Shown: positions 1-64,000 of the stretch, piece by piece
Layout: every line of letters begins with the position of its first letter
Numbering within the stretch: the stretch's first letter is position 1
Origin: Maribacter arcticus
Lineage (GTDB): Bacteria > Bacteroidota > Bacteroidia > Flavobacteriales > Flavobacteriaceae
NCBI RefSeq assembly: GCF_900167935.1
Contig: NZ_FUYL01000001.1
Location: 1-64,000, forward strand
Length of the DNA: 64,000 bases
Reading direction: 5' to 3'
Translations under genes and position numbers: made by a program
The notes under the pieces: model-generated
What the model was told of the DNA's origin: nothing
The model's database searches: none
What the model saw: the letters and a program-made list of their open reading frames with translations, nothing else

Positions 1-1
1 G

Positions 2-202
2 AATCTTTTATTTCTATGTTCCTTTAATGCTTGTAAGCACAACAAGGCTTGCAAGGAAGTTTATGAGCGAATAGTGAATAAAGGAAAGAGTAAGAAGCTT
101 GCATTGATTGCTGTAGCTAACAAACTACTCAAACAGTCTTTTGCTATTGCAAAATCTGGAAGACCATATGATGAAACTTACGTTTCAATATTGCCTAGAT
201 AA
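2..202 (+). CDS. IS110-family transposase, C-terminal fragment
   Basis: An open frame of 66 codons runs in from the left edge and ends with TAA at 200-202. Its product contains ACKEVYERIVNKGKSKKLAL followed by IAVANKLLKQSFAIAKSG, which I recognise as the C-terminal tail of the transposase_20 domain, where the conserved serine of these DEDD/serine recombinases also lies. IS110 transposases cut and paste through a circular intermediate and are guided by an element-encoded bridge RNA. The start and the catalytic N-terminal RuvC-like domain are outside the window, so intactness cannot be judged. Confidence 0.75.
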   Translation, partial: NLLFLCSFNACKHNKACKEVYERIVNKGKSKKLALIAVANKLLKQSFAIAKSGRPYDETYVSILPR

Positions 203-227
203 ATAGAAGATAGATCGAATAAAAAAA

Positions 228-259
228 GCTCAAAGAATCAAGTTATTGAATCTATGAGC
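228..259 (+). other. Possible structured segment downstream of the IS110 transposase
   Basis: GCTCA at 228-232 can pair with TGAGC at 255-259, and inside it TCAA and TTGA can close a GTTA loop. It lies in the noncoding right end of the element. In IS1111-type members of the IS110 family the guide (bridge) RNA is encoded downstream of the transposase, so this could be part of it. The pairing is short and could be chance. Confidence 0.2.
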
Positions 260-318
260 CTGGAATAGTATTGTCTCAGATTAAGGAAGAATTTACTTGT
301 TTTTTACCTCAGTTCTTT

Positions 319-331
319 GTTGGCGGTAGTT
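319..331 (-). repeat. Cassette-end core, downstream copy for the 337-1377 gene
   Basis: GTTGGCGGTAGTT on the plus strand is, with one mismatch in 13, the reverse complement of AATTACCGCCAAC at 1389-1401. The two copies bracket the 337-1377 gene, lying 5 nt beyond its stop and 11 nt before its ATG. In coding orientation the gene is therefore enclosed as GTTGGCGGTA ... TACCGCCAAC, the arrangement of the R boxes of an integron cassette. Confidence 0.6.
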
Positions 332-336
332 ATTCT

Positions 337-1377
337 TTATTTTTTTATAATTCCTGTGTAATATTCAATAGTTTCTCCATTGTATTGCCAAATTCCATCT
401 CCTCCACCTATCCATAAATTTCCTTCTTTATCTTCTACTACTCCAAAAAACATTCTTTCTGTTTTGAAAACTTCTGTAATTTCTAATTTCTCATCAATCA
501 ACGAACTGGCTTCTATTCGCTTTAGTGTGGAAGAACCTCCTTTAAGCATGCCTGTATACCAAAAACCTCCTTTCGTATCTTCATAAATCTTCCAAACATC
601 TGGTAATTCATGTGTAAAAGTGTTGTTGCGATGTTTCCATAGACCACTACTATCAACGAGCCAAATGTTATTTGACTTATCTTCTATTATTGACCAAACA
701 TTGAAGAATGATTTGCCTTCGTCATTTTTTATTTCAGTAAAGGTATTTCCATCGTAAAGCCCTGCATTTCCTCTTGTCCCAAACCAAATATTTCCTTTAT
801 TATCCTCTAAAATTGTGTTAATGTCATTATGAGGTAAACCGTCTTCTAGTGTGAAATTCGTAAACTTACTTCCGTCATATTTACTTAAACCACCTTGCCC
901 TCCAATCCATATATTTCCAGCTTTATCCTCATAAACACACATATTTCTTAAATGACCAAGTCCATCTTTTGTAGTGAAATTTGTAACAGCACCAGTTTCG
1001 GAATCAATGCGAAACACACCTGATTGGTCACTTGCAATCCAAATATTTTCTTTGCTATCTTCTAAAACATCGAATGCATACCAGCTTTCAATACCTTCTG
1101 GTTTCACTAATTTAGTAAATGAATCTCCATTGTATCGAACTATATCATCATAAGCTGCTATTAATAATCTCCCTTCATTATCCAATTTGATATTTCTTGT
1201 TATCCTTTTAGGCGCATTAGGTTTGAAAATGGTGTCAAATTTTGAAATTACAGAAAAAGTTTTGCCTACATTAATTACCAAATCATTTTTGCTATCCCTC
1301 TTATTAGTATTATGCTTCTTTGTTTTACATGAAATCGTAAAAACTAAGATTAATAATATGTATTTAAATCTTTGCAT
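337..1377 (-). CDS. Lipoprotein with two-component-regulator propeller repeats
   Basis: 346 residues. The N-terminus has a short hydrophobic signal and a lipobox ending in Cys (TISC, about residue 17), so it should be a lipoprotein. The rest is made of repeats of the Reg_prop type (for example NIWIGGQGGLSKYDG, NIWFGTRGNAGLYDG, NLWIGGGDGIWQYNG), each a blade of a seven-bladed beta-propeller like the periplasmic sensor part of hybrid two-component systems. No membrane segment, histidine kinase or DNA-binding domain follows, so it is a free-standing propeller of unknown ligand. It lies between inverted core motifs (319-331 and 1389-1401) and looks like the cargo of a gene cassette. No promoter was recognised directly upstream. 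Confidence 0.8.
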   Translation of the reverse strand: MQRFKYILLILVFTISCKTKKHNTNKRDSKNDLVINVGKTFSVISKFDTIFKPNAPKRITRNIKLDNEGRLLIAAYDDIVRYNGDSFTKLVKPEGIESWYAFDVLEDSKENIWIASDQSGVFRIDSETGAVTNFTTKDGLGHLRNMCVYEDKAGNIWIGGQGGLSKYDGSKFTNFTLEDGLPHNDINTILEDNKGNIWFGTRGNAGLYDGNTFTEIKNDEGKSFFNVWSIIEDKSNNIWLVDSSGLWKHRNNTFTHELPDVWKIYEDTKGGFWYTGMLKGGSSTLKRIEASSLIDEKLEITEVFKTERMFFGVVEDKEGNLWIGGGDGIWQYNGETIEYYTGIIKK

Positions 1378-1388
1378 TTTCTGTTTTT

Positions 1389-1401
1389 AATTACCGCCAA
1401 C
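1389..1401 (-). repeat. Cassette-end core, upstream copy for the 337-1377 gene
   Basis: AATTACCGCCAAC, the inverted partner of 319-331. On the minus strand it reads GTTGGCGGTAATT and sits 11 nt before the ATG at 1377. It also forms the right end of the folded element at 1399-1535. Confidence 0.6.
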
Positions 1402-1535
1402 GTGTTTGTGTATGGTTAGTTGCGTGGTTAAGCAACTAATTTAGCAAACAAATACATGCCAGAGAAAATTCCGAAGGAATTTTCCAAATAAGCACTTGCC
1501 AAAGCAATTAATTATACACGGTGTTACCACACGTT
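1399..1535 (-). repeat. 137-nt foldable attC-like element between two cassette-like genes
   Basis: Outer arms AACGTGT (1399-1405) and ACACGTT (1529-1535) are complementary. Inside them GTGTATGGTTAGTTGC (1408-1423) pairs along all 16 positions, three as G-T wobbles, with GCAATTAATTATACAC (1504-1519). Between the arms lie two further hairpins: AGTTGC/GCAACT (1418-1423 and 1432-1437, an alternative partner for one arm) and a perfect 9-bp stem GAAAATTCC/GGAATTTTC (1464-1472 and 1476-1484). Unequal unpaired stretches separate the outer and inner stems, as in integron attC sites. The element fills the whole gap between the two genes. The cores do not match the canonical GTTRRRY box, so calling it attC is an inference. 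Confidence 0.55.
1523..1532 (-). repeat. Cassette-end core, downstream copy for the 1537-2169 gene
   Basis: GTTACCACAC on the plus strand lies 4 nt beyond the stop codon of the 1537-2169 gene. Its exact reverse complement is at 2172-2181, just before that gene. This private 10-bp pair differs from the pair around the neighbouring gene but has the same GTT...AAC polarity. Confidence 0.55.
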
Positions 1536-1536
1536 T

Positions 1537-2169
1537 TTATTCTATTTCATCAATCGGAATATTCAATAAATCTCCGTCATAATGAACTTCGTCTTTGTTA
1601 AATTGTTCTTTTGTAAACGCTTTTAATTTCTTTTCAGGTTTTAAATATTTACCCAAAGCCTCGAAATTTAGTAATTCATTAAATGTCAGAGATGTTCTTG
1701 AAATTTCAAATTCCGTATTTGGGAATTTTCGAGAATATTGTAATTGGTCGAAATATTGTCCTTGTAGATATAATGTTTCGTTTTCAGATATTTTTATATA
1801 AAATCCAGAACCTAAATCGTAAGTTTCTTTTCGCTTATATACTTTTTGCGTTTCTATTTTCAGAACTTGTGCTTTTCCGTTTTTAATTTCGTTTTCAATT
1901 TTTCTATTCCAGCCAATTTCTCCGTTTTTATTCATCCAATAAATCACAATTCCAACTGAAATTATTAACAATGGAATTAAAATCAGAAGTTGTGTTTCAG
2001 ATGCTACTTTGTCAACAAACTTGTCATAAAGCAACAAAGGTGCTAAAAGAACAAATGTCATTCCAATGAATTTCATTCCGAAATTTTCAAAGTGTTGCCA
2101 AAGCGAATTTTTCCTGCTTTTAAGTTCTTTAATCTCTTCTGGATTATATGGACGTTCAGTTTTTCTCAA
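1537..2169 (-). CDS. Predicted membrane protein of unknown function, cassette-borne
   Basis: No family recognised. The frame is open up to an ATG at 2217, but the first 16 codons of that version are read through a 26-bp palindrome (2186-2211) and the cassette core (2172-2181). I prefer the TTG at 2167-2169, giving 210 residues starting RKTERPYNPEEIKELKSRK. After a charged N-terminal segment come two hydrophobic stretches (FIGMTFVLLAPLLLYD and LLILIPLLIISVGIVIYW), then a soluble domain of about 130 residues rich in beta-like segments. It looks like a two-TM anchor with a cytoplasmic or periplasmic domain. Its close fit between the inverted cores 1523-1532 and 2172-2181 suggests a mobile cassette. 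Confidence 0.6.
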   Translation of the reverse strand: MRKTERPYNPEEIKELKSRKNSLWQHFENFGMKFIGMTFVLLAPLLLYDKFVDKVASETQLLILIPLLIISVGIVIYWMNKNGEIGWNRKIENEIKNGKAQVLKIETQKVYKRKETYDLGSGFYIKISENETLYLQGQYFDQLQYSRKFPNTEFEISRTSLTFNELLNFEALGKYLKPEKKLKAFTKEQFNKDEVHYDGDLLNIPIDEIE

Positions 2170-2171
2170 AT

Positions 2172-2181
2172 GTGTGGTAAC
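2172..2181 (-). repeat. Cassette-end core, upstream copy for the 1537-2169 gene
   Basis: GTGTGGTAAC, the perfect reverse complement of 1523-1532. On the minus strand it reads GTTACCACAC and is followed after 2 nt by the proposed TTG start. It marks the 5' border of the two-gene array. Confidence 0.55.
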
Positions 2182-2185
2182 AATT

Positions 2186-2211
2186 GTATATAGAACATAT
2201 GTTCTATATAC
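2186..2211. repeat. 26-bp perfect palindrome 1 (core GAACATATGTTC)
   Basis: Every base from 2186 to 2211 pairs with its mirror position around 2198.5. The central dodecamer is GAACATATGTTC with alternating TA flanks. It stands 4 bp from the cassette core at 2172-2181. It could be a dimeric regulator operator, a recombinase site or a cruciform. Confidence 0.7.
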
Positions 2212-2223
2212 TTCCAATATAAA

Positions 2224-2249
2224 ATATATATAACATATGTTATATATAT
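2224..2249. repeat. 26-bp perfect palindrome 2 (core TAACATATGTTA)
   Basis: A second perfect palindrome of the same length, centred at 2236.5, exactly 38 bp from the centre of palindrome 1. Both share the central decamer AACATATGTT but differ just outside it (G...C against T...A), so each arm has covaried to keep the symmetry. The flanks are (AT)n, which makes part of the symmetry easy to obtain by chance, but the shared core is not. Confidence 0.7.
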
Positions 2250-2370
2250 CTTTTATATTTAATCAAATCTAATAAAGTATCAATGGTTATCGATAAGTAT
2301 AATCATGGTATGCGAATAATATGCGTTGATTTTCCTTTAACTTAATCAACTTTTATTGGATTGAAATTGA

Positions 2371-3156
2371 TTAAAGTGACTTCAAAAGTCCGCCATCTAT
2401 GGGGATATTTATACCTGTAATATAAGCTGCATTATCAGAGGCAAGAAAGGTTGCTAAATAACCGTATTCTTTTGGGTCGCCTATACGCTGTAACGCCACT
2501 CTCGATTCCATTTCTTTTCTAACCTCACTTTGTTCTATACCTAGCTGCTCGGCTTTTTTTGCATTGAGTTGAGCAATACGGTCGGTGTCAAAATAACCGG
2601 TTAGTACGTTATTCACTGTAATATTGTGTTTGCCGACATCTGTCGCCAACGATTTTGCCCATGTCACTACTGCAGCTCGTATGGCGTTTGATAATGCTAA
2701 GTATGAAAGCGGTTCTTTTACCGAAACAGATGCTACATTAATAATTCTACCCCAATTGTTTTCAATCATATGTTTTAAGGCCAATTCTGTAGTGAAAACA
2801 ACGGTTTTAAAGAGTAGGTCGAACGCTTCTTGGTAATCGCTTACTTTTTTTTCGAGTGCACCACCTGCTGCCGGACCTTGGGTATTGTTCACCAAAATAT
2901 CAACGGAGTTATGTTCAAAGTAATCGGTTATAATGTTACGATATCCGTGAAAATCATTAAAATCTACTACTAGATATTGATGCTGTTGCCCTTGGTCTTT
3001 AGGTAGCTTGGCTACAATATGTTGTAGCTTTTCTTCACTATGAGACATAAGGGTTACACTTGCCCCACTTGCTGCCAACTGTTGTGCAATTGCTTTACCA
3101 ATACCACCGCTACTGCCACCAACCAATGCTTTTTTATTTTTTAGAGATATGTTCAT
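2371..3156 (-). CDS. SDR-family oxidoreductase, atypical (catalytic Tyr/Lys replaced)
   Basis: 261 residues with a classical SDR Rossmann fold: the NAD(P) loop GGSSGGIGKA near residues 12-21, the NNTQG motif in place of NNAG, the INVASVS serine strand, and a C-terminal ITGINIPIDGG typical of FabG-like reductases. At the active site the usual YxxxK reads SNAIR, with Ser156 for Tyr and Arg160 for Lys, as in a known FabG-like subgroup with LALSNA-type sites. Either catalysis differs or it acts as a binding protein. Its first 23 bp overlap the end of the upstream hydrolase gene, so the two are translationally coupled. Substrate unknown. Confidence 0.85.
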   Translation of the reverse strand: MNISLKNKKALVGGSSGGIGKAIAQQLAASGASVTLMSHSEEKLQHIVAKLPKDQGQQHQYLVVDFNDFHGYRNIITDYFEHNSVDILVNNTQGPAAGGALEKKVSDYQEAFDLLFKTVVFTTELALKHMIENNWGRIINVASVSVKEPLSYLALSNAIRAAVVTWAKSLATDVGKHNITVNNVLTGYFDTDRIAQLNAKKAEQLGIEQSEVRKEMESRVALQRIGDPKEYGYLATFLASDNAAYITGINIPIDGGLLKSL

Positions 3157-3787
3157 TTTTTAGTTTTTCATTTAATATGTTACTGATTTCTTCAGCTTTA
3201 TCAACAATCATGAAATGTGCACCATGCTCAATCAAAATAGTATTGTTTCCTCTAGGAGGAAGTAATCTATCTTTAGAACCTCCAATTTTTATTAGGTTAG
3301 GTAATTTGGTTTCGTTTTTCCAATTCGTCAGTTCTTTGAGCGCCCATTTAGTAAAAGTCAAATCTGAATCTTTTAATATAGCCTTTAAAAGTATTCTTTG
3401 ATTTGTACCGAACATAAACTGAGCAATAAAAGGGGGCGGTTTCAATATTTCTTTAGGAATCAAATTAAGTAGTTTAGACTTTCCTAAAAGTTTAATTATA
3501 CTACTTAACTCACTTCTAGTTTCTACTGAGGATATTAAAATTGTCCATTTAGGGTTTACCATTTTGCTGATTTCAATCGCGATAAGACCACCAAAACTAA
3601 CCCCAAGAATAGCATACTCATTCTCATCTAATATTTTATACTCTTGTATTAACCTTTCGGAATATGCTATGATTGTTTCCTTTTTTCTTGGTACAATCCA
3701 TCTTATTGGAACAATTTCATGATCTAGGGTTAGATAATCGAAAACTCTTTCATCTGCACCGAGGCCACTAATCGCGAAAATTTTCAT
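3134..3787 (-). CDS. Alpha/beta-hydrolase fold protein
   Basis: 217 residues. The nucleophile elbow is GVSFGG (GxSxG) in the first half, the acid is probably the Asp of GGSKDRLLPP, and the histidine that of EHGAHFMI, so the Ser-Asp-His triad appears complete. The lid region is short and there is no signal peptide, so it should be cytoplasmic. It overlaps the SDR gene by 23 bp and follows the cupin gene by 24 bp in the same direction, suggesting one transcript. Substrate cannot be read from the sequence; an esterase or lactonase role is only a guess. Confidence 0.8.
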   Translation of the reverse strand: MKIFAISGLGADERVFDYLTLDHEIVPIRWIVPRKKETIIAYSERLIQEYKILDENEYAILGVSFGGLIAIEISKMVNPKWTILISSVETRSELSSIIKLLGKSKLLNLIPKEILKPPPFIAQFMFGTNQRILLKAILKDSDLTFTKWALKELTNWKNETKLPNLIKIGGSKDRLLPPRGNNTILIEHGAHFMIVDKAEEISNILNEKLKNEHISKK

Positions 3788-3811
3788 TTTTTATATTTTA
3801 CCATCAACCAA

Positions 3812-4129
3812 CTATCGATACTCTTCTCGCGTCGGACTAAAAACATCTAACAATTTGCAATCGGTCAATGCCTTACCACTATGTTTTTTATGAGGTGCGA
3901 TGATAACAATATCACCCGAGTTATAGACTTTGGTTTCACCATCTAAGGTAAATTCAAAATCACCTTCCATAACATGCATAATCTGCTCATTCATGTGTGC
4001 ATGTTCGGGTACTTTGGCGTCTTTTTTCACCTCCCAGAAGGCAATACTCATGTTTTCTGAGTGTACCAGTTTACCAAAATAGCCTGGCATAATTTCTTTT
4101 GATGGAATGTTGGAAAGATTCAGTGTCAT
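3812..4129 (-). CDS. Small cupin-domain protein
   Basis: 105 residues forming one conserved barrel of the cupin_2 type. Motif 1 (EHAHMNEQIMHVMEGDFEF) supplies two His and a Glu as metal ligands, and motif 2 (DIVIIAPHKKHSG) the last His. Such single-domain cupins bind a metal and serve as isomerases, dioxygenases or sensors; nothing here decides which. It is the first gene of the minus-strand group with the hydrolase and the SDR protein. Confidence 0.85.
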   Translation of the reverse strand: MTLNLSNIPSKEIMPGYFGKLVHSENMSIAFWEVKKDAKVPEHAHMNEQIMHVMEGDFEFTLDGETKVYNSGDIVIIAPHKKHSGKALTDCKLLDVFSPTREEYR

Positions 4130-4164
4130 ATCTTGTGTATATAGTACTAAGATAAAAGAATCGG

Positions 4165-4206
4165 TTGCAAAAAGAAAGCCTCAAAGGATTAATACGATGA
4201 GGCTTT
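4165..4206 (-). terminator. Terminator of the adhesin/PorP/OmpA operon
   Basis: AAAGCCTCA (4175-4183) pairs with TGAGGCTTT (4198-4206). Read on the minus strand the 9-bp stem is followed by CTTTTTG. It lies just beyond the OmpA stop at 4231 and separates that operon from the cupin gene. Confidence 0.7.
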
Positions 4207-4230
4207 TGATTTTTAAATTTAAGTATGTGA

Positions 4231-6414
4231 TTAGGGTTTCTTACTATCGTAATCCCAACCAACGACTACAAACTCGCATCGGCGGTTCCATTCATGGTCT
4301 TCTTCTGAACAAGCATCTTCCGTAAGGCAGACAACTATGGGTTTAGACTCCCCATATCCTTTTGATACGATTCTATCGGATGCTATTCCATTTTTAACCA
4401 AAAATTCTTTTGCCGAATCTGCCCGTTTTTGAGAGAGATCTTTATTGTAACCACCATTACCACGAATATCGGTATGGGTGCCAATTTCAATTATCATTCC
4501 TGGATTATTTTTCATGACATCGATTACGGTTTTTAATCGTTCACGTGACTCTCGTCTTAGGTACCACAAACTATAATCGAAATGTATTTCTTCGGTCTGT
4601 ATGACGGTGCGCTCATTTTCTTTTATCAAGGCACTTTCTGTGTCTATGGCAGCTGTAATCTTCTTAGCTAATGCAATTTCAGTTTTTGCCTTTTCAACTA
4701 TTTTTTCTTGTTCTAGACGTTTTTTATTTTCCTGCGTTTGTTGTACAGCAAGAAGGGTTTCTTTTTTCTCATCTTCAAGTTTTTTAATGGCCAAGGCTTC
4801 GGCCCGTAATTTTTCGGCGGTTAGTTTTTCTTGCACTACTAGTGCTTTCGCTTTTTCTTTTTCATCTATGGAGTATAAATCCATAGAGGCATCGTTGGTA
4901 GCATTTCGCTCTTTATTGGTGCGAATGGTTTTTGAATTACCCTCGTAGCCTGCTTTTTCTGCTTTTATAGTATACGAAGTTTGGCAAAGCACTTTAAAAT
5001 CAAAAGAGCCATTGTCTTTAGAAATAAAGGAAGATACTATCACGTTGTTAGCATCATTCAATATAACGGTCGCGCCAGAAAGTGGTAGGGCAGTTGTACG
5101 GTCTGTTATAATACCGGTAACAGATTGCTCACAATCTTCAATGAACAATTCTTTGGTAACCGTAAAGCTATAAATATCATCGCTGCCTTTGCCTGTTGGG
5201 CGATTAGAAGCGAAGTATCCTGTTTTAATTTCTTTGTTCAAGATATATGAAAAATCATCATAACCACTATTAACTGGTAAACCTAGATTATCGGGTTGCT
5301 GAAAAACACCCTTCTTGTTTTTGGATACAAATACATCTAAAAGTCCAAATCCGGGATGTCCGTTTGATGAAAAATAGAGTGCATTATCCGAAGCTATAAA
5401 AGGAAATTGCTCTTTCTTATCCGTATTAATAACATTGCCTAGATTTAAAGGAATGCTAAATGTATTGTCTGTTTGCAAGCTCACTTCATATATATCGAAA
5501 GAGCCAAATCCGCCTGGCCTATCCGAAGAGAAATAGAGTTTTGTTCCACCTGCATTTAAAGTTGGGTGTTCATTTGAAAAATCGTCACTATTAAAAGGTA
5601 GTTCTACAATATTCTTCCAATCACCATCAACTAAATTTGCGCTATAAATTTTAAGGTTCGATATTTTTTTATCGTCTGTTTTACGTTTACCGTTCTTAAA
5701 ATTATTTCGTGTAAAATAAAGGGTATTCCCATCGGGTGAAATTGTGAATGCACCTTCGTGTAATTTGGTGTTTATCTTATTAGATAGTTCTGAGCTAAGG
5801 CTATCTCCTAATTCCTTCTTATCTAACGGATGTGTGTAAATATCTAAGTAGTGTTGATTATTCCAACGATAGGTTTTAGAACCCGATTTTTTATGGGTTG
5901 CCGTGTACCATATTTCATTACCGATTTCCATTGCCCCAAATTCTGAGGATGTGGTATTGAAATGGCTATTTTCTATATCGAAACGATTGCCTATAGCTTT
6001 TACATTTTCAAGATATGTAGCGTTCTGCTTTAGTTGTTGCAGTTTAGCATTAGTACCTTCTTTGGTATAAAAGTTAAACAGAACAGATTCTGCTTCTTCG
6101 TATTCACCAATAGCTTTTAAAGATTGATTTAACTTGAAATAATACGATTCGTCAACTGTATCACCATAATTCGAAATAAGATAACGGTACCACCTTGCTG
6201 CCGCATTTAAATCGAAGGTATGGTAGTAACTGTCTGCCAAATTTTTGATGAGATGGCTGCTTTTGTTTTTTGGGAGTGCCGCTTCGTATAAAGCAATAGC
6301 ATCTGCATAATACGCTTTTTCAAAGAGATCATTGGCACGGTCTAGATCTTGTTGTGCCCTGGCCGTCTGAAAAACTCCGATAAATATGATGAGGTATGTA
6401 AGTATCTTTTTCAT
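4231..6414 (-). CDS. OmpA-family protein with TPR, PD40 and carboxypeptidase-regulatory-like domains
   Basis: 727 residues from the ATG at 6414 (an ATG at 6441 is open but lies inside the upstream gene; the later start begins a good signal peptide, MKKILTYLIIFIGVFQTARA). Order: TPR-like helices to about 110; WD40-like PD40 strands about 230-410 (TLYFTRNN, KLYFSSDRPGGFGSFDIYEV, GYFASNRPTGKGSDDIY); a CarboxypepD_reg-like domain about 425-505; a charged coiled coil about 525-590; and a C-terminal OmpA peptidoglycan-binding domain with the NKDLSQKRADSAKEFLV signature. It should be periplasmic, tied to the wall. It follows the PorP/SprF-like gene by 1 nt. This trio with an adhesin recurs in gliding and type IX secretion systems. 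Confidence 0.9.
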   Translation of the reverse strand: MKKILTYLIIFIGVFQTARAQQDLDRANDLFEKAYYADAIALYEAALPKNKSSHLIKNLADSYYHTFDLNAAARWYRYLISNYGDTVDESYYFKLNQSLKAIGEYEEAESVLFNFYTKEGTNAKLQQLKQNATYLENVKAIGNRFDIENSHFNTTSSEFGAMEIGNEIWYTATHKKSGSKTYRWNNQHYLDIYTHPLDKKELGDSLSSELSNKINTKLHEGAFTISPDGNTLYFTRNNFKNGKRKTDDKKISNLKIYSANLVDGDWKNIVELPFNSDDFSNEHPTLNAGGTKLYFSSDRPGGFGSFDIYEVSLQTDNTFSIPLNLGNVINTDKKEQFPFIASDNALYFSSNGHPGFGLLDVFVSKNKKGVFQQPDNLGLPVNSGYDDFSYILNKEIKTGYFASNRPTGKGSDDIYSFTVTKELFIEDCEQSVTGIITDRTTALPLSGATVILNDANNVIVSSFISKDNGSFDFKVLCQTSYTIKAEKAGYEGNSKTIRTNKERNATNDASMDLYSIDEKEKAKALVVQEKLTAEKLRAEALAIKKLEDEKKETLLAVQQTQENKKRLEQEKIVEKAKTEIALAKKITAAIDTESALIKENERTVIQTEEIHFDYSLWYLRRESRERLKTVIDVMKNNPGMIIEIGTHTDIRGNGGYNKDLSQKRADSAKEFLVKNGIASDRIVSKGYGESKPIVVCLTEDACSEEDHEWNRRCEFVVVGWDYDSKKP

Positions 6415-6415
6415 T

Positions 6416-7363
6416 TTAGTAGAATCTAGGAGATTTATCATAACCCTTTTTAAGTCCCCAAAGGTCTAGGTCGAACAATACGAATATTTCATGTGAGCCA
6501 TTGCTGAATGACCCTATATTAGATAGTGTATAATCATATGCATAGCCAATACGTAATGCGGGTACAACCGATATGTTGAACATGGCATTGACAGAATCTT
6601 CTAAACGATACGAAACACCAGCTTCAAACCGATTATTGAATAGGACATTGAATGAAAAATCTGCCGTAATCGGTGTGCCTGTTACCATTTTTGTTAAGAT
6701 GGAAGGTTTTAGTTTTAAATTTGGATTCACATCAAAAACATAGCCTACCATACCGAAGAGGTGAATAGCCTCTGCGCCAATTCGTGTAATACCATCTCTA
6801 TTTTCTAAATGTTTAGAGGTTAGAAGATTTGGTATAGATAAACCTGCATAAAATTTATCTCTACTGTAAAATGCACCTAAACCAATATTCGGAAAAGTGT
6901 TGTTGAGGTTCTCATTAAAAGCAGGGTCATCTTGAATTTCGGGAAATCGAAATCCATTAAAATTAGTTTCGAACGTAGTGATACCTCCTTTTAGACCTAA
7001 ACTTAAATTACTTTGTTCATCTAGTTTAAGAATGTAAGCGAAGTCTACGTAAATATTGTTTTCTTTCAAAGAACCATCACCAATATCATCGGTAATGATA
7101 GAGGTTCCCATTTCTATTTTTTCTGATAGTGCAGTATGTGCAAAAAACGTTAATGTTTTAGGTGCCCCAACTGCATTTTCCTATTGGGTTCTGTATAGCG
7201 TACCAAAGTTTAGCATGCCTAATTCATTAGTGGTATACGCAGGGTTTACCACATTCATGTTGTACATGTATTGGGTGTACTGTGGGTCTTGCTGTGCTTG
7301 CAGTTTAAAAAGGAATAAAAGCAGAACTATGCAGATACCCCAGCGTGTTTTTAAAAGTTTCAT
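6416..7363 (-). pseudogene. PorP/SprF-family outer membrane protein gene interrupted by an in-frame amber codon
   Basis: The signal peptide and first 60 residues (MKLLKTRWGICIVLLL to LNFGTLYRTQ) are followed by TAG at 7183-7181, after which the same frame continues for 254 codons through ENAVGAPKTLTFFAHTALS to the end. The family normally reads RTQW at this point, so one TGG-to-TAG change explains it; no frameshift is needed. PorP/SprF proteins are small beta-barrels that help type IX secretion of a cognate adhesin or anchor it at the surface. As written the full product cannot form without readthrough; an internal ATG at 7111 would lack a signal peptide. A sequencing error or phase variant is possible. 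Confidence 0.75.
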
Positions 7364-7372
7364 TTGTATTGG

Positions 7373-10246
7373 TTATCTGTTTAAGTATAGTCGGCCTTGA
7401 ATAGGTTCTGAATTGCCTTTTTTATAATTTATGATGTAAAAATATACGCCGTTAGGTGCGGTTGAAGAGCCATTACTACCGTCCCAGGCGGGTTTAAATT
7501 TGTCGCCCTTAAATAGTGAGGTACCGTATCTGTTCAAGATTTCTATAGTGAAATCGGGAAAAATGGTTTCAATATTCGGAATAAAGAAGGTGTCGTTTCT
7601 ACCATCTGCATTAGGTGAAAATCCGTCAGGAATAAAGAAGTCATAATTTTCAGGGTCACAATTACTCAAGTCTACAGTTACAGGTACACGATTAGCAGAA
7701 GAACACCCTGTAGCTGCGTTGTAATTTTCTGCATAATAAACAGTATCTGCTATTAACGCGATATCATCATTAAGTGCAGTGCCACCAGTTTCGGTGCTAT
7801 ACCAAAATACGTCATTGTCAATTTCTTCTTCAAGAGTTCTGAGTTGTAAAACTGTAGGATTATCGAGTCCGCAAACTACTAGTGTATCTCCTGATAAAGA
7901 AGAGGGTACTACCGTAACTACCGTTGGTGTTATTTCTAAACGGTTGGTGCTTGTACAACTCCCAGAACTGGTTGTTGCAGCAAAATAAGATTCACCATCT
8001 TCGAGAATTGTCGTAGCATCTAATGCGTTACCATTTGCACTAGCATCGAACCAAACTATGCTACTACCCGCGGTAACGTCAATATCAATACTTAATAGTG
8101 TCGGATTGTTTTCTGCGCAGAACATCGGATTTAAATTTGTACTTGTTGGTGCATTAGGATTACTAAAACTTACTGTAACGGGTATACGTTCGGTGCCCTC
8201 ATAATTGTTTAGCGTATCTGTATTTGAAATGAAATAGTCTTCACCATCAACTAACGGAGTTGTAATGGGTAGCATATCGGTATCGGTTTCTGATGCATAG
8301 AATAACAAATCACCACTTGAGGTAACCTCGATATCCATTAAGGTTGGTCCGCCAGGAAAGTCACTTAAACAAAAGGTTTGATTTGCCACTGCTTGTGGTG
8401 CATCTGGTACGCCACCTCTTGAAAAGTTTTCATTTTCTTCAAATTCAAAAACGAGACGACAAAGTGTGGTGTCATCTTGAACACTTCGTACACTTGCAGT
8501 ATAATTACCAATGGGTAATGTATCTACATCTATTTGATAATTTGCCGTACCACCTGTAAAATTAATGGTGTTTGTTGTTAATACTGTATTCGAACCTAAT
8601 TGTGTGACATCGTAGGTGATTATATACGTACCGTCAACTAAAACTGGTGCATCGATAAGCACGTCTATTTGTATGGCATCGCAATTGTTGTCTACCAATA
8701 AATCTAGTTGAATAACCTCGGGTGTCGCTAAAACATTAAATAATGCACCAAGATTACAATTGGTTGGAAAAGTATCTTCAATGGTTAAGTTGATAGCATA
8801 TTCCCCATCTAGCAAGAAATTCGTTGCAGGAATTAAAAATGAACTATTACCGTTCGTTAATTGAATTCCAGTTAGGGTAATGTCTGCAGTACCACCATTT
8901 GGGTCTGTTAAGGTATATTCTAAGTTATACAAACCATTGGCCATACCTCCAGAAACGTCTAATACATTAACTAATTCAACAGTAGCTTCGGTATTTACAC
9001 AAATTTCAGAAACAGTGGTATTGGCATTTGACACTAGAAATGTTGTTTCATCCACTAAAATTGTGGGACAAACATCTTGGGCCGGCACAGTGCCAATAGT
9101 AGAAATAATATCTATGGTAATAAATTCATTTGTAGCAACGAGTGTAGGGTCTAAGGAGAATTGGGCAATGCCATTATTCAAGATAACATCTTGGGCGATA
9201 CCAGTTTTTAATCCAGAGTTGCTATTGAGGGTATATTCTAAATTGTACTGCCCGTTTGGTAAAATTGTATTGTCATATGAGAGGTTTACAACATAAGTAT
9301 CCCCCAAGCAAAAATTGTCAACTACTAACGGACCATCTAAAACTGGTAAAATAATAATGTTTACCGTAGCTTTTTTTTCAGTACAAACAGGATGGGTAGG
9401 ATAAACGGTATATGTAAAAGGGTAACTACCATAACCCAAATTAGTATTGATTTCATCAATATTTATAAATGAATCATTTAAATCACTTAATTGATTTGTG
9501 CTAATACCTTCAGACCAAGTTCCATTTGGGTCTTGCCCCGTTAAAAAATCAAATAGGTCGACGTTGGTTAATGAAGAAAAATCTTCATTGGTACAAATAA
9601 CAAAATCTTCAGGCGTTCCTTCTTCTGGTGATGGGTGTACTTCAAGTATTAAGGTGGCAGTTCTGCTTGTGCATGAAGCTACAGTACCTGTTGTATAGGT
9701 AAAGATATATGTGCCAGGACCCGCAGAGAATGCATCAAATGAAAAACCAGAAATAAATCCGGTGGCCGTACTAGGGTCTTCTTCCCATAAGCCATTAAAA
9801 TCTTGTACTTTGCCTTCAATTTCACTACCCAGAAATCCATTAAGGTTAACGGAAGCATTATCACTACATGCATTCGCACTTCCATCAATATTGTCTTCCC
9901 CAGGGTAACCTCCCAAATTAATGGTTACCGTGGCTGTTTGGTTACACGCTGTATTATTGTAAGTAAAAACATGTACTCCATAATTATTGATTCGCCATAA
10001 ATCTACGATACCAGAATTTTGACTTAGGGCGTTGAAATTGGCAGGGTTTGTAGTGGACCATGTTCCGCCAGTAGTTGGAGCACCACCAAGTTCTGCGAAA
10101 AGATTAAAGTTTCGATTTGAAACATTTGCATCTTTATTACAAATTTCGATTACTGAATCAGTGCCGGCACATTGTCCATGTATAAAGTTTGAGAAGCTTA
10201 GTGCTAAAAACGGTAAGACGAAAAACCTTAATTTAAAATTGTTCAT
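7373..10246 (-). CDS. Large secreted adhesin with C-terminal gliding-motility (CHU_C / T9SS type B) domain
   Basis: 957 residues with a signal peptide (FFVLPFLALSFSNFIHGQ). The body is a series of Ig-like/SprB-like modules rich in Thr, Asn and Asp, with paired Cys and repeated phrases such as NGLYNLEYTLTDPNGG and NGQYNLEYTLNSNSG. The last 90 residues are the gliding motility-associated C-terminal domain (FFIPDGFSPNADGRNDTF, then NRYGTSLFKG, WDGSNGSSTAPNGVYFYII), the type B sorting signal for type IX secretion. It is the first gene of the operon with the PorP/SprF-like and OmpA genes, 9 bp apart. Role inferred: surface adhesion or gliding. Confidence 0.9.
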   Translation of the reverse strand: MNNFKLRFFVLPFLALSFSNFIHGQCAGTDSVIEICNKDANVSNRNFNLFAELGGAPTTGGTWSTTNPANFNALSQNSGIVDLWRINNYGVHVFTYNNTACNQTATVTINLGGYPGEDNIDGSANACSDNASVNLNGFLGSEIEGKVQDFNGLWEEDPSTATGFISGFSFDAFSAGPGTYIFTYTTGTVASCTSRTATLILEVHPSPEEGTPEDFVICTNEDFSSLTNVDLFDFLTGQDPNGTWSEGISTNQLSDLNDSFINIDEINTNLGYGSYPFTYTVYPTHPVCTEKKATVNIIILPVLDGPLVVDNFCLGDTYVVNLSYDNTILPNGQYNLEYTLNSNSGLKTGIAQDVILNNGIAQFSLDPTLVATNEFITIDIISTIGTVPAQDVCPTILVDETTFLVSNANTTVSEICVNTEATVELVNVLDVSGGMANGLYNLEYTLTDPNGGTADITLTGIQLTNGNSSFLIPATNFLLDGEYAINLTIEDTFPTNCNLGALFNVLATPEVIQLDLLVDNNCDAIQIDVLIDAPVLVDGTYIITYDVTQLGSNTVLTTNTINFTGGTANYQIDVDTLPIGNYTASVRSVQDDTTLCRLVFEFEENENFSRGGVPDAPQAVANQTFCLSDFPGGPTLMDIEVTSSGDLLFYASETDTDMLPITTPLVDGEDYFISNTDTLNNYEGTERIPVTVSFSNPNAPTSTNLNPMFCAENNPTLLSIDIDVTAGSSIVWFDASANGNALDATTILEDGESYFAATTSSGSCTSTNRLEITPTVVTVVPSSLSGDTLVVCGLDNPTVLQLRTLEEEIDNDVFWYSTETGGTALNDDIALIADTVYYAENYNAATGCSSANRVPVTVDLSNCDPENYDFFIPDGFSPNADGRNDTFFIPNIETIFPDFTIEILNRYGTSLFKGDKFKPAWDGSNGSSTAPNGVYFYIINYKKGNSEPIQGRLYLNR

Positions 10247-10472
10247 TGAACGTAGTTGGTTGATGAATGCAATTATTCGATTTTAAAAGTATTTCGGAAT
10301 AGTAAGGTTATAAAAAATTTGTTGTCAGGTAATTAAAATGTAGGGTGAATACTACTAAAAGTGTTGAATAATGTTAATGAAATATGCATTTCGTCGATAA
10401 AACCGTGTTTGTTAAATAGTTAATGAATGTCTTCGAAAGGCTAGAATTCCTTTATTATAAAAGGACAATACT

Positions 10473-10480
10473 TATCTTTG
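10473..10480 (+). promoter_or_regulatory. Bacteroidota-type -7 box for mpl
   Basis: TATCTTTG matches the TAnnTTTG consensus fully and lies 17 nt before the mpl ATG. No clear TTG -33 element is seen at the usual distance, so the promoter is only partly supported. Confidence 0.45.
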
Positions 10481-10497
10481 GATACTAAAATTTGGGA

Positions 10498-11862
10498 ATG
10501 CAAATACATTTTATTGCTATAGGAGGAAGCGCCATGCACAATTTAGCACTGGCTTTAGAGCACAAAGGATATAAGATTACAGGTAGTGATGATGTTATTT
10601 TTGAGCCTTCGAAATCGAGGTTGCTAGCAAAAGGATTGTTGCCAGATGAATTCGGATGGTTTCCTGAAAAGATAAATGCTGATTTAGATGCCATTGTTTT
10701 AGGCATGCATGCAAAGGCAGATAATCCTGAATTACTAAAAGCACAAGAATTAGGATTGACCATTTATTCGTATCCAGAATTTTTATACGAGCAATCAAAA
10801 AACAAAACGAGAGTAGTTATTGGTGGTAGTCATGGTAAAACTACGATTACGTCAATGATTTTACATGTACTTAATTTTCATGATATTGAGGTTGATTACA
10901 TGGTTGGGGCACAGTTAGAAGGTTTTGATAGAATGGTTCATTTGACCGAGGATAATGACTTTATCGTTTTAGAAGGAGATGAGTACTTGTCCTCACCAAT
11001 AGATAGGCGACCAAAGTTTCATTTATATCAGCCCAACATTGCTTTATTGAGCGGTATTGCTTGGGATCATATAAATGTATTTCCAACTTTCGAGAACTAT
11101 GTGGAGCAATTTAAAATTTTCGTTGACAGTATTGTAAAAGGTGGTTCCATTACCTATAATGTGGAAGACGAAACTGTAAAACAAGTAGTTGAAGCATCTG
11201 AAAATGCCATTCGTAAATTACCATATACAACCCCAGAATATAGTGTAGAAGATGGTGAAACTCTTTTAGAAACTTCGGAAGGACCAATGCCTATTGAAGT
11301 ATTTGGCAAACATAACCTAAGTAATTTGGCTGGTGCTAAATGGATTTGTCAGAACATGGGTGTTGATGAAGACGATTTTTATGAGGCAATTGCCACCTTT
11401 AAAGGAGCGTCGAAACGACTAGAAAAGATTGCAGAAGGCAATTCGAGCATTGCATATAAAGATTTTGCACATTCACCAAGTAAAGTGGCGGCAACGACAA
11501 AAGCGGTTAAAGAACAGTATCCTGATAGAAAACTAATAGCTTGTTTAGAGCTGCATACCTACAGCAGTTTTAACCCAGAATTTTTAAAGGAATATAAAGG
11601 TGCTTTAGATGCTGCCGATGAAGCTGTTATTTTCTTTCTACCAGAATCGGTAGCTATTAAAAAATTAGATGTTGTTACTCCAGAACAAATCTCAGAAGCT
11701 TTTCAAAGAAAAGATGTAAAGATTTTTACCGATGCAAAATCGTTTCATGAATTTTTAGAAAATCATCAATATAAAAACTCCACATTGTTGTTAATGAGTT
11801 CAGGTAATTATGGCGGATTCGATTTAGATAAGTTACAGGGTTTAATGGCTGGTACAACGTAA
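10498..11862 (+). CDS. mpl: UDP-N-acetylmuramate:L-alanyl-gamma-D-glutamyl-meso-diaminopimelate ligase
   Basis: 454 residues, usual length for Mpl. The enzyme reattaches recycled murein tripeptide to UDP-MurNAc using ATP in the cytoplasm. The Mur-ligase N-terminal Rossmann domain opens with IHFIAIGGSAMHNLA, the ATP loop is GGSHGKTT (about 112-119), followed by the central HINVFPTFENY region and a C-terminal domain (YKDFAHSPSKVAATTKAV). The ATG at 10498 is preferred over the in-frame TTG at 10492 because it gives the standard MQIHFIAIGG start and lies suitably behind the -7 box. Confidence 0.95.
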   Translation: MQIHFIAIGGSAMHNLALALEHKGYKITGSDDVIFEPSKSRLLAKGLLPDEFGWFPEKINADLDAIVLGMHAKADNPELLKAQELGLTIYSYPEFLYEQSKNKTRVVIGGSHGKTTITSMILHVLNFHDIEVDYMVGAQLEGFDRMVHLTEDNDFIVLEGDEYLSSPIDRRPKFHLYQPNIALLSGIAWDHINVFPTFENYVEQFKIFVDSIVKGGSITYNVEDETVKQVVEASENAIRKLPYTTPEYSVEDGETLLETSEGPMPIEVFGKHNLSNLAGAKWICQNMGVDEDDFYEAIATFKGASKRLEKIAEGNSSIAYKDFAHSPSKVAATTKAVKEQYPDRKLIACLELHTYSSFNPEFLKEYKGALDAADEAVIFFLPESVAIKKLDVVTPEQISEAFQRKDVKIFTDAKSFHEFLENHQYKNSTLLLMSSGNYGGFDLDKLQGLMAGTT

Positions 11863-11915
11863 AGAGTTATCTTTTTAGCAATTAGGAATATGGAGCTAGA
11901 ATTATTCTAATTTTT

Positions 11916-11946
11916 AAAAGTTTAGTTGTAAGACTTTTAGTTTTTT
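11916..11946 (+). terminator. Weak terminator after mpl
   Basis: AAAAGTTT (11916-11923) pairs with AGACTTTT (11931-11938), with one G-T wobble, and is followed by TTTTTT at 11941-11946. The stem is AT-rich and short. Confidence 0.4.
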
Positions 11947-11967
11947 AGAACGACCAAAAACCAATTT

Positions 11968-12411
11968 TTAAACCCCGAATTGCGTTAAATGGTGGTCTAA
12001 ATGTTTATACTGCATTTGGCCCCATTGTTCTTTTGTAAATGCACCAAAAGCAGGGTGGGGGTGCCATTCATCACGTTCACGTACAGCATAAAAATCATTT
12101 ACTAAAGATTTAAGTATCTCATGCTCAGAAGTGAAATCTTTATTTTCCTTCGTTTTTAGCTGAGGTGCTGTTGGCAAGTTCTTACGCCAAGGCTTATCAT
12201 TATATAGCGATTTCTTAAAAAAAGTTTTCACGAACCAATTCCCTTTAGAGGTATTTGGTTTATTGGTTATGGCTAATTTCAGCGGATATTGACAATGCCA
12301 ACACATTTGACCTACAGACATTTTACCCCAACCCTTTTCTGCGTTTTCGGTAAGTTGTTCAATTCTTCTTTTTATTTCTTGATATCCGTCTTCGGTCAAT
12401 AATGATTTCAT
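11968..12411 (-). CDS. DUF1569 (DinB-like) protein
   Basis: 147 residues. It resembles DUF1569 proteins of the DinB/YfiT-like four-helix bundle superfamily: the N-terminal MSVGQMCWHCQYPLKLAI and C-terminal HPAFGAFTKEQWGQMQYKHLDHHLTQF carry the histidines expected to bind a metal. Biochemical role unknown; the superfamily includes metal-dependent thiol transferases. It is transcribed divergently from radC. Confidence 0.75.
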   Translation of the reverse strand: MKSLLTEDGYQEIKRRIEQLTENAEKGWGKMSVGQMCWHCQYPLKLAITNKPNTSKGNWFVKTFFKKSLYNDKPWRKNLPTAPQLKTKENKDFTSEHEILKSLVNDFYAVRERDEWHPHPAFGAFTKEQWGQMQYKHLDHHLTQFGV

Positions 12412-12460
12412 ATAAGCCTATTAATTGATGCTTAAATTTACCACAAAATAATTTGTTCTG

Positions 12461-12468
12461 TATCTTTA
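12461..12468 (+). promoter_or_regulatory. Possible -7 box for radC
   Basis: TATCTTTA matches TAnnTTTG at 7 of the possible fixed and free positions and ends 4 nt before the ATG. If used, the radC mRNA would have almost no leader. Confidence 0.3.
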
Positions 12469-12472
12469 GCCT

Positions 12473-13171
12473 ATGCAGGATAAACCAACATCGTTCTCTA
12501 TAAAAAATTGGTCAGATGATGACAAACCAAGAGAGAAATTAGTTCACAAAGGACGTTCGGTTTTATCTGATGCAGAATTAATTGCAATTTTAATAGGCTC
12601 AGGTAGTAGGGCTGAAAGTGCTGTAGAGCTCTCTAAGCGTATTTTAGCATCCGTAGATAATAATCTAAATGAGCTAGGTAGACTTTCAATTAAACAGCTA
12701 ATGACATTCAAAGGAATTGGAGAAGCAAAAGCGGTAAGTATAGCTGCAGCCCTAGAAGTAGGTAGAAGGAGAAGGGGAGAAGACGCTGCTAAAATTGATA
12801 AAATAGGAAGCAGCCAAGATGTCTATCATCTTTTACAACCGATACTTGGTGATTTGGAACATGAAGAATTTTGGATTCTCTTTTTAAACAATTCTAATAA
12901 AGTATTACACAAGGCTCAATTAAGTAAAGGTGGTATTACCGGTACCTTGGTCGATGTGCGCTTAGTAATGAAACAAACTTTAGAGCTTGGGGCAGTTGCC
13001 ATTATTTTAGTACATAACCATCCTTCAGGTACCCTACGTCCAAGCGCTGCTGATAAGCAGATAACCCAAAAAATAAAGACAGCTAGCGAAACTTTAGATG
13101 TTAAGGTATTGGATCATTTGATTATTACTCAGAAAAGTTATTATAGCTTTGCCGATGAAAAAATTCTATAA
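12473..13171 (+). CDS. radC: RadC family JAB-domain protein
   Basis: 232 residues. An N-terminal helix-hairpin-helix region (LMTFKGIGEAKAVSIAAALEVGRR) precedes a JAB/MPN metalloprotease-like domain with the metal site HNHPSGTLRPSAAD and an upstream Glu in HEEFWILF. The family was named for DNA repair, but a direct repair role has been questioned and its biochemical function is unsettled. The next gene begins directly after its stop codon, so the two are likely cotranscribed. Confidence 0.92.
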   Translation: MQDKPTSFSIKNWSDDDKPREKLVHKGRSVLSDAELIAILIGSGSRAESAVELSKRILASVDNNLNELGRLSIKQLMTFKGIGEAKAVSIAAALEVGRRRRGEDAAKIDKIGSSQDVYHLLQPILGDLEHEEFWILFLNNSNKVLHKAQLSKGGITGTLVDVRLVMKQTLELGAVAIILVHNHPSGTLRPSAADKQITQKIKTASETLDVKVLDHLIITQKSYYSFADEKIL

Positions 13172-14467
13172 ATGCTACTGATTTACACTCATAAGATAAC
13201 ACCGCGCCTTACCTATATCATGAGGCATATCTTCGTGAATATATTGGGTGTTGAGTTAGATTTTACAACTAAAGTTGAGGAATTTATAAAACATACCGGG
13301 CCGAAAATAACGTACACTAAACAACCATTGCAGAATGAGTTTTTTATACGAAGTAATGAGCTGTTGTTCGAACAGGGTATTAATGATATTCAATTAAGTA
13401 TTGCTGATTGGGAAGGCACGCCCTGCTTTTTCACAACAGGCGAACGCAGTAATCTTCCCTATGATATTTTTGCAGCTAGTTTTTTTCTAATTTCTAGGTA
13501 CGAGGAGTATTTACCTCATGTAAAAGATATACACAGCAGATTTTCACCAAAAGATAGTATTGCGTATCAAAATGGTTTTCTTCAAAAACCTGTTGTCGAT
13601 ATTTGGGCTTATAAATTATTAGAGGCATTAAAAGAACGTTTCGATGATTTTGAATATAAAATTAAAGGCTATGATTTTGTTTCAGTTTTAGATGTTGCTA
13701 CCTCACATTGTTATGCCAATAGGGGAATAGCACGTGGCTTAGCTGGTTTGTTAATGGACTTAGGTTCTCTTAGATTGAAACGGGTTATTGACCGAATATT
13801 GGTTGGTCTAAATAGAATGAAGGATCCTTTTGACAATTATGCAGAGTTAATAGTTCTACATAAAAAGTACAACGTAAAGTGCAATTTCTTTTTTCAGTTT
13901 GCTGATTACTCGAAATATGATAAGAACGTTTCTACCAATAGTATGAAGTTTAAGTCGTTAATAAAATATGTTGCCGACTATGCACCAGTATCTTTGGCTG
14001 CCTCATATAGCTCTTTCACAGATCTTGAATTATTGAGAAAAGAAAAGGCTAACTTAGAAGAGGTAATTAATAGACCTGTCAATAGCTCTAAAATGCGCTA
14101 TAATAGAGTAGATGTGCCCGAAACCTACCGAAATTTAATTACCGCCGAATTTACTGATGACTATACCATGGGGTATACCTATGAATTGGGGTTTAGGGCT
14201 GGTACATGTACCACATTTCAGTTTTATGATATTCCCCTAGAAGTAAAGCAACCAATTAAAATACACCCCTTTGCTATTCATGATTATGCCCTGTCAAAAA
14301 TTAAGAAAGATGAGGTTATATTACGGCAAGTGAAAAAAATAACTGACGAGGTTAGCCAAGTCAATGGTACTGCAATTGTAATGTTCTCAAATGAACTTTT
14401 AGGGAATAAGGATGATAGAAATTGGATGTCATTGTATGCTGAAATATTAAAAGAACAACATGTTTAA
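13172..14467 (+). CDS. Polysaccharide deacetylase-like protein (DUF7033 type), probably inactive
   Basis: 431 residues; overall it matches a flavobacterial family with an N-terminal DUF7033 region and a C-terminal NodB-like barrel (NAYAYxxxG-like, then YTMGYTYELGFRAGTC, FQFYDIPLEV). In relatives I recall a metal-binding DVD and an HPSY motif; here these positions read DVATSHCY (Asp174) and VSLAASY (Ala276 where His is expected). The metal site therefore looks lost. No signal peptide. It abuts radC and overlaps the next gene by 8 bp. Function unknown. Confidence 0.75.
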   Translation: MLLIYTHKITPRLTYIMRHIFVNILGVELDFTTKVEEFIKHTGPKITYTKQPLQNEFFIRSNELLFEQGINDIQLSIADWEGTPCFFTTGERSNLPYDIFAASFFLISRYEEYLPHVKDIHSRFSPKDSIAYQNGFLQKPVVDIWAYKLLEALKERFDDFEYKIKGYDFVSVLDVATSHCYANRGIARGLAGLLMDLGSLRLKRVIDRILVGLNRMKDPFDNYAELIVLHKKYNVKCNFFFQFADYSKYDKNVSTNSMKFKSLIKYVADYAPVSLAASYSSFTDLELLRKEKANLEEVINRPVNSSKMRYNRVDVPETYRNLITAEFTDDYTMGYTYELGFRAGTCTTFQFYDIPLEVKQPIKIHPFAIHDYALSKIKKDEVILRQVKKITDEVSQVNGTAIVMFSNELLGNKDDRNWMSLYAEILKEQHV

Positions 14468-15149
14468 AAATAAGGTTACCGATATTTTTTTCGATTTAGA
14501 TCATACACTCTGGGATTTTGATAAAAATTCGGCATTCACTTTTCAAAAGATATTTAGTGAACAACAAATAAATTTAGAGATTGAAGATTTTTTAGAAGTT
14601 TATATGCCTGCGAATCTGAAATTTTGGAAAATGTATCGAGAGGAAAAAATCACCAAATCAGAATTGCGATATCAAAGGTTGAAGTCAGTTTTTGATATTA
14701 TAGGCTACCCTGTTTCAGACCAAGTAATCGATATTTTGTCTGAAGAATATATCAACAATCTTTCTACATTTAATAATCTATTCCCTAATGCCATTGAGGT
14801 TCTAGACTATTTGCAGCCAAATTACAAACTGCATATTATTACCAATGGGTTTCAAGAAATACAAGATAAAAAATTGAGGAATTCAGGTATTCATAGTTAT
14901 TTTAATCACATTATTGATTCTGAAATGGCAGGGGTAAAAAAACCTAACCCTATAATATTTAACCTTGCCTTGAACCGGGCTGATGCCAAACCTCACACTT
15001 CTTTAATGATAGGCGATAGTTTAGAAGCAGATATTCTTGGAGCAAAAGCAGTAGGTCTTCATACAATTCATTTTAACGCTCATAGAGAAGAAAGTCATAA
15101 TGAAGCTCCCATTATTTACGATTTACAAGAAATAAAATCCTTTTTATAG
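14460..15149 (+). CDS. YjjG-family HAD phosphatase (noncanonical pyrimidine nucleotidase)
   Basis: 229 residues. HAD motif I is FFDLDHTLWDF (nucleophile Asp and acid Asp), motif II is the Thr of HIITNGF, the motif III Lys is in GVKKPNPIIF, and motif IV is MIGDSLEADILGAKAVG. The sequence is closest to YjjG, which removes phosphate from noncanonical pyrimidine nucleotides such as 5-halogenated dUMP, a housecleaning activity. The start overlaps the previous gene by 8 bp, pointing to translational coupling. Confidence 0.88.
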   Translation: MFKNKVTDIFFDLDHTLWDFDKNSAFTFQKIFSEQQINLEIEDFLEVYMPANLKFWKMYREEKITKSELRYQRLKSVFDIIGYPVSDQVIDILSEEYINNLSTFNNLFPNAIEVLDYLQPNYKLHIITNGFQEIQDKKLRNSGIHSYFNHIIDSEMAGVKKPNPIIFNLALNRADAKPHTSLMIGDSLEADILGAKAVGLHTIHFNAHREESHNEAPIIYDLQEIKSFL

Positions 15150-15202
15150 AGTTAGTACTATTACTGGGTTCGGCCTTGTAATATGTAATCTATTAATTAG
15201 AA

Positions 15203-15748
15203 ATGAAAGTCTTTCGTATTTTAGTAACTGTGGTTTTTGGCGTTCTAATGGTATTGTCTTGTTCTGAAAAGCAAGATTTTGACCAGCTAGATGATTTAGA
15301 AATCACTCCTACTTATGAGACAAGCGTTTTCTACGTTAAGGCTCAAGAAAGCCTTATAAATAGAGTTTCGGGACTTAGTTTTTTTACTCAAGATTTTAAT
15401 TTTGATGCTTTTGAAGAACCCTTTTTTGCAGATAGGGTGCTTTCAGGTGTTATAAGTTATGAGCTTGAAAATACGACAAGTAAGCCGATAGAAATAAGTC
15501 TTGAATTTCTTGATGAAAATGAAAATATTTTAGATACCGAAGAATTCAGAATGGACGCAGCGCCTACTTCTACTCTAATGAGAGATGTTTCTTATGGCCC
15601 TACTGGTAAAAGTCTTGATATCATTAAAAATACTTCAAAAATAAGATTGGTTGCTACTAATTTAGGAGACGGTAGTAGTACTTCAACTCTTGAAAACCCT
15701 GCTATAGTACTTCGTTCTAGTGCTAAATTCACACTAGATTTAAAATGA
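15203..15748 (+). CDS. Lipoprotein of unknown function
   Basis: 181 residues with a signal peptide and lipobox (VLMVLSC, Cys20). No family recognised. The mature part is beta-rich and acidic. Its stop overlaps the start of the next gene by 4 bp (ATGA), so the lipoprotein is probably made together with the outer-membrane DUF5723 protein that follows and may act with it at the outer membrane. Confidence 0.75.
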   Translation: MKVFRILVTVVFGVLMVLSCSEKQDFDQLDDLEITPTYETSVFYVKAQESLINRVSGLSFFTQDFNFDAFEEPFFADRVLSGVISYELENTTSKPIEISLEFLDENENILDTEEFRMDAAPTSTLMRDVSYGPTGKSLDIIKNTSKIRLVATNLGDGSSTSTLENPAIVLRSSAKFTLDLK

Positions 15749-17190
15749 GGTTAAGCAATTACGTACTACTTGGTAGTTTAATGCTTACTATAGGTATTTC
15801 TGCCCAGAATAAGCAAATACTCTATGATTTTAATGAGATTCCTCAATCCCTTTCATTAAACCCTGGAATGGAAACAGATTTTAAATGGTACGCCGGTGTT
15901 CCACTTTTATCAGGTGTTTCTGGCTATGTGGGTTCAAATGGAATATCTATAAATGATATTTTTGCTGATGATGGTGTAGATATTAATGTAAAAGTTAGAG
16001 AGAGGGCTTTAGATGTTTTAAAACCAAACGACGAATTTAGTTCTACCGTGCAATTGGAATATTTTAATGGAGGGTTTAGAAGTAATGACCCTAGTGTATT
16101 TTATTCGTTCGGAGGTTATTTAGAAATAGATAATATCACTTTTTGGCCTCAAGATTATGCCTATTTAATCTTTGATGGTAATGCAGACCAATTAAATAGA
16201 GAATTTGACCTGGGAGACTTAAAGTCAAGAGGTTCGATGGTAAATGTGTTTCATTTTGGAATTAATAAAAAGGTAGATAGAAATGTAACGGTAGGCGCTA
16301 GAGGAAAATTGTATTCTGGTATTATAGATTATAACTCTACCTCGAATAAAGGTTATTTGGTAAATACAGAAGGACAAAATAATAGAATTGCAACAACATT
16401 AGACGCTGATTTAATGTTGCACACTTCTGGAGTTCAAGCTTTAAATGAAGCAGGTGATTCAAATACGGCTGCAGCCCAATTTGTGAAAAGAGCTTTTTTT
16501 GGCGGTGATTTAGGTTTGGGTGTTGATATTGGGTTTACATACCATTTAAACGAAAGAACGACAATAACGGGTAGTGTTCTAGATTTAGGTTTTATATATC
16601 ATAGTAATGACGCTAAAGGTTATAGCCTAAACGGAAAAGCAACCGTTGAAGGAATAGAGATTGATATTTTAGAAAATTTTGGAAGTTTAAATAGAGATTT
16701 TTGGCAAGATTTAGTAGATGAGGTTGAAGGTTTGGTTCCTTTTGAAACTGAAACTGCTAGTTATGTCACATTTAGGCCAACAAAACTATATGCATCTATT
16801 CGAAATGATTTTGGAGAGCCTGTTGATAATGGAGGTGGGCAATTAGATTGTGATTGTGCCGCAGGATCTTCCGGTGGTGGTGAACTTCGTGCAAAATATA
16901 GAAATTCAATAGGGGGTCAGTTATATATGATTAATAGACCTAGAGGTCCGCAAATTGCTCTTACGGGTTTTTATACTCGAAGGTTAGGTAATTTTGTAGC
17001 ACTAAAAGGAACGTATACGGTAGATAAATTTAGTTACACGAATGTGGGCTTAGGAATGAACTTACAAGCAGGGCCTGTAAACTTTTACATAATGGCAGAT
17101 AATTTGCTTTCTTATAAGAATATAGCTGCAACAAACTATGCTTCATTTCAGCTAGGAATGAATATTATATCATGGGGACGCAATAAGTAG
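15745..17190 (+). CDS. DUF5723-family outer membrane protein
   Basis: 481 residues with a cleavable signal (LLGSLMLTIGISAQ). Alternating amphipathic strands and the closing MADNLLSYKNIAATNYASFQ region resemble DUF5723 proteins, which are predicted outer-membrane beta-barrels of Bacteroidota with no known function. A short internal Cys pair (DCDCAAGSSGGG) sits in a probable loop. Coupled to the preceding lipoprotein gene by a 4-bp overlap. Confidence 0.75.
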   Translation: MRLSNYVLLGSLMLTIGISAQNKQILYDFNEIPQSLSLNPGMETDFKWYAGVPLLSGVSGYVGSNGISINDIFADDGVDINVKVRERALDVLKPNDEFSSTVQLEYFNGGFRSNDPSVFYSFGGYLEIDNITFWPQDYAYLIFDGNADQLNREFDLGDLKSRGSMVNVFHFGINKKVDRNVTVGARGKLYSGIIDYNSTSNKGYLVNTEGQNNRIATTLDADLMLHTSGVQALNEAGDSNTAAAQFVKRAFFGGDLGLGVDIGFTYHLNERTTITGSVLDLGFIYHSNDAKGYSLNGKATVEGIEIDILENFGSLNRDFWQDLVDEVEGLVPFETETASYVTFRPTKLYASIRNDFGEPVDNGGGQLDCDCAAGSSGGGELRAKYRNSIGGQLYMINRPRGPQIALTGFYTRRLGNFVALKGTYTVDKFSYTNVGLGMNLQAGPVNFYIMADNLLSYKNIAATNYASFQLGMNIISWGRNK

Positions 17191-17219
17191 TCTGCCTTCT
17201 TCGCTCAATTTTATTTTTT

Positions 17220-17235
17220 TGGCACGCTTTTTTCA
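17220..17235 (+). promoter_or_regulatory. Sigma-54-like promoter element before the 17268 gene
   Basis: TGGCACG at 17220-17226 matches the -24 element of sigma-54 promoters exactly. At the correct 12-nt distance the -12 element reads TTTCA instead of TTGCA, so one of the two invariant GC bases is changed. The start codon follows 33 nt later. Confidence 0.4.
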
Positions 17236-17267
17236 TATATTACCTCGAATTTAAAATTATAGAAGTT

Positions 17268-18170
17268 TTGAAAACTATTATCGCATTACTATTTGTTTGT
17301 ATTGGTTATTCAGCATATGCTCAAACCAATTTAAATGATTATAAATACATTATCGTTCCTAAAAAGTTCAATTCATTTAAAGAAACGAACGAGTTTCAAA
17401 CGAGTACGTTAATAAAATATCTCTTTAATGGAAAAGGGTTCAATGTCGTTTATGATGATGCTTTACCTAACGATTTAAATACAAATAGATGTTTGGGTCT
17501 ATTGACTAGTTTGCAAGATGATAGTAATTTGTTCACTACAAAGACTATCATAGTTTTAAAAGATTGTAATGGCAATATCGTTTTTACTTCAATGGAGGGC
17601 ACTAGTAAAGCAAAACAATTTAAGGCAGCGTATACTGAGTCGATAAGAGAGGCTATGCGTTCATTTAATGACTATGAGTATGCCTATAATGGAAAGAGTG
17701 AGAATAACGAAGAAGTTACCGTTAGTTTTAGAAATGATGTTAAAAAGCTTGATGAAGTTAAGGTTGATGAAATAAGTAATGTAGAATCTGCAAAAGTGAA
17801 AGAAAATGGGGGTGATTCAAAAATTGTTTCTGAAGAAGCTACAGCGACAACTCAATACTATAAAGATAATTCGCCTGTAGAATCGAACATTAAAAAAGTT
17901 GAAAAAGAAACAACAACTTTTAAGAAAGTAGAATTAAAAAAGCTGAATGTTAAAGATATTTGGTATGCCCAAGCAACCAATGTTGGCTTTCAATTGGTTG
18001 ATAGTACACCTAAAGTAAGAATGAATATACTAAAGAGCTCAGTCGATAATATATTTATGGGCAAAACCGATACCAAAAACGGAATTGTATATAAGAAAGA
18101 GGGTAACTGGATTTTTGAGTACTATGAAAACGATAAATTGGTTCAAGAAGAATTGAATATAAAATTCTAA
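17268..18170 (+). CDS. Secreted protein of unknown function (TTG start)
   Basis: 300 residues. The frame begins with TTG at 17268, giving KTIIALLFVCIGYSAYAQ, a clean signal peptide; no ATG lies nearby upstream. The mature protein starts with a compact domain of about 130 residues (NDYKYIIVPKKFNSFKET, later TIIVLKDCNGNIVFTS), then a charged Lys/Glu/Val-rich linker and a small C-terminal domain. No family recognised. A sigma-54-like element precedes it, and it converges on rarA with a 4-bp overlap of stop regions. Confidence 0.75.
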   Translation: MKTIIALLFVCIGYSAYAQTNLNDYKYIIVPKKFNSFKETNEFQTSTLIKYLFNGKGFNVVYDDALPNDLNTNRCLGLLTSLQDDSNLFTTKTIIVLKDCNGNIVFTSMEGTSKAKQFKAAYTESIREAMRSFNDYEYAYNGKSENNEEVTVSFRNDVKKLDEVKVDEISNVESAKVKENGGDSKIVSEEATATTQYYKDNSPVESNIKKVEKETTTFKKVELKKLNVKDIWYAQATNVGFQLVDSTPKVRMNILKSSVDNIFMGKTDTKNGIVYKKEGNWIFEYYENDKLVQEELNIKF

Positions 18171-19444
18171 AAATCATATTTCTGTTTCCATCTATTCTTT
18201 AAGAAATCGCTTAATGCTTTTTCACGTGCGTTACTTCCGGGTTTGTAAAAAGTAGTGCCCGAAAGTTCGTCGGGTAGAAATTCTGCATCTACAAAGTTGT
18301 TTTGAAAATCGTGGGCATATTTATATTCTTGTCCGTACCCTAAGTCTTTCATTAATTTAGTTGGTGCGTTTCGTAGGGGTAATGGAACAGGTAAATTACC
18401 TGATTGCTTAACAGCCTGTTGTGCCATACCTATAGCCATATAACTTGCATTACTCTTAGCGGAAGTTGCCAAATAAATAGCACACTGGCTAAGCACTATA
18501 CGTGCTTCAGGGTAACCGATAATTGTTACAGCTTGAAAAGTTGTATTTGCCATCACCAATGCCGTAGGATTTGCTAAACCTATATCCTCAGAGGCAGATA
18601 TTAGCATTCTACGCGCAATAAATTTTACATCTTCTCCACCTTCTATCATTCTAGCTAACCAATAAACGGCACCATTGGGATCGCTACCTCTTATAGATTT
18701 TATAAATGCAGATATAATATCATAATGCTGTTCACCTGTTTTGTCATAGAGTACTGTGTTTTTTTGAACTTTAGAAAGCACTAATTCATTGGTGATAATT
18801 ACGTTATCGCTGTCTTCAGAATTAACGACCAGTTCAAAAATATTGAGTAATTTTCTACCATCACCTCCAGACAAACGAAGTAATGCTTCGGTTTCTTTAA
18901 GTTCAATGTTTTTGGTTTGGAGCAAACGGTCTTTTTCCATTGCCCTGGTAATTAGATTTTCTAAATCTTCTTTTCCGAAAGCATTTAAAACATAAACCTG
19001 GCAACGAGATAACAATGCAGGTATGACTTCAAAACTTGGGTTTTCGGTGGTTGCACCAATTAAAGTTACCCAACCTTTTTCTACAGCGGCAAGTAACGAA
19101 TCTTGTTGAGATTTACTAAACCTGTGTATCTCATCAATAAATAGTATAGGGTTTTTAGAAGTGAATAGGCCACCAGCCTGCTTCGCCTTATCAATTACTT
19201 CACGAATATCTTTAACACCGCTATTAATGGCACTAAGTACGTAAAATGGGCGTTTGCTCTCTTCTGCTATAATATTGGCTAACGTAGTTTTACCAGTTCC
19301 AGGAGGTCCCCAAAGTATGAGTGAAGGAATTATTCCTTTTTTAATTTGATGTGTTAACGAGCCTTTTTCACCTACTAAATGGTGTTGACTGATATAATCG
19401 TCTAGTGTTTTAGGGCGTACACGTTCGGCTAAAGGTTCATTCAT
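18167..19444 (-). CDS. rarA: Replication-associated recombination protein A (AAA+ ATPase)
   Basis: 425 residues, full length for the RarA/MgsA/WRNIP1 family. Walker A is GPPGTGKTT (about 45-53) and Walker [11 protein letters not shown] (about 96-105), with the sensor region [12 protein letters not shown] and the C-terminal tetramerisation segment ([20 protein letters not shown]). RarA remodels stalled replication forks and binds SSB and DNA ends. Divergent from the rhomboid gene across a 139-bp gap. Confidence 0.95.
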
Positions 19445-19583
19445 ACTACAAAAGTATGATAATCTTAAAAGAGAAGAGAATTCTTAGTTAGTCAATTGAT
19501 AACTTTACAAATCATCGTGTGACAATTTGACCAATTTCAATAATTTGGTCACATAATTGTAAAATCAATTCAAAGGAAAGCTC

Positions 19584-20330
19584 ATGTCAGAAATGGGACA
19601 TTTTAAATTTTCAAATAAAGTCTTGGCAATTCCACTTTTGGCCATGATTATTATTTGGGCGGTGTATTGGTTAGAATTGGCTCTGGGAGTAAACTTCAAT
19701 GAAATGGGTGTGATGCCAAGAACGCTATCTGGTCTTAAAGGGGTGATTTTAAGTCCATTCATACATGGGTCACTAGAGCATTTATATAATAATACTATTC
19801 CGCTAGGGATTCTACTTACTGCATTGTGGTATTTTTATAAAGATGCAGCTTGGAAAATAGTACTTTATGGAATTTTAATATCGGGTCTTCTAACATGGTT
19901 AATTGGTCGTACTTCCTATCATATCGGCGCTAGCGGACTTATTTATGTGCTTGCTAGTTTTATATTTTTCAAAGGTATTTTTAGTTCTTACTATAGACTT
20001 ATTGCACTTTCTTTAATTGTGGTCTTTATTTATGGCAGCTTGCTATGGTACATCTTTCCTGTTAAGGAAGGAATTTCTTGGGAAGGGCACTTAGCTGGTT
20101 TCCTTACTGGGTTATTGTTGGCAAGTGTTGTAAAGGCGACCATTCCAAAACCTAAAAAATATGAATGGGAGAAAGAAGATTTTAAAGAAGAGGATGATTT
20201 GTTCTTAAAACATTTTGATGAAAAAGGAAATTTCAGAGAACTACCCACTATAGAGGAAGTGTCCGAAGATGATAGTTTTAAGGTAAATTATATCTACAGA
20301 TCTACTGATCAAAAAAATGAGAAAGAATAA
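19584..20330 (+). CDS. Rhomboid-family intramembrane serine protease
   Basis: 248 residues with about six membrane segments in the first 195 residues and a charged cytoplasmic tail. The catalytic serine is in GASG (Ser117) and the histidine in EGHLAG (His169), with the N-terminal HGSLEHLYNN segment typical of the family. It cleaves membrane proteins within the bilayer; substrates are unknown. It converges with rlmB, the stops lying 4 bp apart. Confidence 0.9.
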   Translation: MSEMGHFKFSNKVLAIPLLAMIIIWAVYWLELALGVNFNEMGVMPRTLSGLKGVILSPFIHGSLEHLYNNTIPLGILLTALWYFYKDAAWKIVLYGILISGLLTWLIGRTSYHIGASGLIYVLASFIFFKGIFSSYYRLIALSLIVVFIYGSLLWYIFPVKEGISWEGHLAGFLTGLLLASVVKATIPKPKKYEWEKEDFKEEDDLFLKHFDEKGNFRELPTIEEVSEDDSFKVNYIYRSTDQKNEKE

Positions 20331-20334
20331 TGTT

Positions 20335-21069
20335 TTACATACGTTGACGCACAGCTTCGTATAAAAATACGGCACAAGCTACCGATACATTCAATGATTC
20401 AATTTCACCAAGTAAAGGTAGTTTAGCACGATAATCAGAGGCTTTTAAAATAGAAGGCGTGATACCACGATCTTCAGCACCCATAACTATAGCAATTGAT
20501 TCTTTGAAGGATACATCATAAACTGAATCATTTGTTTTCTCTGTTGCAGAAACTATTTTAATTCCTGAAGCCTGTAGATAGAAAACGGCATCTTTTAAGT
20601 GGTCAACCTTTGCAATCGGCACTTTATATGCAGCGCCAGCCGATGTTTTTATAGTATCAGCTGTTACAGGGGCGGCACCTTTCTTTTGTACAATAATACC
20701 GTCAACACCTGTGCATTCTGCAGTTCTGATTATTGCACCGAAATTGCGAACATCAGATAGTTGGTCTAAAAGTAAGAATAGGGCAGGACCCTCTTTTTCG
20801 TTAGCCTTTTCAACAAGTTCTTCTATGGTATGAAATGAAATAGGAGAGATGTTGGCAACAGCACCTTGGTGGTTGCTTTTTGTTAAGCGGTTTAGTTTTT
20901 CAACTGGTACATACACCATGTTGATTTCATTTTTACGCAATAAACCTTCTAATTCTTTCATAAGGTCTCCTTTAAGACCTTTTTGTAGAAATACCTTATC
21001 TATCTCTTCATTTGAATTAACAGCTTCTATAATGGCTCTTAAGCCATAAATCTGAGTGGTTTTTTGCAT
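20335..21069 (-). CDS. rlmB: 23S rRNA (guanosine-2'-O)-methyltransferase, TrmH/SpoU family
   Basis: 244 residues. The N-terminal substrate-binding domain (TQIYGLRAIIEAVNS) is followed by the SPOUT domain with motif 1 RNFGAIIRTAECTGVDG, motif 2 IVMGAEDRGITPSIL and motif 3 ESLNVSVACAVFLYE, which form the trefoil-knot SAM site. RlmB methylates G2251 of 23S rRNA; the exact target is inferred from length and motifs, since other TrmH-family members look alike. Confidence 0.9.
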   Translation of the reverse strand: MQKTTQIYGLRAIIEAVNSNEEIDKVFLQKGLKGDLMKELEGLLRKNEINMVYVPVEKLNRLTKSNHQGAVANISPISFHTIEELVEKANEKEGPALFLLLDQLSDVRNFGAIIRTAECTGVDGIIVQKKGAAPVTADTIKTSAGAAYKVPIAKVDHLKDAVFYLQASGIKIVSATEKTNDSVYDVSFKESIAIVMGAEDRGITPSILKASDYRAKLPLLGEIESLNVSVACAVFLYEAVRQRM

Positions 21070-21085
21070 GGGGCAAAGGTAAATA

Positions 21086-21115
21086 AAAACAGCTCAACTA
21101 TTGTTGAGCTGTTTT
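21086..21115 (-). terminator. Terminator after the 21137-21877 gene
   Basis: AAAACAGCTCAAC (21086-21098) pairs perfectly with GTTGAGCTGTTTT (21103-21115) around a 4-nt loop, and the minus strand continues with TATTT. It lies between the stop at 21137 and the rlmB start. Confidence 0.8.
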
Positions 21116-21136
21116 AATATTAAATGGTAAAATAAT

Positions 21137-21877
21137 CTAATTATTTAAATAACCGAAAACCTTAATTAAGTCTTGCTCGTTTTTAATATTTAGGTCATTA
21201 ACCTTTAAAAACTGTTTTAGTTCAGCTTTTTTTGAATCATCAATTAGTTTAAGCAATTGACCGTTTTTCAATTTAATTTCGTCCATTCTATTAATACCAT
21301 CTTTTTGAAAGTAGTATTCTGTAAATTGTGAAAATCTACTTGGTACAGCTTTAACAAAAGAATTGGCAGCAGCTTTTCCTTCTGTATATTTCACATAACT
21401 TCTTTTGTATAAGTCATATTCTTTACCATCAATTATGGCAGTTAAATAGCCATTAACCGTGCTGTTTTTAGAAGTGGTAAAAGTTTTAAAGCTCATTTTT
21501 TTACCATTTGTAACTATATTTATTTTTTTATCTCTCGATAAACTTTGAATTTGCGCCTCTTCTGAATTAGATTTTTTGATTTCAATTTCTTCATTTAAAG
21601 CATTGTACCTATAGAAGATGTCTCCCATGTTTTCATCTCCGTAAAACATTGTAGTTGGTAAAAAGGTATCAGAAATATATGGAGATCCCTGGAATGCTGA
21701 ATACATATCAGCATTCTTTTTGTTACGTTCGCTAATAGGGCCCATTAAATCATAAATTTGGCCCGTAGCCCCGCCGCCGCCGCCGGCAGACATATTAGAC
21801 GAAGCTTGACCAGCATATTGAGCATACCCTGATATAGTTGTGCAAAGTATAAGAAGCACATAAATATTTTTTTTCAT
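21137..21877 (-). CDS. Secreted protein of unknown function with a poly-glycine tract
   Basis: 246 residues with a signal peptide (MKKNIYVLLILCTTISGYAQ). Mature protein opens with a low-complexity AGGGGGATG stretch coded by repeated GGC triplets, then a domain with phrases such as YNALNEEIEIKKSN and IDGKEYDLYKRSYVKY that resembles flavobacterial periplasmic proteins seen beside signalling or secretion genes. No firm family. It has its own terminator and its start lies 59 bp from the end of the FG-GAP gene. Confidence 0.75.
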   Translation of the reverse strand: MKKNIYVLLILCTTISGYAQYAGQASSNMSAGGGGGATGQIYDLMGPISERNKKNADMYSAFQGSPYISDTFLPTTMFYGDENMGDIFYRYNALNEEIEIKKSNSEEAQIQSLSRDKKINIVTNGKKMSFKTFTTSKNSTVNGYLTAIIDGKEYDLYKRSYVKYTEGKAAANSFVKAVPSRFSQFTEYYFQKDGINRMDEIKLKNGQLLKLIDDSKKAELKQFLKVNDLNIKNEQDLIKVFGYLNN

Positions 21878-21935
21878 AAAATAAAATTTCGGGATAAACT
21901 TACTAATTATAAATTAATACGCCACTTAATGAAAG

Positions 21936-24900
21936 TTAATTTGATGTGAAATTATACGTCTGTAAAGAAGTATTGTTATTTGTGCAAATTAAGAGTGGCT
22001 TATTTTGAAAATCCGTAATTATCAAATCTTTAGATTCATCAGATAGATATAAACCAGCTTTGTCATAATCTATAGCCGTATAGCCATTTGTGTGATTTGA
22101 CAACAATACTAAGCCAGATATGGCATCTAATCTTGGTGTTTCTACTTCAGTGCCATAAATATTACCTATAACGATGCAATCTTCAAAGCCATCTTTGTTT
22201 ATGTCATAGAAGGTGGTATTCATGATAGGGAATTGTTGAGCCTCTATAGGTAAACTGCTAATGTTGAAATTACCATCGCCTAAATTTATCAATAGAATTG
22301 ATTTAAAATCTGTTGCTTCTTTTTTATAAGATTTCTCTAAATTTTCACCATATATATCGTTCATTGTTGCATTAGCAAAAGAAGAGTAACTTCCAAATTT
22401 CTCTTTAATAAATGGCATTTGTTGAGATGAACATTCTCTTCCTCTAACAGGAACGTAATTTCCTTTATATTCTTTACTTAAAATAATATCGTTAGTTCCA
22501 TTATTGTCAAAATCGTTGGAGTAAATCTTAAAAGGTTTCTCTGTACTAGCCTTAAATTTAATATTAAGACCAACATTACCAACTATATAATCCTTTAAGC
22601 CATCATTATTAATATCGGTCTCATTAACAGAAAACCACCAGCCTTTCTCATCTAATAAACTGCTTTTATCAAGTTCAAAAGTACCTTTGTTGTTTTTAAA
22701 CAACCCTATACCAGTCCATTCGCCAACGGCAATAATATCTTCCCAGCCATCATTATCATAATCGGTAGCTAGTATGCTATTTATAATGCCAAAATTATTT
22801 AAATCGGGTGCATGTTCGGAGGTGATATCAACTAATGTTCCATCTCTATTTTCGTAAAGTACTGAAGAACTGTGTTGAGGGTATTTGTTGGGTATAGACC
22901 TATTACCAACTAAAATATCTAAGTCACCATCTTTATCAAAATCTATCACGTCTACTGATTTGCCATTTTTAGCAAATGAAACTAAGGCAGCATCTTTTGA
23001 TTTGGTAAATTTTCCATGACCATTATTTAAATAAATACGATCTTGATAAAATGATGAATTCTCAGTATACTCGTTGCCGCCACTCACAACATAAATGTCG
23101 AGATCATTATCATTGTCAAAATCGAAAATAATTGATTCCATATCTTCAAAAGATTTGTCGATCTCAAAAACTTTTGGGATTTCTTTCTTGTAGCCATTTA
23201 ATGTTTGAAAATATAGATATGCTGGTTGATTTGAACTTCCTCCAATAAATAAATCGACAAGCCCATCACCATTTAAATCGCCTTTAGATATAAAAGGGCC
23301 AAAAGTAGATTGCTTGTATGGGAGTAAAATTTCTGAACTAAAATCATTAAAATTGTTTTCTCTATGTGTGTAATCTAAACCTATTGATTTAGGGTTAATA
23401 GATTCGAAAACTGGAACTATTGTTTTGTTTTTATTTACTGTTCTAATAGCATTTTTAATGTTAAACTCTACCGTGGTATTCGCTGCAACATTAAATATTT
23501 GTTCTGTTTTACCATTTAGCCAAGTAATTGATACGGTATCTACTTTCAAATTTTCGCCAAGTCCAAAATGCAGCTCATTTTCTTGTGACGACATATACCC
23601 TCGAACTCTTTTTTGTTCGGCAAATTGAGATTTTCCGGCATATTTAATTTCAACATTACAATAAGGCTCCGAAGTTGCGCCTATTGTTTTGATGTTTAGA
23701 TAATTTCCTTTGCTATTATCTGAAGTTAAATTTTTATAAAGAAAGGCGTTTTCATCCATATTATTAACCAAGAGGTCCAAGTCACCATCATTGTCTAAAT
23801 CGCCTTGCGCTACACCATTACTATATGAAAAATCTCCTAACCCCCAAATTTTTGCTTTTTCATTAAAGGCAAGTTTACCTTCATTTTCAAATAATACGTT
23901 CTGCAGTTTTTCAGTGGGCATAGTTTCATAAAGTTCTTGCTTTAATTCTAAAGGTACATTGCGGCCAAATTTTTGTTGGGTTGCAAAAACTTTCTTTTGA
24001 AGGTCATTGTCAAGTGCATATTTTCTATATCCGTTACTTATGTAAATATCATTATCCTCATCATTGTCAAAGTCTGACATTAGAACAGACCAACTCCAAT
24101 CCGTATTTGCTGTTTCTGTAAGTTGAGCGATGTTATTATATTTATTATTCCCTAGATTAAGCTGTAAGGAGTTGAACATGTATTGATAATGAAACCCTGC
24201 GGTGTTTACTAGGTAATCAAATCTTTTGGTATTCATTGAGGCCATTAACGTTTTTGCCCTTACATGATCACTTGAAGACATGTCTAAAGTAAAAATATCC
24301 TCTTTAGAATCTGAATTGATATCAGCAATATCTATACCCATTCCATAATAAGATATCTGTTGGGTATAATTTTTAATTTTTTCTGAAAATGTACCGTCTT
24401 GCTGATTAATGTATAAAGCATCTGGGATATAATAGTCACTCGTAATATACATATCTAGCCAACCATCTTTATTAATATCGCTTATACAAAGTCCTAGTCC
24501 ATATATTGGATTTTGAATTCCTGAAGAAATGGTTGCGTCAACAAATTTGCCATTATCATTATTGTAAATATGAGAGCTGTTGAAATATTTTACATCTTTG
24601 TTGTTTGCTATTATTTTGTAAAAATTTATAGGGTCTACACCATAAATTTCATTTTCATTCATAACAACGCAATCTAAATCGCCATCGTTGTCGTAATCGA
24701 AAAATGCTGATTGAGTTGAAATGCCCATATCTGCTAATCCGTACTCTTCTGCTTTTTCAGTAAATGTTAAATCTTTGTTATTTATATAGAGTAGATTTTT
24801 ACGGTCGTTTCTATCTTTTGGTCCTCCCTGTGATACATAAATATCTTTGTAGCCATCATTATTTATATCGACAAAGGTTATTCCGTTAGACCAATTCTTA

Positions 24901-25262
24901 CCAATATTTATCCCTGAAGATTCTGATATATCGGTAAATTGTAAATCACCATTATTCAGATATAATTTATTGGGAACTTGATTTCCACAAAAAAAAACGT
25001 CTAATAACCCATCGTTATTTAGGTCTTCAACACCAACCCCGGCTCCGTTATAGAAATAGTCAAAACTGAAGAGATTGTCTAGTGTTGCTATATTTTCCTT
25101 TATTGTGTTGGTAAACTCCAAATGACTAATACTACTAGGTACTTTTTCAAATACCGGCAGTGGCTTTAAATCAGTAATATTTTCTTCTTTATGTAACTCT
25201 GGTTCCTTTTTCGTATTACACGAAACTAAAAGAAGGACAAAGACATATATAATATTTTTCAT
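21936..25262 (-). CDS. FG-GAP/VCBS-repeat lipoprotein with ASPIC/UnbV domain (CRTAC1-like)
   Basis: 1108 residues from the ATG at 25262 (an upstream GTG at 25271 is open), which gives a lipobox LLLVSC. Many FG-GAP/VCBS propeller repeats carry Ca-binding DxNxDG motifs (DLNNDGLLDVFFCGNQ, DINNDGYKDIYVS, DFDNDEDNDIYISNG). Midway (about 530-600) is an ASPIC/UnbV domain (VRGYMSSQENELHFGLGEN, SITWLNGKTEQ). Proteins of this build are often encoded next to SusC/SusD transporters and are thought to be surface-exposed binding proteins; ligand unknown. Same strand as the arylsulfotransferase-like gene, 76 bp upstream. Confidence 0.9.
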   Translation of the reverse strand: MKNIIYVFVLLLVSCNTKKEPELHKEENITDLKPLPVFEKVPSSISHLEFTNTIKENIATLDNLFSFDYFYNGAGVGVEDLNNDGLLDVFFCGNQVPNKLYLNNGDLQFTDISESSGINIGKNWSNGITFVDINNDGYKDIYVSQGGPKDRNDRKNLLYINNKDLTFTEKAEEYGLADMGISTQSAFFDYDNDGDLDCVVMNENEIYGVDPINFYKIIANNKDVKYFNSSHIYNNDNGKFVDATISSGIQNPIYGLGLCISDINKDGWLDMYITSDYYIPDALYINQQDGTFSEKIKNYTQQISYYGMGIDIADINSDSKEDIFTLDMSSSDHVRAKTLMASMNTKRFDYLVNTAGFHYQYMFNSLQLNLGNNKYNNIAQLTETANTDWSWSVLMSDFDNDEDNDIYISNGYRKYALDNDLQKKVFATQQKFGRNVPLELKQELYETMPTEKLQNVLFENEGKLAFNEKAKIWGLGDFSYSNGVAQGDLDNDGDLDLLVNNMDENAFLYKNLTSDNSKGNYLNIKTIGATSEPYCNVEIKYAGKSQFAEQKRVRGYMSSQENELHFGLGENLKVDTVSITWLNGKTEQIFNVAANTTVEFNIKNAIRTVNKNKTIVPVFESINPKSIGLDYTHRENNFNDFSSEILLPYKQSTFGPFISKGDLNGDGLVDLFIGGSSNQPAYLYFQTLNGYKKEIPKVFEIDKSFEDMESIIFDFDNDNDLDIYVVSGGNEYTENSSFYQDRIYLNNGHGKFTKSKDAALVSFAKNGKSVDVIDFDKDGDLDILVGNRSIPNKYPQHSSSVLYENRDGTLVDITSEHAPDLNNFGIINSILATDYDNDGWEDIIAVGEWTGIGLFKNNKGTFELDKSSLLDEKGWWFSVNETDINNDGLKDYIVGNVGLNIKFKASTEKPFKIYSNDFDNNGTNDIILSKEYKGNYVPVRGRECSSQQMPFIKEKFGSYSSFANATMNDIYGENLEKSYKKEATDFKSILLINLGDGNFNISSLPIEAQQFPIMNTTFYDINKDGFEDCIVIGNIYGTEVETPRLDAISGLVLLSNHTNGYTAIDYDKAGLYLSDESKDLIITDFQNKPLLICTNNNTSLQTYNFTSN

Positions 25263-25337
25263 TTTTTGCACTTAAAATAATTTAGTAGAAATCATCATTT
25301 TGGGCCTTTAATTAATAGTTGTGCTCAAATATTATGA

Positions 25338-26684
25338 TTACAAACCCAAAATTTCTATTTCGGAGGAATTTTTCAGGTAATTGTAACCTCTCCAATAAAA
25401 GCCAGGTGCACTAAATTTCCATACGACTTCTTTTTCACGCGTAACTTCCCAAAAACCAAAATCACCTTCTGTTATCAGAATATTTCCATTTTCTAAAGGT
25501 ACAGCTCCTGAAACTTTACCTGAATAAAGATCTGGGTCTGTAAAACTCCATGTCACGGTTGGTTCATTGTTGAAATTAGGTTGTAAAGAATATGTTGATG
25601 GAAGTTCTAGTTCATAGACGGCAGATTGTTCTATGTCATTTCCATTCGAGAAAATTAAAAGTTTTCCTTTATTTTCTCCTTTTAAAATATTTGGATAGTG
25701 ATTATTGTGGAATAATCGTGTGCCAGAAGTGTTTTCGTAGGTTTCAGGATTACCAAAGCGATAAATTAAATCACCCCCTTTATTGTAATTGCCTCCTAAA
25801 TGGCTAGAAGCTTCTTCTGTGGTAGTACTATGATCGATTACCCAAACTTCAGAATAAAAGTTTACGCTTAACATTATAACGTCATTATCTTCATCGTATG
25901 CAATGGCGTTGGCGTGCATAATATCACCTTTAACATCTGGTAATGAAGTATCTTTTAAACTATAATTTATATCAATAAGATTCGGGTTTTCTGATACAAC
26001 TCCAAAATTGTTTTTAGTTTCATCATTATCTTGTATTATATGCTCCATTGAATGCCATTCCCATACTATTGAATTGGTATTGGGGTCTATCTCGATGATA
26101 GACTCTGGGTAAATTTTTTCTTCTAAAATAAAACCTTCTGTAATAGCTGTAGTTGAGTCTATTTGTTGCCAAACCATGGCAATAACATTACCATTAGGCA
26201 AAATTTCGACGTCATGATGTGTTTCTCCATCAATAGAAGAATAATCAAATTGCCATGTAGGGGTGTTATCAGGTTCTATAAATTGAATTTTACCACCCTT
26301 CCCTCCTAAGGGTATTTTAGGTTCGTCTGCTTCTAATGAAGCAAGTAGTTTTCCATTAGGGAGCAAGTAGACGTCATTACCAATGTTATTTGTAAAAAAC
26401 CATTCGTATAGAAGTTTAGCTTCTTTATTCATTAAATAGACCCGATTTGCACCGGCATCATTTACAAGAATGTAGTTGTCGTCAATTTTGGCGCTATTCA
26501 AAATCTCTACGGTTCCGATTGGTGCAAAAGTAATTTCTTCTTCTGTTAGCTTGGTAGTATCAATTTGAATACGCTCCTCGACAATAATGTCGAAATTTTC
26601 TCGTCTGGAACATGAAAAAAAACATAGCGTAAGCAACAGCAATGCGCAACTTTTTTTAATTGGAATAAAATACTGATAACTCAC
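25338..26684 (-). CDS. Arylsulfotransferase (ASST)-like lipoprotein
   Basis: 448 residues starting with GTG at 26684, with a lipobox (LTLCFFSC). It has the six-bladed propeller pattern of ASST-family proteins: DGETHHDVEILPNGNVIAMVWQ, DIMHANAIAYDEDNDVIMLSVNFYSEVWVIDHS, RFGNPETYENTSGTRLFHNNHYPNIL and a closing GNILITEGDFGFWEVT. The paired His residues (THHD, MHAN, FHNNH) sit where ASST binds sulfate and carries the transient sulfohistidine. PAPS-independent ASST moves sulfate between phenols, but several bacterial relatives are unstudied. It follows the Sus locus but is separated by a terminator and an inverted repeat. Confidence 0.8.
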   Translation of the reverse strand: MSYQYFIPIKKSCALLLLTLCFFSCSRRENFDIIVEERIQIDTTKLTEEEITFAPIGTVEILNSAKIDDNYILVNDAGANRVYLMNKEAKLLYEWFFTNNIGNDVYLLPNGKLLASLEADEPKIPLGGKGGKIQFIEPDNTPTWQFDYSSIDGETHHDVEILPNGNVIAMVWQQIDSTTAITEGFILEEKIYPESIIEIDPNTNSIVWEWHSMEHIIQDNDETKNNFGVVSENPNLIDINYSLKDTSLPDVKGDIMHANAIAYDEDNDVIMLSVNFYSEVWVIDHSTTTEEASSHLGGNYNKGGDLIYRFGNPETYENTSGTRLFHNNHYPNILKGENKGKLLIFSNGNDIEQSAVYELELPSTYSLQPNFNNEPTVTWSFTDPDLYSGKVSGAVPLENGNILITEGDFGFWEVTREKEVVWKFSAPGFYWRGYNYLKNSSEIEILGL

Positions 26685-26698
26685 GATTTAGCTTTTGT

Positions 26699-26734
26699 CA
26701 AAAATACAAATTAATACGAATAAATATGTTACAA
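26699..26734 (-). promoter_or_regulatory. Candidate promoter for the ASST-like gene
   Basis: On the minus strand TTG (26734-26732) precedes TTAATTTG (26714-26707) by 17 nt, one mismatch from TAnnTTTG; a perfect TATTTTTG lies at 26706-26699 but with a 25-nt spacer. Either puts the transcript start close to the GTG. Confidence 0.35.
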
Positions 26735-26851
26735 GGTTATTGCATAATAGGTGTGTGTTGTTTTATTGCTAATGTTATTTGTTTAACTATTATATTTTCA
26801 AGTAATTATTGTTTTCAGAATTTTTTGCGGATATAAGGATAAGGAGAATTC

Positions 26852-26870
26852 ATTGACGTGTAACGTCAAT
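26852..26870. promoter_or_regulatory. 8-bp inverted repeat, possible operator
   Basis: ATTGACGT (26852-26859) and ACGTCAAT (26863-26870) are exact reverse complements with a GTA centre. It sits upstream of the ASST-like gene and just beyond the Sus terminator. No regulator is nearby. Confidence 0.45.
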
Positions 26871-26933
26871 TACTGTACTTTCTATTTTAGCCTTATTTTC
26901 TGATTTTTGTTCATTACAATCAAGGGCAAAATA

Positions 26934-26963
26934 AAAAGCCACCTCTTTAAAGAGGTGGCTTTT
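26934..26963 (-). terminator. Terminator of the SusC/SusD locus
   Basis: A 30-bp perfect palindrome: AAAAGCCACCTCTTT (26934-26948) with AAAGAGGTGGCTTTT (26949-26963). It lies 37 bp beyond the last gene of the Sus locus. Tailed by T-rich sequence on both strands, it could act in both directions. Confidence 0.8.
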
Positions 26964-26999
26964 AAATGTATTAAAAGTTTTTAAACTTTTTTATTTCAA

Positions 27000-27941
27000 T
27001 TAGTCCTTACAGAAATCTATAGTAATTGCACCAGCATCTACTCCTTGGTAGCCACCAACAATGTTTCCATTAGGTGTTAAGATTTCGAAGTCGATTTCGC
27101 CATAAGCATCTCCAGGGAAGTACCAATCAGCGGTTTGCGTTCCAGCAGGTATTGTTATCGTACCTGTTCCAGTTGAACCATCATTTGGCACACAATCTCC
27201 ACTTCCTAAAAATGTTCCTGCAGCACTACCATAAGGTGAACAAAGTCCAACTTCTAATACGGTACCATCATTTAAAGTAACGGTAATACCATCACCACCG
27301 CCTCCGGTAGTTGTTTGCCATCCGTCACCGTAAGTATCAACCATGTTTATGGTCCAAACACCTGCAGTAGGTGCCTTAGGTGGGCATACTACAGTTGCAG
27401 AATATAGAAATGGTGAAGAGAAATATGAACCTGTAAGTGTTCCTGAGTTTTGAGCAAAAGAATACGTTCTGCCATCAGTTAACACTAGTTCAAAACGAAC
27501 TCTAAACTGGTCACTACCATCTATCTCAGAAGCGCTTATACCAGTTGCTGCTAGTAATTCACCAAGTGAAGCAGAAAAGCTATATGTAGGTAAACCACGA
27601 TCACCTGCACTAAAAGAAGATGACGGTATAGATATTAACAATGATTCAGCAACATCACCGGGTCCATTGCTAGGGTCTGCATCTTTGAAACTTACATAAG
27701 CATCTAAGGCACTTACTAAAGTACCATTTTCTTCACTTTGTATCTCAAGATCTACTGAAAATGCTCCAGTGTCAACACCGATAGGTAATTCGTCAGAAGT
27801 AACTGCTATCGTTCTTAAAATTGCACCACGTAAAGTATTTGCGGTAACTGTGTCTACTACTGCATCACCTTCATCGCATGATGTAAACATCAGCGAAGTT
27901 AAAGCGAGTACTGTAAAAACTTTATAATTTATTTTCATCAT
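27000..27941 (-). CDS. Sus-locus lipoprotein with a C-terminal GDGW domain
   Basis: 313 residues with a lipobox (LTSLMFTSC). The first part (about 30-180) resembles surface lipoproteins that follow SusD, without a clear SusE/SusF match. The C-terminal 120 residues hold WTINMVDTYGDGWQ, a glycine-rich loop, paired Cys (GLCSPYG, GDCVPND, FCKD) and ITIPAGTQTADWYFPGDAYGEI, a module with the DxYGDGW signature also seen in extracellular proteins of other Bacteroidota and of protists. It starts 19 bp after SusD ends, so the three genes form an operon. Likely a cell-surface binding protein; ligand unknown. Confidence 0.75.
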   Translation of the reverse strand: MMKINYKVFTVLALTSLMFTSCDEGDAVVDTVTANTLRGAILRTIAVTSDELPIGVDTGAFSVDLEIQSEENGTLVSALDAYVSFKDADPSNGPGDVAESLLISIPSSSFSAGDRGLPTYSFSASLGELLAATGISASEIDGSDQFRVRFELVLTDGRTYSFAQNSGTLTGSYFSSPFLYSATVVCPPKAPTAGVWTINMVDTYGDGWQTTTGGGGDGITVTLNDGTVLEVGLCSPYGSAAGTFLGSGDCVPNDGSTGTGTITIPAGTQTADWYFPGDAYGEIDFEILTPNGNIVGGYQGVDAGAITIDFCKD

Positions 27942-27959
27942 TTTAAGTTTTTTAATTAA

Positions 27960-29606
27960 TTAATTCGCTATTGGAAATGCTGGACTAGCAGGGTTTGTAT
28001 CCCAAAATACCTGAGTAGTTAGCGTTGTTCTTTGCGATAAGTTAGGGTTTGTTATAACCTCATTTTGTGGTAATAAGAAAGACCTTGGGAATGCACCTGG
28101 AGATGGCTCCCAGTTAGGTAATAAAGTGGTTGGGAAACCTGTCTTTCTGTAATAGTTGAAAGACTCACCTGCACCACCATAAAGTGCGATCCAGTATTGT
28201 TCAGCATATACATTTTCTTTGTCATCTCCTGTAGCTGCGTTGTATTCTGCTACAATACCAGAAATATAATCAGCAACTTCAGTTGTTGATGGCGCAAAAG
28301 AAGTATCAGCAGTAGAATCTAATGAACCAAAAGTTTGAACCTTTGCGATAGACTTTGTCATACCAGCTTCCATAAAAGTACCTCTTAATGCGTCACTTGA
28401 TGCCATTTCTGCTCTCCAGAAATCAACCCAAGATGCTAATAGCATTGGTTCAACACCAGCACCAGCACCGCCAAGACCAAGTCCAACACCACCAAAACTG
28501 TTATCGTCGAAACGACCACCAGCAGGATACACTCCAAACGCAGTTCTTGTGAAACCATCTGGAGGTGTACCTTCATCATTTCCATGAGAACGACCCCAGT
28601 AACCATTATCAACACTACAGTACGTATAACCACCATCAATATAATGTTGTGGAGGAACAACTAGTGAACAAGCTAATGTTTCTTCATTCGGTGCTACTTC
28701 GTCACCATTGATATCAAGTGATCCTGGTGTACCGTCTACTTGACGGTAGAAATAATAACGAATACGTGGATCATTTTTTTCAAGCATGGTCTCCATGGTC
28801 CAGTTCGACTTGTAGTTATTCGCACCACTTGGTGTATAGTCAGTCGCATAAGAAGGATGACGTGTATCTGGCTGTAACTGATTAGTACCATACTTAAATT
28901 CAAGGTCATCTTCAGTACTGCTAATGAAATTGTTGCCAGCGATTACCGCATTAAAGGCAGAAACATTACTGGTTTGTTTATGAACTTTTAAACGTATAGT
29001 ATTGATAACTTTCACCCATTTCGTCGTATCACCGTCATAATAGAAATCAGTAGCACCTTGCGTAGCAGGGCCACTACTTAATAATCCTTCTGCTTCAGTT
29101 AACAAACCTAATGCAACGGTATAGATTGATGCACCGTCATCTAAGTTAGGAGCAGGAAACTGTATTGGATCTAGCGCTTCAGAATAAGCTGCATTACCAA
29201 TTAAATCTACCAAAATAATCAAACTATGAGCTTGCATAACTTTACCTAAGCCTACATGGAAGTTGTAATTAATATCTGATTCGTTATTAATTCTTTCCAT
29301 TTCTTGTAAGTTGGCGAAAATATTACTGTACGTAGTACTCCAAACACCATTCATAGTCGCACCAGAGTAATTATTAAAATAATCTCTACCACCCATAAAA
29401 TCTATTCTCGTTAATGCACCTCCCAGTCCATTAAATGTAGAAACATTGTTTCTATAACCTAACTGCATAGTATTTAGCAAAAGGTTCACATCTCCTGAAG
29501 TAAGAATATTGGGATTCTCTGTCAGGTTTAATTCAGTGGTATCACAGGAGTTCAGAAAACTACCCGCCATCACTACCACTAGCATGTATTTAATTATTTT
29601 TTTCAT
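27960..29606 (-). CDS. SusD/RagB-family nutrient-binding outer membrane lipoprotein
   Basis: 548 residues from the ATG at 29606, which starts the lipoprotein signal MKKIIKYMLVVVMAGSFLNSC. The protein has the TPR-like helices and loops of the SusD-like 2 family (NLTENPNILTSGDVNLLLNTMQ; WVKVINTIRLKVHKQTSN; YAEQYWIALYGGAGESFNYYRKTGFP). SusD proteins lie over the SusC pore and close it as a lid while capturing the ligand. An ATG at 29630 is open but would put extra residues before the signal. It follows SusC by 27 bp. Confidence 0.93.
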   Translation of the reverse strand: MKKIIKYMLVVVMAGSFLNSCDTTELNLTENPNILTSGDVNLLLNTMQLGYRNNVSTFNGLGGALTRIDFMGGRDYFNNYSGATMNGVWSTTYSNIFANLQEMERINNESDINYNFHVGLGKVMQAHSLIILVDLIGNAAYSEALDPIQFPAPNLDDGASIYTVALGLLTEAEGLLSSGPATQGATDFYYDGDTTKWVKVINTIRLKVHKQTSNVSAFNAVIAGNNFISSTEDDLEFKYGTNQLQPDTRHPSYATDYTPSGANNYKSNWTMETMLEKNDPRIRYYFYRQVDGTPGSLDINGDEVAPNEETLACSLVVPPQHYIDGGYTYCSVDNGYWGRSHGNDEGTPPDGFTRTAFGVYPAGGRFDDNSFGGVGLGLGGAGAGVEPMLLASWVDFWRAEMASSDALRGTFMEAGMTKSIAKVQTFGSLDSTADTSFAPSTTEVADYISGIVAEYNAATGDDKENVYAEQYWIALYGGAGESFNYYRKTGFPTTLLPNWEPSPGAFPRSFLLPQNEVITNPNLSQRTTLTTQVFWDTNPASPAFPIAN

Positions 29607-29633
29607 AATATAAGTCTTGTTTTTTAGCAATTT

Positions 29634-32600
29634 TTAAAATGTCATCTTAACGCTCATACCATATCTTCTAGTACTTGGTCCGTTCAAGAAGTCAAATCCT
29701 CTTCCATTACCAACACCTACACCAGCAACGTTAGGGTCAAAATTAGCTCCTTTTGGCGTATTATAGGCATCATACCATAGGTTGAAACCTTGTACCGTAA
29801 ATGTTAAGCTTCCAAAAGGTGTTTTTTCTAAAAACTTCTTTGGTAAAGAATATCCTAAAGAAACTTCTTGTAAACGTAAGACAGATGCATCATATATTTT
29901 AGCTTCTGCAGGTCCGAATAACAAGTTACTGAAGTAGTAAGTTGAATTATTGATTTGAACATCGTTTGGTTGACCTGTAGTTTGGTTAACCCCTGGTAAA
30001 ATATAAGTACTTAAACGATTATCAGTTTCAGTAATAAGTCCTCTACCTAATAACGTACCTATAGTGCTAGACATGATGTCACCACCTTTAGTATGATTAA
30101 TTTGGAAACCTAAACTCCAGTTTTTATACGATAAACTGTTAATGAAGTTCATAACATAATCTGGAATTGCATCTCCAATAATTGGAACGTCACCGTCTAA
30201 GTTAGATTCGGTAATAACATAGTTACCAGCATCATTAGTAATTAAATCACCAGCTGCATTTCTTTGAAATGCTGTACCAACAATACTACCCAATGATTCT
30301 CCTTTAATAGCGGCATTACCACCAATAAATAGGGCAGAACTACCTGCGTAAATAATGATGTCTTGTTCTTGTTCTTCAACAAGTTCTTTATTCGCAAAGA
30401 AATTCACACTAGATTTCCAGTTGAAACCATCAGGATTTCTGAAAAAATCGATTCCTAAATCGGCTTCATACCCTTTGTTACTGATTTGACCAATGTTACT
30501 TTGTGTAAATTGAAAACCTGTTGAAGGTGATAAAGGCTCAGTAACAATTAAATCATCTGTTCTTCTATCGTAATACGTAAAATCAAGAGAAACTTTATTT
30601 TTAAAGAATTTACTTTCAAAACCAACTTCAAATTCTTTTAATAATTCTGGTTTTAAATCAGGATTTGCTTTAAAAGAACTGATGCTGTTAAGAGTAATTG
30701 GGCCAAATGCTCCACCAGATTGTTGAGTATTTTGGTCAACACCACTAACTGTAGGGTAACCGGTTGGGAAGTTTGCAGAAGTACCAAAACTAGCTCTTAA
30801 TTTAAGGTAGTTAAGACCTCCTTCAGACTTCAAACCGCTAAATGCTGCAGTTGGTAGAAAAGATATACTAGCACCTGGGTATGTTAAACTTCTATTATCT
30901 TTTACAAGGTTAGAAACCCAATCCGTACGGCTACTAATGTTTAAAAATAAGAAGTTGTCATAATCGATACTTACATCACCAAAAACACCAACAATGTTTC
31001 TTTTTGATGAAAATTGTATTGGTAATTGATTTTCATAATTAAAGTGTCTTCTTACACCGAAAACGATTTGACCAGTACTTGCAACTCCAGAAAGGTCAAA
31101 CTCATCTGATCTTGCATTTGCACCAACGTTAAATGTTAAACCGATTTTATCTGATAAATCATAGTTACCGTTAATAGATGCTGTATGATCCCAAATAGTG
31201 TTATTGTTATCATAAGTATTTAAGAAACCGAAGATGTCAGTATCAAATTCAACCCCACCTTTATCAGAAAACTGAGTATTTCTTTCGTTATAGAAATCAA
31301 GACCAGTTCTAAATGATGCTCCTAAATTTTCATTAATTTCATATGATAATGATGTATTGAAGTAAAAACGGTTTGTTAATTGATTAAATTTAATGTGATC
31401 ACCAACCCATCTTGGGTTAATTATATCATTACCATTTCTATAATATACACTACCACCTGTAACAGGGTTTTCATAAGGAAGCCCCATTAAATCAACACTT
31501 ATCGGCGTAAATAGAACAGCTCCATAAATTGAGTTTGAGCTGACACCACCATTACCTCTACTTGCAGATACTGGAGGAGTGTCATAATCAGTTCTTGAAT
31601 AGTTCATGCTACCAGCAATAGTAAACTTGTTACTTAATTTTGAACGACCCCCTAATGAAAAGTTAACACGTCTCAATTGGTTACCAGGTGTAAAACCAAC
31701 GTCATTTAAATGACCTAGGTTAGCATTGAAGGTAGTATTTCCATCTTGTGAACCACCAGCAAAGTTTACCGATGTATTGGTTACATTACCTGGTGCAAAG
31801 AAATCTTTAACAGAACTGTAAGGTTTCCAATCATATCGTGCGCCTTGTAATTCTGGGAAAGCCTCTCTAGTTGCTGCAATTGCAGTTGTTGAATAAGGGT
31901 GCTCTAAAGTACCATTGTCATCAATAGCTGATTGAGCGCCCCAACCTGCTGTACCAGCACGATCGAAACTTGGTCCCCAGTTACTGAAAAACCATCCGAA
32001 AGCTTGGTCAAAACCACCACCATAAGATTGTTGATAATCAGGTAGAGATGCATATTCATTTACGAAATATGAGGTGTTTACAGAGATTTCGTTCTTCTTT
32101 ACACCACCAGTATTAGCTGCAGCCTTAGTAGTAACTAAGATCACACCGTTTTTACCTAAAGTACCGTAAAGTGTTGTCGCTGCCAAACCTTTAAGTACTT
32201 CAATGTTTGCAATGTTGTTTGGGTCAATATCCAAGAAACGAGAAGAACCCGTATTACCTGATAAGAAACTACCTCCACTATTTGTGTCATTACTAAAAGG
32301 AACACCATCAACAATAAATAACGCTTGGTTACTACCGCTGAAAGAACTTAAACCTCTAATAGTAACACTTGTCGCAGACCCAGACATACCACCACCGGCA
32401 GTAATTTGAACACCAGCTGCTTTACCCGCTAGTACACGAGCAACATCACCTTCCGCTCTAGACTCTAAGGCCTCTTGACCTACAGAACTAGTAGCATAAC
32501 CTAATGCCTTTTTCTCACGCTTAATACCCTGAGCGGTAACTACCACTTCTTCTAGAGCTTGTGCGTCTTCAGCCATAGCAACATTTACCGTATCGCCAGC

Positions 32601-32858
32601 ACCTACAGTTTGACGAACAGCTTTTTGTCCGATGTAAGTAAACAATAAGGTTTGGCCTTGAGCGGCTGAAATAGAATAGAGTCCATCAAAATCGGTTTGA
32701 GTACCTGTTGTTGTACCCTCGACTACAATGTTAACTCCGGGCAAAGGAAGCCCTTCTTGATCAGTAACCGTACCGGATACTGTTTTTTGTTGTGCAAAAG
32801 AAATATGCACAACTAACGCCAATAGTAGCGTTAACAATCCATTTAGTTTTGTTCTCAT
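29634..32858 (-). CDS. SusC/RagA-family TonB-linked outer membrane transporter
   Basis: 1074 residues from the ATG at 32858 (an ATG-equivalent start at 32888 adds ten residues before the signal). Signal peptide, then a CarboxypepD_reg-like domain (KTVSGTVTDQEGLPLPGVNI), the TonB box region (EEVVVTAQGIKREKKALGYA), the plug (VQITAGGGMSGSATSVTIRG, FIVDGVPFSN) and a 22-strand barrel ending in a terminal aromatic residue. It imports a ligand too large for porins, powered by TonB. With no glycoside hydrolase, sulfatase or regulator beside it, the substrate cannot be named. Confidence 0.95.
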   Translation of the reverse strand: MRTKLNGLLTLLLALVVHISFAQQKTVSGTVTDQEGLPLPGVNIVVEGTTTGTQTDFDGLYSISAAQGQTLLFTYIGQKAVRQTVGAGDTVNVAMAEDAQALEEVVVTAQGIKREKKALGYATSSVGQEALESRAEGDVARVLAGKAAGVQITAGGGMSGSATSVTIRGLSSFSGSNQALFIVDGVPFSNDTNSGGSFLSGNTGSSRFLDIDPNNIANIEVLKGLAATTLYGTLGKNGVILVTTKAAANTGGVKKNEISVNTSYFVNEYASLPDYQQSYGGGFDQAFGWFFSNWGPSFDRAGTAGWGAQSAIDDNGTLEHPYSTTAIAATREAFPELQGARYDWKPYSSVKDFFAPGNVTNTSVNFAGGSQDGNTTFNANLGHLNDVGFTPGNQLRRVNFSLGGRSKLSNKFTIAGSMNYSRTDYDTPPVSASRGNGGVSSNSIYGAVLFTPISVDLMGLPYENPVTGGSVYYRNGNDIINPRWVGDHIKFNQLTNRFYFNTSLSYEINENLGASFRTGLDFYNERNTQFSDKGGVEFDTDIFGFLNTYDNNNTIWDHTASINGNYDLSDKIGLTFNVGANARSDEFDLSGVASTGQIVFGVRRHFNYENQLPIQFSSKRNIVGVFGDVSIDYDNFLFLNISSRTDWVSNLVKDNRSLTYPGASISFLPTAAFSGLKSEGGLNYLKLRASFGTSANFPTGYPTVSGVDQNTQQSGGAFGPITLNSISSFKANPDLKPELLKEFEVGFESKFFKNKVSLDFTYYDRRTDDLIVTEPLSPSTGFQFTQSNIGQISNKGYEADLGIDFFRNPDGFNWKSSVNFFANKELVEEQEQDIIIYAGSSALFIGGNAAIKGESLGSIVGTAFQRNAAGDLITNDAGNYVITESNLDGDVPIIGDAIPDYVMNFINSLSYKNWSLGFQINHTKGGDIMSSTIGTLLGRGLITETDNRLSTYILPGVNQTTGQPNDVQINNSTYYFSNLLFGPAEAKIYDASVLRLQEVSLGYSLPKKFLEKTPFGSLTFTVQGFNLWYDAYNTPKGANFDPNVAGVGVGNGRGFDFLNGPSTRRYGMSVKMTF

Positions 32859-33176
32859 TTTTAATTTATTTGAATTAGCTAGGCGCAAACTTCTTAATAA
32901 AGAGTTAATAATGCAAGAGAATTTTAATAAAACTTTAAGATGTTGTTATAAAATTGTGAGTTACAGATTAAACACCGTCAGTATTTATAAGTAAATAATA
33001 TAACAGCCTTAATTTTTGTGGATTTCATAATCTATCAAAAAAATGCGCTATATATAGGTATACTTCAAAAATAAATTTTAATGTACATGAAATGAATTTC
33101 ACATTCAAAAGCACCTTCCTTATTATAAGGTAAAAGTAGTGGTGATTAAAAAAAATGAAAATAAATTGATCTAGGT
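32859..33176. other. Divergent gap between the Sus locus and the ribosomal operon
   Basis: About 320 bp, very AT-rich. It must carry the SusC promoter. CAAAAATA at 33066-33073 is a perfect -7 box on the minus strand, though far from the gene and without a clear -33. No gene seen. Confidence 0.5.
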
Positions 33177-33206
33177 TTGAATTATTGCAAAATATCACTA
33201 CATTTG
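33177..33206 (+). promoter_or_regulatory. Promoter of the ribosomal protein operon (rpsL)
   Basis: TTG at 33177-33179, a 19-nt spacer and TACATTTG at 33199-33206, a full match to the flavobacterial TTG-N(17-23)-TAnnTTTG promoter. The rpsL ATG follows 42 nt later. Confidence 0.7.
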
Positions 33207-33248
33207 CCGACCCTTAAAGTAGGGGTAATTTTTATATATTATTATAGT

Positions 33249-33623
33249 ATGCCAACAATATCACAATTAGTACGAATAGGAAGAGAGACGATTACTAAGA
33301 AGAGTAAATCGGCTGCTTTGGATTCGTGTCCTCAAAGAAGGGGTGTTTGTACTCGTGTTTATACTACAACGCCAAAGAAACCAAATTCAGCTATGAGAAA
33401 AGTAGCAAGGGTTAGGTTGACTAATGGTAAGGAAGTGAACGCTTACATTCCAGGAGAAGGACACAATTTACAAGAGCACTCGATAGTATTAGTAAGAGGC
33501 GGAAGAGTTAAAGATTTACCAGGAGTTAGGTATCATATTGTACGTGGTGCATTGGACACAGCAGGTGTGGCCGGTAGAACACAACGTAGATCTAAATATG
33601 GTGCAAAACGCCCTAAGAATTAA
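33249..33623 (+). CDS. rpsL: 30S ribosomal protein S12
   Basis: 124 residues from the ATG at 33249 ([13 protein letters not shown]); the frame is open further upstream but that part overlaps the promoter. S12 sits at the decoding centre. The loops [13 protein letters not shown] and [13 protein letters not shown] are wild type at the lysines whose change gives streptomycin resistance. First gene of the operon with rpsG 23 bp on. Confidence 0.97.
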
Positions 33624-33646
33624 TTAAACTTGTTTAAAAGGAAGTA

Positions 33647-34123
33647 ATGAGAAAAAGACAGGCAAAGAAAAGACCACTTTTACCAGATCCAAGATTTCAT
33701 GATCAGTTGGTGACACGTTTCGTTAACATGATGATGTGGGATGGTAAAAAATCAGTAGCGTTTAGCGTATTTTATGATGCAATAGACATCGTAGACGCTA
33801 AGAAAACTGATGATGAGAAAACAGCTTTAGAGTTGTGGAAAGATGCATTGAGTAATGTAATGCCTCATGTTGAAGTAAGAAGTAGAAGAGTTGGTGGAGC
33901 TACGTTTCAAATTCCGATGCAAATTAGACCAGACAGAAAAATATCTACTGCTATGAAGTGGTTGATTAGTTATGCTAGAAAGCGTAATGAAAAAGGGATG
34001 TCTCAAAAATTAGCAGGGGAGATTTTAGCAGCAGCTAAAGAAGAAGGTGCAGCGGTTAAGAAAAGAACTGATACACACAAAATGGCTGAAGCAAACAAAG
34101 CATTCTCTCACTTTAGATTTTAA
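33647..34123 (+). CDS. rpsG: 30S ribosomal protein S7
   Basis: 158 residues, normal length. S7 nucleates the 30S head by binding the 3' major domain of 16S rRNA. The start [17 protein letters not shown] and the [16 protein letters not shown] stretch are typical. Six bases separate it from fusA. Confidence 0.97.
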
Positions 34124-34129
34124 TCGGAA

Positions 34130-36262
34130 ATGGCAAGAGATTTAAGATATACAAGAAATATAGGTATTGCAGCGCATATAGATGCTGGTAAAACCACGAC
34201 TACTGAACGTATCCTTTTTTATACGGGAGTTAGTCATAAAATAGGAGAAGTTCATGATGGTGCTGCCACTATGGACTGGATGGAGCAGGAGCAGGAAAGG
34301 GGTATTACAATTACTTCGGCTGCTACTACTTGTGAATGGAAATTCCCTAAAGAGAATGGTGAGCCAACTGCTGACGCAATGGATTATCATTTTAACATTA
34401 TTGATACCCCAGGACACGTTGATTTTACTGTTGAGGTAAATCGTTCTTTACGTGTGTTGGATGGTTTAGTCTTTTTGTTTAGTGCTGTTGATGGTGTTGA
34501 ACCACAATCTGAAACTAACTGGAGATTAGCTGATAACTATAAAGTTCCAAGAATTGGATTTGTGAACAAGATGGACCGTCAAGGTTCTAATTTCCTTATG
34601 GTTTGTAAGCAAGTTAAGGAAATGTTAGGTTCAAATGCAGTTCCAATTGTACTTCCAATCGGTGATGAATCTGATTTTAGAGGTATAGTAGATTTAGCAA
34701 AAAACAGAGCTATTGTATGGCATGAAGAGGGCTTCGGTGCAACTTTCGATGTTATCGATATTCCTGAGGATATGAAAGCAGAAGTTAAGGAGTATAGAGC
34801 TGCCTTAATTGAAGCTGTAGCTGAGTATGATGAGCAATTGATGGAAAAATTCTTCGAAGATGAAGATTCTATATCTGAAGATGAAGTTCATGCTGCTTTA
34901 AGGGCTGCTGTTATGGATCGTGCAATCATTCCAATGATTTGCGGTTCTTCATTTAAAAATAAAGGTGTTCAGTTTTTATTGGATGCTGTTTGTAGATATC
35001 TTCCATCTCCTATGGATAAGGAAGCTATTGAAGGTATAAACCCTGATACAGGTGCTGTTGAAAGACGTAAGCCTAGTGTAAAGGAGCCGTTTGCGGCCTT
35101 AGCTTTTAAAATCGCTACTGATCCATTTGTTGGTAGGTTAGCTTTCTTTAGAACATATTCTGGTCGTTTAGATGCGGGTTCATATATATTGAATAACCGT
35201 TCTGGAAAAAAAGAACGTATTTCACGTATTTATCAAATGCACTCTAATAAGCAAAATGCTATCGATTATATCGAAGCAGGGGATATTGGAGCGGCAGTAG
35301 GGTTCAAAGATATTAAGACTGGTGATACAATGTCTGATGAAAAGCATCCAATTGTTTTGGAAAGTATGAATTTTCCTGAACCAGTTATTGGTATTGCTGT
35401 TGAGCCTAAAACAAAAGCTGATGTAGATAAGTTAGGAATGGCTTTATCTAAATTGGCTGAAGAGGATCCAACTTTTCAGGTGAAAACTGATGAAGCTTCA
35501 GGTCAGACTATTATTTCTGGAATGGGCGAGTTGCACTTAGATATTATTGTAGATCGTTTAAGAAGAGAATTCAAGGTTGAAGTAAACCAAGGAGAGCCGC
35601 AAGTAGAATACAAAGAAGCATTAACGAAAACTGCAGCACATAGAGAGACTTATAAAAAGCAATCTGGTGGTCGTGGTAAATTTGGTGATATTGTATTTGA
35701 AATGGGTCCTGCGGATGAAGATTTTGAAGGAGAAGGACTTCAGTTTGTAGATCAAATTAAAGGTGGTCGTATTCCTAAAGAATTTATACCGTCGATTGAA
35801 AAAGGATTTAATGCAGCAATGCAAAATGGACCTTTGGCTGGTTATGAAATGGATACAATGAAAGTTGTTCTTAAGGATGGTTCTTTCCATGCTGTGGATT
35901 CTGATGCTATTTCTTTTGAATTGGCGGCAAAAATGGGTTACAAGGCTGCAGGTAAAGCTGCTGGTGCTGTAATTATGGAGCCAATAATGAAGTTAGAGGT
36001 TATTACCCCTGAGGAAAATATGGGTGATATCGTTGGAGATTTAAACAGAAGAAGAGGTACTATAGGCGATATGAGTGATAGAGCAGGTGCTAAAGTTGTA
36101 AAGGGAACTGTTCCTTTATCTGAAATGTTCGGATATGTAACATCGCTTAGAACCTTATCTTCGGGTCGTGCAACTTCAACAATGGAGTTTTCACATTATG
36201 CAGAAACTCCTTCTAATATATCGGAAGAAGTAATCAAAGCAGCAAAAGGAATAACAGCATAA
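34130..36262 (+). CDS. fusA: Elongation factor G
   Basis: 710 residues. Translocation GTPase with G1 [12 protein letters not shown] (about 15-26), G3 [10 protein letters not shown]4 NKMDRQG, and domains II-V after it (the [14 protein letters not shown] and [19 protein letters not shown] regions). In many bacteria tuf follows fusA; here rpsJ follows 9 bp on and tuf is elsewhere. Confidence 0.97.
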
Positions 36263-36271
36263 AATTAGGAC

Positions 36272-36577
36272 ATGAGTCAGAAAATTAGAATAAAACTAAA
36301 ATCTTACGATCATAATTTGGTAGATAAGTCTGCTGAGAAGATTGTGAAAACGGTAAAGACTACTGGTGCTGTAGTAACAGGGCCTATTCCATTACCAACA
36401 CATAAAAAAATATTCACCGTTTTGCGTTCACCTCACGTGAACAAGAAATCTAGAGAACAGTTCCAATTAAGTTCTTATAAGAGATTATTGGATATTTACA
36501 GTTCTTCATCAAAAACTATTGATGCACTTATGAAGTTAGAGCTTCCAAGTGGTGTAGAAGTGGAGATTAAAGTGTAA
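36272..36577 (+). CDS. rpsJ: 30S ribosomal protein S10
   Basis: 101 residues, normal length, with the [26 protein letters not shown] loop and the closing [12 protein letters not shown]10 is part of the 30S head and, as NusE, joins transcription antitermination. After it comes a 145-nt gap with an attenuator-like structure. Confidence 0.97.
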
Positions 36578-36644
36578 GTTTGCCGTCTATCCCAGTTTTG
36601 GGTTAGGCTACATGTCCTAAGCTGCGTGCGAAGGAAAAATGGAA

Positions 36645-36670
36645 AAAATAATTTAGGGTTAAATTATTTT
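36645..36670 (+). promoter_or_regulatory. Possible antiterminator hairpin before rplC
   Basis: AAAATAATTT (36645-36654) pairs perfectly with AAATTATTTT (36661-36670) around AGGGTT. It uses the same bases as the terminator stem at 36654-36677, so the two cannot coexist. Confidence 0.4.
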
Positions 36671-36684
36671 GACCCTATTTTTTT
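36654..36684 (+). terminator. Intrinsic terminator/attenuator before rplC
   Basis: TAGGGTTAAA (36654-36663) pairs with TTTTGACCCTA-type bases (36668-36677), ten pairs with one G-T wobble and a TTAT loop, followed by seven T at 36678-36684. A full Rho-independent shape placed in the middle of an operon suggests attenuation. Confidence 0.6.
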
Positions 36685-36722
36685 GTAAAAAATTTAATAA
36701 GTAATAATTAATATAAATAAGT

Positions 36723-37346
36723 ATGTCTGGGTTAATAGGAAAGAAAATAGGCATGACTAGTATTTTTGACGAGAATGGAAAGAATATTCCATGTACCGTA
36801 ATAGAAGCTGGTCCATGTGTAGTTACCCAAGTCAGAACCGAAGAGGTCGACGGGTATAGTGCCCTTCAACTTGGTTTCGATGACAAGGCAGAAAGTCGTG
36901 CTAATAAGGCTGAATTAGGCCATTTTAAAAAAGCAGGTGCTTCTCCTAAGAAAAAAGTCGTTGAGTTCCAAGATTTTGAAGGTGATTTTAAATTAGGTGA
37001 CACTGTTGGTGTTGACGTTTTTGTTGAAGGTGAATTCGTAGATGTAATAGGTACATCTAAGGGTAAAGGTTTTCAAGGTGTTGTAAAACGTCACGGTTTT
37101 GCTGGAGTTGGTCAAGCGACTCATGGTCAGCATAACAGACTTAGGGCTCCAGGTTCTATTGGTGCTGCGTCATATCCTGCAAGAGTTTTTAAAGGTATGA
37201 AAATGGCTGGTAGAATGGGTACGGATCGTGTTACGGTTCAAAACCTAAAAGTTTTAAAAGTAGTTCCAGAAAAGAATCTTTTAGTAGTAAAAGGTTGTGT
37301 TCCGGGCCATAAGAATGCTTATGTAACTATACAAAGGTGGATGTAA
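36723..37346 (+). CDS. rplC: 50S ribosomal protein L3
   Basis: 207 residues with the family [18 protein letters not shown] start and the conserved [21 protein letters not shown] loop that reaches the peptidyl transferase centre (its Gln is a methylation site in E. coli). The stop and the next start share one base (TAATG). Confidence 0.97.
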
Positions 37347-37978
37347 TGAAAATAGCAGTTTTAGATATTAAAGGAAAAGACACAGGTAGAAAGGCAAACC
37401 TTTCTGATGATGTTTTCGCTATAGAGCCTAATGATCACGCGGTTTATTTGGATGTTAAACAATATTTAGCACACCAAAGACAAGGAACGCATAAGGCAAA
37501 GGAAAGAGCCGAAATTGCAGGAAGTACTAGGAAGATTAAGAAACAAAAGGGTACTGGTACAGCAAGAGCTGGTAGTATTAAATCACCAATCTTTAGAGGT
37601 GGTGGTAGAATTTTTGGACCTAGACCTAAGGATTATACTCAAAAATTGAATAAGAATTTAAAGCGTTTGGCTAGAAAATCTGCCTTGTCTTTAAAGTCTA
37701 AAGAAAATGCAATTTTAGTAGTTGAAGACTTTGATTTTGACACTCCAAAAACAAAAGATTTTATTCAGGTTTTAAAGACTTTAGGTCTTGAAAACAAAAA
37801 ATCTTTAATAGTGTTGGGTGATTCAAATAAAGGTGTATATTTGTCTTCGCGTAATTTTAAAGGGTCAGAAGTTATAACTAACTCAGAATTAAGTACTTAC
37901 AAAATACTTAATGCTAATAGTGTAGTGTTGTTAGAAGGCTCTTTAGAAGGAATCGAATCGAATTTAAATAAACAATAA
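37346..37978 (+). CDS. rplD: 50S ribosomal protein L4
   Basis: 210 residues from the ATG at 37346, which overlaps the rplC stop by one base; an earlier in-frame ATG at 37337 lies inside rplC. The long loop [20 protein letters not shown] lines the exit tunnel. In E. coli L4 represses its own operon, so the attenuator upstream of rplC is a natural candidate target here. Confidence 0.96.
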
Positions 37979-37982
37979 TATC

Positions 37983-38273
37983 ATGAGTGTGTTGATAAAG
38001 CCAATTATAACGGAGAAAATGACTGCTGATAGCGAGTTGAACAACCGTTATGGTTTCGTAGTTAACCCTAAGGCAAATAAATTGCAAATTAAAGATGCGA
38101 TTGAAGCTACTTATGGTGTTTCAGTAAAGAAGGTTCGTACTATGAATTACGGACCCACTAGAAAATCCAGATTTACAAAAACTGGAGTTCAACATGGTAA
38201 GACAAATGCTATTAAAAAAGCAATTGTTGATGTTGTAGAAGGTGATATTATCGATTTTTACAGTAATCTATAA
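37983..38273 (+). CDS. rplW: 50S ribosomal protein L23
   Basis: 96 residues, normal length, with the PIITEKMTADSE start and the KKVRTMNYGPTRKSRFTKTG loop. L23 is at the tunnel exit and docks trigger factor and SRP. Confidence 0.97.
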   Translation: MSVLIKPIITEKMTADSELNNRYGFVVNPKANKLQIKDAIEATYGVSVKKVRTMNYGPTRKSRFTKTGVQHGKTNAIKKAIVDVVEGDIIDFYSNL

Positions 38274-38282
38274 AGACAAGAA

Positions 38283-39107
38283 ATGTCAGTTAGAAAATTA
38301 AAACCAATCACTCCAGGACAGCGTTTTAGAGTAGTAAATGGATTTGACGCCATTACTGCTGATAAGCCGGAGAAGAGCTTGCTTGCTCCGTTAAAAAAGT
38401 CCGGAGGTAGAAACAGTCAAGGAAAAATGACAATTCGCCAAAAAGGTGGAGGTCATAAGAGAAGGTATCGTGTAATAGATTTTAAGAGAGATAAGCAAGA
38501 TGTACTGGCTTCTGTAAAATCTATTGAGTATGATCCAAACAGAACAGCTTTTATAGCTCTTTTAGAGTATGCTGATGGTGAGAAGCGATATGTTATTGCT
38601 CAAAACGGACTACAAGTTGATCAACAGATCTCTTCTGGTAATTCTGTAGCTCCTGAAATAGGAAATGCATTACCGTTAAATGAAATACCTTTAGGTACAA
38701 TAATATCATGTATTGAGTTAAGACCAGGTCAAGGTGCTGTAATGGCAAGAAGTGCTGGTACGTTTGCTCAACTTATGGCTAAGGACGGTAAGTTTGTTAC
38801 TGTTAAAATGCCATCTGGTGAAACAAGATTAATTCTTTCTGGTTGTATGGCTACTATAGGTGCCGTGTCTAACTCGGATCATCAATTATTGGTGTCTGGT
38901 AAGGCTGGTAGAAGTAGATGGTTGGGTAGAAGACCAAGAACTAGACCGGTAGCAATGAACCCTGTCGATCACCCAATGGGTGGTGGTGAAGGTAGAGCTT
39001 CTGGAGGTCATCCAAGATCGAGAAACGGAATACCTGCTAAAGGATTCAGAACTCGTTCTAAGACCAAGAGCACCAATAAGTATATAATAGAACGTAGAAA
39101 GAAATAA
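38283..39107 (+). CDS. rplB: 50S ribosomal protein L2
   Basis: 274 residues, full length. The [17 protein letters not shown] and the [18 protein letters not shown] loop (with the His important for peptide-bond formation) are present. Confidence 0.97.
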
Positions 39108-39121
39108 AAAAGTAGAAAGAA

Positions 39122-39400
39122 ATGGCACGTTCACTAAAAAAAGGACCATACGTTCACTATAGCTTGGAGAAAAAAATCCAACAAAGTGTTTCATCCGGTA
39201 AGAAGTCGGTAATCAAAACTTGGTCAAGAGCTTCTATGATAACTCCTGATTTTGTTGGGATGACTATAGCGGTTCATAACGGAAAACAATTTGTACCTGT
39301 TTTTGTAACAGAAAACATGGTAGGACATAAACTTGGGGAATTTTCACCAACTAGATCTTTTAGAGGTCACGTCGGTGCAAAAAACAAAGGAAAAAAGTAA
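39122..39400 (+). CDS. rpsS: 30S ribosomal protein S19
   Basis: 92 residues: [19 protein letters not shown], then [22 protein letters not shown] and the [12 protein letters not shown] tail. S19 pairs with S13 in the head. Confidence 0.97.
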
Positions 39401-39403
39401 GCT

Positions 39404-39811
39404 ATGGGAGTTCGTAAAAAACAGATGGCCGAAAGAATAAAGGCTGAAAAGAAGATGGTGGCTTTCGCTAAGTTGAATAACTGCCCTACTTCACCAAGAA
39501 AAATGCGCCTTGTAGCTGACTTGATTAGAGGTGTAAAGGTAGAAAATGCTTTGGCAATATTGAGGTTCAATCCTAAGGAGGCTTCAAGGAAATTGGAAAA
39601 GTTATTATTATCTGCTTTGGCTAACTGGCAAGCTAAAAATGAAGATGCAAATTTAGAAGATGCAGATTTAGTGGTAGCTGAAATTAGAGTTGATGGTGGT
39701 GCAATGTTGAAAAGATTGCGTCCTGCTCCACAAGGTAGAGCGCATAGAATTAGAAAACGTTCAAACCATGTAACATTGGTTTTAGGGTCTAAAAATATAA
39801 CAGAAAACTAG
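39404..39811 (+). CDS. rplV: 50S ribosomal protein L22
   Basis: 135 residues, slightly longer than the E. coli form because of a short N-terminal extension ([17 protein letters not shown]). The tunnel loop with [19 protein letters not shown] is conserved. Confidence 0.96.
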
Positions 39812-39812
39812 A

Positions 39813-40532
39813 ATGGGACAGAAAACAAATCCAATAGGAAATCGTCTAGGAATCATTAGAGGTTGGGAGTCTAACTGGTATGGTGGAAATGATTATGGTG
39901 ATAAATTGGCTGAGGATGATAAAATACGTAAGTATATTCATGCCAGACTTTCTAAAGCTAGTGTTTCTAGAGTTATAATAGAACGTACCCTTAAATTAAT
40001 AACTATTACTGTAACTACTGCTAGACCTGGTATTATTATCGGTAAAGGTGGTCAAGAGGTTGACAAGTTAAAAGAGGAATTGAAGAAAATCACCAATAAG
40101 GAGGTTCAAATCAATATTTTCGAAATAAAAAGACCAGAATTAGATGCAAATCTAGTAGCGGCAAGTGTTGCTCGTCAGATAGAAAGTAGAATTTCTTTTA
40201 GAAGAGCAATAAAAATGGCAATCGCAGCAGCAATGCGTATGAATGCTGAAGGTATTAAAATTCAAATTTCTGGAAGATTGAATGGTGCTGAAATGGCTCG
40301 TTCTGAATCTTATAAAGATGGTAGAATTCCATTATCGACCTTTAGGGCTGATATTGATTATGCCTTACAGGAAGCTCAAACTACATATGGTAAACTTGGT
40401 ATTAAAGTTTGGATTATGAAAGGTGAGGTTTACGGTAAAAGAGATTTATCTCCATTAGTAGGAATGCAAAAAAGTGATTCCTCTAAAGGTGGTAAGCAAG
40501 AAGGTGGAAGAAAACAACGTCGTAGAAAGTAA
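39813..40532 (+). CDS. rpsC: 30S ribosomal protein S3
   Basis: 239 residues: KH domain with the [17 protein letters not shown] motif and the C-terminal domain, ending in a basic tail ([14 protein letters not shown]). S3 lies at the mRNA entry and has helicase activity there. Confidence 0.97.
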
Positions 40533-40552
40533 TTTTTTAAAGAACTAAAGTA

Positions 40553-40981
40553 ATGTTACAACCGAAAAGAACGAAGTTCCGTAAGATGCAGAAAGGCCGT
40601 ATGAAAGGTCTAGCTGGAAGAGGACACCAACTTTCAAATGGTATGTTCGGTATAAAGAATGTTGATGGTGCTACATTTTTGACTTCACGCCAAATTGAAG
40701 CTGCTCGTATTGCTGCTACAAGGTTTATGAAGAGGGAAGGTCAATTGTGGATCAAAATATTTCCGGATAAGCCGATAACCAAAAAGCCTTTAGAGGTACG
40801 TATGGGTAAAGGTAAGGGTGCACCTGAATATTTTGTTGCTGTGGTTAAGCCAGGTAGAATTATGTTCGAAGTGGCTGGAGTTCCAATGGAGGTAGCAAAA
40901 GAAGCTTTAAGATTAGCGGCGCAAAAACTTCCTGTTAAAACAAAATTTATTGTAGCTCGAGATTACGAGGTAGCAAATTAA
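40553..40981 (+). CDS. rplP: 50S ribosomal protein L16
   Basis: 142 residues with [19 protein letters not shown] and the [21 protein letters not shown] motif. L16 is needed for A-site tRNA accommodation. Confidence 0.97.
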
Positions 40982-40993
40982 ACGTAAGTAACA

Positions 40994-41185
40994 ATGAAAA
41001 AACAAGAGATTAAAGAAATGTCTGTAGAAGGACTTACGGAGAAATTGGCCGAGTATAAGAAGCAACATGGAGATTTGAAAATGGCACATTTTGTAACTCC
41101 GTTAGAAAATCCGCTTCAGATAAGAAAAGTAAGGAGAACAGTGGCAAGATTAGCTACTGAATTAACTAATAGGGAAAACCAATAA
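40994..41185 (+). CDS. rpmC: 50S ribosomal protein L29
   Basis: 63 residues, two long helices: [19 protein letters not shown] and [19 protein letters not shown]. Located next to the tunnel exit beside L23. Confidence 0.95.
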
Positions 41186-41198
41186 TTGGTTGTGCTTT

Positions 41199-41456
41199 AT
41201 GGAAAAAAGAAACTTAAGAAAAGAGAGAGTAGGAGTAGTCACTAGTGATAAAATGGAGAAATCTATTGTTGTTGCTGAAGTGAAAAGAGTAAAGCATCCT
41301 ATGTACGGTAAATTCGTTTTGAAGACAAAGAAATATGTTGCACATGACGAAAAAAATGACTGCAATATTGGTGATACAGTAAAAATCATGGAGACTCGTC
41401 CTATGAGTAAAACCAAATGTTGGAGATTAGTAGAAATCTTAGAAAGAGCTAAATAA
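41199..41456 (+). CDS. rpsQ: 30S ribosomal protein S17
   Basis: 85 residues from the ATG at 41199 ([20 protein letters not shown]); a slightly earlier in-frame start adds three unlikely residues. The [19 protein letters not shown] loop is typical. Confidence 0.96.
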
Positions 41457-41459
41457 GTT

Positions 41460-41828
41460 ATGTTACAGCAAGAATCTAGATTAAAGGTTGCGGATAACAC
41501 AGGAGCAAAGGAAGTTTTAACTATCCGTGTTCTTGGTGGTACTAAAAGAAGATATGCGTCGATTGGTGACAAAATTGTTGTTACTGTTAAAGAAGCAACT
41601 CCTAACGGAGGTATCAAAAAAGGAGCTGTATCAACTGCGGTTGTAGTTCGCACTAAAAAAGAGGTAAGAAGACCTGATGGGTCTTATATCAGATTTGACG
41701 ATAACGCTTGTGTATTGTTGAACCCTGCAGGAGAAATGAGAGGTACGCGTGTTTTTGGACCTGTTGCAAGAGAGCTTAGAGATAAGCAATTCATGAAGAT
41801 TGTATCATTGGCCCCAGAGGTATTATAA
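41460..41828 (+). CDS. rplN: 50S ribosomal protein L14
   Basis: 122 residues, full length: [19 protein letters not shown] at the start and [20 protein letters not shown] near the end. Confidence 0.97.
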
Positions 41829-41841
41829 TATAACTGACAAG

Positions 41842-42156
41842 ATGAAAAAGTTAAAGATTAAAACAGGAGATACGGTAAGAATTATCGCTGGTGACCATAA
41901 AGGTACTGAAGGTAAGATTATGCGTGTGAATCTTGAGAAAAATAAAGCTATTGTTGAGGGAGCCAATATGGTATCTAAGCATGAGAAACCAAGTGCTAAA
42001 AATCCTCAAGGTGGTATTGTAAAAAAAGAAGCTTTAATCCATATTTCTAACTTAGCTCTAATCGACGGTAAATCTGGAGATGTTACTAGAGTGGGTTATG
42101 ATGTAAAGGATGGTAAAAAAGTTAGGGTTTCCAAAAAATCCAATGAAGTAATTTAG
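41842..42156 (+). CDS. rplX: 50S ribosomal protein L24
   Basis: 104 residues from the ATG at 41842 ([24 protein letters not shown] motif); the frame is open upstream inside rplN. L24 starts 50S assembly. Confidence 0.96.
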
Positions 42157-42158
42157 TT

Positions 42159-42710
42159 ATGGCATACGTTACAAGATTAAAGAAAGAGTATAAGGAGCGA
42201 ATAGTAGCTGCCCTTAGCGAAGAGTTTGGTTACAGTAATGTAATGCAGGTTCCTAAGTTAGAGAAAATAGTAATGAGTAGAGGAGTAGGTGCTGCTGTTG
42301 CTGACAAAAAGCTTATTGACCATGCATTAGATGAAATGACAATGATTACAGGTCAAAAGGCGGTTGCTACACTGTCTAAAAAAGATGTTGCTGCCTTTAA
42401 GTTAAGAAAAGGTATGCCAATCGGTGCAAAAGTTACACTTAGAGGTGAACGTATGTACGAATTTTTAGATCGTTTGGTTACTTCTGCTTTACCTCGTGTG
42501 CGTGATTTTCAAGGTATTAAAGCTACTGGTTTTGATGGACGTGGAAATTATAATTTGGGTGTAACAGAGCAAATTATCTTCCCTGAAGTTAATATTGATA
42601 AAATCAATAGAATTAACGGAATGGATATTACTTTTGTAACCTCGGCAGAAACTGACAAGGAAGCAAAATCTTTATTAACTGAATTAGGATTACCTTTTAA
42701 AAAGAATTAG
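42159..42710 (+). CDS. rplE: 50S ribosomal protein L5
   Basis: 183 residues, full length, with [19 protein letters not shown] and the [20 protein letters not shown] motif. L5 binds 5S rRNA and contacts S13 across the subunits. Confidence 0.97.
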
Positions 42711-42711
42711 T

Positions 42712-42981
42712 ATGGCTAAGGAATCAATGAAAGCCCGTGAGAGAAAAAGGGAAAGAACTGTAGCAATTTATGCTGAAAGGAGAAAGGCTTTGAAAGAAGC
42801 TGGAGACTATGAAGCTTTACAGAGATTGCCTAAAAATGCCTCACCGGTAAGATTACACAATAGATGTAAATTAACTGGTAGGCCGAAAGGTTACATGAGA
42901 ACTTTTGGTATCTCTAGGGTTACTTTTAGAGAAATGGCAAATGCGGGGTTAATACCTGGTGTTAGAAAAGCTAGTTGGTAA
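42712..42981 (+). CDS. rpsN: 30S ribosomal protein S14 (long, zinc-free form)
   Basis: 89 residues. It has only one Cys ([20 protein letters not shown]) rather than the CxxC pairs of the zinc form, so it is the long C-minus type. Confidence 0.96.
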
Positions 42982-43048
42982 AAAATTGAATTATTAATGG
43001 TTTCAGGTTTAGCATTAAAGTTAAAAACCGTCACCGAATTATATATAA

Positions 43049-43447
43049 ATGGTAACAGATACTATAGCAGATTACCTAACGAGAGTTAGAAACGCAAGTA
43101 GCGCTGGGCACAGGGTCGTTGAAATTCCCGCGTCTAATCTAAAAAAGGAAATAACTAAAATATTATTCGATCAAGGATATATCTTAAGTTATAAATTTGA
43201 GGACAATAAGATTCAAGGAGCTATCAAGATAGCTTTGAAATATGACAAACTTACTAAAGAGCCTGTCATTAAAAAAATACAGCGTATAAGTAAGCCTGGT
43301 CTTAGAAAATATGCTGGTAGTGAAGATTTACCACGTGTATTGAATGGTTTGGGTATTGCGATTGTTTCTACATCTCATGGTGTTATGACAAGTAAGCAAG
43401 CAAAGTTGGAAAATGTTGGTGGTGAAGTTTTGTGCTACGTTTATTAA
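43049..43447 (+). CDS. rpsH: 30S ribosomal protein S8
   Basis: 132 residues: TDTIADYLTRVRNASSAGH start and the VSTSHGVMTSKQAKLENVGGE close. S8 binds 16S helix 21. A 67-nt gap precedes it, where a weak GGTTT/AAACC pairing is visible; S8 is the translational repressor of this operon in E. coli. Confidence 0.97.
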   Translation: MVTDTIADYLTRVRNASSAGHRVVEIPASNLKKEITKILFDQGYILSYKFEDNKIQGAIKIALKYDKLTKEPVIKKIQRISKPGLRKYAGSEDLPRVLNGLGIAIVSTSHGVMTSKQAKLENVGGEVLCYVY

Positions 43448-43466
43448 TTGATTAAAGATTTAGAAG

Positions 43467-44009
43467 ATGTCTAGAATAGGTAATAATCCAATCGCAATTC
43501 CTGAAGGAGTTACAGTTGAAATCAATGATAATATCATTTCTGTAAAAGGAAAGTTAGGGGAGTTGACTCAAGAGTTTTCTGGTGTGGCGATTAAAATTGA
43601 AGATGAGCAGGCTTGGGTAACAAGACCATCTGATTCTAAAGAGCATAAAGCAAAACACGGTTTATACAGATCTCTTATTGTAAACATGGTAGAAGGTGTT
43701 TCAAAAGGATGGACTAAAGAATTGGAATTAGTTGGTGTAGGTTATAGAGCTAGTAATCAAGGTCAAAAACTTGATTTAGCCTTAGGTTTTTCTCATAATA
43801 TTGTTTTGAATTTAGCCTCTGAGGTTAAAGTTGAGACTATTTCTGAAAAAGGTAAGAATCCTGTAATTAAGCTTACGTCTCATGACAAACAATTAGTTGG
43901 TCAGATTGCTGCAAAAATTAGAGCGTTCCGTAGACCTGAACCTTACAAAGGAAAAGGTATTAAGTTTGTAGGTGAAATATTAAGAAGAAAAGCTGGTAAA
44001 TCAGCTTAA
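43467..44009 (+). CDS. rplF: 50S ribosomal protein L6
   Basis: 180 residues with two repeated domains; MSRIGNNPIAIPEGV start and RRPEPYKGKGIKFVGEILRRKAGKSA end. Confidence 0.97.
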   Translation: MSRIGNNPIAIPEGVTVEINDNIISVKGKLGELTQEFSGVAIKIEDEQAWVTRPSDSKEHKAKHGLYRSLIVNMVEGVSKGWTKELELVGVGYRASNQGQKLDLALGFSHNIVLNLASEVKVETISEKGKNPVIKLTSHDKQLVGQIAAKIRAFRRPEPYKGKGIKFVGEILRRKAGKSA

Positions 44010-44021
44010 TATAAGTGTATT

Positions 44022-44378
44022 ATGGGATTAACAAAGACACAACGAAAAATTAGAATCCGACGTAGAATCCGTAAGGTTTCTTCTGGAACTGCAGCTAGAC
44101 CTAGGTTATCTGTTTTCAGAAGTAATAGTGAAATATACGCGCAAGTAATAGATGACGTTAATGGAGTTACTTTAGTATCTGCTTCTTCAAGAGATAAGGA
44201 TATTGCAAAAGTAAAGGGAAATAAAACAGAGATTGCTGCTTTGGTTGGTAAAACGATTGCTGAAAAATCTGTAAAAGCAGGTTTGGATAAAGTTGCTTTT
44301 GATAGAGGTGGTAATTTGTATCATGGAAGAGTGAAATCTTTAGCAGATGGTGCAAGAGAAGCAGGATTAAAATTCTAA
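44022..44378 (+). CDS. rplR: 50S ribosomal protein L18
   Basis: 118 residues, 5S rRNA binder: [20 protein letters not shown] and the [26 protein letters not shown] end. Confidence 0.97.
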
Positions 44379-44387
44379 TAAACTAGT

Positions 44388-44912
44388 ATGTTCCAAAAAT
44401 ATAAAAACGTAGAAACTGTTAAACCTGGCGGTTTAGATTTAAAAGATAAATTAGTTGGCATTCAACGTGTAACTAAGGTAACAAAAGGTGGTAGAGCATT
44501 TGGTTTTTCTGCTATTGTTGTTGTTGGTGATGAAAACGGCGTTGTAGGTCATGGTTTAGGTAAGTCTAAAGAGGTTGCTACTGCAATTGCTAAGGCTATT
44601 GAAGATGGTAAAAAGAATTTAGTTCGTATTCCCTTGAATAAAGGTACTTTGCCACACGAGCAAAAAGGTAAATTTGGTGGTGCAAGGGTTTATATTCAAC
44701 CTGCATCTCATGGTACCGGTGTTATTGCTGGTGGTGCTGTTAGATCGGTATTGGAATCAGTTGGAGTACATGATGTACTTTCTAAATCTCAAGGTTCATC
44801 AAATCCACATAATGTTGTTAAAGCTACTTTTGATGCCTTATTGCAACTTAGGGATGCGAAGACAATTGCAACACAAAGAGGTGTTTCTTTAGAAAAAGTA
44901 TTTAAAGGCTAA
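44388..44912 (+). CDS. rpsE: 30S ribosomal protein S5
   Basis: 174 residues with the double-stranded-RNA-binding S5 fold ([20 protein letters not shown]) and the [17 protein letters not shown] motif. S5 guards translational accuracy. Confidence 0.97.
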
Positions 44913-44922
44913 GCGTAGAATT

Positions 44923-45102
44923 ATGGCAAAGATTAAAGTAAAACAATTAAAAAGTGGAATTAAGAAACCTCAAAACCAGAAAAGGACTTTAGAGGCACTT
45001 GGTTTAAAAAGAATAGGACAGGTTGTTGAACATGATGATACACCTAATATTCTTGGAATGATAAATAAAGTTAAACATTTAGTTTCCACAGAGGAGGCTT
45101 AA
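44923..45102 (+). CDS. rpmD: 50S ribosomal protein L30
   Basis: 59 residues, read from the ATG at 44923: AKIKVKQLKSGIKKPQNQKR then TLEALGLKRIGQVVEHDDTP and a short tail. It fits the usual position between rpsE and rplO and the usual length. Confidence 0.95.
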   Translation: MAKIKVKQLKSGIKKPQNQKRTLEALGLKRIGQVVEHDDTPNILGMINKVKHLVSTEEA

Positions 45103-45114
45103 AGATAGAATAGA

Positions 45115-45567
45115 ATGGGTTTACATAATCTACAGCCTGCAGAGGGTTCAGTGAATAGAGACGGAAAACGTCTGGGAAGAGGTCAAGGTTCTGGTAAAGG
45201 TGGTACAGCTGCAAGAGGTCATAAAGGGGCAAAGTCAAGATCTGGTTATTCTAAGAAAATTGGTTTCGAAGGTGGTCAAATGCCTTTGCAACGTCGTGTG
45301 CCTAAGTTTGGTTTTACAAACATTAGTCGTAAAGATTATCAAGGTATCAATTTAGAAAAATTGCAAGAACTTGTTGATAATAAAATTATTACCAATGAAG
45401 TTTCTTTAGATATCTTAATTGAAAACGGATTAGTTGGTAAAAATGATTTAGTGAAAATTTTAGGAAATGGTGAATTGAAGTCTCCACTAAAAATTTCAGT
45501 ACATAAATTTACAGTTTCTGCCAAAGCAGCTATAGAGGCAGCAGGTGGTGAAGCAATAAGTTTGTAA
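45115..45567 (+). CDS. rplO: 50S ribosomal protein L15
   Basis: 150 residues: glycine-rich, basic N-terminal loop (GRGQGSGKGGTAARGHKGAK) and FEGGQMPLQRRVPKFGF, a late assembly protein. Confidence 0.97.
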   Translation: MGLHNLQPAEGSVNRDGKRLGRGQGSGKGGTAARGHKGAKSRSGYSKKIGFEGGQMPLQRRVPKFGFTNISRKDYQGINLEKLQELVDNKIITNEVSLDILIENGLVGKNDLVKILGNGELKSPLKISVHKFTVSAKAAIEAAGGEAISL

Positions 45568-45581
45568 GCATAAACGAGAGC

Positions 45582-46925
45582 ATGAAGAATTTTATTGATA
45601 CAATATCCAATATTTGGAAGATAGAAGAGCTAAGAAATAGAATTCTTATTACATTGGGTCTTTTGTTAGTTTATCGTTTTGGTTGTCAAATCGTACTACC
45701 AGGTATTGATTCGACGCAATTGGGTGGATTGACAGATAGTACTGATCAAGGAATTTTTGGTCTTTTAAATGCATTTACAGGAGGAGCGTTTGCTAATGCT
45801 TCTGTTTTTGCTTTGGGTATTATGCCATATATATCTGCATCTATTGTTGTGCAGTTGATGGGTATTGCAATACCATATCTTCAAAAGCTACAAAAAGAAG
45901 GTGAAAGTGGACGTAAGACAATAAATCAAATTACTAGATGGTTAACCATTGGTATTTGTATCGTTCAAGCCCCTGCTTATTTGTACGGTTTAGAAGCTTT
46001 TGGTGTTAGAGATAGTGCATTTTTACTAGGTAAAGGATTGGACTTTATGGTTCCTGCTGTTATTATATTGGTGACAGGTACCGTATTCGCAATGTGGTTA
46101 GGAGAAAAAATAACTGATAAAGGTATTGGTAACGGTATTTCTTTATTAATTATGATAGGTATTATTGCTACAATGCCACAATCTTTTGTTCAAGAATTTA
46201 TTTCTAGAACAACTGATAATAATGGAGGGTTAATGTTCATATTAATTGAGGTCATTGTTTGGTTCTTGGTAATATTAGCTTGTATTCTTTTAGTAATGGC
46301 TACTAGGCAAATTCCTGTACAGTACGCTCGACGTACGGCTTCTGGTGGATATGAAAAGAACATAATGGGTTCTAGACAGTATATTCCTTTAAAGTTAAAT
46401 GCTTCGGGAGTTATGCCAATAATATTTGCTCAAGCAATTATGTTTGTTCCGGGTATGATAGGTGGGGCTTTTGATGATACTGCTTTTGGACAGTGGATGC
46501 AAGTACAGTTTAGTGATATATTCGGTTGGGCTTATAATTTATTATTTGCGATACTAATTATAATCTTTACTTACTTTTATACTGCAATCACGGTTCCTAC
46601 CAATAAAATGGCAGATGACTTAAAAAGAAGTGGTGGTTTTATACCAGGAATACGTCCTGGGAAAGAAACTGGAGATTATTTAGATAAGATTATGTCTTTA
46701 ATAACGTTACCTGGATCAATTTTCTTAGCTTTGCTGGCTATTTTACCAGCGATTGTAGTTAAGTTGATGGATGTTCAAGCAGGTTGGGCATTATTTTATG
46801 GTGGAACATCACTATTAATTATGGTAGGTGTCGCCATCGATACGGTACAACAAGTAAATTCATATTTGTTGAATAGACATTATGATGGTTTGATGAAAAC
46901 CGGTAAAAATAGAAAAGTAGCATAA
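45582..46925 (+). CDS. secY: Preprotein translocase subunit SecY
   Basis: 447 residues with ten membrane helices. The plug and pore-ring regions follow the N-terminal VLPGIDSTQL loop, and the cytosolic loop ARRTASGGYEKN that meets SecA/ribosome is present. Membrane channel of the Sec pathway. adk and map do not follow it, unlike in many bacteria. Confidence 0.97.
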   Translation: MKNFIDTISNIWKIEELRNRILITLGLLLVYRFGCQIVLPGIDSTQLGGLTDSTDQGIFGLLNAFTGGAFANASVFALGIMPYISASIVVQLMGIAIPYLQKLQKEGESGRKTINQITRWLTIGICIVQAPAYLYGLEAFGVRDSAFLLGKGLDFMVPAVIILVTGTVFAMWLGEKITDKGIGNGISLLIMIGIIATMPQSFVQEFISRTTDNNGGLMFILIEVIVWFLVILACILLVMATRQIPVQYARRTASGGYEKNIMGSRQYIPLKLNASGVMPIIFAQAIMFVPGMIGGAFDDTAFGQWMQVQFSDIFGWAYNLLFAILIIIFTYFYTAITVPTNKMADDLKRSGGFIPGIRPGKETGDYLDKIMSLITLPGSIFLALLAILPAIVVKLMDVQAGWALFYGGTSLLIMVGVAIDTVQQVNSYLLNRHYDGLMKTGKNRKVA

Positions 46926-46928
46926 TTT

Positions 46929-47144
46929 ATGGCTAAGCAGGCAGCAATAGAACAAGATGGATCTATCATAGAAGCATTGTCAAATGCAATGTTTCGGGTA
47001 GAATTGGAGAATGGTCATGTAGTAACAGCGCATATTTCAGGTAAGATGCGTATGCACTATATTAAGTTATTACCTGGTGATAAGGTTAAATTGGAAATGA
47101 GTCCGTATGACCTTACGAAAGCAAGAATTACATATAGATACTAA
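46929..47144 (+). CDS. infA: Translation initiation factor IF-1
   Basis: 71 residues, an OB fold: [20 protein letters not shown] and [31 protein letters not shown]. Normal length. Confidence 0.97.
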
Positions 47145-47152
47145 GATACAAG

Positions 47153-47269
47153 ATGAAAGTAAGAGCATCAGTTAAGAAGAGAAGCGCCGACTGCAAGATT
47201 GTTCGCAGAAAAGGCAGGTTGTACGTAATCAACAAAAAGAATCCTAGATTTAAACAAAGACAAGGGTAA
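47153..47269 (+). CDS. rpmJ: 50S ribosomal protein L36 (zinc-free form)
   Basis: 38 residues read from the ATG at 47153: [20 protein letters not shown] then [18 protein letters not shown]. Of the usual CxxC...C...H zinc ligands only one Cys remains (Cys14), so this is a C-minus variant as expected for Bacteroidota. It fits its position between infA and rpsM. Confidence 0.95.
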
Positions 47270-47271
47270 TT

Positions 47272-47646
47272 ATGGCAAGAATCGCAGGTATTGATATACC
47301 AAAACAAAAGAGAGGCGTGATCGCCTTAACCTATATTTTTGGAATTGGCAGAAGTAGGTCACAAGAAATTTTGAGCAAAGCCCAAGTTAGTGAAGATACT
47401 AAGGTTTCTGATTGGAATGATGATGAAATAGGACGTATCAGAGAGGCTGTTTCAACTTTCGTAATCGAAGGTGAATTACGTTCTGAAACTCAGTTGAACA
47501 TTAAACGTTTAATGGATATTGGCTGTTATAGAGGTATTCGTCATAGATCAGGTTTGCCTTTAAGAGGTCAACGTACTAAAAACAACTCTAGAACTAGAAA
47601 AGGAAAGCGTAAAACAGTTGCTAACAAGAAGAAAGCAACTAAATAA
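47272..47646 (+). CDS. rpsM: 30S ribosomal protein S13
   Basis: 124 residues: [20 protein letters not shown] and the [28 protein letters not shown] tail that reaches the P site. Confidence 0.97.
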
Positions 47647-47655
47647 TAATTAGGT

Positions 47656-48048
47656 ATGGCAAAGGCAAATACTAAAGTTACCAAGAAACGTAAAGTTATA
47701 GTTGACTCAGTTGGCGAAGCTCACATTAGTGCTTCTTTCAACAACATCATTATTTCTTTGACAAACAAAAAAGGAGATGTGATTTCTTGGTCATCTGCTG
47801 GTAAGTTAGGTTTTAGAGGATCTAAGAAGAATACACCTTATGCTGCTCAAGTAGCCGCAGAAGACTGTTCTAAAGTTGCACATGAAGCAGGTTTAAGAAA
47901 AGTTAAGGTATATGTAAAAGGACCTGGGAATGGTAGAGAATCTGCAATAAGATCTTTACATAATGCGGGTATTGAAGTAACAGAAATAATTGATGTTACT
48001 CCTATGCCTCATAACGGTTGTAGGCCTCCTAAAAGAAGAAGAGTTTAA
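47656..48048 (+). CDS. rpsK: 30S ribosomal protein S11
   Basis: 130 residues with the [19 protein letters not shown] and [20 protein letters not shown] motifs and the [13 protein letters not shown] end. Confidence 0.97.
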
Positions 48049-48070
48049 TTAATTACTAATATATTTCACC

Positions 48071-48124
48071 GAAAGTGTAGTTACGATTATCGAAGGATAA
48101 GCCTTAATTCATAATCTCACTTTC
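48071..48124 (+). promoter_or_regulatory. Nested hairpin leader before rpsD, candidate S4 binding site
   Basis: Three stems stack: GAAAGTG (48071-48077) with CACTTTC (48118-48124), GATTAT (48085-48090) with ATAATC (48111-48116), and AAGG (48093-48096) with CCTT (48102-48105). The internal loop is 7 nt on one side, 1 on the other. It lies 13 nt before the rpsD start in an 89-nt gap, and S4 is a known autoregulator of its operon in E. coli and Bacillus. Confidence 0.55.
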
Positions 48125-48137
48125 AAATTTAAAGAAA

Positions 48138-48743
48138 ATGGCAAGATATACAGGACCAAAATCAAAGATTGCTCGTAAATTTGGCGAAGCAATATTCGGA
48201 GACGATAAGTCATTCGAAAAGAAAAATTACCCTCCAGGACAACACGGAAACAACAGAAGAAGAGGTAAAAAATCTGAATACTCTGTTCAATTAATGGAGA
48301 AGCAAAAGGCTAAATATACTTATGGTATTTTAGAAAAGCAATTCAGAAACTTATTCGCAACTGCGAAAAGAAAAGAAGGTGTTGCAGGTGAAATCTTACT
48401 TCAGCTTTGTGAATCTCGTTTAGATAACGTTGTTTATAGAATGGGTATTTCTCCTACAAGAAGTGGAGCTAGACAATTAGTATCTCATAGACACATAACG
48501 GTAAATGGCGAGTTGGTGAACATCCCTTCTTATTCATTAAAAGCTGGTGATGTTGTTGGAGTTAGAGAAAAATCAAAATCACTTCAAAGTATACAAGATT
48601 CATTAACAGCAAGTAGTGCTGTATATGAATGGATTTCTTGGAATAGTGAAAAGAAGGAAGGAACTTATGTTTCTTTTCCTGAAAGATTACAGATTCCTGA
48701 AAATATCAAAGAACAATTAATCGTGGAGTTATACTCTAAATAA
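48138..48743 (+). CDS. rpsD: 30S ribosomal protein S4
   Basis: 201 residues: [17 protein letters not shown], then [31 protein letters not shown] (S4 RNA-binding domain). S4 starts 30S assembly. A structured leader lies directly upstream. Confidence 0.97.
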
Positions 48744-48760
48744 ACAACACCGATCCAATT

Positions 48761-49753
48761 ATGGCATTATTTAATTTTCAGAAACCCGATAAAGTAATAA
48801 TGATCGATTCCTCTGATTTTGAAGGGAAGTTCGAATTTCGCCCTTTGGAACCTGGTTATGGATTAACTGTTGGGAATGCATTAAGACGTGTATTGCTTTC
48901 TTCATTAGAAGGGCATGCTATTACGTCCGTTAGGATAGATAAGGTAGAGCACGAATTTTCTGTGATTTCTGGCGTTGTAGAAGATGTAACAGAGATTATC
49001 TTGAACTTGAAACAAGTTCGTTTCAAGAAGCAAATTGAAGACTCTGAAGCAGAAGTTGTTTCTATTTCTGTAAGTGGTAAAGATCAATTAACTGCTGGTG
49101 ATTTTCAGAAATTCATTTCTGGTTACCAAGTTTTAAATCCTGATTTAGTAATATGCAATATGGATGCTAAAGTTAGTATCAATATGGAGATTACTATTGA
49201 AAAGGGTAGAGGTTATGTACCTGCAGAAGAAAATAAGAAATCAGGTACTCCGTTAGGTACGATAGCTATTGATTCTATTTTCACACCTATTAAGAATGTG
49301 AAATATAGTATTGAAAACTTTCGTGTAGAGCAAAAAACTGATTACGAAAAATTGATTTTTGAAATTTCTTCAGATGGTTCTATTCATCCTAAAGATGCTT
49401 TAACTGAAGCAGCTAAAGTATTAATTCATCATTTTATGCTTTTCTCTGATGAGCGTATTACCTTAGAAGCAGATGAAATAGCTCAGACAGAGACATACGA
49501 TGAGGAGTCTTTACATATGAGACAATTACTAAAAACTAAATTAGTAGATATGGACCTTTCTGTTCGTGCTCTTAACTGTTTAAAAGCAGCTGAAGTTGAT
49601 ACTTTGGGTGATTTAGTTTCTTTTAATAAGAATGACTTAATGAAGTTTAGAAACTTCGGTAAAAAATCATTAACTGAACTTGAAGAACTTGTAATTAACA
49701 AGGGATTAAGTTTCGGAATGGATTTGTCAAAATATAAATTAGATAAAGATTAA
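48761..49753 (+). CDS. rpoA: DNA-directed RNA polymerase subunit alpha
   Basis: 330 residues: the N-terminal dimerisation domain ([29 protein letters not shown]) and the C-terminal alpha-CTD ([25 protein letters not shown]) that contacts UP elements and activators. Confidence 0.97.
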
Positions 49754-49764
49754 ATAATCATATT

Positions 49765-49795
49765 TTGCTCCTCGTTCTATCGAGTTTGGTAGCAA
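49765..49795 (+). promoter_or_regulatory. Small two-stem hairpin before rplQ
   Basis: TTGCT (49765-49769) pairs with AGCAA (49791-49795) and CTCG (49771-49774) with CGAG (49781-49784). It fills most of the 59-nt gap between rpoA and rplQ. It may be an RNA control element for L17 or an mRNA-processing site. Confidence 0.35.
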
Positions 49796-49812
49796 GATGA
49801 TAAAATTGTAAA

Positions 49813-50376
49813 ATGAGACACGGTAAAAAAATTAATCATTTAGGTAGAAAGACTGCGCATAGAAAGGCAATGCTAGCTAACATGGCTTGTTCTTTAATTG
49901 AGCACAAAAGAATTAACACTACTGTTGCTAAAGCAAAAGCTTTAAAGCAATTTATTGAGCCATTGATTACTAAATCAAAAGCTGAAAATAATGTAAGTGC
50001 TGATAAAGGAACGCACAATAGACGTATAGTTTTTAAGAACCTACGTGATAAATATGCGGTAACTGAATTATTCAGTGTAGTATCTGAAAAAGTTGCTGAT
50101 AGACCAGGTGGTTATACTAGAATTATCAAATTAGGTAATCGTTTAGGTGATAACGCTGATATGGCAATGATTGAATTGGTTGATTTCAACGAATTATACA
50201 ATGCTGGTAAGCCGAAGAAAAAATCAACTAGACGTAGTAGAAGATCAGGTGGTAGTGAGGCTGAATCTGTTTCTGCAGAGAAAGAGGTGAAGGAAGCTAA
50301 AGTTGTTAAGGAATCGAAACCTGAAACTGAAGCTCAAACTGATAATGATGTAAAGGCAGATGATTCTAAGGAATAA
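49813..50376 (+). CDS. rplQ: 50S ribosomal protein L17 with acidic C-terminal tail
   Basis: 187 residues; the first 120 are standard L17 ([51 protein letters not shown]). After a basic patch ([13 protein letters not shown]) comes a tail of about 55 residues rich in Glu, Lys, Val and Ser, unlike the short E. coli protein. Last gene of the operon, followed by a terminator. Confidence 0.96.
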
Positions 50377-50399
50377 ATTGTCAATAAATAATTATAATC

Positions 50400-50433
50400 A
50401 AAAAGGATAAGCTTTCTAGCTTATCCTTTTTTT
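50400..50433 (+). terminator. Terminator of the ribosomal protein operon
   Basis: AAAAGGATAAGCT (50401-50413) pairs exactly with AGCTTATCCTTTT (50418-50430) around TTCT, extended by an A-T pair, then a T run. A strong Rho-independent shape. Confidence 0.9.
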
Positions 50434-50469
50434 ATGTTTTTTTGTGAACGAATAAATTTTTAGACTAAA

Positions 50470-51597
50470 ATGAAATATCAAGCAAAGAGAAGAGCTTTAA
50501 TATTACTAGCTGATGGTACAATTTTTCATGGTAAATCTGTAGGAGACAAAGAAGGAACTGCTTTTGGTGAAGTTTGTTTTAATACAGGTATGACTGGTTA
50601 TCAAGAAATATTTACGGATCCTTCTTATTTTGGACAAATTATGGTGACTACTAATGCGCATATTGGTAATTATGGAGTAAATAAAGAAGAGGTAGAGTCT
50701 GATTCAATTAAAATTTCAGGTTTAGTTTGCAGAAATTTTAGTTACGAATATTCTAGACCTTTAGCTGATGATAGTTTACAGAATTTTTTAAATGAGAATA
50801 ATCTTTTTGCTATTTCTGATGTTGATACTAGGGCATTAGTTAGTTATATAAGAGATAACGGTGCAATGAATGCTGTAATTTCTACTGATGTCGATAATAT
50901 AGATGCTTTAAAGAAACAATTAAGTGATGTGCCTAGTATGGAAGGTCTTGAGTTGGCTTCTAAAGTTTCTACGAAAGAAGCTTATTTTGTTGGCGATGAA
51001 AATGCTACCTATAAAATTGCAGCCTTAGATATTGGTATCAAGAAGAATATTTTACGAAATCTAGTAAAAAGAGGTGCTTACGTGAAAGTGTTTCCTTACA
51101 ATAGTAGTTTTGAAGACATGTCATCGTGGAATGCTGATGCGTTCTTTATATCTAATGGACCTGGGGATCCAGAACCTTTGGTTGACGCGATTGCTGCTGT
51201 AAAGAAAATGATTCAAACAGATAAACCTTTATTCGGTATCTGTTTAGGTCATCAAGTATTGGCTTTAGCGAATGGTGTGTCAACTTATAAAATGCATAAT
51301 GGGCATAGAGGAATTAATCATCCTATATTAAACCTATTAACTGGTAAGGGAGAAATAACCTCTCAAAATCACGGTTTTGCTATTAATAGGGAAGAAACTG
51401 AGGCTAATGACAATTTAGAAATTACTCATGTTCATCTAAATGACAAAACAGTTGCGGGAATTCGAATGAAGAATAAAGATGTATTTTCTGTTCAATATCA
51501 CCCAGAAGCCAGTCCAGGGCCGCATGATGCAGATTATCTTTTCGATGATTTTTTCAAATTAATTGAGAAAAGTGCTAAACGTAACGAAATAGTTTAA
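50470..51597 (+). CDS. carA: Carbamoyl-phosphate synthase small subunit
   Basis: 375 residues. The N-terminal domain (FGEVCFNTGMTGYQEIFTDPSY) is followed by the class I glutamine amidotransferase domain with the nucleophile in GICLGHQVLALA and the His/Glu in VQYHPEASPGPHD. It feeds ammonia to CarB for carbamoyl phosphate used in pyrimidine and arginine synthesis; carB is not in the window. The arginine link fits the DDAH-like and CtlX genes further on. Confidence 0.96.
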   Translation: MKYQAKRRALILLADGTIFHGKSVGDKEGTAFGEVCFNTGMTGYQEIFTDPSYFGQIMVTTNAHIGNYGVNKEEVESDSIKISGLVCRNFSYEYSRPLADDSLQNFLNENNLFAISDVDTRALVSYIRDNGAMNAVISTDVDNIDALKKQLSDVPSMEGLELASKVSTKEAYFVGDENATYKIAALDIGIKKNILRNLVKRGAYVKVFPYNSSFEDMSSWNADAFFISNGPGDPEPLVDAIAAVKKMIQTDKPLFGICLGHQVLALANGVSTYKMHNGHRGINHPILNLLTGKGEITSQNHGFAINREETEANDNLEITHVHLNDKTVAGIRMKNKDVFSVQYHPEASPGPHDADYLFDDFFKLIEKSAKRNEIV

Positions 51598-51658
51598 ATA
51601 AATAGTAATTAATTGGGAAATGTAAGTGCTAAACAAACATGGAGAAACCATGGTTTTG

Positions 51659-51666
51659 TATCTTTA
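51659..51666 (+). promoter_or_regulatory. Possible -7 box for eno
   Basis: TATCTTTA is close to TAnnTTTG and lies 34 nt before the ATG. No TTG at the expected -33 distance, so support is moderate. Confidence 0.35.
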
Positions 51667-51700
51667 CTGCCTAATTTAACAACCAATAAAAACAATATAA

Positions 51701-52993
<1,293 letters not shown>

Positions 52994-53016
52994 TTTTCTT
53001 AAAATTTAATTGATTT

Positions 53017-53048
53017 AAGCCTTTCTTTTTGGAAAGGCTTTTTTTTTT
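53017..53048 (+). terminator. Terminator after eno
   Basis: AAGCCTTTC (53017-53025) pairs with GAAAGGCTT (53032-53040) around a 6-nt loop and is followed by eight T. Confidence 0.88.
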
Positions 53049-53113
53049 GGCGTAATCCAAAACTTTAACTACCTTTTGAGAATAATCCAATAATAACCTC
53101 CCTTTGTTAGCGT

Positions 53114-54649
53114 ATGAATAATTTTCTTTTTGTTTCAGCTGAGAATGATGCCATTCCAGATTGTAAGGCTGGTGGAATGGGTGATGTAGTTAGAGATGTA
53201 CCAAGAGAGATTTCGAAAAGAGGTGATAAATCTCATGTAGTTGTACCTGCATATTCAAGATTGCATAAAAATGGAATTTTTAAGACCAAACTAGAGTTTA
53301 GTCTTAGAGGTATGCCATATACTGCAGAATTATATGAGGTAATACCAAAGAAGGTCGATCCGAATATAACTCATTATGTTATTCATCATCCCGAAATTCT
53401 TGAAGGTGGAATAGCACATATATATCACGATGATCCAACCGAGCCTTTTTATAATGATTTTATCAAATTTATAATTTTTTGTGCGGCTACTGCGGAGGCT
53501 ATAAAAATTGGTGCGTTTGGAGATTTAGATATCATACATATGCATGATTGGCATGCCGCTGCTCTGCTGTTTATAAAAAAGTATCATCCAGAGTACAAAG
53601 ATTTGAAAAAAATGAGATACGTATATAGTATCCATAATTTAGCAATTCAGGGTATACGGCCTTTTTATAATAATCATGCTTCTGTTAATAATTGGTTTCC
53701 TGAAATACAACTAGACCATAAGGCATTAATGGATTATCGTTATCAAGATTGTATAAATCTAATGGCAGTAGGTATAAGATTGGCAGATGCTGTTCATACC
53801 GTATCACCTTCATATAAAGAAGATGTTCTTTTGCCAAGTAGAAGGCCAGAGTTTATAGGTGGCGAAAGCTTAGAAATTGATTTGCAGAAGGCTGATAATG
53901 AAGGCAGGCTTTTTGGTATCCTAAATGCGAGTAATTATGGTAATATACGAGTAGCAGAAAAGGGATTGTTATATCGCAATACGGTAAAGGCCCTATTTAG
54001 ATGGCTACAAGACACATCAAAAAAATATAAAGCCGATTTTTTAGCCCATACTGGTGAGAAAATCATGCAGTATGTGGGTAATAGGCCAAAATTTATAGTT
54101 TCTAGCGTAGCTCGTTTAACCGAACAAAAATTTTATTTTTTAAAGCGCTCTCCCGAAGCTTTTGAGAAAATGCTTGCTCGTTTAAATGAAATTGAAGGTA
54201 TTTTTATGTTGTTAGGAACAGGTGATCCTGATTACGAAGAATTTTTTCGTGAAATGAGTTACAAGCATAAGAATTTTGTGTTCACTAATGGGCAATCTGA
54301 AGACTTGATAGATTCAATGTATTTGGAGACCGATTTGTATTTTATGCCAAGTTTATTTGAGCCTTGTGGTATTAGTCAAATGTTGGCTATGAGAAATGGA
54401 AATCCATGTTTGGTTCATCATACAGGGGGGCTTAAAGATACTGTAGAGCATATGAAAACTGGTTTTGCATTTGCAGGTGAAACTTACGACGAGCAAATTA
54501 AAAATATGGTAACGAGTTTTGATGAAGCTTTGACCATTTGGGAAAAGGATAAACCCACTTGGAAAAAAATTCAGGCGAATGCTAAAAAGGCTCGTTTTAC
54601 TTGGGATAAATCTTTGGATGAATACTATAAATCATTATATCTGTTGTAA
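53114..54649 (+). CDS. Glycogen/starch synthase (GT5 family)
   Basis: 511 residues. GT5 features: the KAGGMGDVVRDVPREI motif near the N-terminus (KxGG nucleotide-sugar loop), HDWHAAALLF, and the C-terminal FMPSLFEPCGISQMLAMRNG with GGLKDTVEH. It adds glucose from ADP- or UDP-glucose to alpha-1,4-glucan. The motif differs slightly from E. coli GlgA, so donor choice is unsure. It lies alone between eno and gltA, with no branching enzyme or ADP-glucose pyrophosphorylase beside it. Confidence 0.85.
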   Translation: MNNFLFVSAENDAIPDCKAGGMGDVVRDVPREISKRGDKSHVVVPAYSRLHKNGIFKTKLEFSLRGMPYTAELYEVIPKKVDPNITHYVIHHPEILEGGIAHIYHDDPTEPFYNDFIKFIIFCAATAEAIKIGAFGDLDIIHMHDWHAAALLFIKKYHPEYKDLKKMRYVYSIHNLAIQGIRPFYNNHASVNNWFPEIQLDHKALMDYRYQDCINLMAVGIRLADAVHTVSPSYKEDVLLPSRRPEFIGGESLEIDLQKADNEGRLFGILNASNYGNIRVAEKGLLYRNTVKALFRWLQDTSKKYKADFLAHTGEKIMQYVGNRPKFIVSSVARLTEQKFYFLKRSPEAFEKMLARLNEIEGIFMLLGTGDPDYEEFFREMSYKHKNFVFTNGQSEDLIDSMYLETDLYFMPSLFEPCGISQMLAMRNGNPCLVHHTGGLKDTVEHMKTGFAFAGETYDEQIKNMVTSFDEALTIWEKDKPTWKKIQANAKKARFTWDKSLDEYYKSLYLL

Positions 54650-54703
54650 GTTATGTAGTTGATAGAAGTTATTGTTAATTTTAGCCCAAACAGAATGTTG
54701 TAA

Positions 54704-54734
54704 TTGTTAAAACGAACCTGTTTTGCTAACTTTA
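54704..54734 (+). promoter_or_regulatory. Candidate promoter for gltA
   Basis: TTG (54704-54706), 20-nt spacer, TAACTTTA (54727-54734), one mismatch from TAnnTTTG. The ATG is 31 nt downstream. Confidence 0.5.
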
Positions 54735-54764
54735 CGAGAAGTATTTAAAACGTAAAAATTAAAA

Positions 54765-56051
54765 ATGTCAGATAAAGCTATTTTAGAATATAATGGTGAA
54801 AAATATGAGTTTCCTGTAATAAAGGGAACCGAAGATGAACTTGCAATTGATATTAAATCGTTGCGTTCAGTTACCAAAGGAATTATTACAATAGATCCGG
54901 GTTTCAAGAATACGGGTTCTTGTGAAAGTGCCATTACATTCTTAGATGGTGAGAAAGGAATATTACGATATAGAGGGTATTCTATTGAAGAGCTAGCTGA
55001 AAAAGCTGATTTTTTAGAAGTAGCATATTTGTTGATTTTTGGAGAACTTCCCAATAAGGAACAATTAGAAGCTTTTCATGTAGATATAAAAAATGAATCT
55101 CACGTTGATGAGGAAATGAAAAAGATTTTGGATGCTTTTCCAAAATCGGCACATCCAATGGGAGTCCTGTCTTCTTTGACCAGTGCACTTATAGCCTTTA
55201 ATCCAATTTCTGTAAACGTTACATCAAATGATGAAATGTACGGGGCTATTGTACGGATACTCGCTAAATTCCCTGTTTTGGTTGCCTGGACGCTGCGTAA
55301 GAAAAAAGGTTTGCCATTAGATTATGGAGATGATAGCTTAGGATATGTAGAGAACATTCATAAAATGATGTTCAAGAAGCCTACCCAAGAATATAAAAGG
55401 AATAAAATTGTAATCGATGCTCTAGATAAGTTATTGATTTTACACGCAGATCATGAGCAAAATTGCTCTACCTCAACCGTACGTATCGTAGGTTCTTCCC
55501 ATGCAGGACTATTTGCATCACTTTCAGCAGGTATTTCGGCATTATGGGGTCCATTGCACGGTGGAGCGAATCAAGCCGTATTGGAAATGTTGGAAGCGAT
55601 TCAAAAGGATGGTGGTGATACTAAAAAATATATGGCCAAAGCTAAGGATAAGAACGATCCTTTTAGATTAATGGGCTTTGGGCATAGAGTATATAAAAAT
55701 TTTGACCCTAGGGCCAAAATCATCAAACAGGCAGCTGAAGAAGTTTTAGCAGATTTGGGGATTGAAGATCCTATTTTGGAAATCGCTAAAGGCTTAGCTA
55801 AAGAGGCATTGGAAGATCAGTATTTTGTAGACCGTAAATTATATCCGAATGTTGATTTTTATTCTGGAATTATTTATAGAGCTTTAAGTATTCCTACCGA
55901 AATGTTTACTGTTATGTTTGCATTAGGTAGATTGCCAGGTTGGATAGCGCAATGGAGAGAAATGAGATTGAACGGTGAGCCTATCGGAAGACCAAGACAA
56001 GTATATATCGGAGAAAAATTAAGATCTTTTGTCGAACTTGACAAGAGGTAG
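54765..56051 (+). CDS. gltA: Citrate synthase (type II)
   Basis: 428 residues, the usual length of Gram-negative hexameric enzymes. It condenses acetyl-CoA and oxaloacetate. Catalytic His in ADHEQNCSTSTVR, the SLSAGISALWGPLHGGANQAV motif, the second His in GFGHRVYKNFDPRA and the Asp in YPNVDFYSG are present. Confidence 0.97.
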   Translation: MSDKAILEYNGEKYEFPVIKGTEDELAIDIKSLRSVTKGIITIDPGFKNTGSCESAITFLDGEKGILRYRGYSIEELAEKADFLEVAYLLIFGELPNKEQLEAFHVDIKNESHVDEEMKKILDAFPKSAHPMGVLSSLTSALIAFNPISVNVTSNDEMYGAIVRILAKFPVLVAWTLRKKKGLPLDYGDDSLGYVENIHKMMFKKPTQEYKRNKIVIDALDKLLILHADHEQNCSTSTVRIVGSSHAGLFASLSAGISALWGPLHGGANQAVLEMLEAIQKDGGDTKKYMAKAKDKNDPFRLMGFGHRVYKNFDPRAKIIKQAAEEVLADLGIEDPILEIAKGLAKEALEDQYFVDRKLYPNVDFYSGIIYRALSIPTEMFTVMFALGRLPGWIAQWREMRLNGEPIGRPRQVYIGEKLRSFVELDKR

Positions 56052-56077
56052 ATTGCTACCGTTAATAAAAAAACAAG

Positions 56078-56110
56078 AAGCTCTTTTAATTTTTAAAGGA
56101 GCTTTTTTTT
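56078..56110 (+). terminator. Terminator after gltA
   Basis: AAGCTCTTTT (56078-56087) pairs with AAAGGAGCTT (56095-56104), one G-T wobble, then eight T (56103-56110). Confidence 0.85.
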
Positions 56111-56145
56111 GTGCTATTTTTTAATCATATTTAAAAAGAATACCC

Positions 56146-57060
56146 ATGCTACAATTGAATGTTAATGACGAAATATCACCATTAAAGGCTGTTGTTTTAG
56201 GTATAGCTAAAAGTTCAGGGCCTGTTCCTACAGCTGAAGAAGCGTATGACCCAAAATCCTTGGAGCATATTTTAGCAGGTACTTATCCTAAAGAATCAGA
56301 TATGGTTCAAGAAATGGAAGCCTTTAGAAAGGTATTTGAGAAGTACAACGTAAAAGTATTTCGACCTGAAGTTTTAGAGAACTGTAATCAAATATTTACA
56401 AGGGATATTGCTTTTGTTATAGAGGACAAATTAATAATCTCTAATATTTTGCCAGAACGTGAAAAAGAGGTGGATGCCATATTGCATGTTTTAGATAAAA
56501 TTGATGATGAAAATATTCTACATCCACCTGCTGAAGTTCATATTGAAGGTGGCGACGTTATGCCATGGAATGAATATATATTTGTAGGTACTTATACCGC
56601 AGCAGATTATTCTTCATTTATAACTGCACGAACAAATAAAGCGGCCTTAGCATATTTAACGAAGCAGTTTCCACACAAGACCATTAAATCTTTTGAATTA
56701 AGAAAGTCCAATACAGTTGCCCAAGATAATGCGCTACACTTAGACTGTTGCTTTCAGCCTTTAGGCAAAGGGAAAGCCATTTTACATAAGAACGGATTCT
56801 TGGTAGAGGAAGAATACCAATGGTTAGTAGATTTTTTTGGTAAGGAAAATATATTTGAAATTGATGCTCAAGAAATGTATCATATGTTTAGTAATGTATT
56901 TTCAATTTCTCCTGATGTCGTTGTTTCCGAGCGCAATTTTACTCGCCTAAATAATTGGTTGCGAGATCAAGGTTTTACGGTTGAAGAAATTCCATATGCA
57001 GAAATTTCAAAACAAGAAGGGCTATTACGTTGCAGTACGTTGCCACTAGTAAGAGCATAA
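56146..57060 (+). CDS. Dimethylarginine dimethylaminohydrolase/amidinotransferase-family protein
   Basis: 304 residues of the pentein fold. Motifs: FTRDIAFVI, EGGDVMPWN, the catalytic His in NALHLDCCFQPLG and the nucleophile Cys in GLLRCSTLPLVR. Members hydrolyse guanidino groups of arginine or methylarginine to give citrulline. The Cys and His are in place, so it should be active; whether the substrate is arginine or its methylated forms is not decided. The CtlX gene follows 43 bp on, suggesting a shared pathway from arginine to citrulline to ornithine. Confidence 0.85.
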   Translation: MLQLNVNDEISPLKAVVLGIAKSSGPVPTAEEAYDPKSLEHILAGTYPKESDMVQEMEAFRKVFEKYNVKVFRPEVLENCNQIFTRDIAFVIEDKLIISNILPEREKEVDAILHVLDKIDDENILHPPAEVHIEGGDVMPWNEYIFVGTYTAADYSSFITARTNKAALAYLTKQFPHKTIKSFELRKSNTVAQDNALHLDCCFQPLGKGKAILHKNGFLVEEEYQWLVDFFGKENIFEIDAQEMYHMFSNVFSISPDVVVSERNFTRLNNWLRDQGFTVEEIPYAEISKQEGLLRCSTLPLVRA

Positions 57061-57103
57061 ATTATAAAAAAAGTAAAAAGAAAAATTTAATTAGTACCCA
57101 GAT

Positions 57104-58033
57104 ATGCAAATAACAAATACCATACTAATGATTCGTCCGGTGTCTTTCAGAATGAATGAACAGACCGCAGTCAATAACTATTTTATGGAAGATATTGATT
57201 TGAAGAATCAAGAAATTAATCAAAAAGCTCAAGAAGAGTTTGATGCCTTTGTATCCGCATTAAAAAATAAAGGAGTTAATGTTATTGTTATTGAAGATAC
57301 AAAGGAGCCTGATACTCCAGACAGTATTTTTCCAAATAACTGGATATCCTTTCACTCGAATGGCGTTGTAGGTGTATACCCCATGTTTGCTGAAAATAGA
57401 AGAAATGAGCGTAGAGAGGATATATTCTTAACCTTAGAAGAGAACGGCTTTAAAATAAATGAAGTAATTGATTATACTTCAGCCGAAGATGAGGGGCTGT
57501 TTCTTGAAGGCACAGGGAGTATTTTAATAGATAGGGTAAACAAAAAAGCATATTGTGCATTATCGCAACGCGCAAATGAAGATTTGTTTATTGAGTTTTG
57601 TGAAGATTTTGATTTCTTTCCAGTAATTTTTACGGCTAACCAGTCTGTTGATGGTAAAAGGTTGCCTATTTATCATACCAACGTAATGATGGCTTTGGCT
57701 GAAAATTTTGTAGTAATCTGTACAGATTCTATTGATGATAAGAAAGAAAGGAAGAATGTTCTAGACCATCTTAAGATTGATGGTAAGGAAATAATAACGA
57801 TTACTGAAAAGCAAATGCATCATTTTGCGGGTAATATGTTGCAGGTTTTAGGCAGTGAAGGTCAAAAGTATATGGTGATGAGTACAGCGGCTTTTAATAG
57901 TCTAACTCCAAAACAAATTGCGCAAATAGAGAATCATTGTCCAATTCTTCATAGTTCTCTAGATACCATAGAAACATGTGGTGGCGGTAGTGCACGTTGT
58001 ATGATGGCAGAGGTGTTTCTTCCCAAAAGCTAG
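57104..58033 (+). CDS. ctlX: Citrulline utilization hydrolase CtlX
   Basis: 309 residues, also pentein fold. The start NTILMIRPVSFRMNEQTAVN, DSIFPNNWISFHSNGVVG, EGTGSILIDRVNKKAYCALS, YHTNVMMALAENFVVICTD and the closing CGGGSARCMMAEVFLP match CtlX, which acts on citrulline. It is the second gene of the pair with the DDAH-like gene. Confidence 0.88.
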   Translation: MQITNTILMIRPVSFRMNEQTAVNNYFMEDIDLKNQEINQKAQEEFDAFVSALKNKGVNVIVIEDTKEPDTPDSIFPNNWISFHSNGVVGVYPMFAENRRNERREDIFLTLEENGFKINEVIDYTSAEDEGLFLEGTGSILIDRVNKKAYCALSQRANEDLFIEFCEDFDFFPVIFTANQSVDGKRLPIYHTNVMMALAENFVVICTDSIDDKKERKNVLDHLKIDGKEIITITEKQMHHFAGNMLQVLGSEGQKYMVMSTAAFNSLTPKQIAQIENHCPILHSSLDTIETCGGGSARCMMAEVFLPKS

Positions 58034-58146
58034 ATTTAAACAGACTTTTTAAAGGAGTAAATAATTTTATTGGATTAAAATAAGTGTAAAGGTTTCGCTA
58101 TCTTCATAAGCATATGATTTTGGCAATGGTATTTTAATGAACTAAA

Positions 58147-58758
58147 ATGAATCTTAAAACTTGGTTTGTTTTTTTGATGATTAGTATTGTAGGTGTGTTG
58201 CTTGCCCTAGCAAATACACCTACAATCTTTGAATATCACTTGTTGGAAAATCAGCAATCTGAAATAAACAAATCAGATGAAGCTTTCAACAAGATGATGG
58301 ATGTTCTTACCCATCAACGCTGTATGAATTGCCATCCCAACGATAATATTCCTAAACAAGGTAATGACCGTCGTCCTCATTATTTCGGAATGGCAAGAGG
58401 TGAAGATGATAAGGGATTTCAAGCCACGAACTGTAATACCTGTCATAATTCTGAAAACAATACATATTCAGGAGTGCCTGGTGCGCCACATTGGTCTTTG
58501 GCACCCGCTTCAATGGGATGGGAAGGTTTAACCAGATCTCAAATTGCTGAAAGACTTGTAGATAAGAATGCTAATGGACAAAGAAGTTTTGATGAGCTTC
58601 TGAAGCATATGACTGAAGATGAATTGGTTCTTTGGGCTTGGACTCCTGGTATAGACCCAAATGGTCAAGAAAGAGAGGTTCCACCTGTGTCAAAAGAAGA
58701 ATTTAAAAATGCTGTCGAATATTGGTTAGATAATGGTGCAGTTATACCAACTAAATAA
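58147..58758 (+). CDS. Membrane-anchored diheme c-type cytochrome
   Basis: 203 residues. A hydrophobic N-terminal segment (WFVFLMISIVGVLLALAN) may anchor it, and two heme motifs follow, CMNCH and CNTCH (about residues 59-63 and 98-102). The region between has a conserved PHYFGMARGEDD stretch. It should act in the periplasm and pass electrons for the molybdenum hydroxylase encoded just downstream (10 bp gap). Axial ligands beyond the CxxCH His are not assigned. Confidence 0.85.
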   Translation: MNLKTWFVFLMISIVGVLLALANTPTIFEYHLLENQQSEINKSDEAFNKMMDVLTHQRCMNCHPNDNIPKQGNDRRPHYFGMARGEDDKGFQATNCNTCHNSENNTYSGVPGAPHWSLAPASMGWEGLTRSQIAERLVDKNANGQRSFDELLKHMTEDELVLWAWTPGIDPNGQEREVPPVSKEEFKNAVEYWLDNGAVIPTK

Positions 58759-58768
58759 TTAAAACTTT

Positions 58769-59260
58769 ATGGAAATTTCCTTTACAGTGAACGATGTTTT
58801 ACAAACGGTTAATGTAGAAGATGAAAATACACCGCTTCTTTGGGTCATAAGAGATATTCTTGATTTAAAAGGCACAAAGTTTGGTTGCGGTAAAGCTGCT
58901 TGTGGTGCATGCACATTACATGTAGATGGTGAAGCGGTTCGTTCTTGTTCATATGCCGTAAAATTCGTTCAAGATAAAACTGTGACAACAATTGAAGGGT
59001 TGGGTAATCGTGAAAACCCTCACCCGGTTCAATTGGCATGGGTTGAGGAGATTGTCCCACAATGTGGATATTGTCAACCAGGGTTTATGATGGCGACTGC
59101 CGCACTTTTAAAAAAAGTGCCTAAACCAACCGATGAGGATATTGACAACAATATAATAAACGTATGCCGTTGCGGTACATATTATAGAATGAGAAAAGCA
59201 ATTCACAAGGCTGCCGAAATACAAGCTGAAAAAGATACTAATGAATCTAATATGGTGTAA
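58769..59260 (+). CDS. [2Fe-2S] subunit of a molybdenum hydroxylase (isoquinoline 1-oxidoreductase alpha-like)
   Basis: 163 residues with the plant-type [2Fe-2S] motif KFGCGKAACGACTLHVDGE ... RSC and the alpha-helical second cluster CGYCQPGFMMATAALL ... VCRCGTYYRMRKA. Two clusters pass electrons from the Mo site. It has no Tat signal of its own and would be exported together with its partner. Its stop is followed directly by the start region of the large subunit. Confidence 0.93.
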   Translation: MEISFTVNDVLQTVNVEDENTPLLWVIRDILDLKGTKFGCGKAACGACTLHVDGEAVRSCSYAVKFVQDKTVTTIEGLGNRENPHPVQLAWVEEIVPQCGYCQPGFMMATAALLKKVPKPTDEDIDNNIINVCRCGTYYRMRKAIHKAAEIQAEKDTNESNMV

Positions 59261-59263
59261 GTG

Positions 59264-61438
59264 ATGGCGGATAATAAAAGTGAATCAAAAAAAGTTTCTA
59301 GACGTAAGTTTTTAGTAAGGGGTGGTTTGGGTACCATAGGAGTGGTAGCCATAGGCACCTATATTTTTCGTAATTCCATTCGTCGTGAGATTTTAGGTAC
59401 GGTAAATTCTCTAGACTTACCGTATACCGATAACACCGACAAGCCCATGATTTGGTTTGAGGTAACTTCTGAAAATAATATTCTATTACATTCTCCAAAG
59501 GTTGAAATGGGTCAGGGAACCTTTACCGGTATAGCCCAAATGGCCGCTGACGAACTTTCGGTTTCCATGAGCCAGATTCAAGTGATACACGCAGCTTCGT
59601 CTACCGGAAATATAGATAGTTTTGCAACTGGTGGTAGTACATCTATATCTGGATTATGGCAACCATTAAGAGAACTTGCCGCAATGTTACGAGAAATGCT
59701 TCTTAAAGAAGCTTCCCGTAAAATGAATGTTGGTATTGATGAACTTACCATAGAAGACGGAATTCTTTCTGGTAACGGGAAAACAATGACTTATGCCCAA
59801 GCAGCAGAAGGGGTAGAAAATTGGAAAGTGCCTGATACTCCTGTTTTAAAAAGTTTAAAAGAGTATAAATATATAGGTAAGCCTATTGCTAGGGTAGATT
59901 TAGATGCCAAAGTTTTTGGAGACCCAATTTTTGGAATGGATGCCCAAATGCCGGATATGCTTTATGGAGCGGTTGTAAGACCCACTAAAATAGGAGCCAA
60001 ATTTGTTAGTGCAGATATTAAGCCGGCGGAAAATATGCCTGGTGTTGTCAAAGTTATTGTTGAAGAAGATTTTGTTGGGGTAGTGGCAAATTCCATGCTT
60101 GAAGCGGAAAAAGCAAAAGACGCTATTATTGTTACGTGGGAGGGATATGAAGATTTAAATACCGATGCAATCTTTAAAATTATGACGGTTGGTAATGGTA
60201 AATCTACTATTATTCAAAAACATGGTGATGCATTAGATAAACAAGATGGTATAGAAACTTTAGAGTTTAGAACTCCTATAGGGGCTCATGCTCAAATTGA
60301 GCCAAATGGTGTTGTCGCTTCTGTTGAAGGTGATAGTGCAGTTATAAAAATTTCAACTCAGGTAATAGGACTAACTAGAAAAGAAGTTGCTAGCCGTTTA
60401 GGTTTGGATGTTGAAAAGGTAAATGTGATACCTACATATTTAGGCGGCGGTTTCGGTCGTAGACTTCATACACCACATGCGGTGCAGGCCGCTGTGATGT
60501 CAAAAGCAGTTGGTAAGCCGGTTAAATATTTTTTCAGTAGAAAGGAAGAGTTTCAGCATGATATGTTTCGCCCTCCTACACATCATATAATTAAGGGAAA
60601 ATTGAATGCCGAAGGTTATTTAGATGGTCTTGAGCATCAATTTGTTAGTGGAGATGTGGGTAACCATTCTGCTTTAATACCTGATTTTCTGCCTCCTATC
60701 ATAGGTGCCGATATTGGTGCTATTCGTGGCGGTTTCATTCAATATACAGGCATTCCCAATTTCAGGTCGGTCTACTGGCATGTAAGTTTACCATTTGCTA
60801 CCAGCTGGTGGCGTAGCCTTGGTTTATTAGCGAATACGTTTGCGATGGAAAGTTTTATGGATGAAATGGCATTGAAGGCAAATAAGAATGCCGTAGACTT
60901 TAGACTTGCCCAAATTGGTGATGATTCTATCGGCGTTCGTTTAAAAAATGTAATTAAAGCCGCGTCTGAGAAAGCAAACTATTCTGAAGATATCGCCAAT
61001 GGTAGAGCTATGGGCTTTGCAGCGTCTATTGATGCTGGTACACCCTGTGCTCAAGTTGTTGAGGTTTCAATTGTAGACAACGAGATTGTTGTACACAAAG
61101 TAACCGTTTCCCTTGATCCAGGTTTAGCGGTAAATCCTGATCAGATACGTGCACAGTGCGAGGGTTGTGTTATAATGGGTATGAGTGCAGTGCTTTATGA
61201 GCAAATGTATGTGGAGAACGGGGAATTGCAACCTACAATCTATGGGCCATACCAAATGGCATTGATGAAGAATGCACCTAAAGAAATAGATGTGGTTTTG
61301 CTTCAAGGCAAAGATACACCTGGGGCTGTAGGTGAACCTCCTTTAGGGCCTATTGGTGCCGCGATAGCCAATGCTGTGAGGCGATTGACAGGTGAAAGAC
61401 TAACGGAGCTTCCATTAAAACTTTCTAAAACCATGTAG
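59264..61438 (+). CDS. Molybdopterin-binding subunit of a xanthine-dehydrogenase-family hydroxylase (IorB-like)
   Basis: 724 residues from the ATG at 59264 (a GTG one codon earlier is open). The N-terminal SRRKFLVRGGLG followed by a hydrophobic stretch is a twin-arginine signal, so the holoenzyme is likely periplasmic. Mo-cofactor contacts YLGGGFGRRLHTPHA and the catalytic Glu in GAVGEPPLGPIGAA are present. Family members oxidise aldehydes or N-heterocycles such as isoquinoline; the substrate is not known. Electrons probably go to the diheme cytochrome encoded two genes upstream. No MoCo chaperone gene is in the window. Confidence 0.93.
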   Translation: MADNKSESKKVSRRKFLVRGGLGTIGVVAIGTYIFRNSIRREILGTVNSLDLPYTDNTDKPMIWFEVTSENNILLHSPKVEMGQGTFTGIAQMAADELSVSMSQIQVIHAASSTGNIDSFATGGSTSISGLWQPLRELAAMLREMLLKEASRKMNVGIDELTIEDGILSGNGKTMTYAQAAEGVENWKVPDTPVLKSLKEYKYIGKPIARVDLDAKVFGDPIFGMDAQMPDMLYGAVVRPTKIGAKFVSADIKPAENMPGVVKVIVEEDFVGVVANSMLEAEKAKDAIIVTWEGYEDLNTDAIFKIMTVGNGKSTIIQKHGDALDKQDGIETLEFRTPIGAHAQIEPNGVVASVEGDSAVIKISTQVIGLTRKEVASRLGLDVEKVNVIPTYLGGGFGRRLHTPHAVQAAVMSKAVGKPVKYFFSRKEEFQHDMFRPPTHHIIKGKLNAEGYLDGLEHQFVSGDVGNHSALIPDFLPPIIGADIGAIRGGFIQYTGIPNFRSVYWHVSLPFATSWWRSLGLLANTFAMESFMDEMALKANKNAVDFRLAQIGDDSIGVRLKNVIKAASEKANYSEDIANGRAMGFAASIDAGTPCAQVVEVSIVDNEIVVHKVTVSLDPGLAVNPDQIRAQCEGCVIMGMSAVLYEQMYVENGELQPTIYGPYQMALMKNAPKEIDVVLLQGKDTPGAVGEPPLGPIGAAIANAVRRLTGERLTELPLKLSKTM

Positions 61439-61448
61439 AATACTCTTA

Positions 61449-62882
61449 TTATACTTCTTTTTGATTTGCTATGTTTTTTATCATTCCACCAAAAATGAAA
61501 TAATGGAATGGTACAATGCTATACCAATACAGTCTACCCTTTAAGCCAAGAGGTCTGAATGTAGCAGTTTGATGGAGTATATTGTTTTCATCTATTCTGA
61601 ATTCTAACCATGCCTCGCCTGGTAATTTCATTTCAGCAAATAACAATAATCGTTTGGCTTTTTTATCAGCTAAAAGCACTCTCCAAAAATCGAGGGAATC
61701 ACCGGTATAGATGCGATTAGGATGTGTTCGGCCACGACGAAGACCAACACCGCCAGAAAGCTTATCAATAAATCCTCGAATTTTCCAAAGCCAATTTCCA
61801 TAATACCATCCGGTCTCACCGCCAATGCTCCAAATACGTTCTAGTACCTCATCAGGATTATTGATTTTTAGTTGTTTAGCATCTTTTAGAACTCCGAATT
61901 TAGGTACTTGTATATGCTTTTCTATATTATCATTAAACCTGCCGCTTACCATACTATCTTTCCAACTGCTGATCACCAAGTTTTGTTCTATTTTTTTGAA
62001 GGCCATATCTATAGCCTCTATATAGGTGTGCGGTTTAATATTTAGAATTTCTTGTAGTCTTTTATCTTTGGCAATTACCTCTATTTTCATGCTATCTACT
62101 AAATTCAAAGCTAGTTTATAAGAGGTTGAGGTTACAAAATATAGCCAATACGAAGACAATTTGGGGGTCATAATTGGTACAGTTAAAATCCAATTTTTGA
62201 AACCTCGAGCTTCAGCATATTTATGAAGTATTTCTTTATAGGTGAAAACATCTGGACCTGCAATATCAAAAGAATCGTTGTAAGTTTTCTCATTGCCAAG
62301 CACTCCTGTTAGAAAAGAAATAACATCACGGATAGCTATTGGTTGCGTTTTGGTCAATACCCATTTAGGAGTAATCATAAACGGGAGCTTCTCACATAAA
62401 TCACGAATAATTTCAAATGAGGAGCTGCCAGAGCCGACTATAATACCAGCTCTTAAAACGGTTAGGTTAAAATCACCTTCATAGAGTATATCCTCAACAT
62501 TTTTACGGGACCTTAGGTGTTTCGATAAAACTTCATCATTTACAATTCCGCTTAAATAAATAACTTGTTGAATATTGGTATAGGCTACAGTTTTATTAAA
62601 ATTACGTGCGGTGGTAGCCTCAAGTTCATCAAAATCATGAATGGAGGCACTCATAGAATGTATTAAAAAATACGCGGCATCAATATCTTTCGGTAGAATG
62701 TTCTCTTTTGGATCTTTTAAAAAATCAATTTCAACCACCTCAATTTGTTCTCTTATCTCCTTATCTACTGATAATCTGGTTTCATCACGAACTGCACAAA
62801 TTACATGATGGCCCATTTCTAAAAGTAGGGGTAATAGACGCATGCCGATATAGCCATTAGCACCTGTGAGTAATATTTTCAT
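61449..62882 (-). CDS. NAD(P)-binding Rossmann protein with C-terminal DUF2867
   Basis: 477 residues. The first 280 are an extended SDR/NmrA-like domain (ILLTGANGYIGMRLLPLLLE, YFLIHSMSA, YLSGIVND, VLRAGIIVGSGSSSFE) and the last 190 are DUF2867 (ERIWSIGGETGWYYGNWLW, RGRTHPNRIYTGDSLDFWRVL, AEMKLPGEAWLEFRID). Role unknown, perhaps redox sensing or lipid modification. Its start overlaps the stop of the upstream gene by 4 bp. Confidence 0.88.
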   Translation of the reverse strand: MKILLTGANGYIGMRLLPLLLEMGHHVICAVRDETRLSVDKEIREQIEVVEIDFLKDPKENILPKDIDAAYFLIHSMSASIHDFDELEATTARNFNKTVAYTNIQQVIYLSGIVNDEVLSKHLRSRKNVEDILYEGDFNLTVLRAGIIVGSGSSSFEIIRDLCEKLPFMITPKWVLTKTQPIAIRDVISFLTGVLGNEKTYNDSFDIAGPDVFTYKEILHKYAEARGFKNWILTVPIMTPKLSSYWLYFVTSTSYKLALNLVDSMKIEVIAKDKRLQEILNIKPHTYIEAIDMAFKKIEQNLVISSWKDSMVSGRFNDNIEKHIQVPKFGVLKDAKQLKINNPDEVLERIWSIGGETGWYYGNWLWKIRGFIDKLSGGVGLRRGRTHPNRIYTGDSLDFWRVLLADKKAKRLLLFAEMKLPGEAWLEFRIDENNILHQTATFRPLGLKGRLYWYSIVPFHYFIFGGMIKNIANQKEV

Positions 62883-63304
62883 AAATCTTCGATGTATGTT
62901 GGAGCATTATCCGCTTTATAAGCAATTATTTTTTTAAAGAATTTCTGTACTGCTTTGGTGTCAGATTCTACCTTTATATAGTAGTGATCCCGATAAATGG
63001 AATAGATAGAAGCTTCTCCTTTATAAAGGGATAATTTATAATACGGAATAACCAAAGCAAATGTTTCTAAGAGCGAGCGAAATCGAACAATGATTCCTTT
63101 TGGTCGTAATTCAACATTACAGGTGTTCCTATTATTATCTAAAATCAGTAAATTCCTTAGATCAACACTGGTTTCGGTAATGATTAGTTTTGGGGAGCCA
63201 ATACCATTTAATGCCCAACGTTCTTTTAACGTAAACGGCTTGCCTACCTGCTCATCTACCTTTCGGGTGATTTCTTTATTATTGTAGGATACGTTAACCA
63301 GCAT
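62879..63304 (-). CDS. Protein of unknown function coupled to the DUF2867 protein
   Basis: 141 residues, no family recognised, no signal peptide. It contains alternating strands (RPKGIIVRFRSLLETFALVIPYYKLSLYKGE, SIYRDHYYIKVESDTKAVQKFF) that could form a PH-like or similar small beta fold. The 4-bp ATGA overlap with the next gene points to joint translation, so it probably works with the NAD-binding protein. Confidence 0.7.
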   Translation of the reverse strand: MLVNVSYNNKEITRKVDEQVGKPFTLKERWALNGIGSPKLIITETSVDLRNLLILDNNRNTCNVELRPKGIIVRFRSLLETFALVIPYYKLSLYKGEASIYSIYRDHYYIKVESDTKAVQKFFKKIIAYKADNAPTYIEDL

Positions 63305-63391
63305 GTTCGCTTTATTAGGTAGTTTTTATTAAAGTTAACCAAATGACGAATGAATGCCGAATCTGTTTACCCTAAAAGCCTAAAAAATGAT

Positions 63392-63399
63392 TAGTTTTG
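63392..63399 (+). promoter_or_regulatory. Possible -7 box for argS
   Basis: TAGTTTTG is a full match to TAnnTTTG and lies 21 nt before the argS ATG. No TTG is present at the usual -33 distance. Confidence 0.45.
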
Positions 63400-63420
63400 C
63401 AGGCTTAATTAAACGTTTTG

Positions 63421-64000
63421 ATGAATATTCAAGAGGTACTATCGCAGAAAGTAAAAGAAGCAGTACAATCTATCTTTAGCAAAGAATTGCCATCGGTAGA
63501 ATTTCAACCAACCCGAAAGGATTTTGAAGGAGATATTACCATTGTGGTATTTCCTATGTTGCGTGTTGTAAAAGGAAATCCTGTTCAAATTGGGGAGCAG
63601 TTAGGTGCTTATTTACAGGAGCATGTAGAAGAGGTTTTAGGCTATAATGTCATTAAAGGCTTCTTAAATATTATCATTGATGATGTATTCTATTTGAATT
63701 TTTTCAATGCTATTAAAGAAACGCCTCATTTTGGATTTGTAAAAGAATCAAAAGATGCTGTGATGGTAGAGTACTCTTCACCAAACACAAATAAACCACT
63801 TCACTTAGGGCACATTCGTAATAACCTTTTAGGATATTCTGTTGCTGAAATATTGAAAGCATCAGGTAAAAAAGTGTATAAGACACAAATTATCAATGAT
63901 CGTGGTATCCATATTTGTAAAAGTATGGTGGCGTGGCAAAAGTTCGGAAACGGAGAAACACCTGCCTCTACCGGATTGAAAGGTGATAAATTAGTGGGTA
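63421..64000 (+). CDS. argS: Arginyl-tRNA synthetase, N-terminal part (runs off the window)
   Basis: 193 residues up to the right edge, no stop. The N-terminal additional domain (MNIQEVLSQKVKEAVQSIF ... KDFEGDITIVVFPML) is followed by the class I signature YSSPNTNKPLHLGHIRNNLL with the HIGH-type HLGH, then YKTQIINDRGIHICKSM. It charges tRNA(Arg). The catalytic KMSKS region is outside the window. Confidence 0.96.
   Translation, partial: MNIQEVLSQKVKEAVQSIFSKELPSVEFQPTRKDFEGDITIVVFPMLRVVKGNPVQIGEQLGAYLQEHVEEVLGYNVIKGFLNIIIDDVFYLNFFNAIKETPHFGFVKESKDAVMVEYSSPNTNKPLHLGHIRNNLLGYSVAEILKASGKKVYKTQIINDRGIHICKSMVAWQKFGNGETPASTGLKGDKLVG

Follow-up and report, generated by a model that had tools for sequence, protein, structure and literature searches.

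The two genes at the start of the window (the whole 64,000-nt stretch of Maribacter arcticus DNA analyzed here) are very probably cassettes of an integron-like system that forms an IntI-independent integron lineage, a reading based on sequence analysis. An initial annotation had proposed a divergent Bacteroidota cassette system built like integron cassettes; this proposal was supported and survived most of the tests that it had set for its own refutation. The array has the following features (window coordinates, strand, description).

1..318, + strand: 3' part of an IS110-family insertion sequence; 318 bp identical at contigs C22, C17 and C8, 99% at C9
319..328, − strand: R'' core of cassette 2, its 3' end; TACCGCCAAC on the gene strand
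337..1377, − strand: cassette 2 gene, 346 aa, two-component-regulator-propeller (Reg_prop), Pfam PF07494, 1.2e-24
1392..1401, − strand: R' core of cassette 2, its first bases; GTTGGCGGTA on the gene strand
1402..1522, − strand: attC-like element of cassette 1; covarying stem, covariance model match, blastn copies in the same genome
1414..1419, + (noncoding, "bottom") strand: G1414 and G1419, conserved L-stem G·T wobbles that pair with T1513 and T1508
1523..1532, − strand: R'' core of cassette 1; GTGTGGTAAC on the gene strand
1537..2169, − strand: cassette 1 gene, of unknown function; in-frame TTG at 2169, within the cassette
2172..2181, − strand: R' core of cassette 1, the first cassette of the array; GTTACCACAC on the gene strand
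2178..2259, − strand: attI-like site, overlapping the first bases of cassette 1; 81/82 identity to an integrase-linked attI

Private cores enclose single genes

Each gene was indeed found within its own inverted core, the repeats being 1522–1536/2168–2182 (15 nt, 93%) for cassette 1 and 319–332/1388–1401 (14 nt, 93%) for cassette 2. The cores described initially were present (GTTACCACAC at 1523–1532 with GTGTGGTAAC at 2172–2181, and GTTGGCGGTA at 319–328 with TACCGCCAAC at 1392–1401). Each has 10 perfect bp, and the pairing extends beyond the initial description, with one mismatch and then three further pairs. G1533·T2171 is the position-11 wobble of the cassette 1 core and G329/T1391 (+ strand) that of the cassette 2 core. 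The cassette 1 gene had no Pfam match over the cut-off; its ORF begins in the ORF list at an upstream TTG (2217), compared with the in-cassette TTG at 2169. The IS110-family element, whose copy on C9 matches Transposase_20 (Pfam PF02371, 4.8e-7), sits between the AAC end of the cassette 2 core and its attC hairpin part, and the contig break falls within it (1..318). The other end of the insertion sequence abuts L'' arms on C13, on C17, and in a further two genomes.

Other cassettes are likewise enclosed by core pairs, whose absence around homologues had been named in advance as grounds for rejecting the idea, and the left core follows the start core of its own cassette. Arrays consist of single genes in a shared orientation with a palindromic site after each, with up to 11 tiled cassettes; the longest ORF did not follow the array direction in 20/165 cassettes. 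Across 169 cassettes the core reads GTT[GA][TGC][CGA]; GTT is always present, and positions 4 and 6 each show a single exception. The consensus of IntI cores (R' GTTRRRY / R'' RYYYAAC) failed in this set, which agrees with the earlier remark that the cores do not fit GTTRRRY. Neighboring cassettes carry different repeats (105 distinct 10-mers among the 169).

The boxes had been expected to pair only once the circle is excised. Where cassettes adjoin in an array, R'' and the R' that follows it matched at a mean of 5.8 of 10 positions, compared with 9.7 for the cores of one cassette, a value that is high by construction because the cassettes were selected for cores ≥9; this selection biases "own core" values upward and leaves positions 11–14 and junctions unaffected. 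Of the junctions, 7/131 were perfect. Private inverted cores are not distinctive in themselves: the same type of scan finds them in canonical IntI integrons of the phylum (25 cassettes, also picked for cores ≥9), and this control ruled out private cores as a novelty.

The attC-like site has a covarying, strand-asymmetric stem

The proposed inter-gene element with L-box-like arms was recovered: the 121 nt between the cores contain 16-nt arms flanked by spacers of different length, 6 nt and 3 nt (spacer 1402–1407, L' arm 1408–1423, apical part, L'' arm 1504–1519, spacer 1520–1522). It has 14 blastn matches in its own genome, itself included, and was matched at 8.3e-27 by a covariance model built from 36 copies, of which it is one. 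At E ≤ 0.01 the model finds 49 elements in this genome. Elements no more than 6 kb apart share a strand (30/30 pairs), consistent with the expected single orientation. There are exceptions to the array arrangement: some matches are solitary (e.g., C22:79900 and C5:135225), and the eight matches on C13, where cores are degenerate, give single pairs and no chain at cores ≥8.

In the L stem, 12/16 pairs have changed on both sides. Double-change cells numbered 98 versus 23 in shuffles (0/500), relatedness inflating such shuffle-based scores, and 97.6% of cells pair, versus 27%–44% with slid pairings. Pairing is strand-specific: the 97.6% holds for the strand opposite the genes, versus 82.7% on the gene strand, and the better fold was that of the bottom strand in 109/127 elements (top 14, equal 4; 69 versus 56 after shuffling). 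The asymmetry lies in A·C/T·G combinations at L position 15 (126/127 elements), L position 10 (104/127), and R position 11 (145/165 cassettes, 18 via a one-base bulge). The position-11 A/G pattern occurs in 1/25 canonical cassettes. G1414 and G1419 of the window occupy stem alignment columns 23/128 and 29/123. In IntI integrons, a role in strand choice is given to extrahelical bases; here, the L stem has an extra base in 6/36 copies and no conserved extrahelical base, with conserved T·G wobbles instead.

Arrays lie beside a XerA-type recombinase family

The initial annotation saw no integrase. This is true within the window (the sole PF00589 match on C8 is at 135 kb) but not for the genome, in which an array on C9 lies directly behind a 377-aa tyrosine recombinase; tyrosine recombinases co-occur with arrays, a point that the initial annotation had proposed to test. 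The catalytic residues R, K, H, R, H, and Y are invariant in 12/12 recombinases. The protein does not reach the cut-off of the integron integrase model TIGR02249 (211.8 versus 265 bits, in two split stretches) and passes the XerA model NF040815 (230.3 versus 220), whose NCBI name is "site-specific tyrosine recombinase/integron integrase." The IntI insertion (I2/patch III) is absent: a motif distance of 61–62 aa in the new recombinases compares with 67–69 aa in the genome's own XerC/XerD-like proteins and 103 aa in 26/30 canonical IntI, the motif pattern having failed or matched elsewhere in the remaining four. In a tree of 58 rows (canonical L110, a fusion, and L112 were left out), IntI is monophyletic (100/99), and the new family falls outside it, yet on the IntI side of two XerC/XerD-like rows. 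A survey with at most seven candidates scored per genome found canonical IntI over the cut-off in 84 of 296 phylum genomes. The class of M. arcticus contributed a single one (G095); its order, its family, and the genome itself contributed none.

The recombinase carries an N-terminal domain of ∼105 aa. We dropped a relation to HARP-like or other DNA-binding domains, as PDB sequences gave no match with E < 0.4; one member weakly matches DUF5710 (0.0037). We also rejected an essential role for the domain, because shorter recombinases, in which the match starts after it, also border arrays. Those of genomes G030 and G036 have arrays at their 5' side, with three tiled cassettes at the former (L095; region L295) and, at the latter (L094), 13 cassettes whose chains, some of them doubtful, extend across 67 kb; short recombinases of G027, G032, G010, and G029 have 4, 7, 12, and 2 cassettes. 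The recombinase is directed toward the array in two of three platform layouts.

An attI lies beside the recombinase gene, where cassette 1 begins. The 82-bp attI of the window is identical at 81/82 positions to the one behind the integrase of another species (G013:C45, L081), and comprises palindromes at 2186–2211 and about 2224–2249, a 6-nt spacer, and then GTT. Palindrome arms were ≥8 bp in 24/36 subfamily I loci and <8 bp in 12/36 (L162 is outside the 24, its detected palindrome being another one, over the first core). From recombinase stop to first cassette, the distance was 44–47 nt in 26/54 loci with a recognized first cassette and 26–130 nt in the others. A tblastn search of the 1.5 kb upstream of the window attI, with the recombinases as queries, returned nothing significant (best E 0.12), and a degraded integrase there was dropped as a candidate. 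A CALIN-like array had been one of the initial suggestions, but an array that retains its attI, as this one does, is more than a plain CALIN; on the best explanation, an integrase of its own was lost or never present, and the attI was kept.

Cassettes tile beside recombinases and recur in changed contexts

Three or more tiled cassettes (cores ≥9) were found in 41/59 recombinase loci of ≥4 kb, leaving 18/59 without, and chains of three were absent from controls. At this threshold 73 chains, comprising 296 cassettes, were counted in 74 recombinase loci, a set that omits four short-recombinase loci (L094, L095, L097, and L101). Other stretches of the M. arcticus genome gave no chains in a scan of 125 kb, or about 106 kb when overlapping parts are counted once, and block-shuffled copies of the 74 loci gave five chains of two. 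With cores ≥8, chains of three appeared in 42/74 real loci versus 7/74 shuffled and two control loci. The gap ranges of these scans were fixed after the first arrays had been seen. A named collection had a chain of two or more in 14/80 loci scanned; in four of these (L215, L270, L276, and L288), where cores are AT-rich or odd, the chains seem fortuitous. Of three regions chosen for their strong element matches, L301 held two cassettes and L302 nine, and L300, which contains the best element match of the phylum sample, held no tiled cassettes.

Identical cassette-plus-site units stand between different neighbors, with breakpoints at GTT. An 864-nt cassette with its 118-nt element occurs twice in one array of G001, 100% identical, and identity stops at GTT on both sides. 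A 333- to 338-nt cassette has four copies in G005 and three in G010, 86%–93% identical between them and with mostly different neighbors. New-type elements were present in 98/198 sampled genomes of the phylum and in 36/36 of the genus; the gene-capture system is widespread in Flavobacteria and relatives.

Discussion

Tiling, private cores, a covarying stem, strand asymmetry, recombinase linkage, attI, and changed cassette contexts are read directly from the DNA; the mechanism that we propose is more conditional. A XerA-type tyrosine recombinase (in this genome beside another array, on C9) would recombine the folded bottom strand of the 118/182-nt elements, joining GTT/AAC cores to the palindromic attI behind its own gene. 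Single-gene cassettes would be captured, excised, and reordered as circles, each carrying both R-box halves, which would pair well only in the circle; with R boxes mismatched in the array state, excision would have to tolerate imperfect pairing. Strand choice may be set by the T·G pairs conserved in both stems, R and L, which read A·C on the opposite strand. We infer strand exchange, a single-stranded substrate, circular intermediates, and cleavage at GTT by the array-linked recombinase; the window array may be served in trans.

Could the window instead hold a CALIN of an ordinary integron, whose canonical IntI escaped detection? The IntI arrays of the phylum follow the same cassette logic and have private cores too, and the recombinase groups with IntI against the XerC/XerD-like rows and retains a split match to TIGR02249. 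We nevertheless consider this very unlikely: that match misses its cut-off, the insertion is absent, IntI is a separate clade missing from the family and order in our survey, and both the core motif and the position-11 pattern differ. A double-stranded, dif-like system, in which the recombinase acts on duplex cores as Xer does and the hairpin is a cruciform or spacer, is somewhat easier to entertain but still unlikely. It would suit the duplex-style palindrome of attI and the passing of NF040815, and IntI has itself preserved an ancestral activity on duplex DNA (PMC4792948). However, the stem covaries while its sequence changes, no duplex function suggests itself for the strand asymmetry of the three conserved positions, and little duplex core is shared beyond GTT, because the cores are private.

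Hairpins between co-directional genes might also be intergenic RNA structures (terminators or attenuators) around unrelated genes, with the cores as chance or RNA stems. We give this hardly any credence: the top-strand RNA would have A·C mismatches at conserved positions and 82.7% of cells paired, versus 97.6% on the other strand, the core pairs enclose whole genes and travel with them, and an Rfam search with eight copies (E ≤ 1) gave two matches, both far below the gathering score. Equally far-fetched is transposon-type mobility, each gene being a small element moved by a transposase; perfect terminal repeats around single genes would fit, but the repeats differ between neighbors, the repeated unit carries the 118-nt element on one side only, and array order is anchored at the attI behind the recombinase.

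The integron-like system that we favor shares much with IntI chromosomal integrons: one-gene cassettes in one orientation, an attC hairpin after each gene that folds better on the bottom strand, private core halves matching in the circle, an attI beside a tyrosine recombinase gene, and IS110/IS1111-type insertions at one attC end. It differs in a recombinase outside the IntI clade and without the IntI insertion, in its core motif, in an L stem with T·G wobbles in place of a conserved extrahelical base, in a palindromic attI, from which canonical attI differs in form, and in a recombinase pointing toward the array, not away, in two of three layouts. With XerA/XerC/XerD dif recombination it shares the enzyme superfamily and the XerA model, but the recombinase is dedicated to cassette arrays and the sites are specialized and strand-marked. 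To our knowledge, dif systems have a single dif site and no cassette cargo, which arrays of up to 11 tiled cassettes do not fit.

In PMC4792948, the I2 domain is stated not to have been identified elsewhere, and the sole process said to resemble cassette recombination is the integration of CTXphi, in which XerCD acts on a single strand that has folded. IS1111-attC insertion sequences likewise occupy one fixed attC end (PMC11187229); only the ends of the IS110-type element are seen here, contigs breaking inside it, and it marks the site and is no part of the cassette system. Bacteroidota integrons are already on record (PMC8618304), although the IntegronFinder 2.0 paper names a single complete Bacteroidetes integron beyond Chlorobi and Ignavibacteriae, that of Salinibacter (PMC9024848). 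Among the published papers that we found, preprints being outside our scope, none described such a system.

We think it probable that this is a second, IntI-independent integron lineage, built on a XerA-type recombinase and capturing genes across Bacteroidota, in which a three-position T·G wobble code sets strand choice in place of extrahelical bases and I2. A wobble code without I2 would, on the same reading, mean that single-strand cassette recombination arose twice or predates I2. The domain considered to define integrons is absent from the recombinase, and the sites seem to have a strand-marking code of their own. Surveys of the IntegronFinder type detect integrases through the IntI-specific domain (PMC9668308), and such tools would miss a large mobile gene pool if our reading is true. 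A platform without I2 would also make it testable whether I2 is needed and how folded single-strand recombination evolved.

Tiled cassette arrays across the Bacteroidota

Each of the two minus-strand window genes lies within its own 10-bp inverted core, and both pairs are present as the initial annotation described them. The 121-nt element between the genes has 14 matches in the genome including itself (blastn, E ≤ 0.001), several close to contig ends, and other contigs carry the same architecture in long runs. One of these (C17) is a tiled run of nine cassettes, in which the gaps measure 117 or 181–185 nt. Another (C13) has eight element matches at E ≤ 0.01, all on one strand; a chain scan with cores of ≥8 bp found no chain there, leaving only single core pairs. 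A search with a covariance model built on 36 short-element sequences (seven from this genome) detected 49 copies in the genome at E ≤ 0.01; across 60 genomes, 45 had copies, among them 36/36 of the window's genus. The proposed search of the phylum returned the element in 98/198 genomes at E ≤ 0.001, with the 100 genomes lacking a match serving as the model's negative control.

We scanned for tiling using perfect GTT/AAC cores of ≥9 bp and gaps of 108–128 or 172–192 nt, ranges fixed only after the first arrays had been seen. The 74 loci around the recombinase family described below (L094, L095, L097 and L101 stand outside this count) gave 73 chains and 296 cassettes, compared with five chains, each of two, in block-shuffled copies and none in other stretches of the M. 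arcticus genome (125 kb in total, about 106 kb of it distinct). At least three tiled cassettes were found in 41 of the 59 loci of at least 4 kb and not in the other 18. With cores of ≥8 bp, for which more chains are expected by chance than at ≥9, chains of three occurred in 42/74 real versus 7/74 shuffled loci, and also in two control loci. The divergent cassette system suggested initially is supported by tiled private-core arrays that recur on other contigs and beside recombinase loci.

A recombinase family at the head of the arrays

A PF00589 search identified nine tyrosine recombinases in the genome, one of which (377 aa) is encoded on the same strand as the C9 array and ends 46 nt ahead of its first cassette. 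Matches to it occur in 32 of 60 genomes (its own and relatives) at 1e-60, and a 12-row profile found relatives in 83/296 genomes of the order at 1e-70 (46 of 91 genera). Catalytic residues were unchanged in all 12 recombinases compared. The family also adjoins further arrays, and co-occurrence with a tyrosine recombinase, a check proposed initially, was confirmed. Named carriers are, among others, an uncultured Maribacter as well as Winogradskyella ursingii and Seonamhaeicola aphaedonensis, both of which have tiled cassettes downstream of the gene. At one locus, a divergent gene directly upstream of the recombinase (L010:2656-3033) encodes a 125-aa protein with zinc-ribbon-like cysteines.

Behind the recombinase stop come, in order, a palindrome of varying sequence, ∼6 nt and the first GTT. 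In the 54 loci where a first cassette could be identified, it starts 44–47 nt past the stop in 26 and 26–130 nt past it in the rest. The arms of this attI palindrome reach at least 8 bp in 24/36 subfamily I loci (L162 set aside); in a second subfamily the attI site is ∼100 nt. Where the recombinase is short, its match starting past the N-terminal domain, the array lies on the other side of the gene in divergent orientation, as in classical integrons; this gives at least three platform layouts. Scattered tiled cassettes extend over ∼61 kb in a region of another genome (G036:C13:965-62363; L291–L294) whose end lies near a short recombinase in divergent orientation. All listed element matches there are on the minus strand, and the region may be one very large array of the new type.

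The initial annotation had reported no integrase. This holds for the window, where no recombinase was found beside attI, but not for the genome, given the recombinase ahead of the C9 array. The window array starts at an attI matching 81/82 bases of the attI behind a recombinase in genome G013. Because attI is kept and no recombinase adjoins it, the array is best read as a putative platform that lost its recombinase gene, or as an attI copied without it.

Strand-biased folding of the elements

Among 36 aligned short elements, 12 pairs of the 16-bp L stem, formed by the inner arms, had changed on both sides, with 98 such cells versus 23 in shuffles (0/500). L-stem cells were paired in 97.6% of cases on the bottom strand, opposite the genes, versus 82.7% on the gene strand. 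This gap is due mostly to two positions at which the gene strand has A·C and the opposite strand T·G, namely position 15 after AAC (126/127 elements) and position 10 (104/127). The R stem, formed by the cores, bears the same mark: position 11, after the core, is A/G in 99/112 ten-base cores; of the 53 nine-base cores, 28 show this A/G in register and 18 via a one-base bulge. About three further pairs follow. The first mismatch was A/G in one of 25 canonical cassettes chosen for cores of ≥9 bp. Computed energies favored the bottom strand in 109 of 127 elements and the top strand in 14, with four equal.

In systems of the canonical integron integrase (IntI), strand choice is governed mainly by extrahelical bases, according to passages of PMC6393395. 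The new elements differ in having conserved T·G wobbles and no conserved extrahelical base that we could find in the L stem (6/36 have one extra base there). We infer that the wobbles may take the strand-choice role. A single-strand recombination mechanism appears well supported by these sequence patterns.

Insertions and cassettes in changed contexts

IS110-family insertions are independent witnesses of the sites. The window itself begins with the end of such an element (PF02371). On four contigs (C8, which holds the window, C9, C17 and C22) the left end comes after the AAC end of a core. The right end borders an element's L'' arm on C13, on C17 and at four sites elsewhere, in genomes G001 and G014. 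The other two copies of the right end run into more IS sequence (G001) or a contig end (G011). Separately, at one attC in G001 (L063, minus strand, ∼11621-11770) the right end occurs twice in succession, as if by two insertions or a tandem at a single attC.

Cassettes also recur in changed contexts. One array of G001 holds two 100% identical copies of an 864-nt unit with its 118-nt element; their neighbors differ on both flanks, and identity ends at GTT on either side. A 333–338-nt cassette has four copies in G005 and three in G010 (86%–93% identity between genomes), mostly with different neighbors, the first copy in each lying behind the same attI sequence. These repeats fit what cassette insertion would predict. 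We also observed a 600-nt cassette, GTTGTAGTGC, in at least four copies at 100% identity within one region of G007 (L092), two of them followed after the core by a different sequence, not the usual hairpin element.

The expectation of single-gene units in one orientation held for 145 of 165 unique cassettes, whose longest ORF runs along the array (median coverage 92% of the cassette), but not for the remaining 20. Among ten cassette-region proteins scanned, matches included a GNAT acetyltransferase, an oxidoreductase, a glycosyl hydrolase, an NmrA protein, two methyltransferases, an S9 peptidase and two DUF6090 proteins, and the remaining protein matched nothing. The DUF6090 proteins (function unknown) are cargo at L019:2685-3443 and L020:342-1373; a similar start motif occurs in 5/142 cassette proteins, and none of the best literature matches listed mentions DUF6090.

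Relation to canonical integrons

The integron-integrase model scored the 377-aa recombinase at 211.8 bits, in two stretches and below its cut-off of 265, while a XerA model scored 230.3 (cut-off 220). The NCBI name of the latter includes the words "integron integrase," so some family proteins may already be so labelled. The two active-site motifs are 61–62 aa apart in the new recombinases, 67–69 in XerC/XerD-like proteins of the same genome and 103 in canonical IntI (26/30, phylum). In a 58-row tree, IntI formed a single clade (100/99) on a long branch, with the new family outside. The tree also joined the two (100/99) against two XerC/XerD-like rows, which would count against a wholly separate origin, with other recombinases too few to place the family as sister of IntI. 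With up to seven candidates scored per genome, IntI exceeded the cut-off in 84/296 genomes of the phylum; a single one of these belongs to the window's class, and the window's family has none. By these comparisons, the recombinase is not IntI. Four genomes with canonical IntI (G147, G216, G096 and G112) also match the new element model strongly, so some Bacteroidota may harbor the two systems together.

We found no description of the system in literature on integrons in Bacteroidetes/Flavobacteria and on unusual integrases (titles and abstract openings among the matches listed); passages of PMC9668308, PMC8618304, PMC8138268, PMC9024848, PMC11187229, PMC6393395, PMC4792948 and PMC2426708 were also consulted. 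An earlier description may exist elsewhere, since preprints and most subscription papers lay outside the search.

The cassette system has the architectural features expected of an integron and lacks those that define IntI, namely the insertion, the clade and the core consensus; the remark that the cores do not fit GTTRRRY was correct. Judged by sequence, the new system would work like an integron, and we therefore file it as a putative new, IntI-independent integron lineage.
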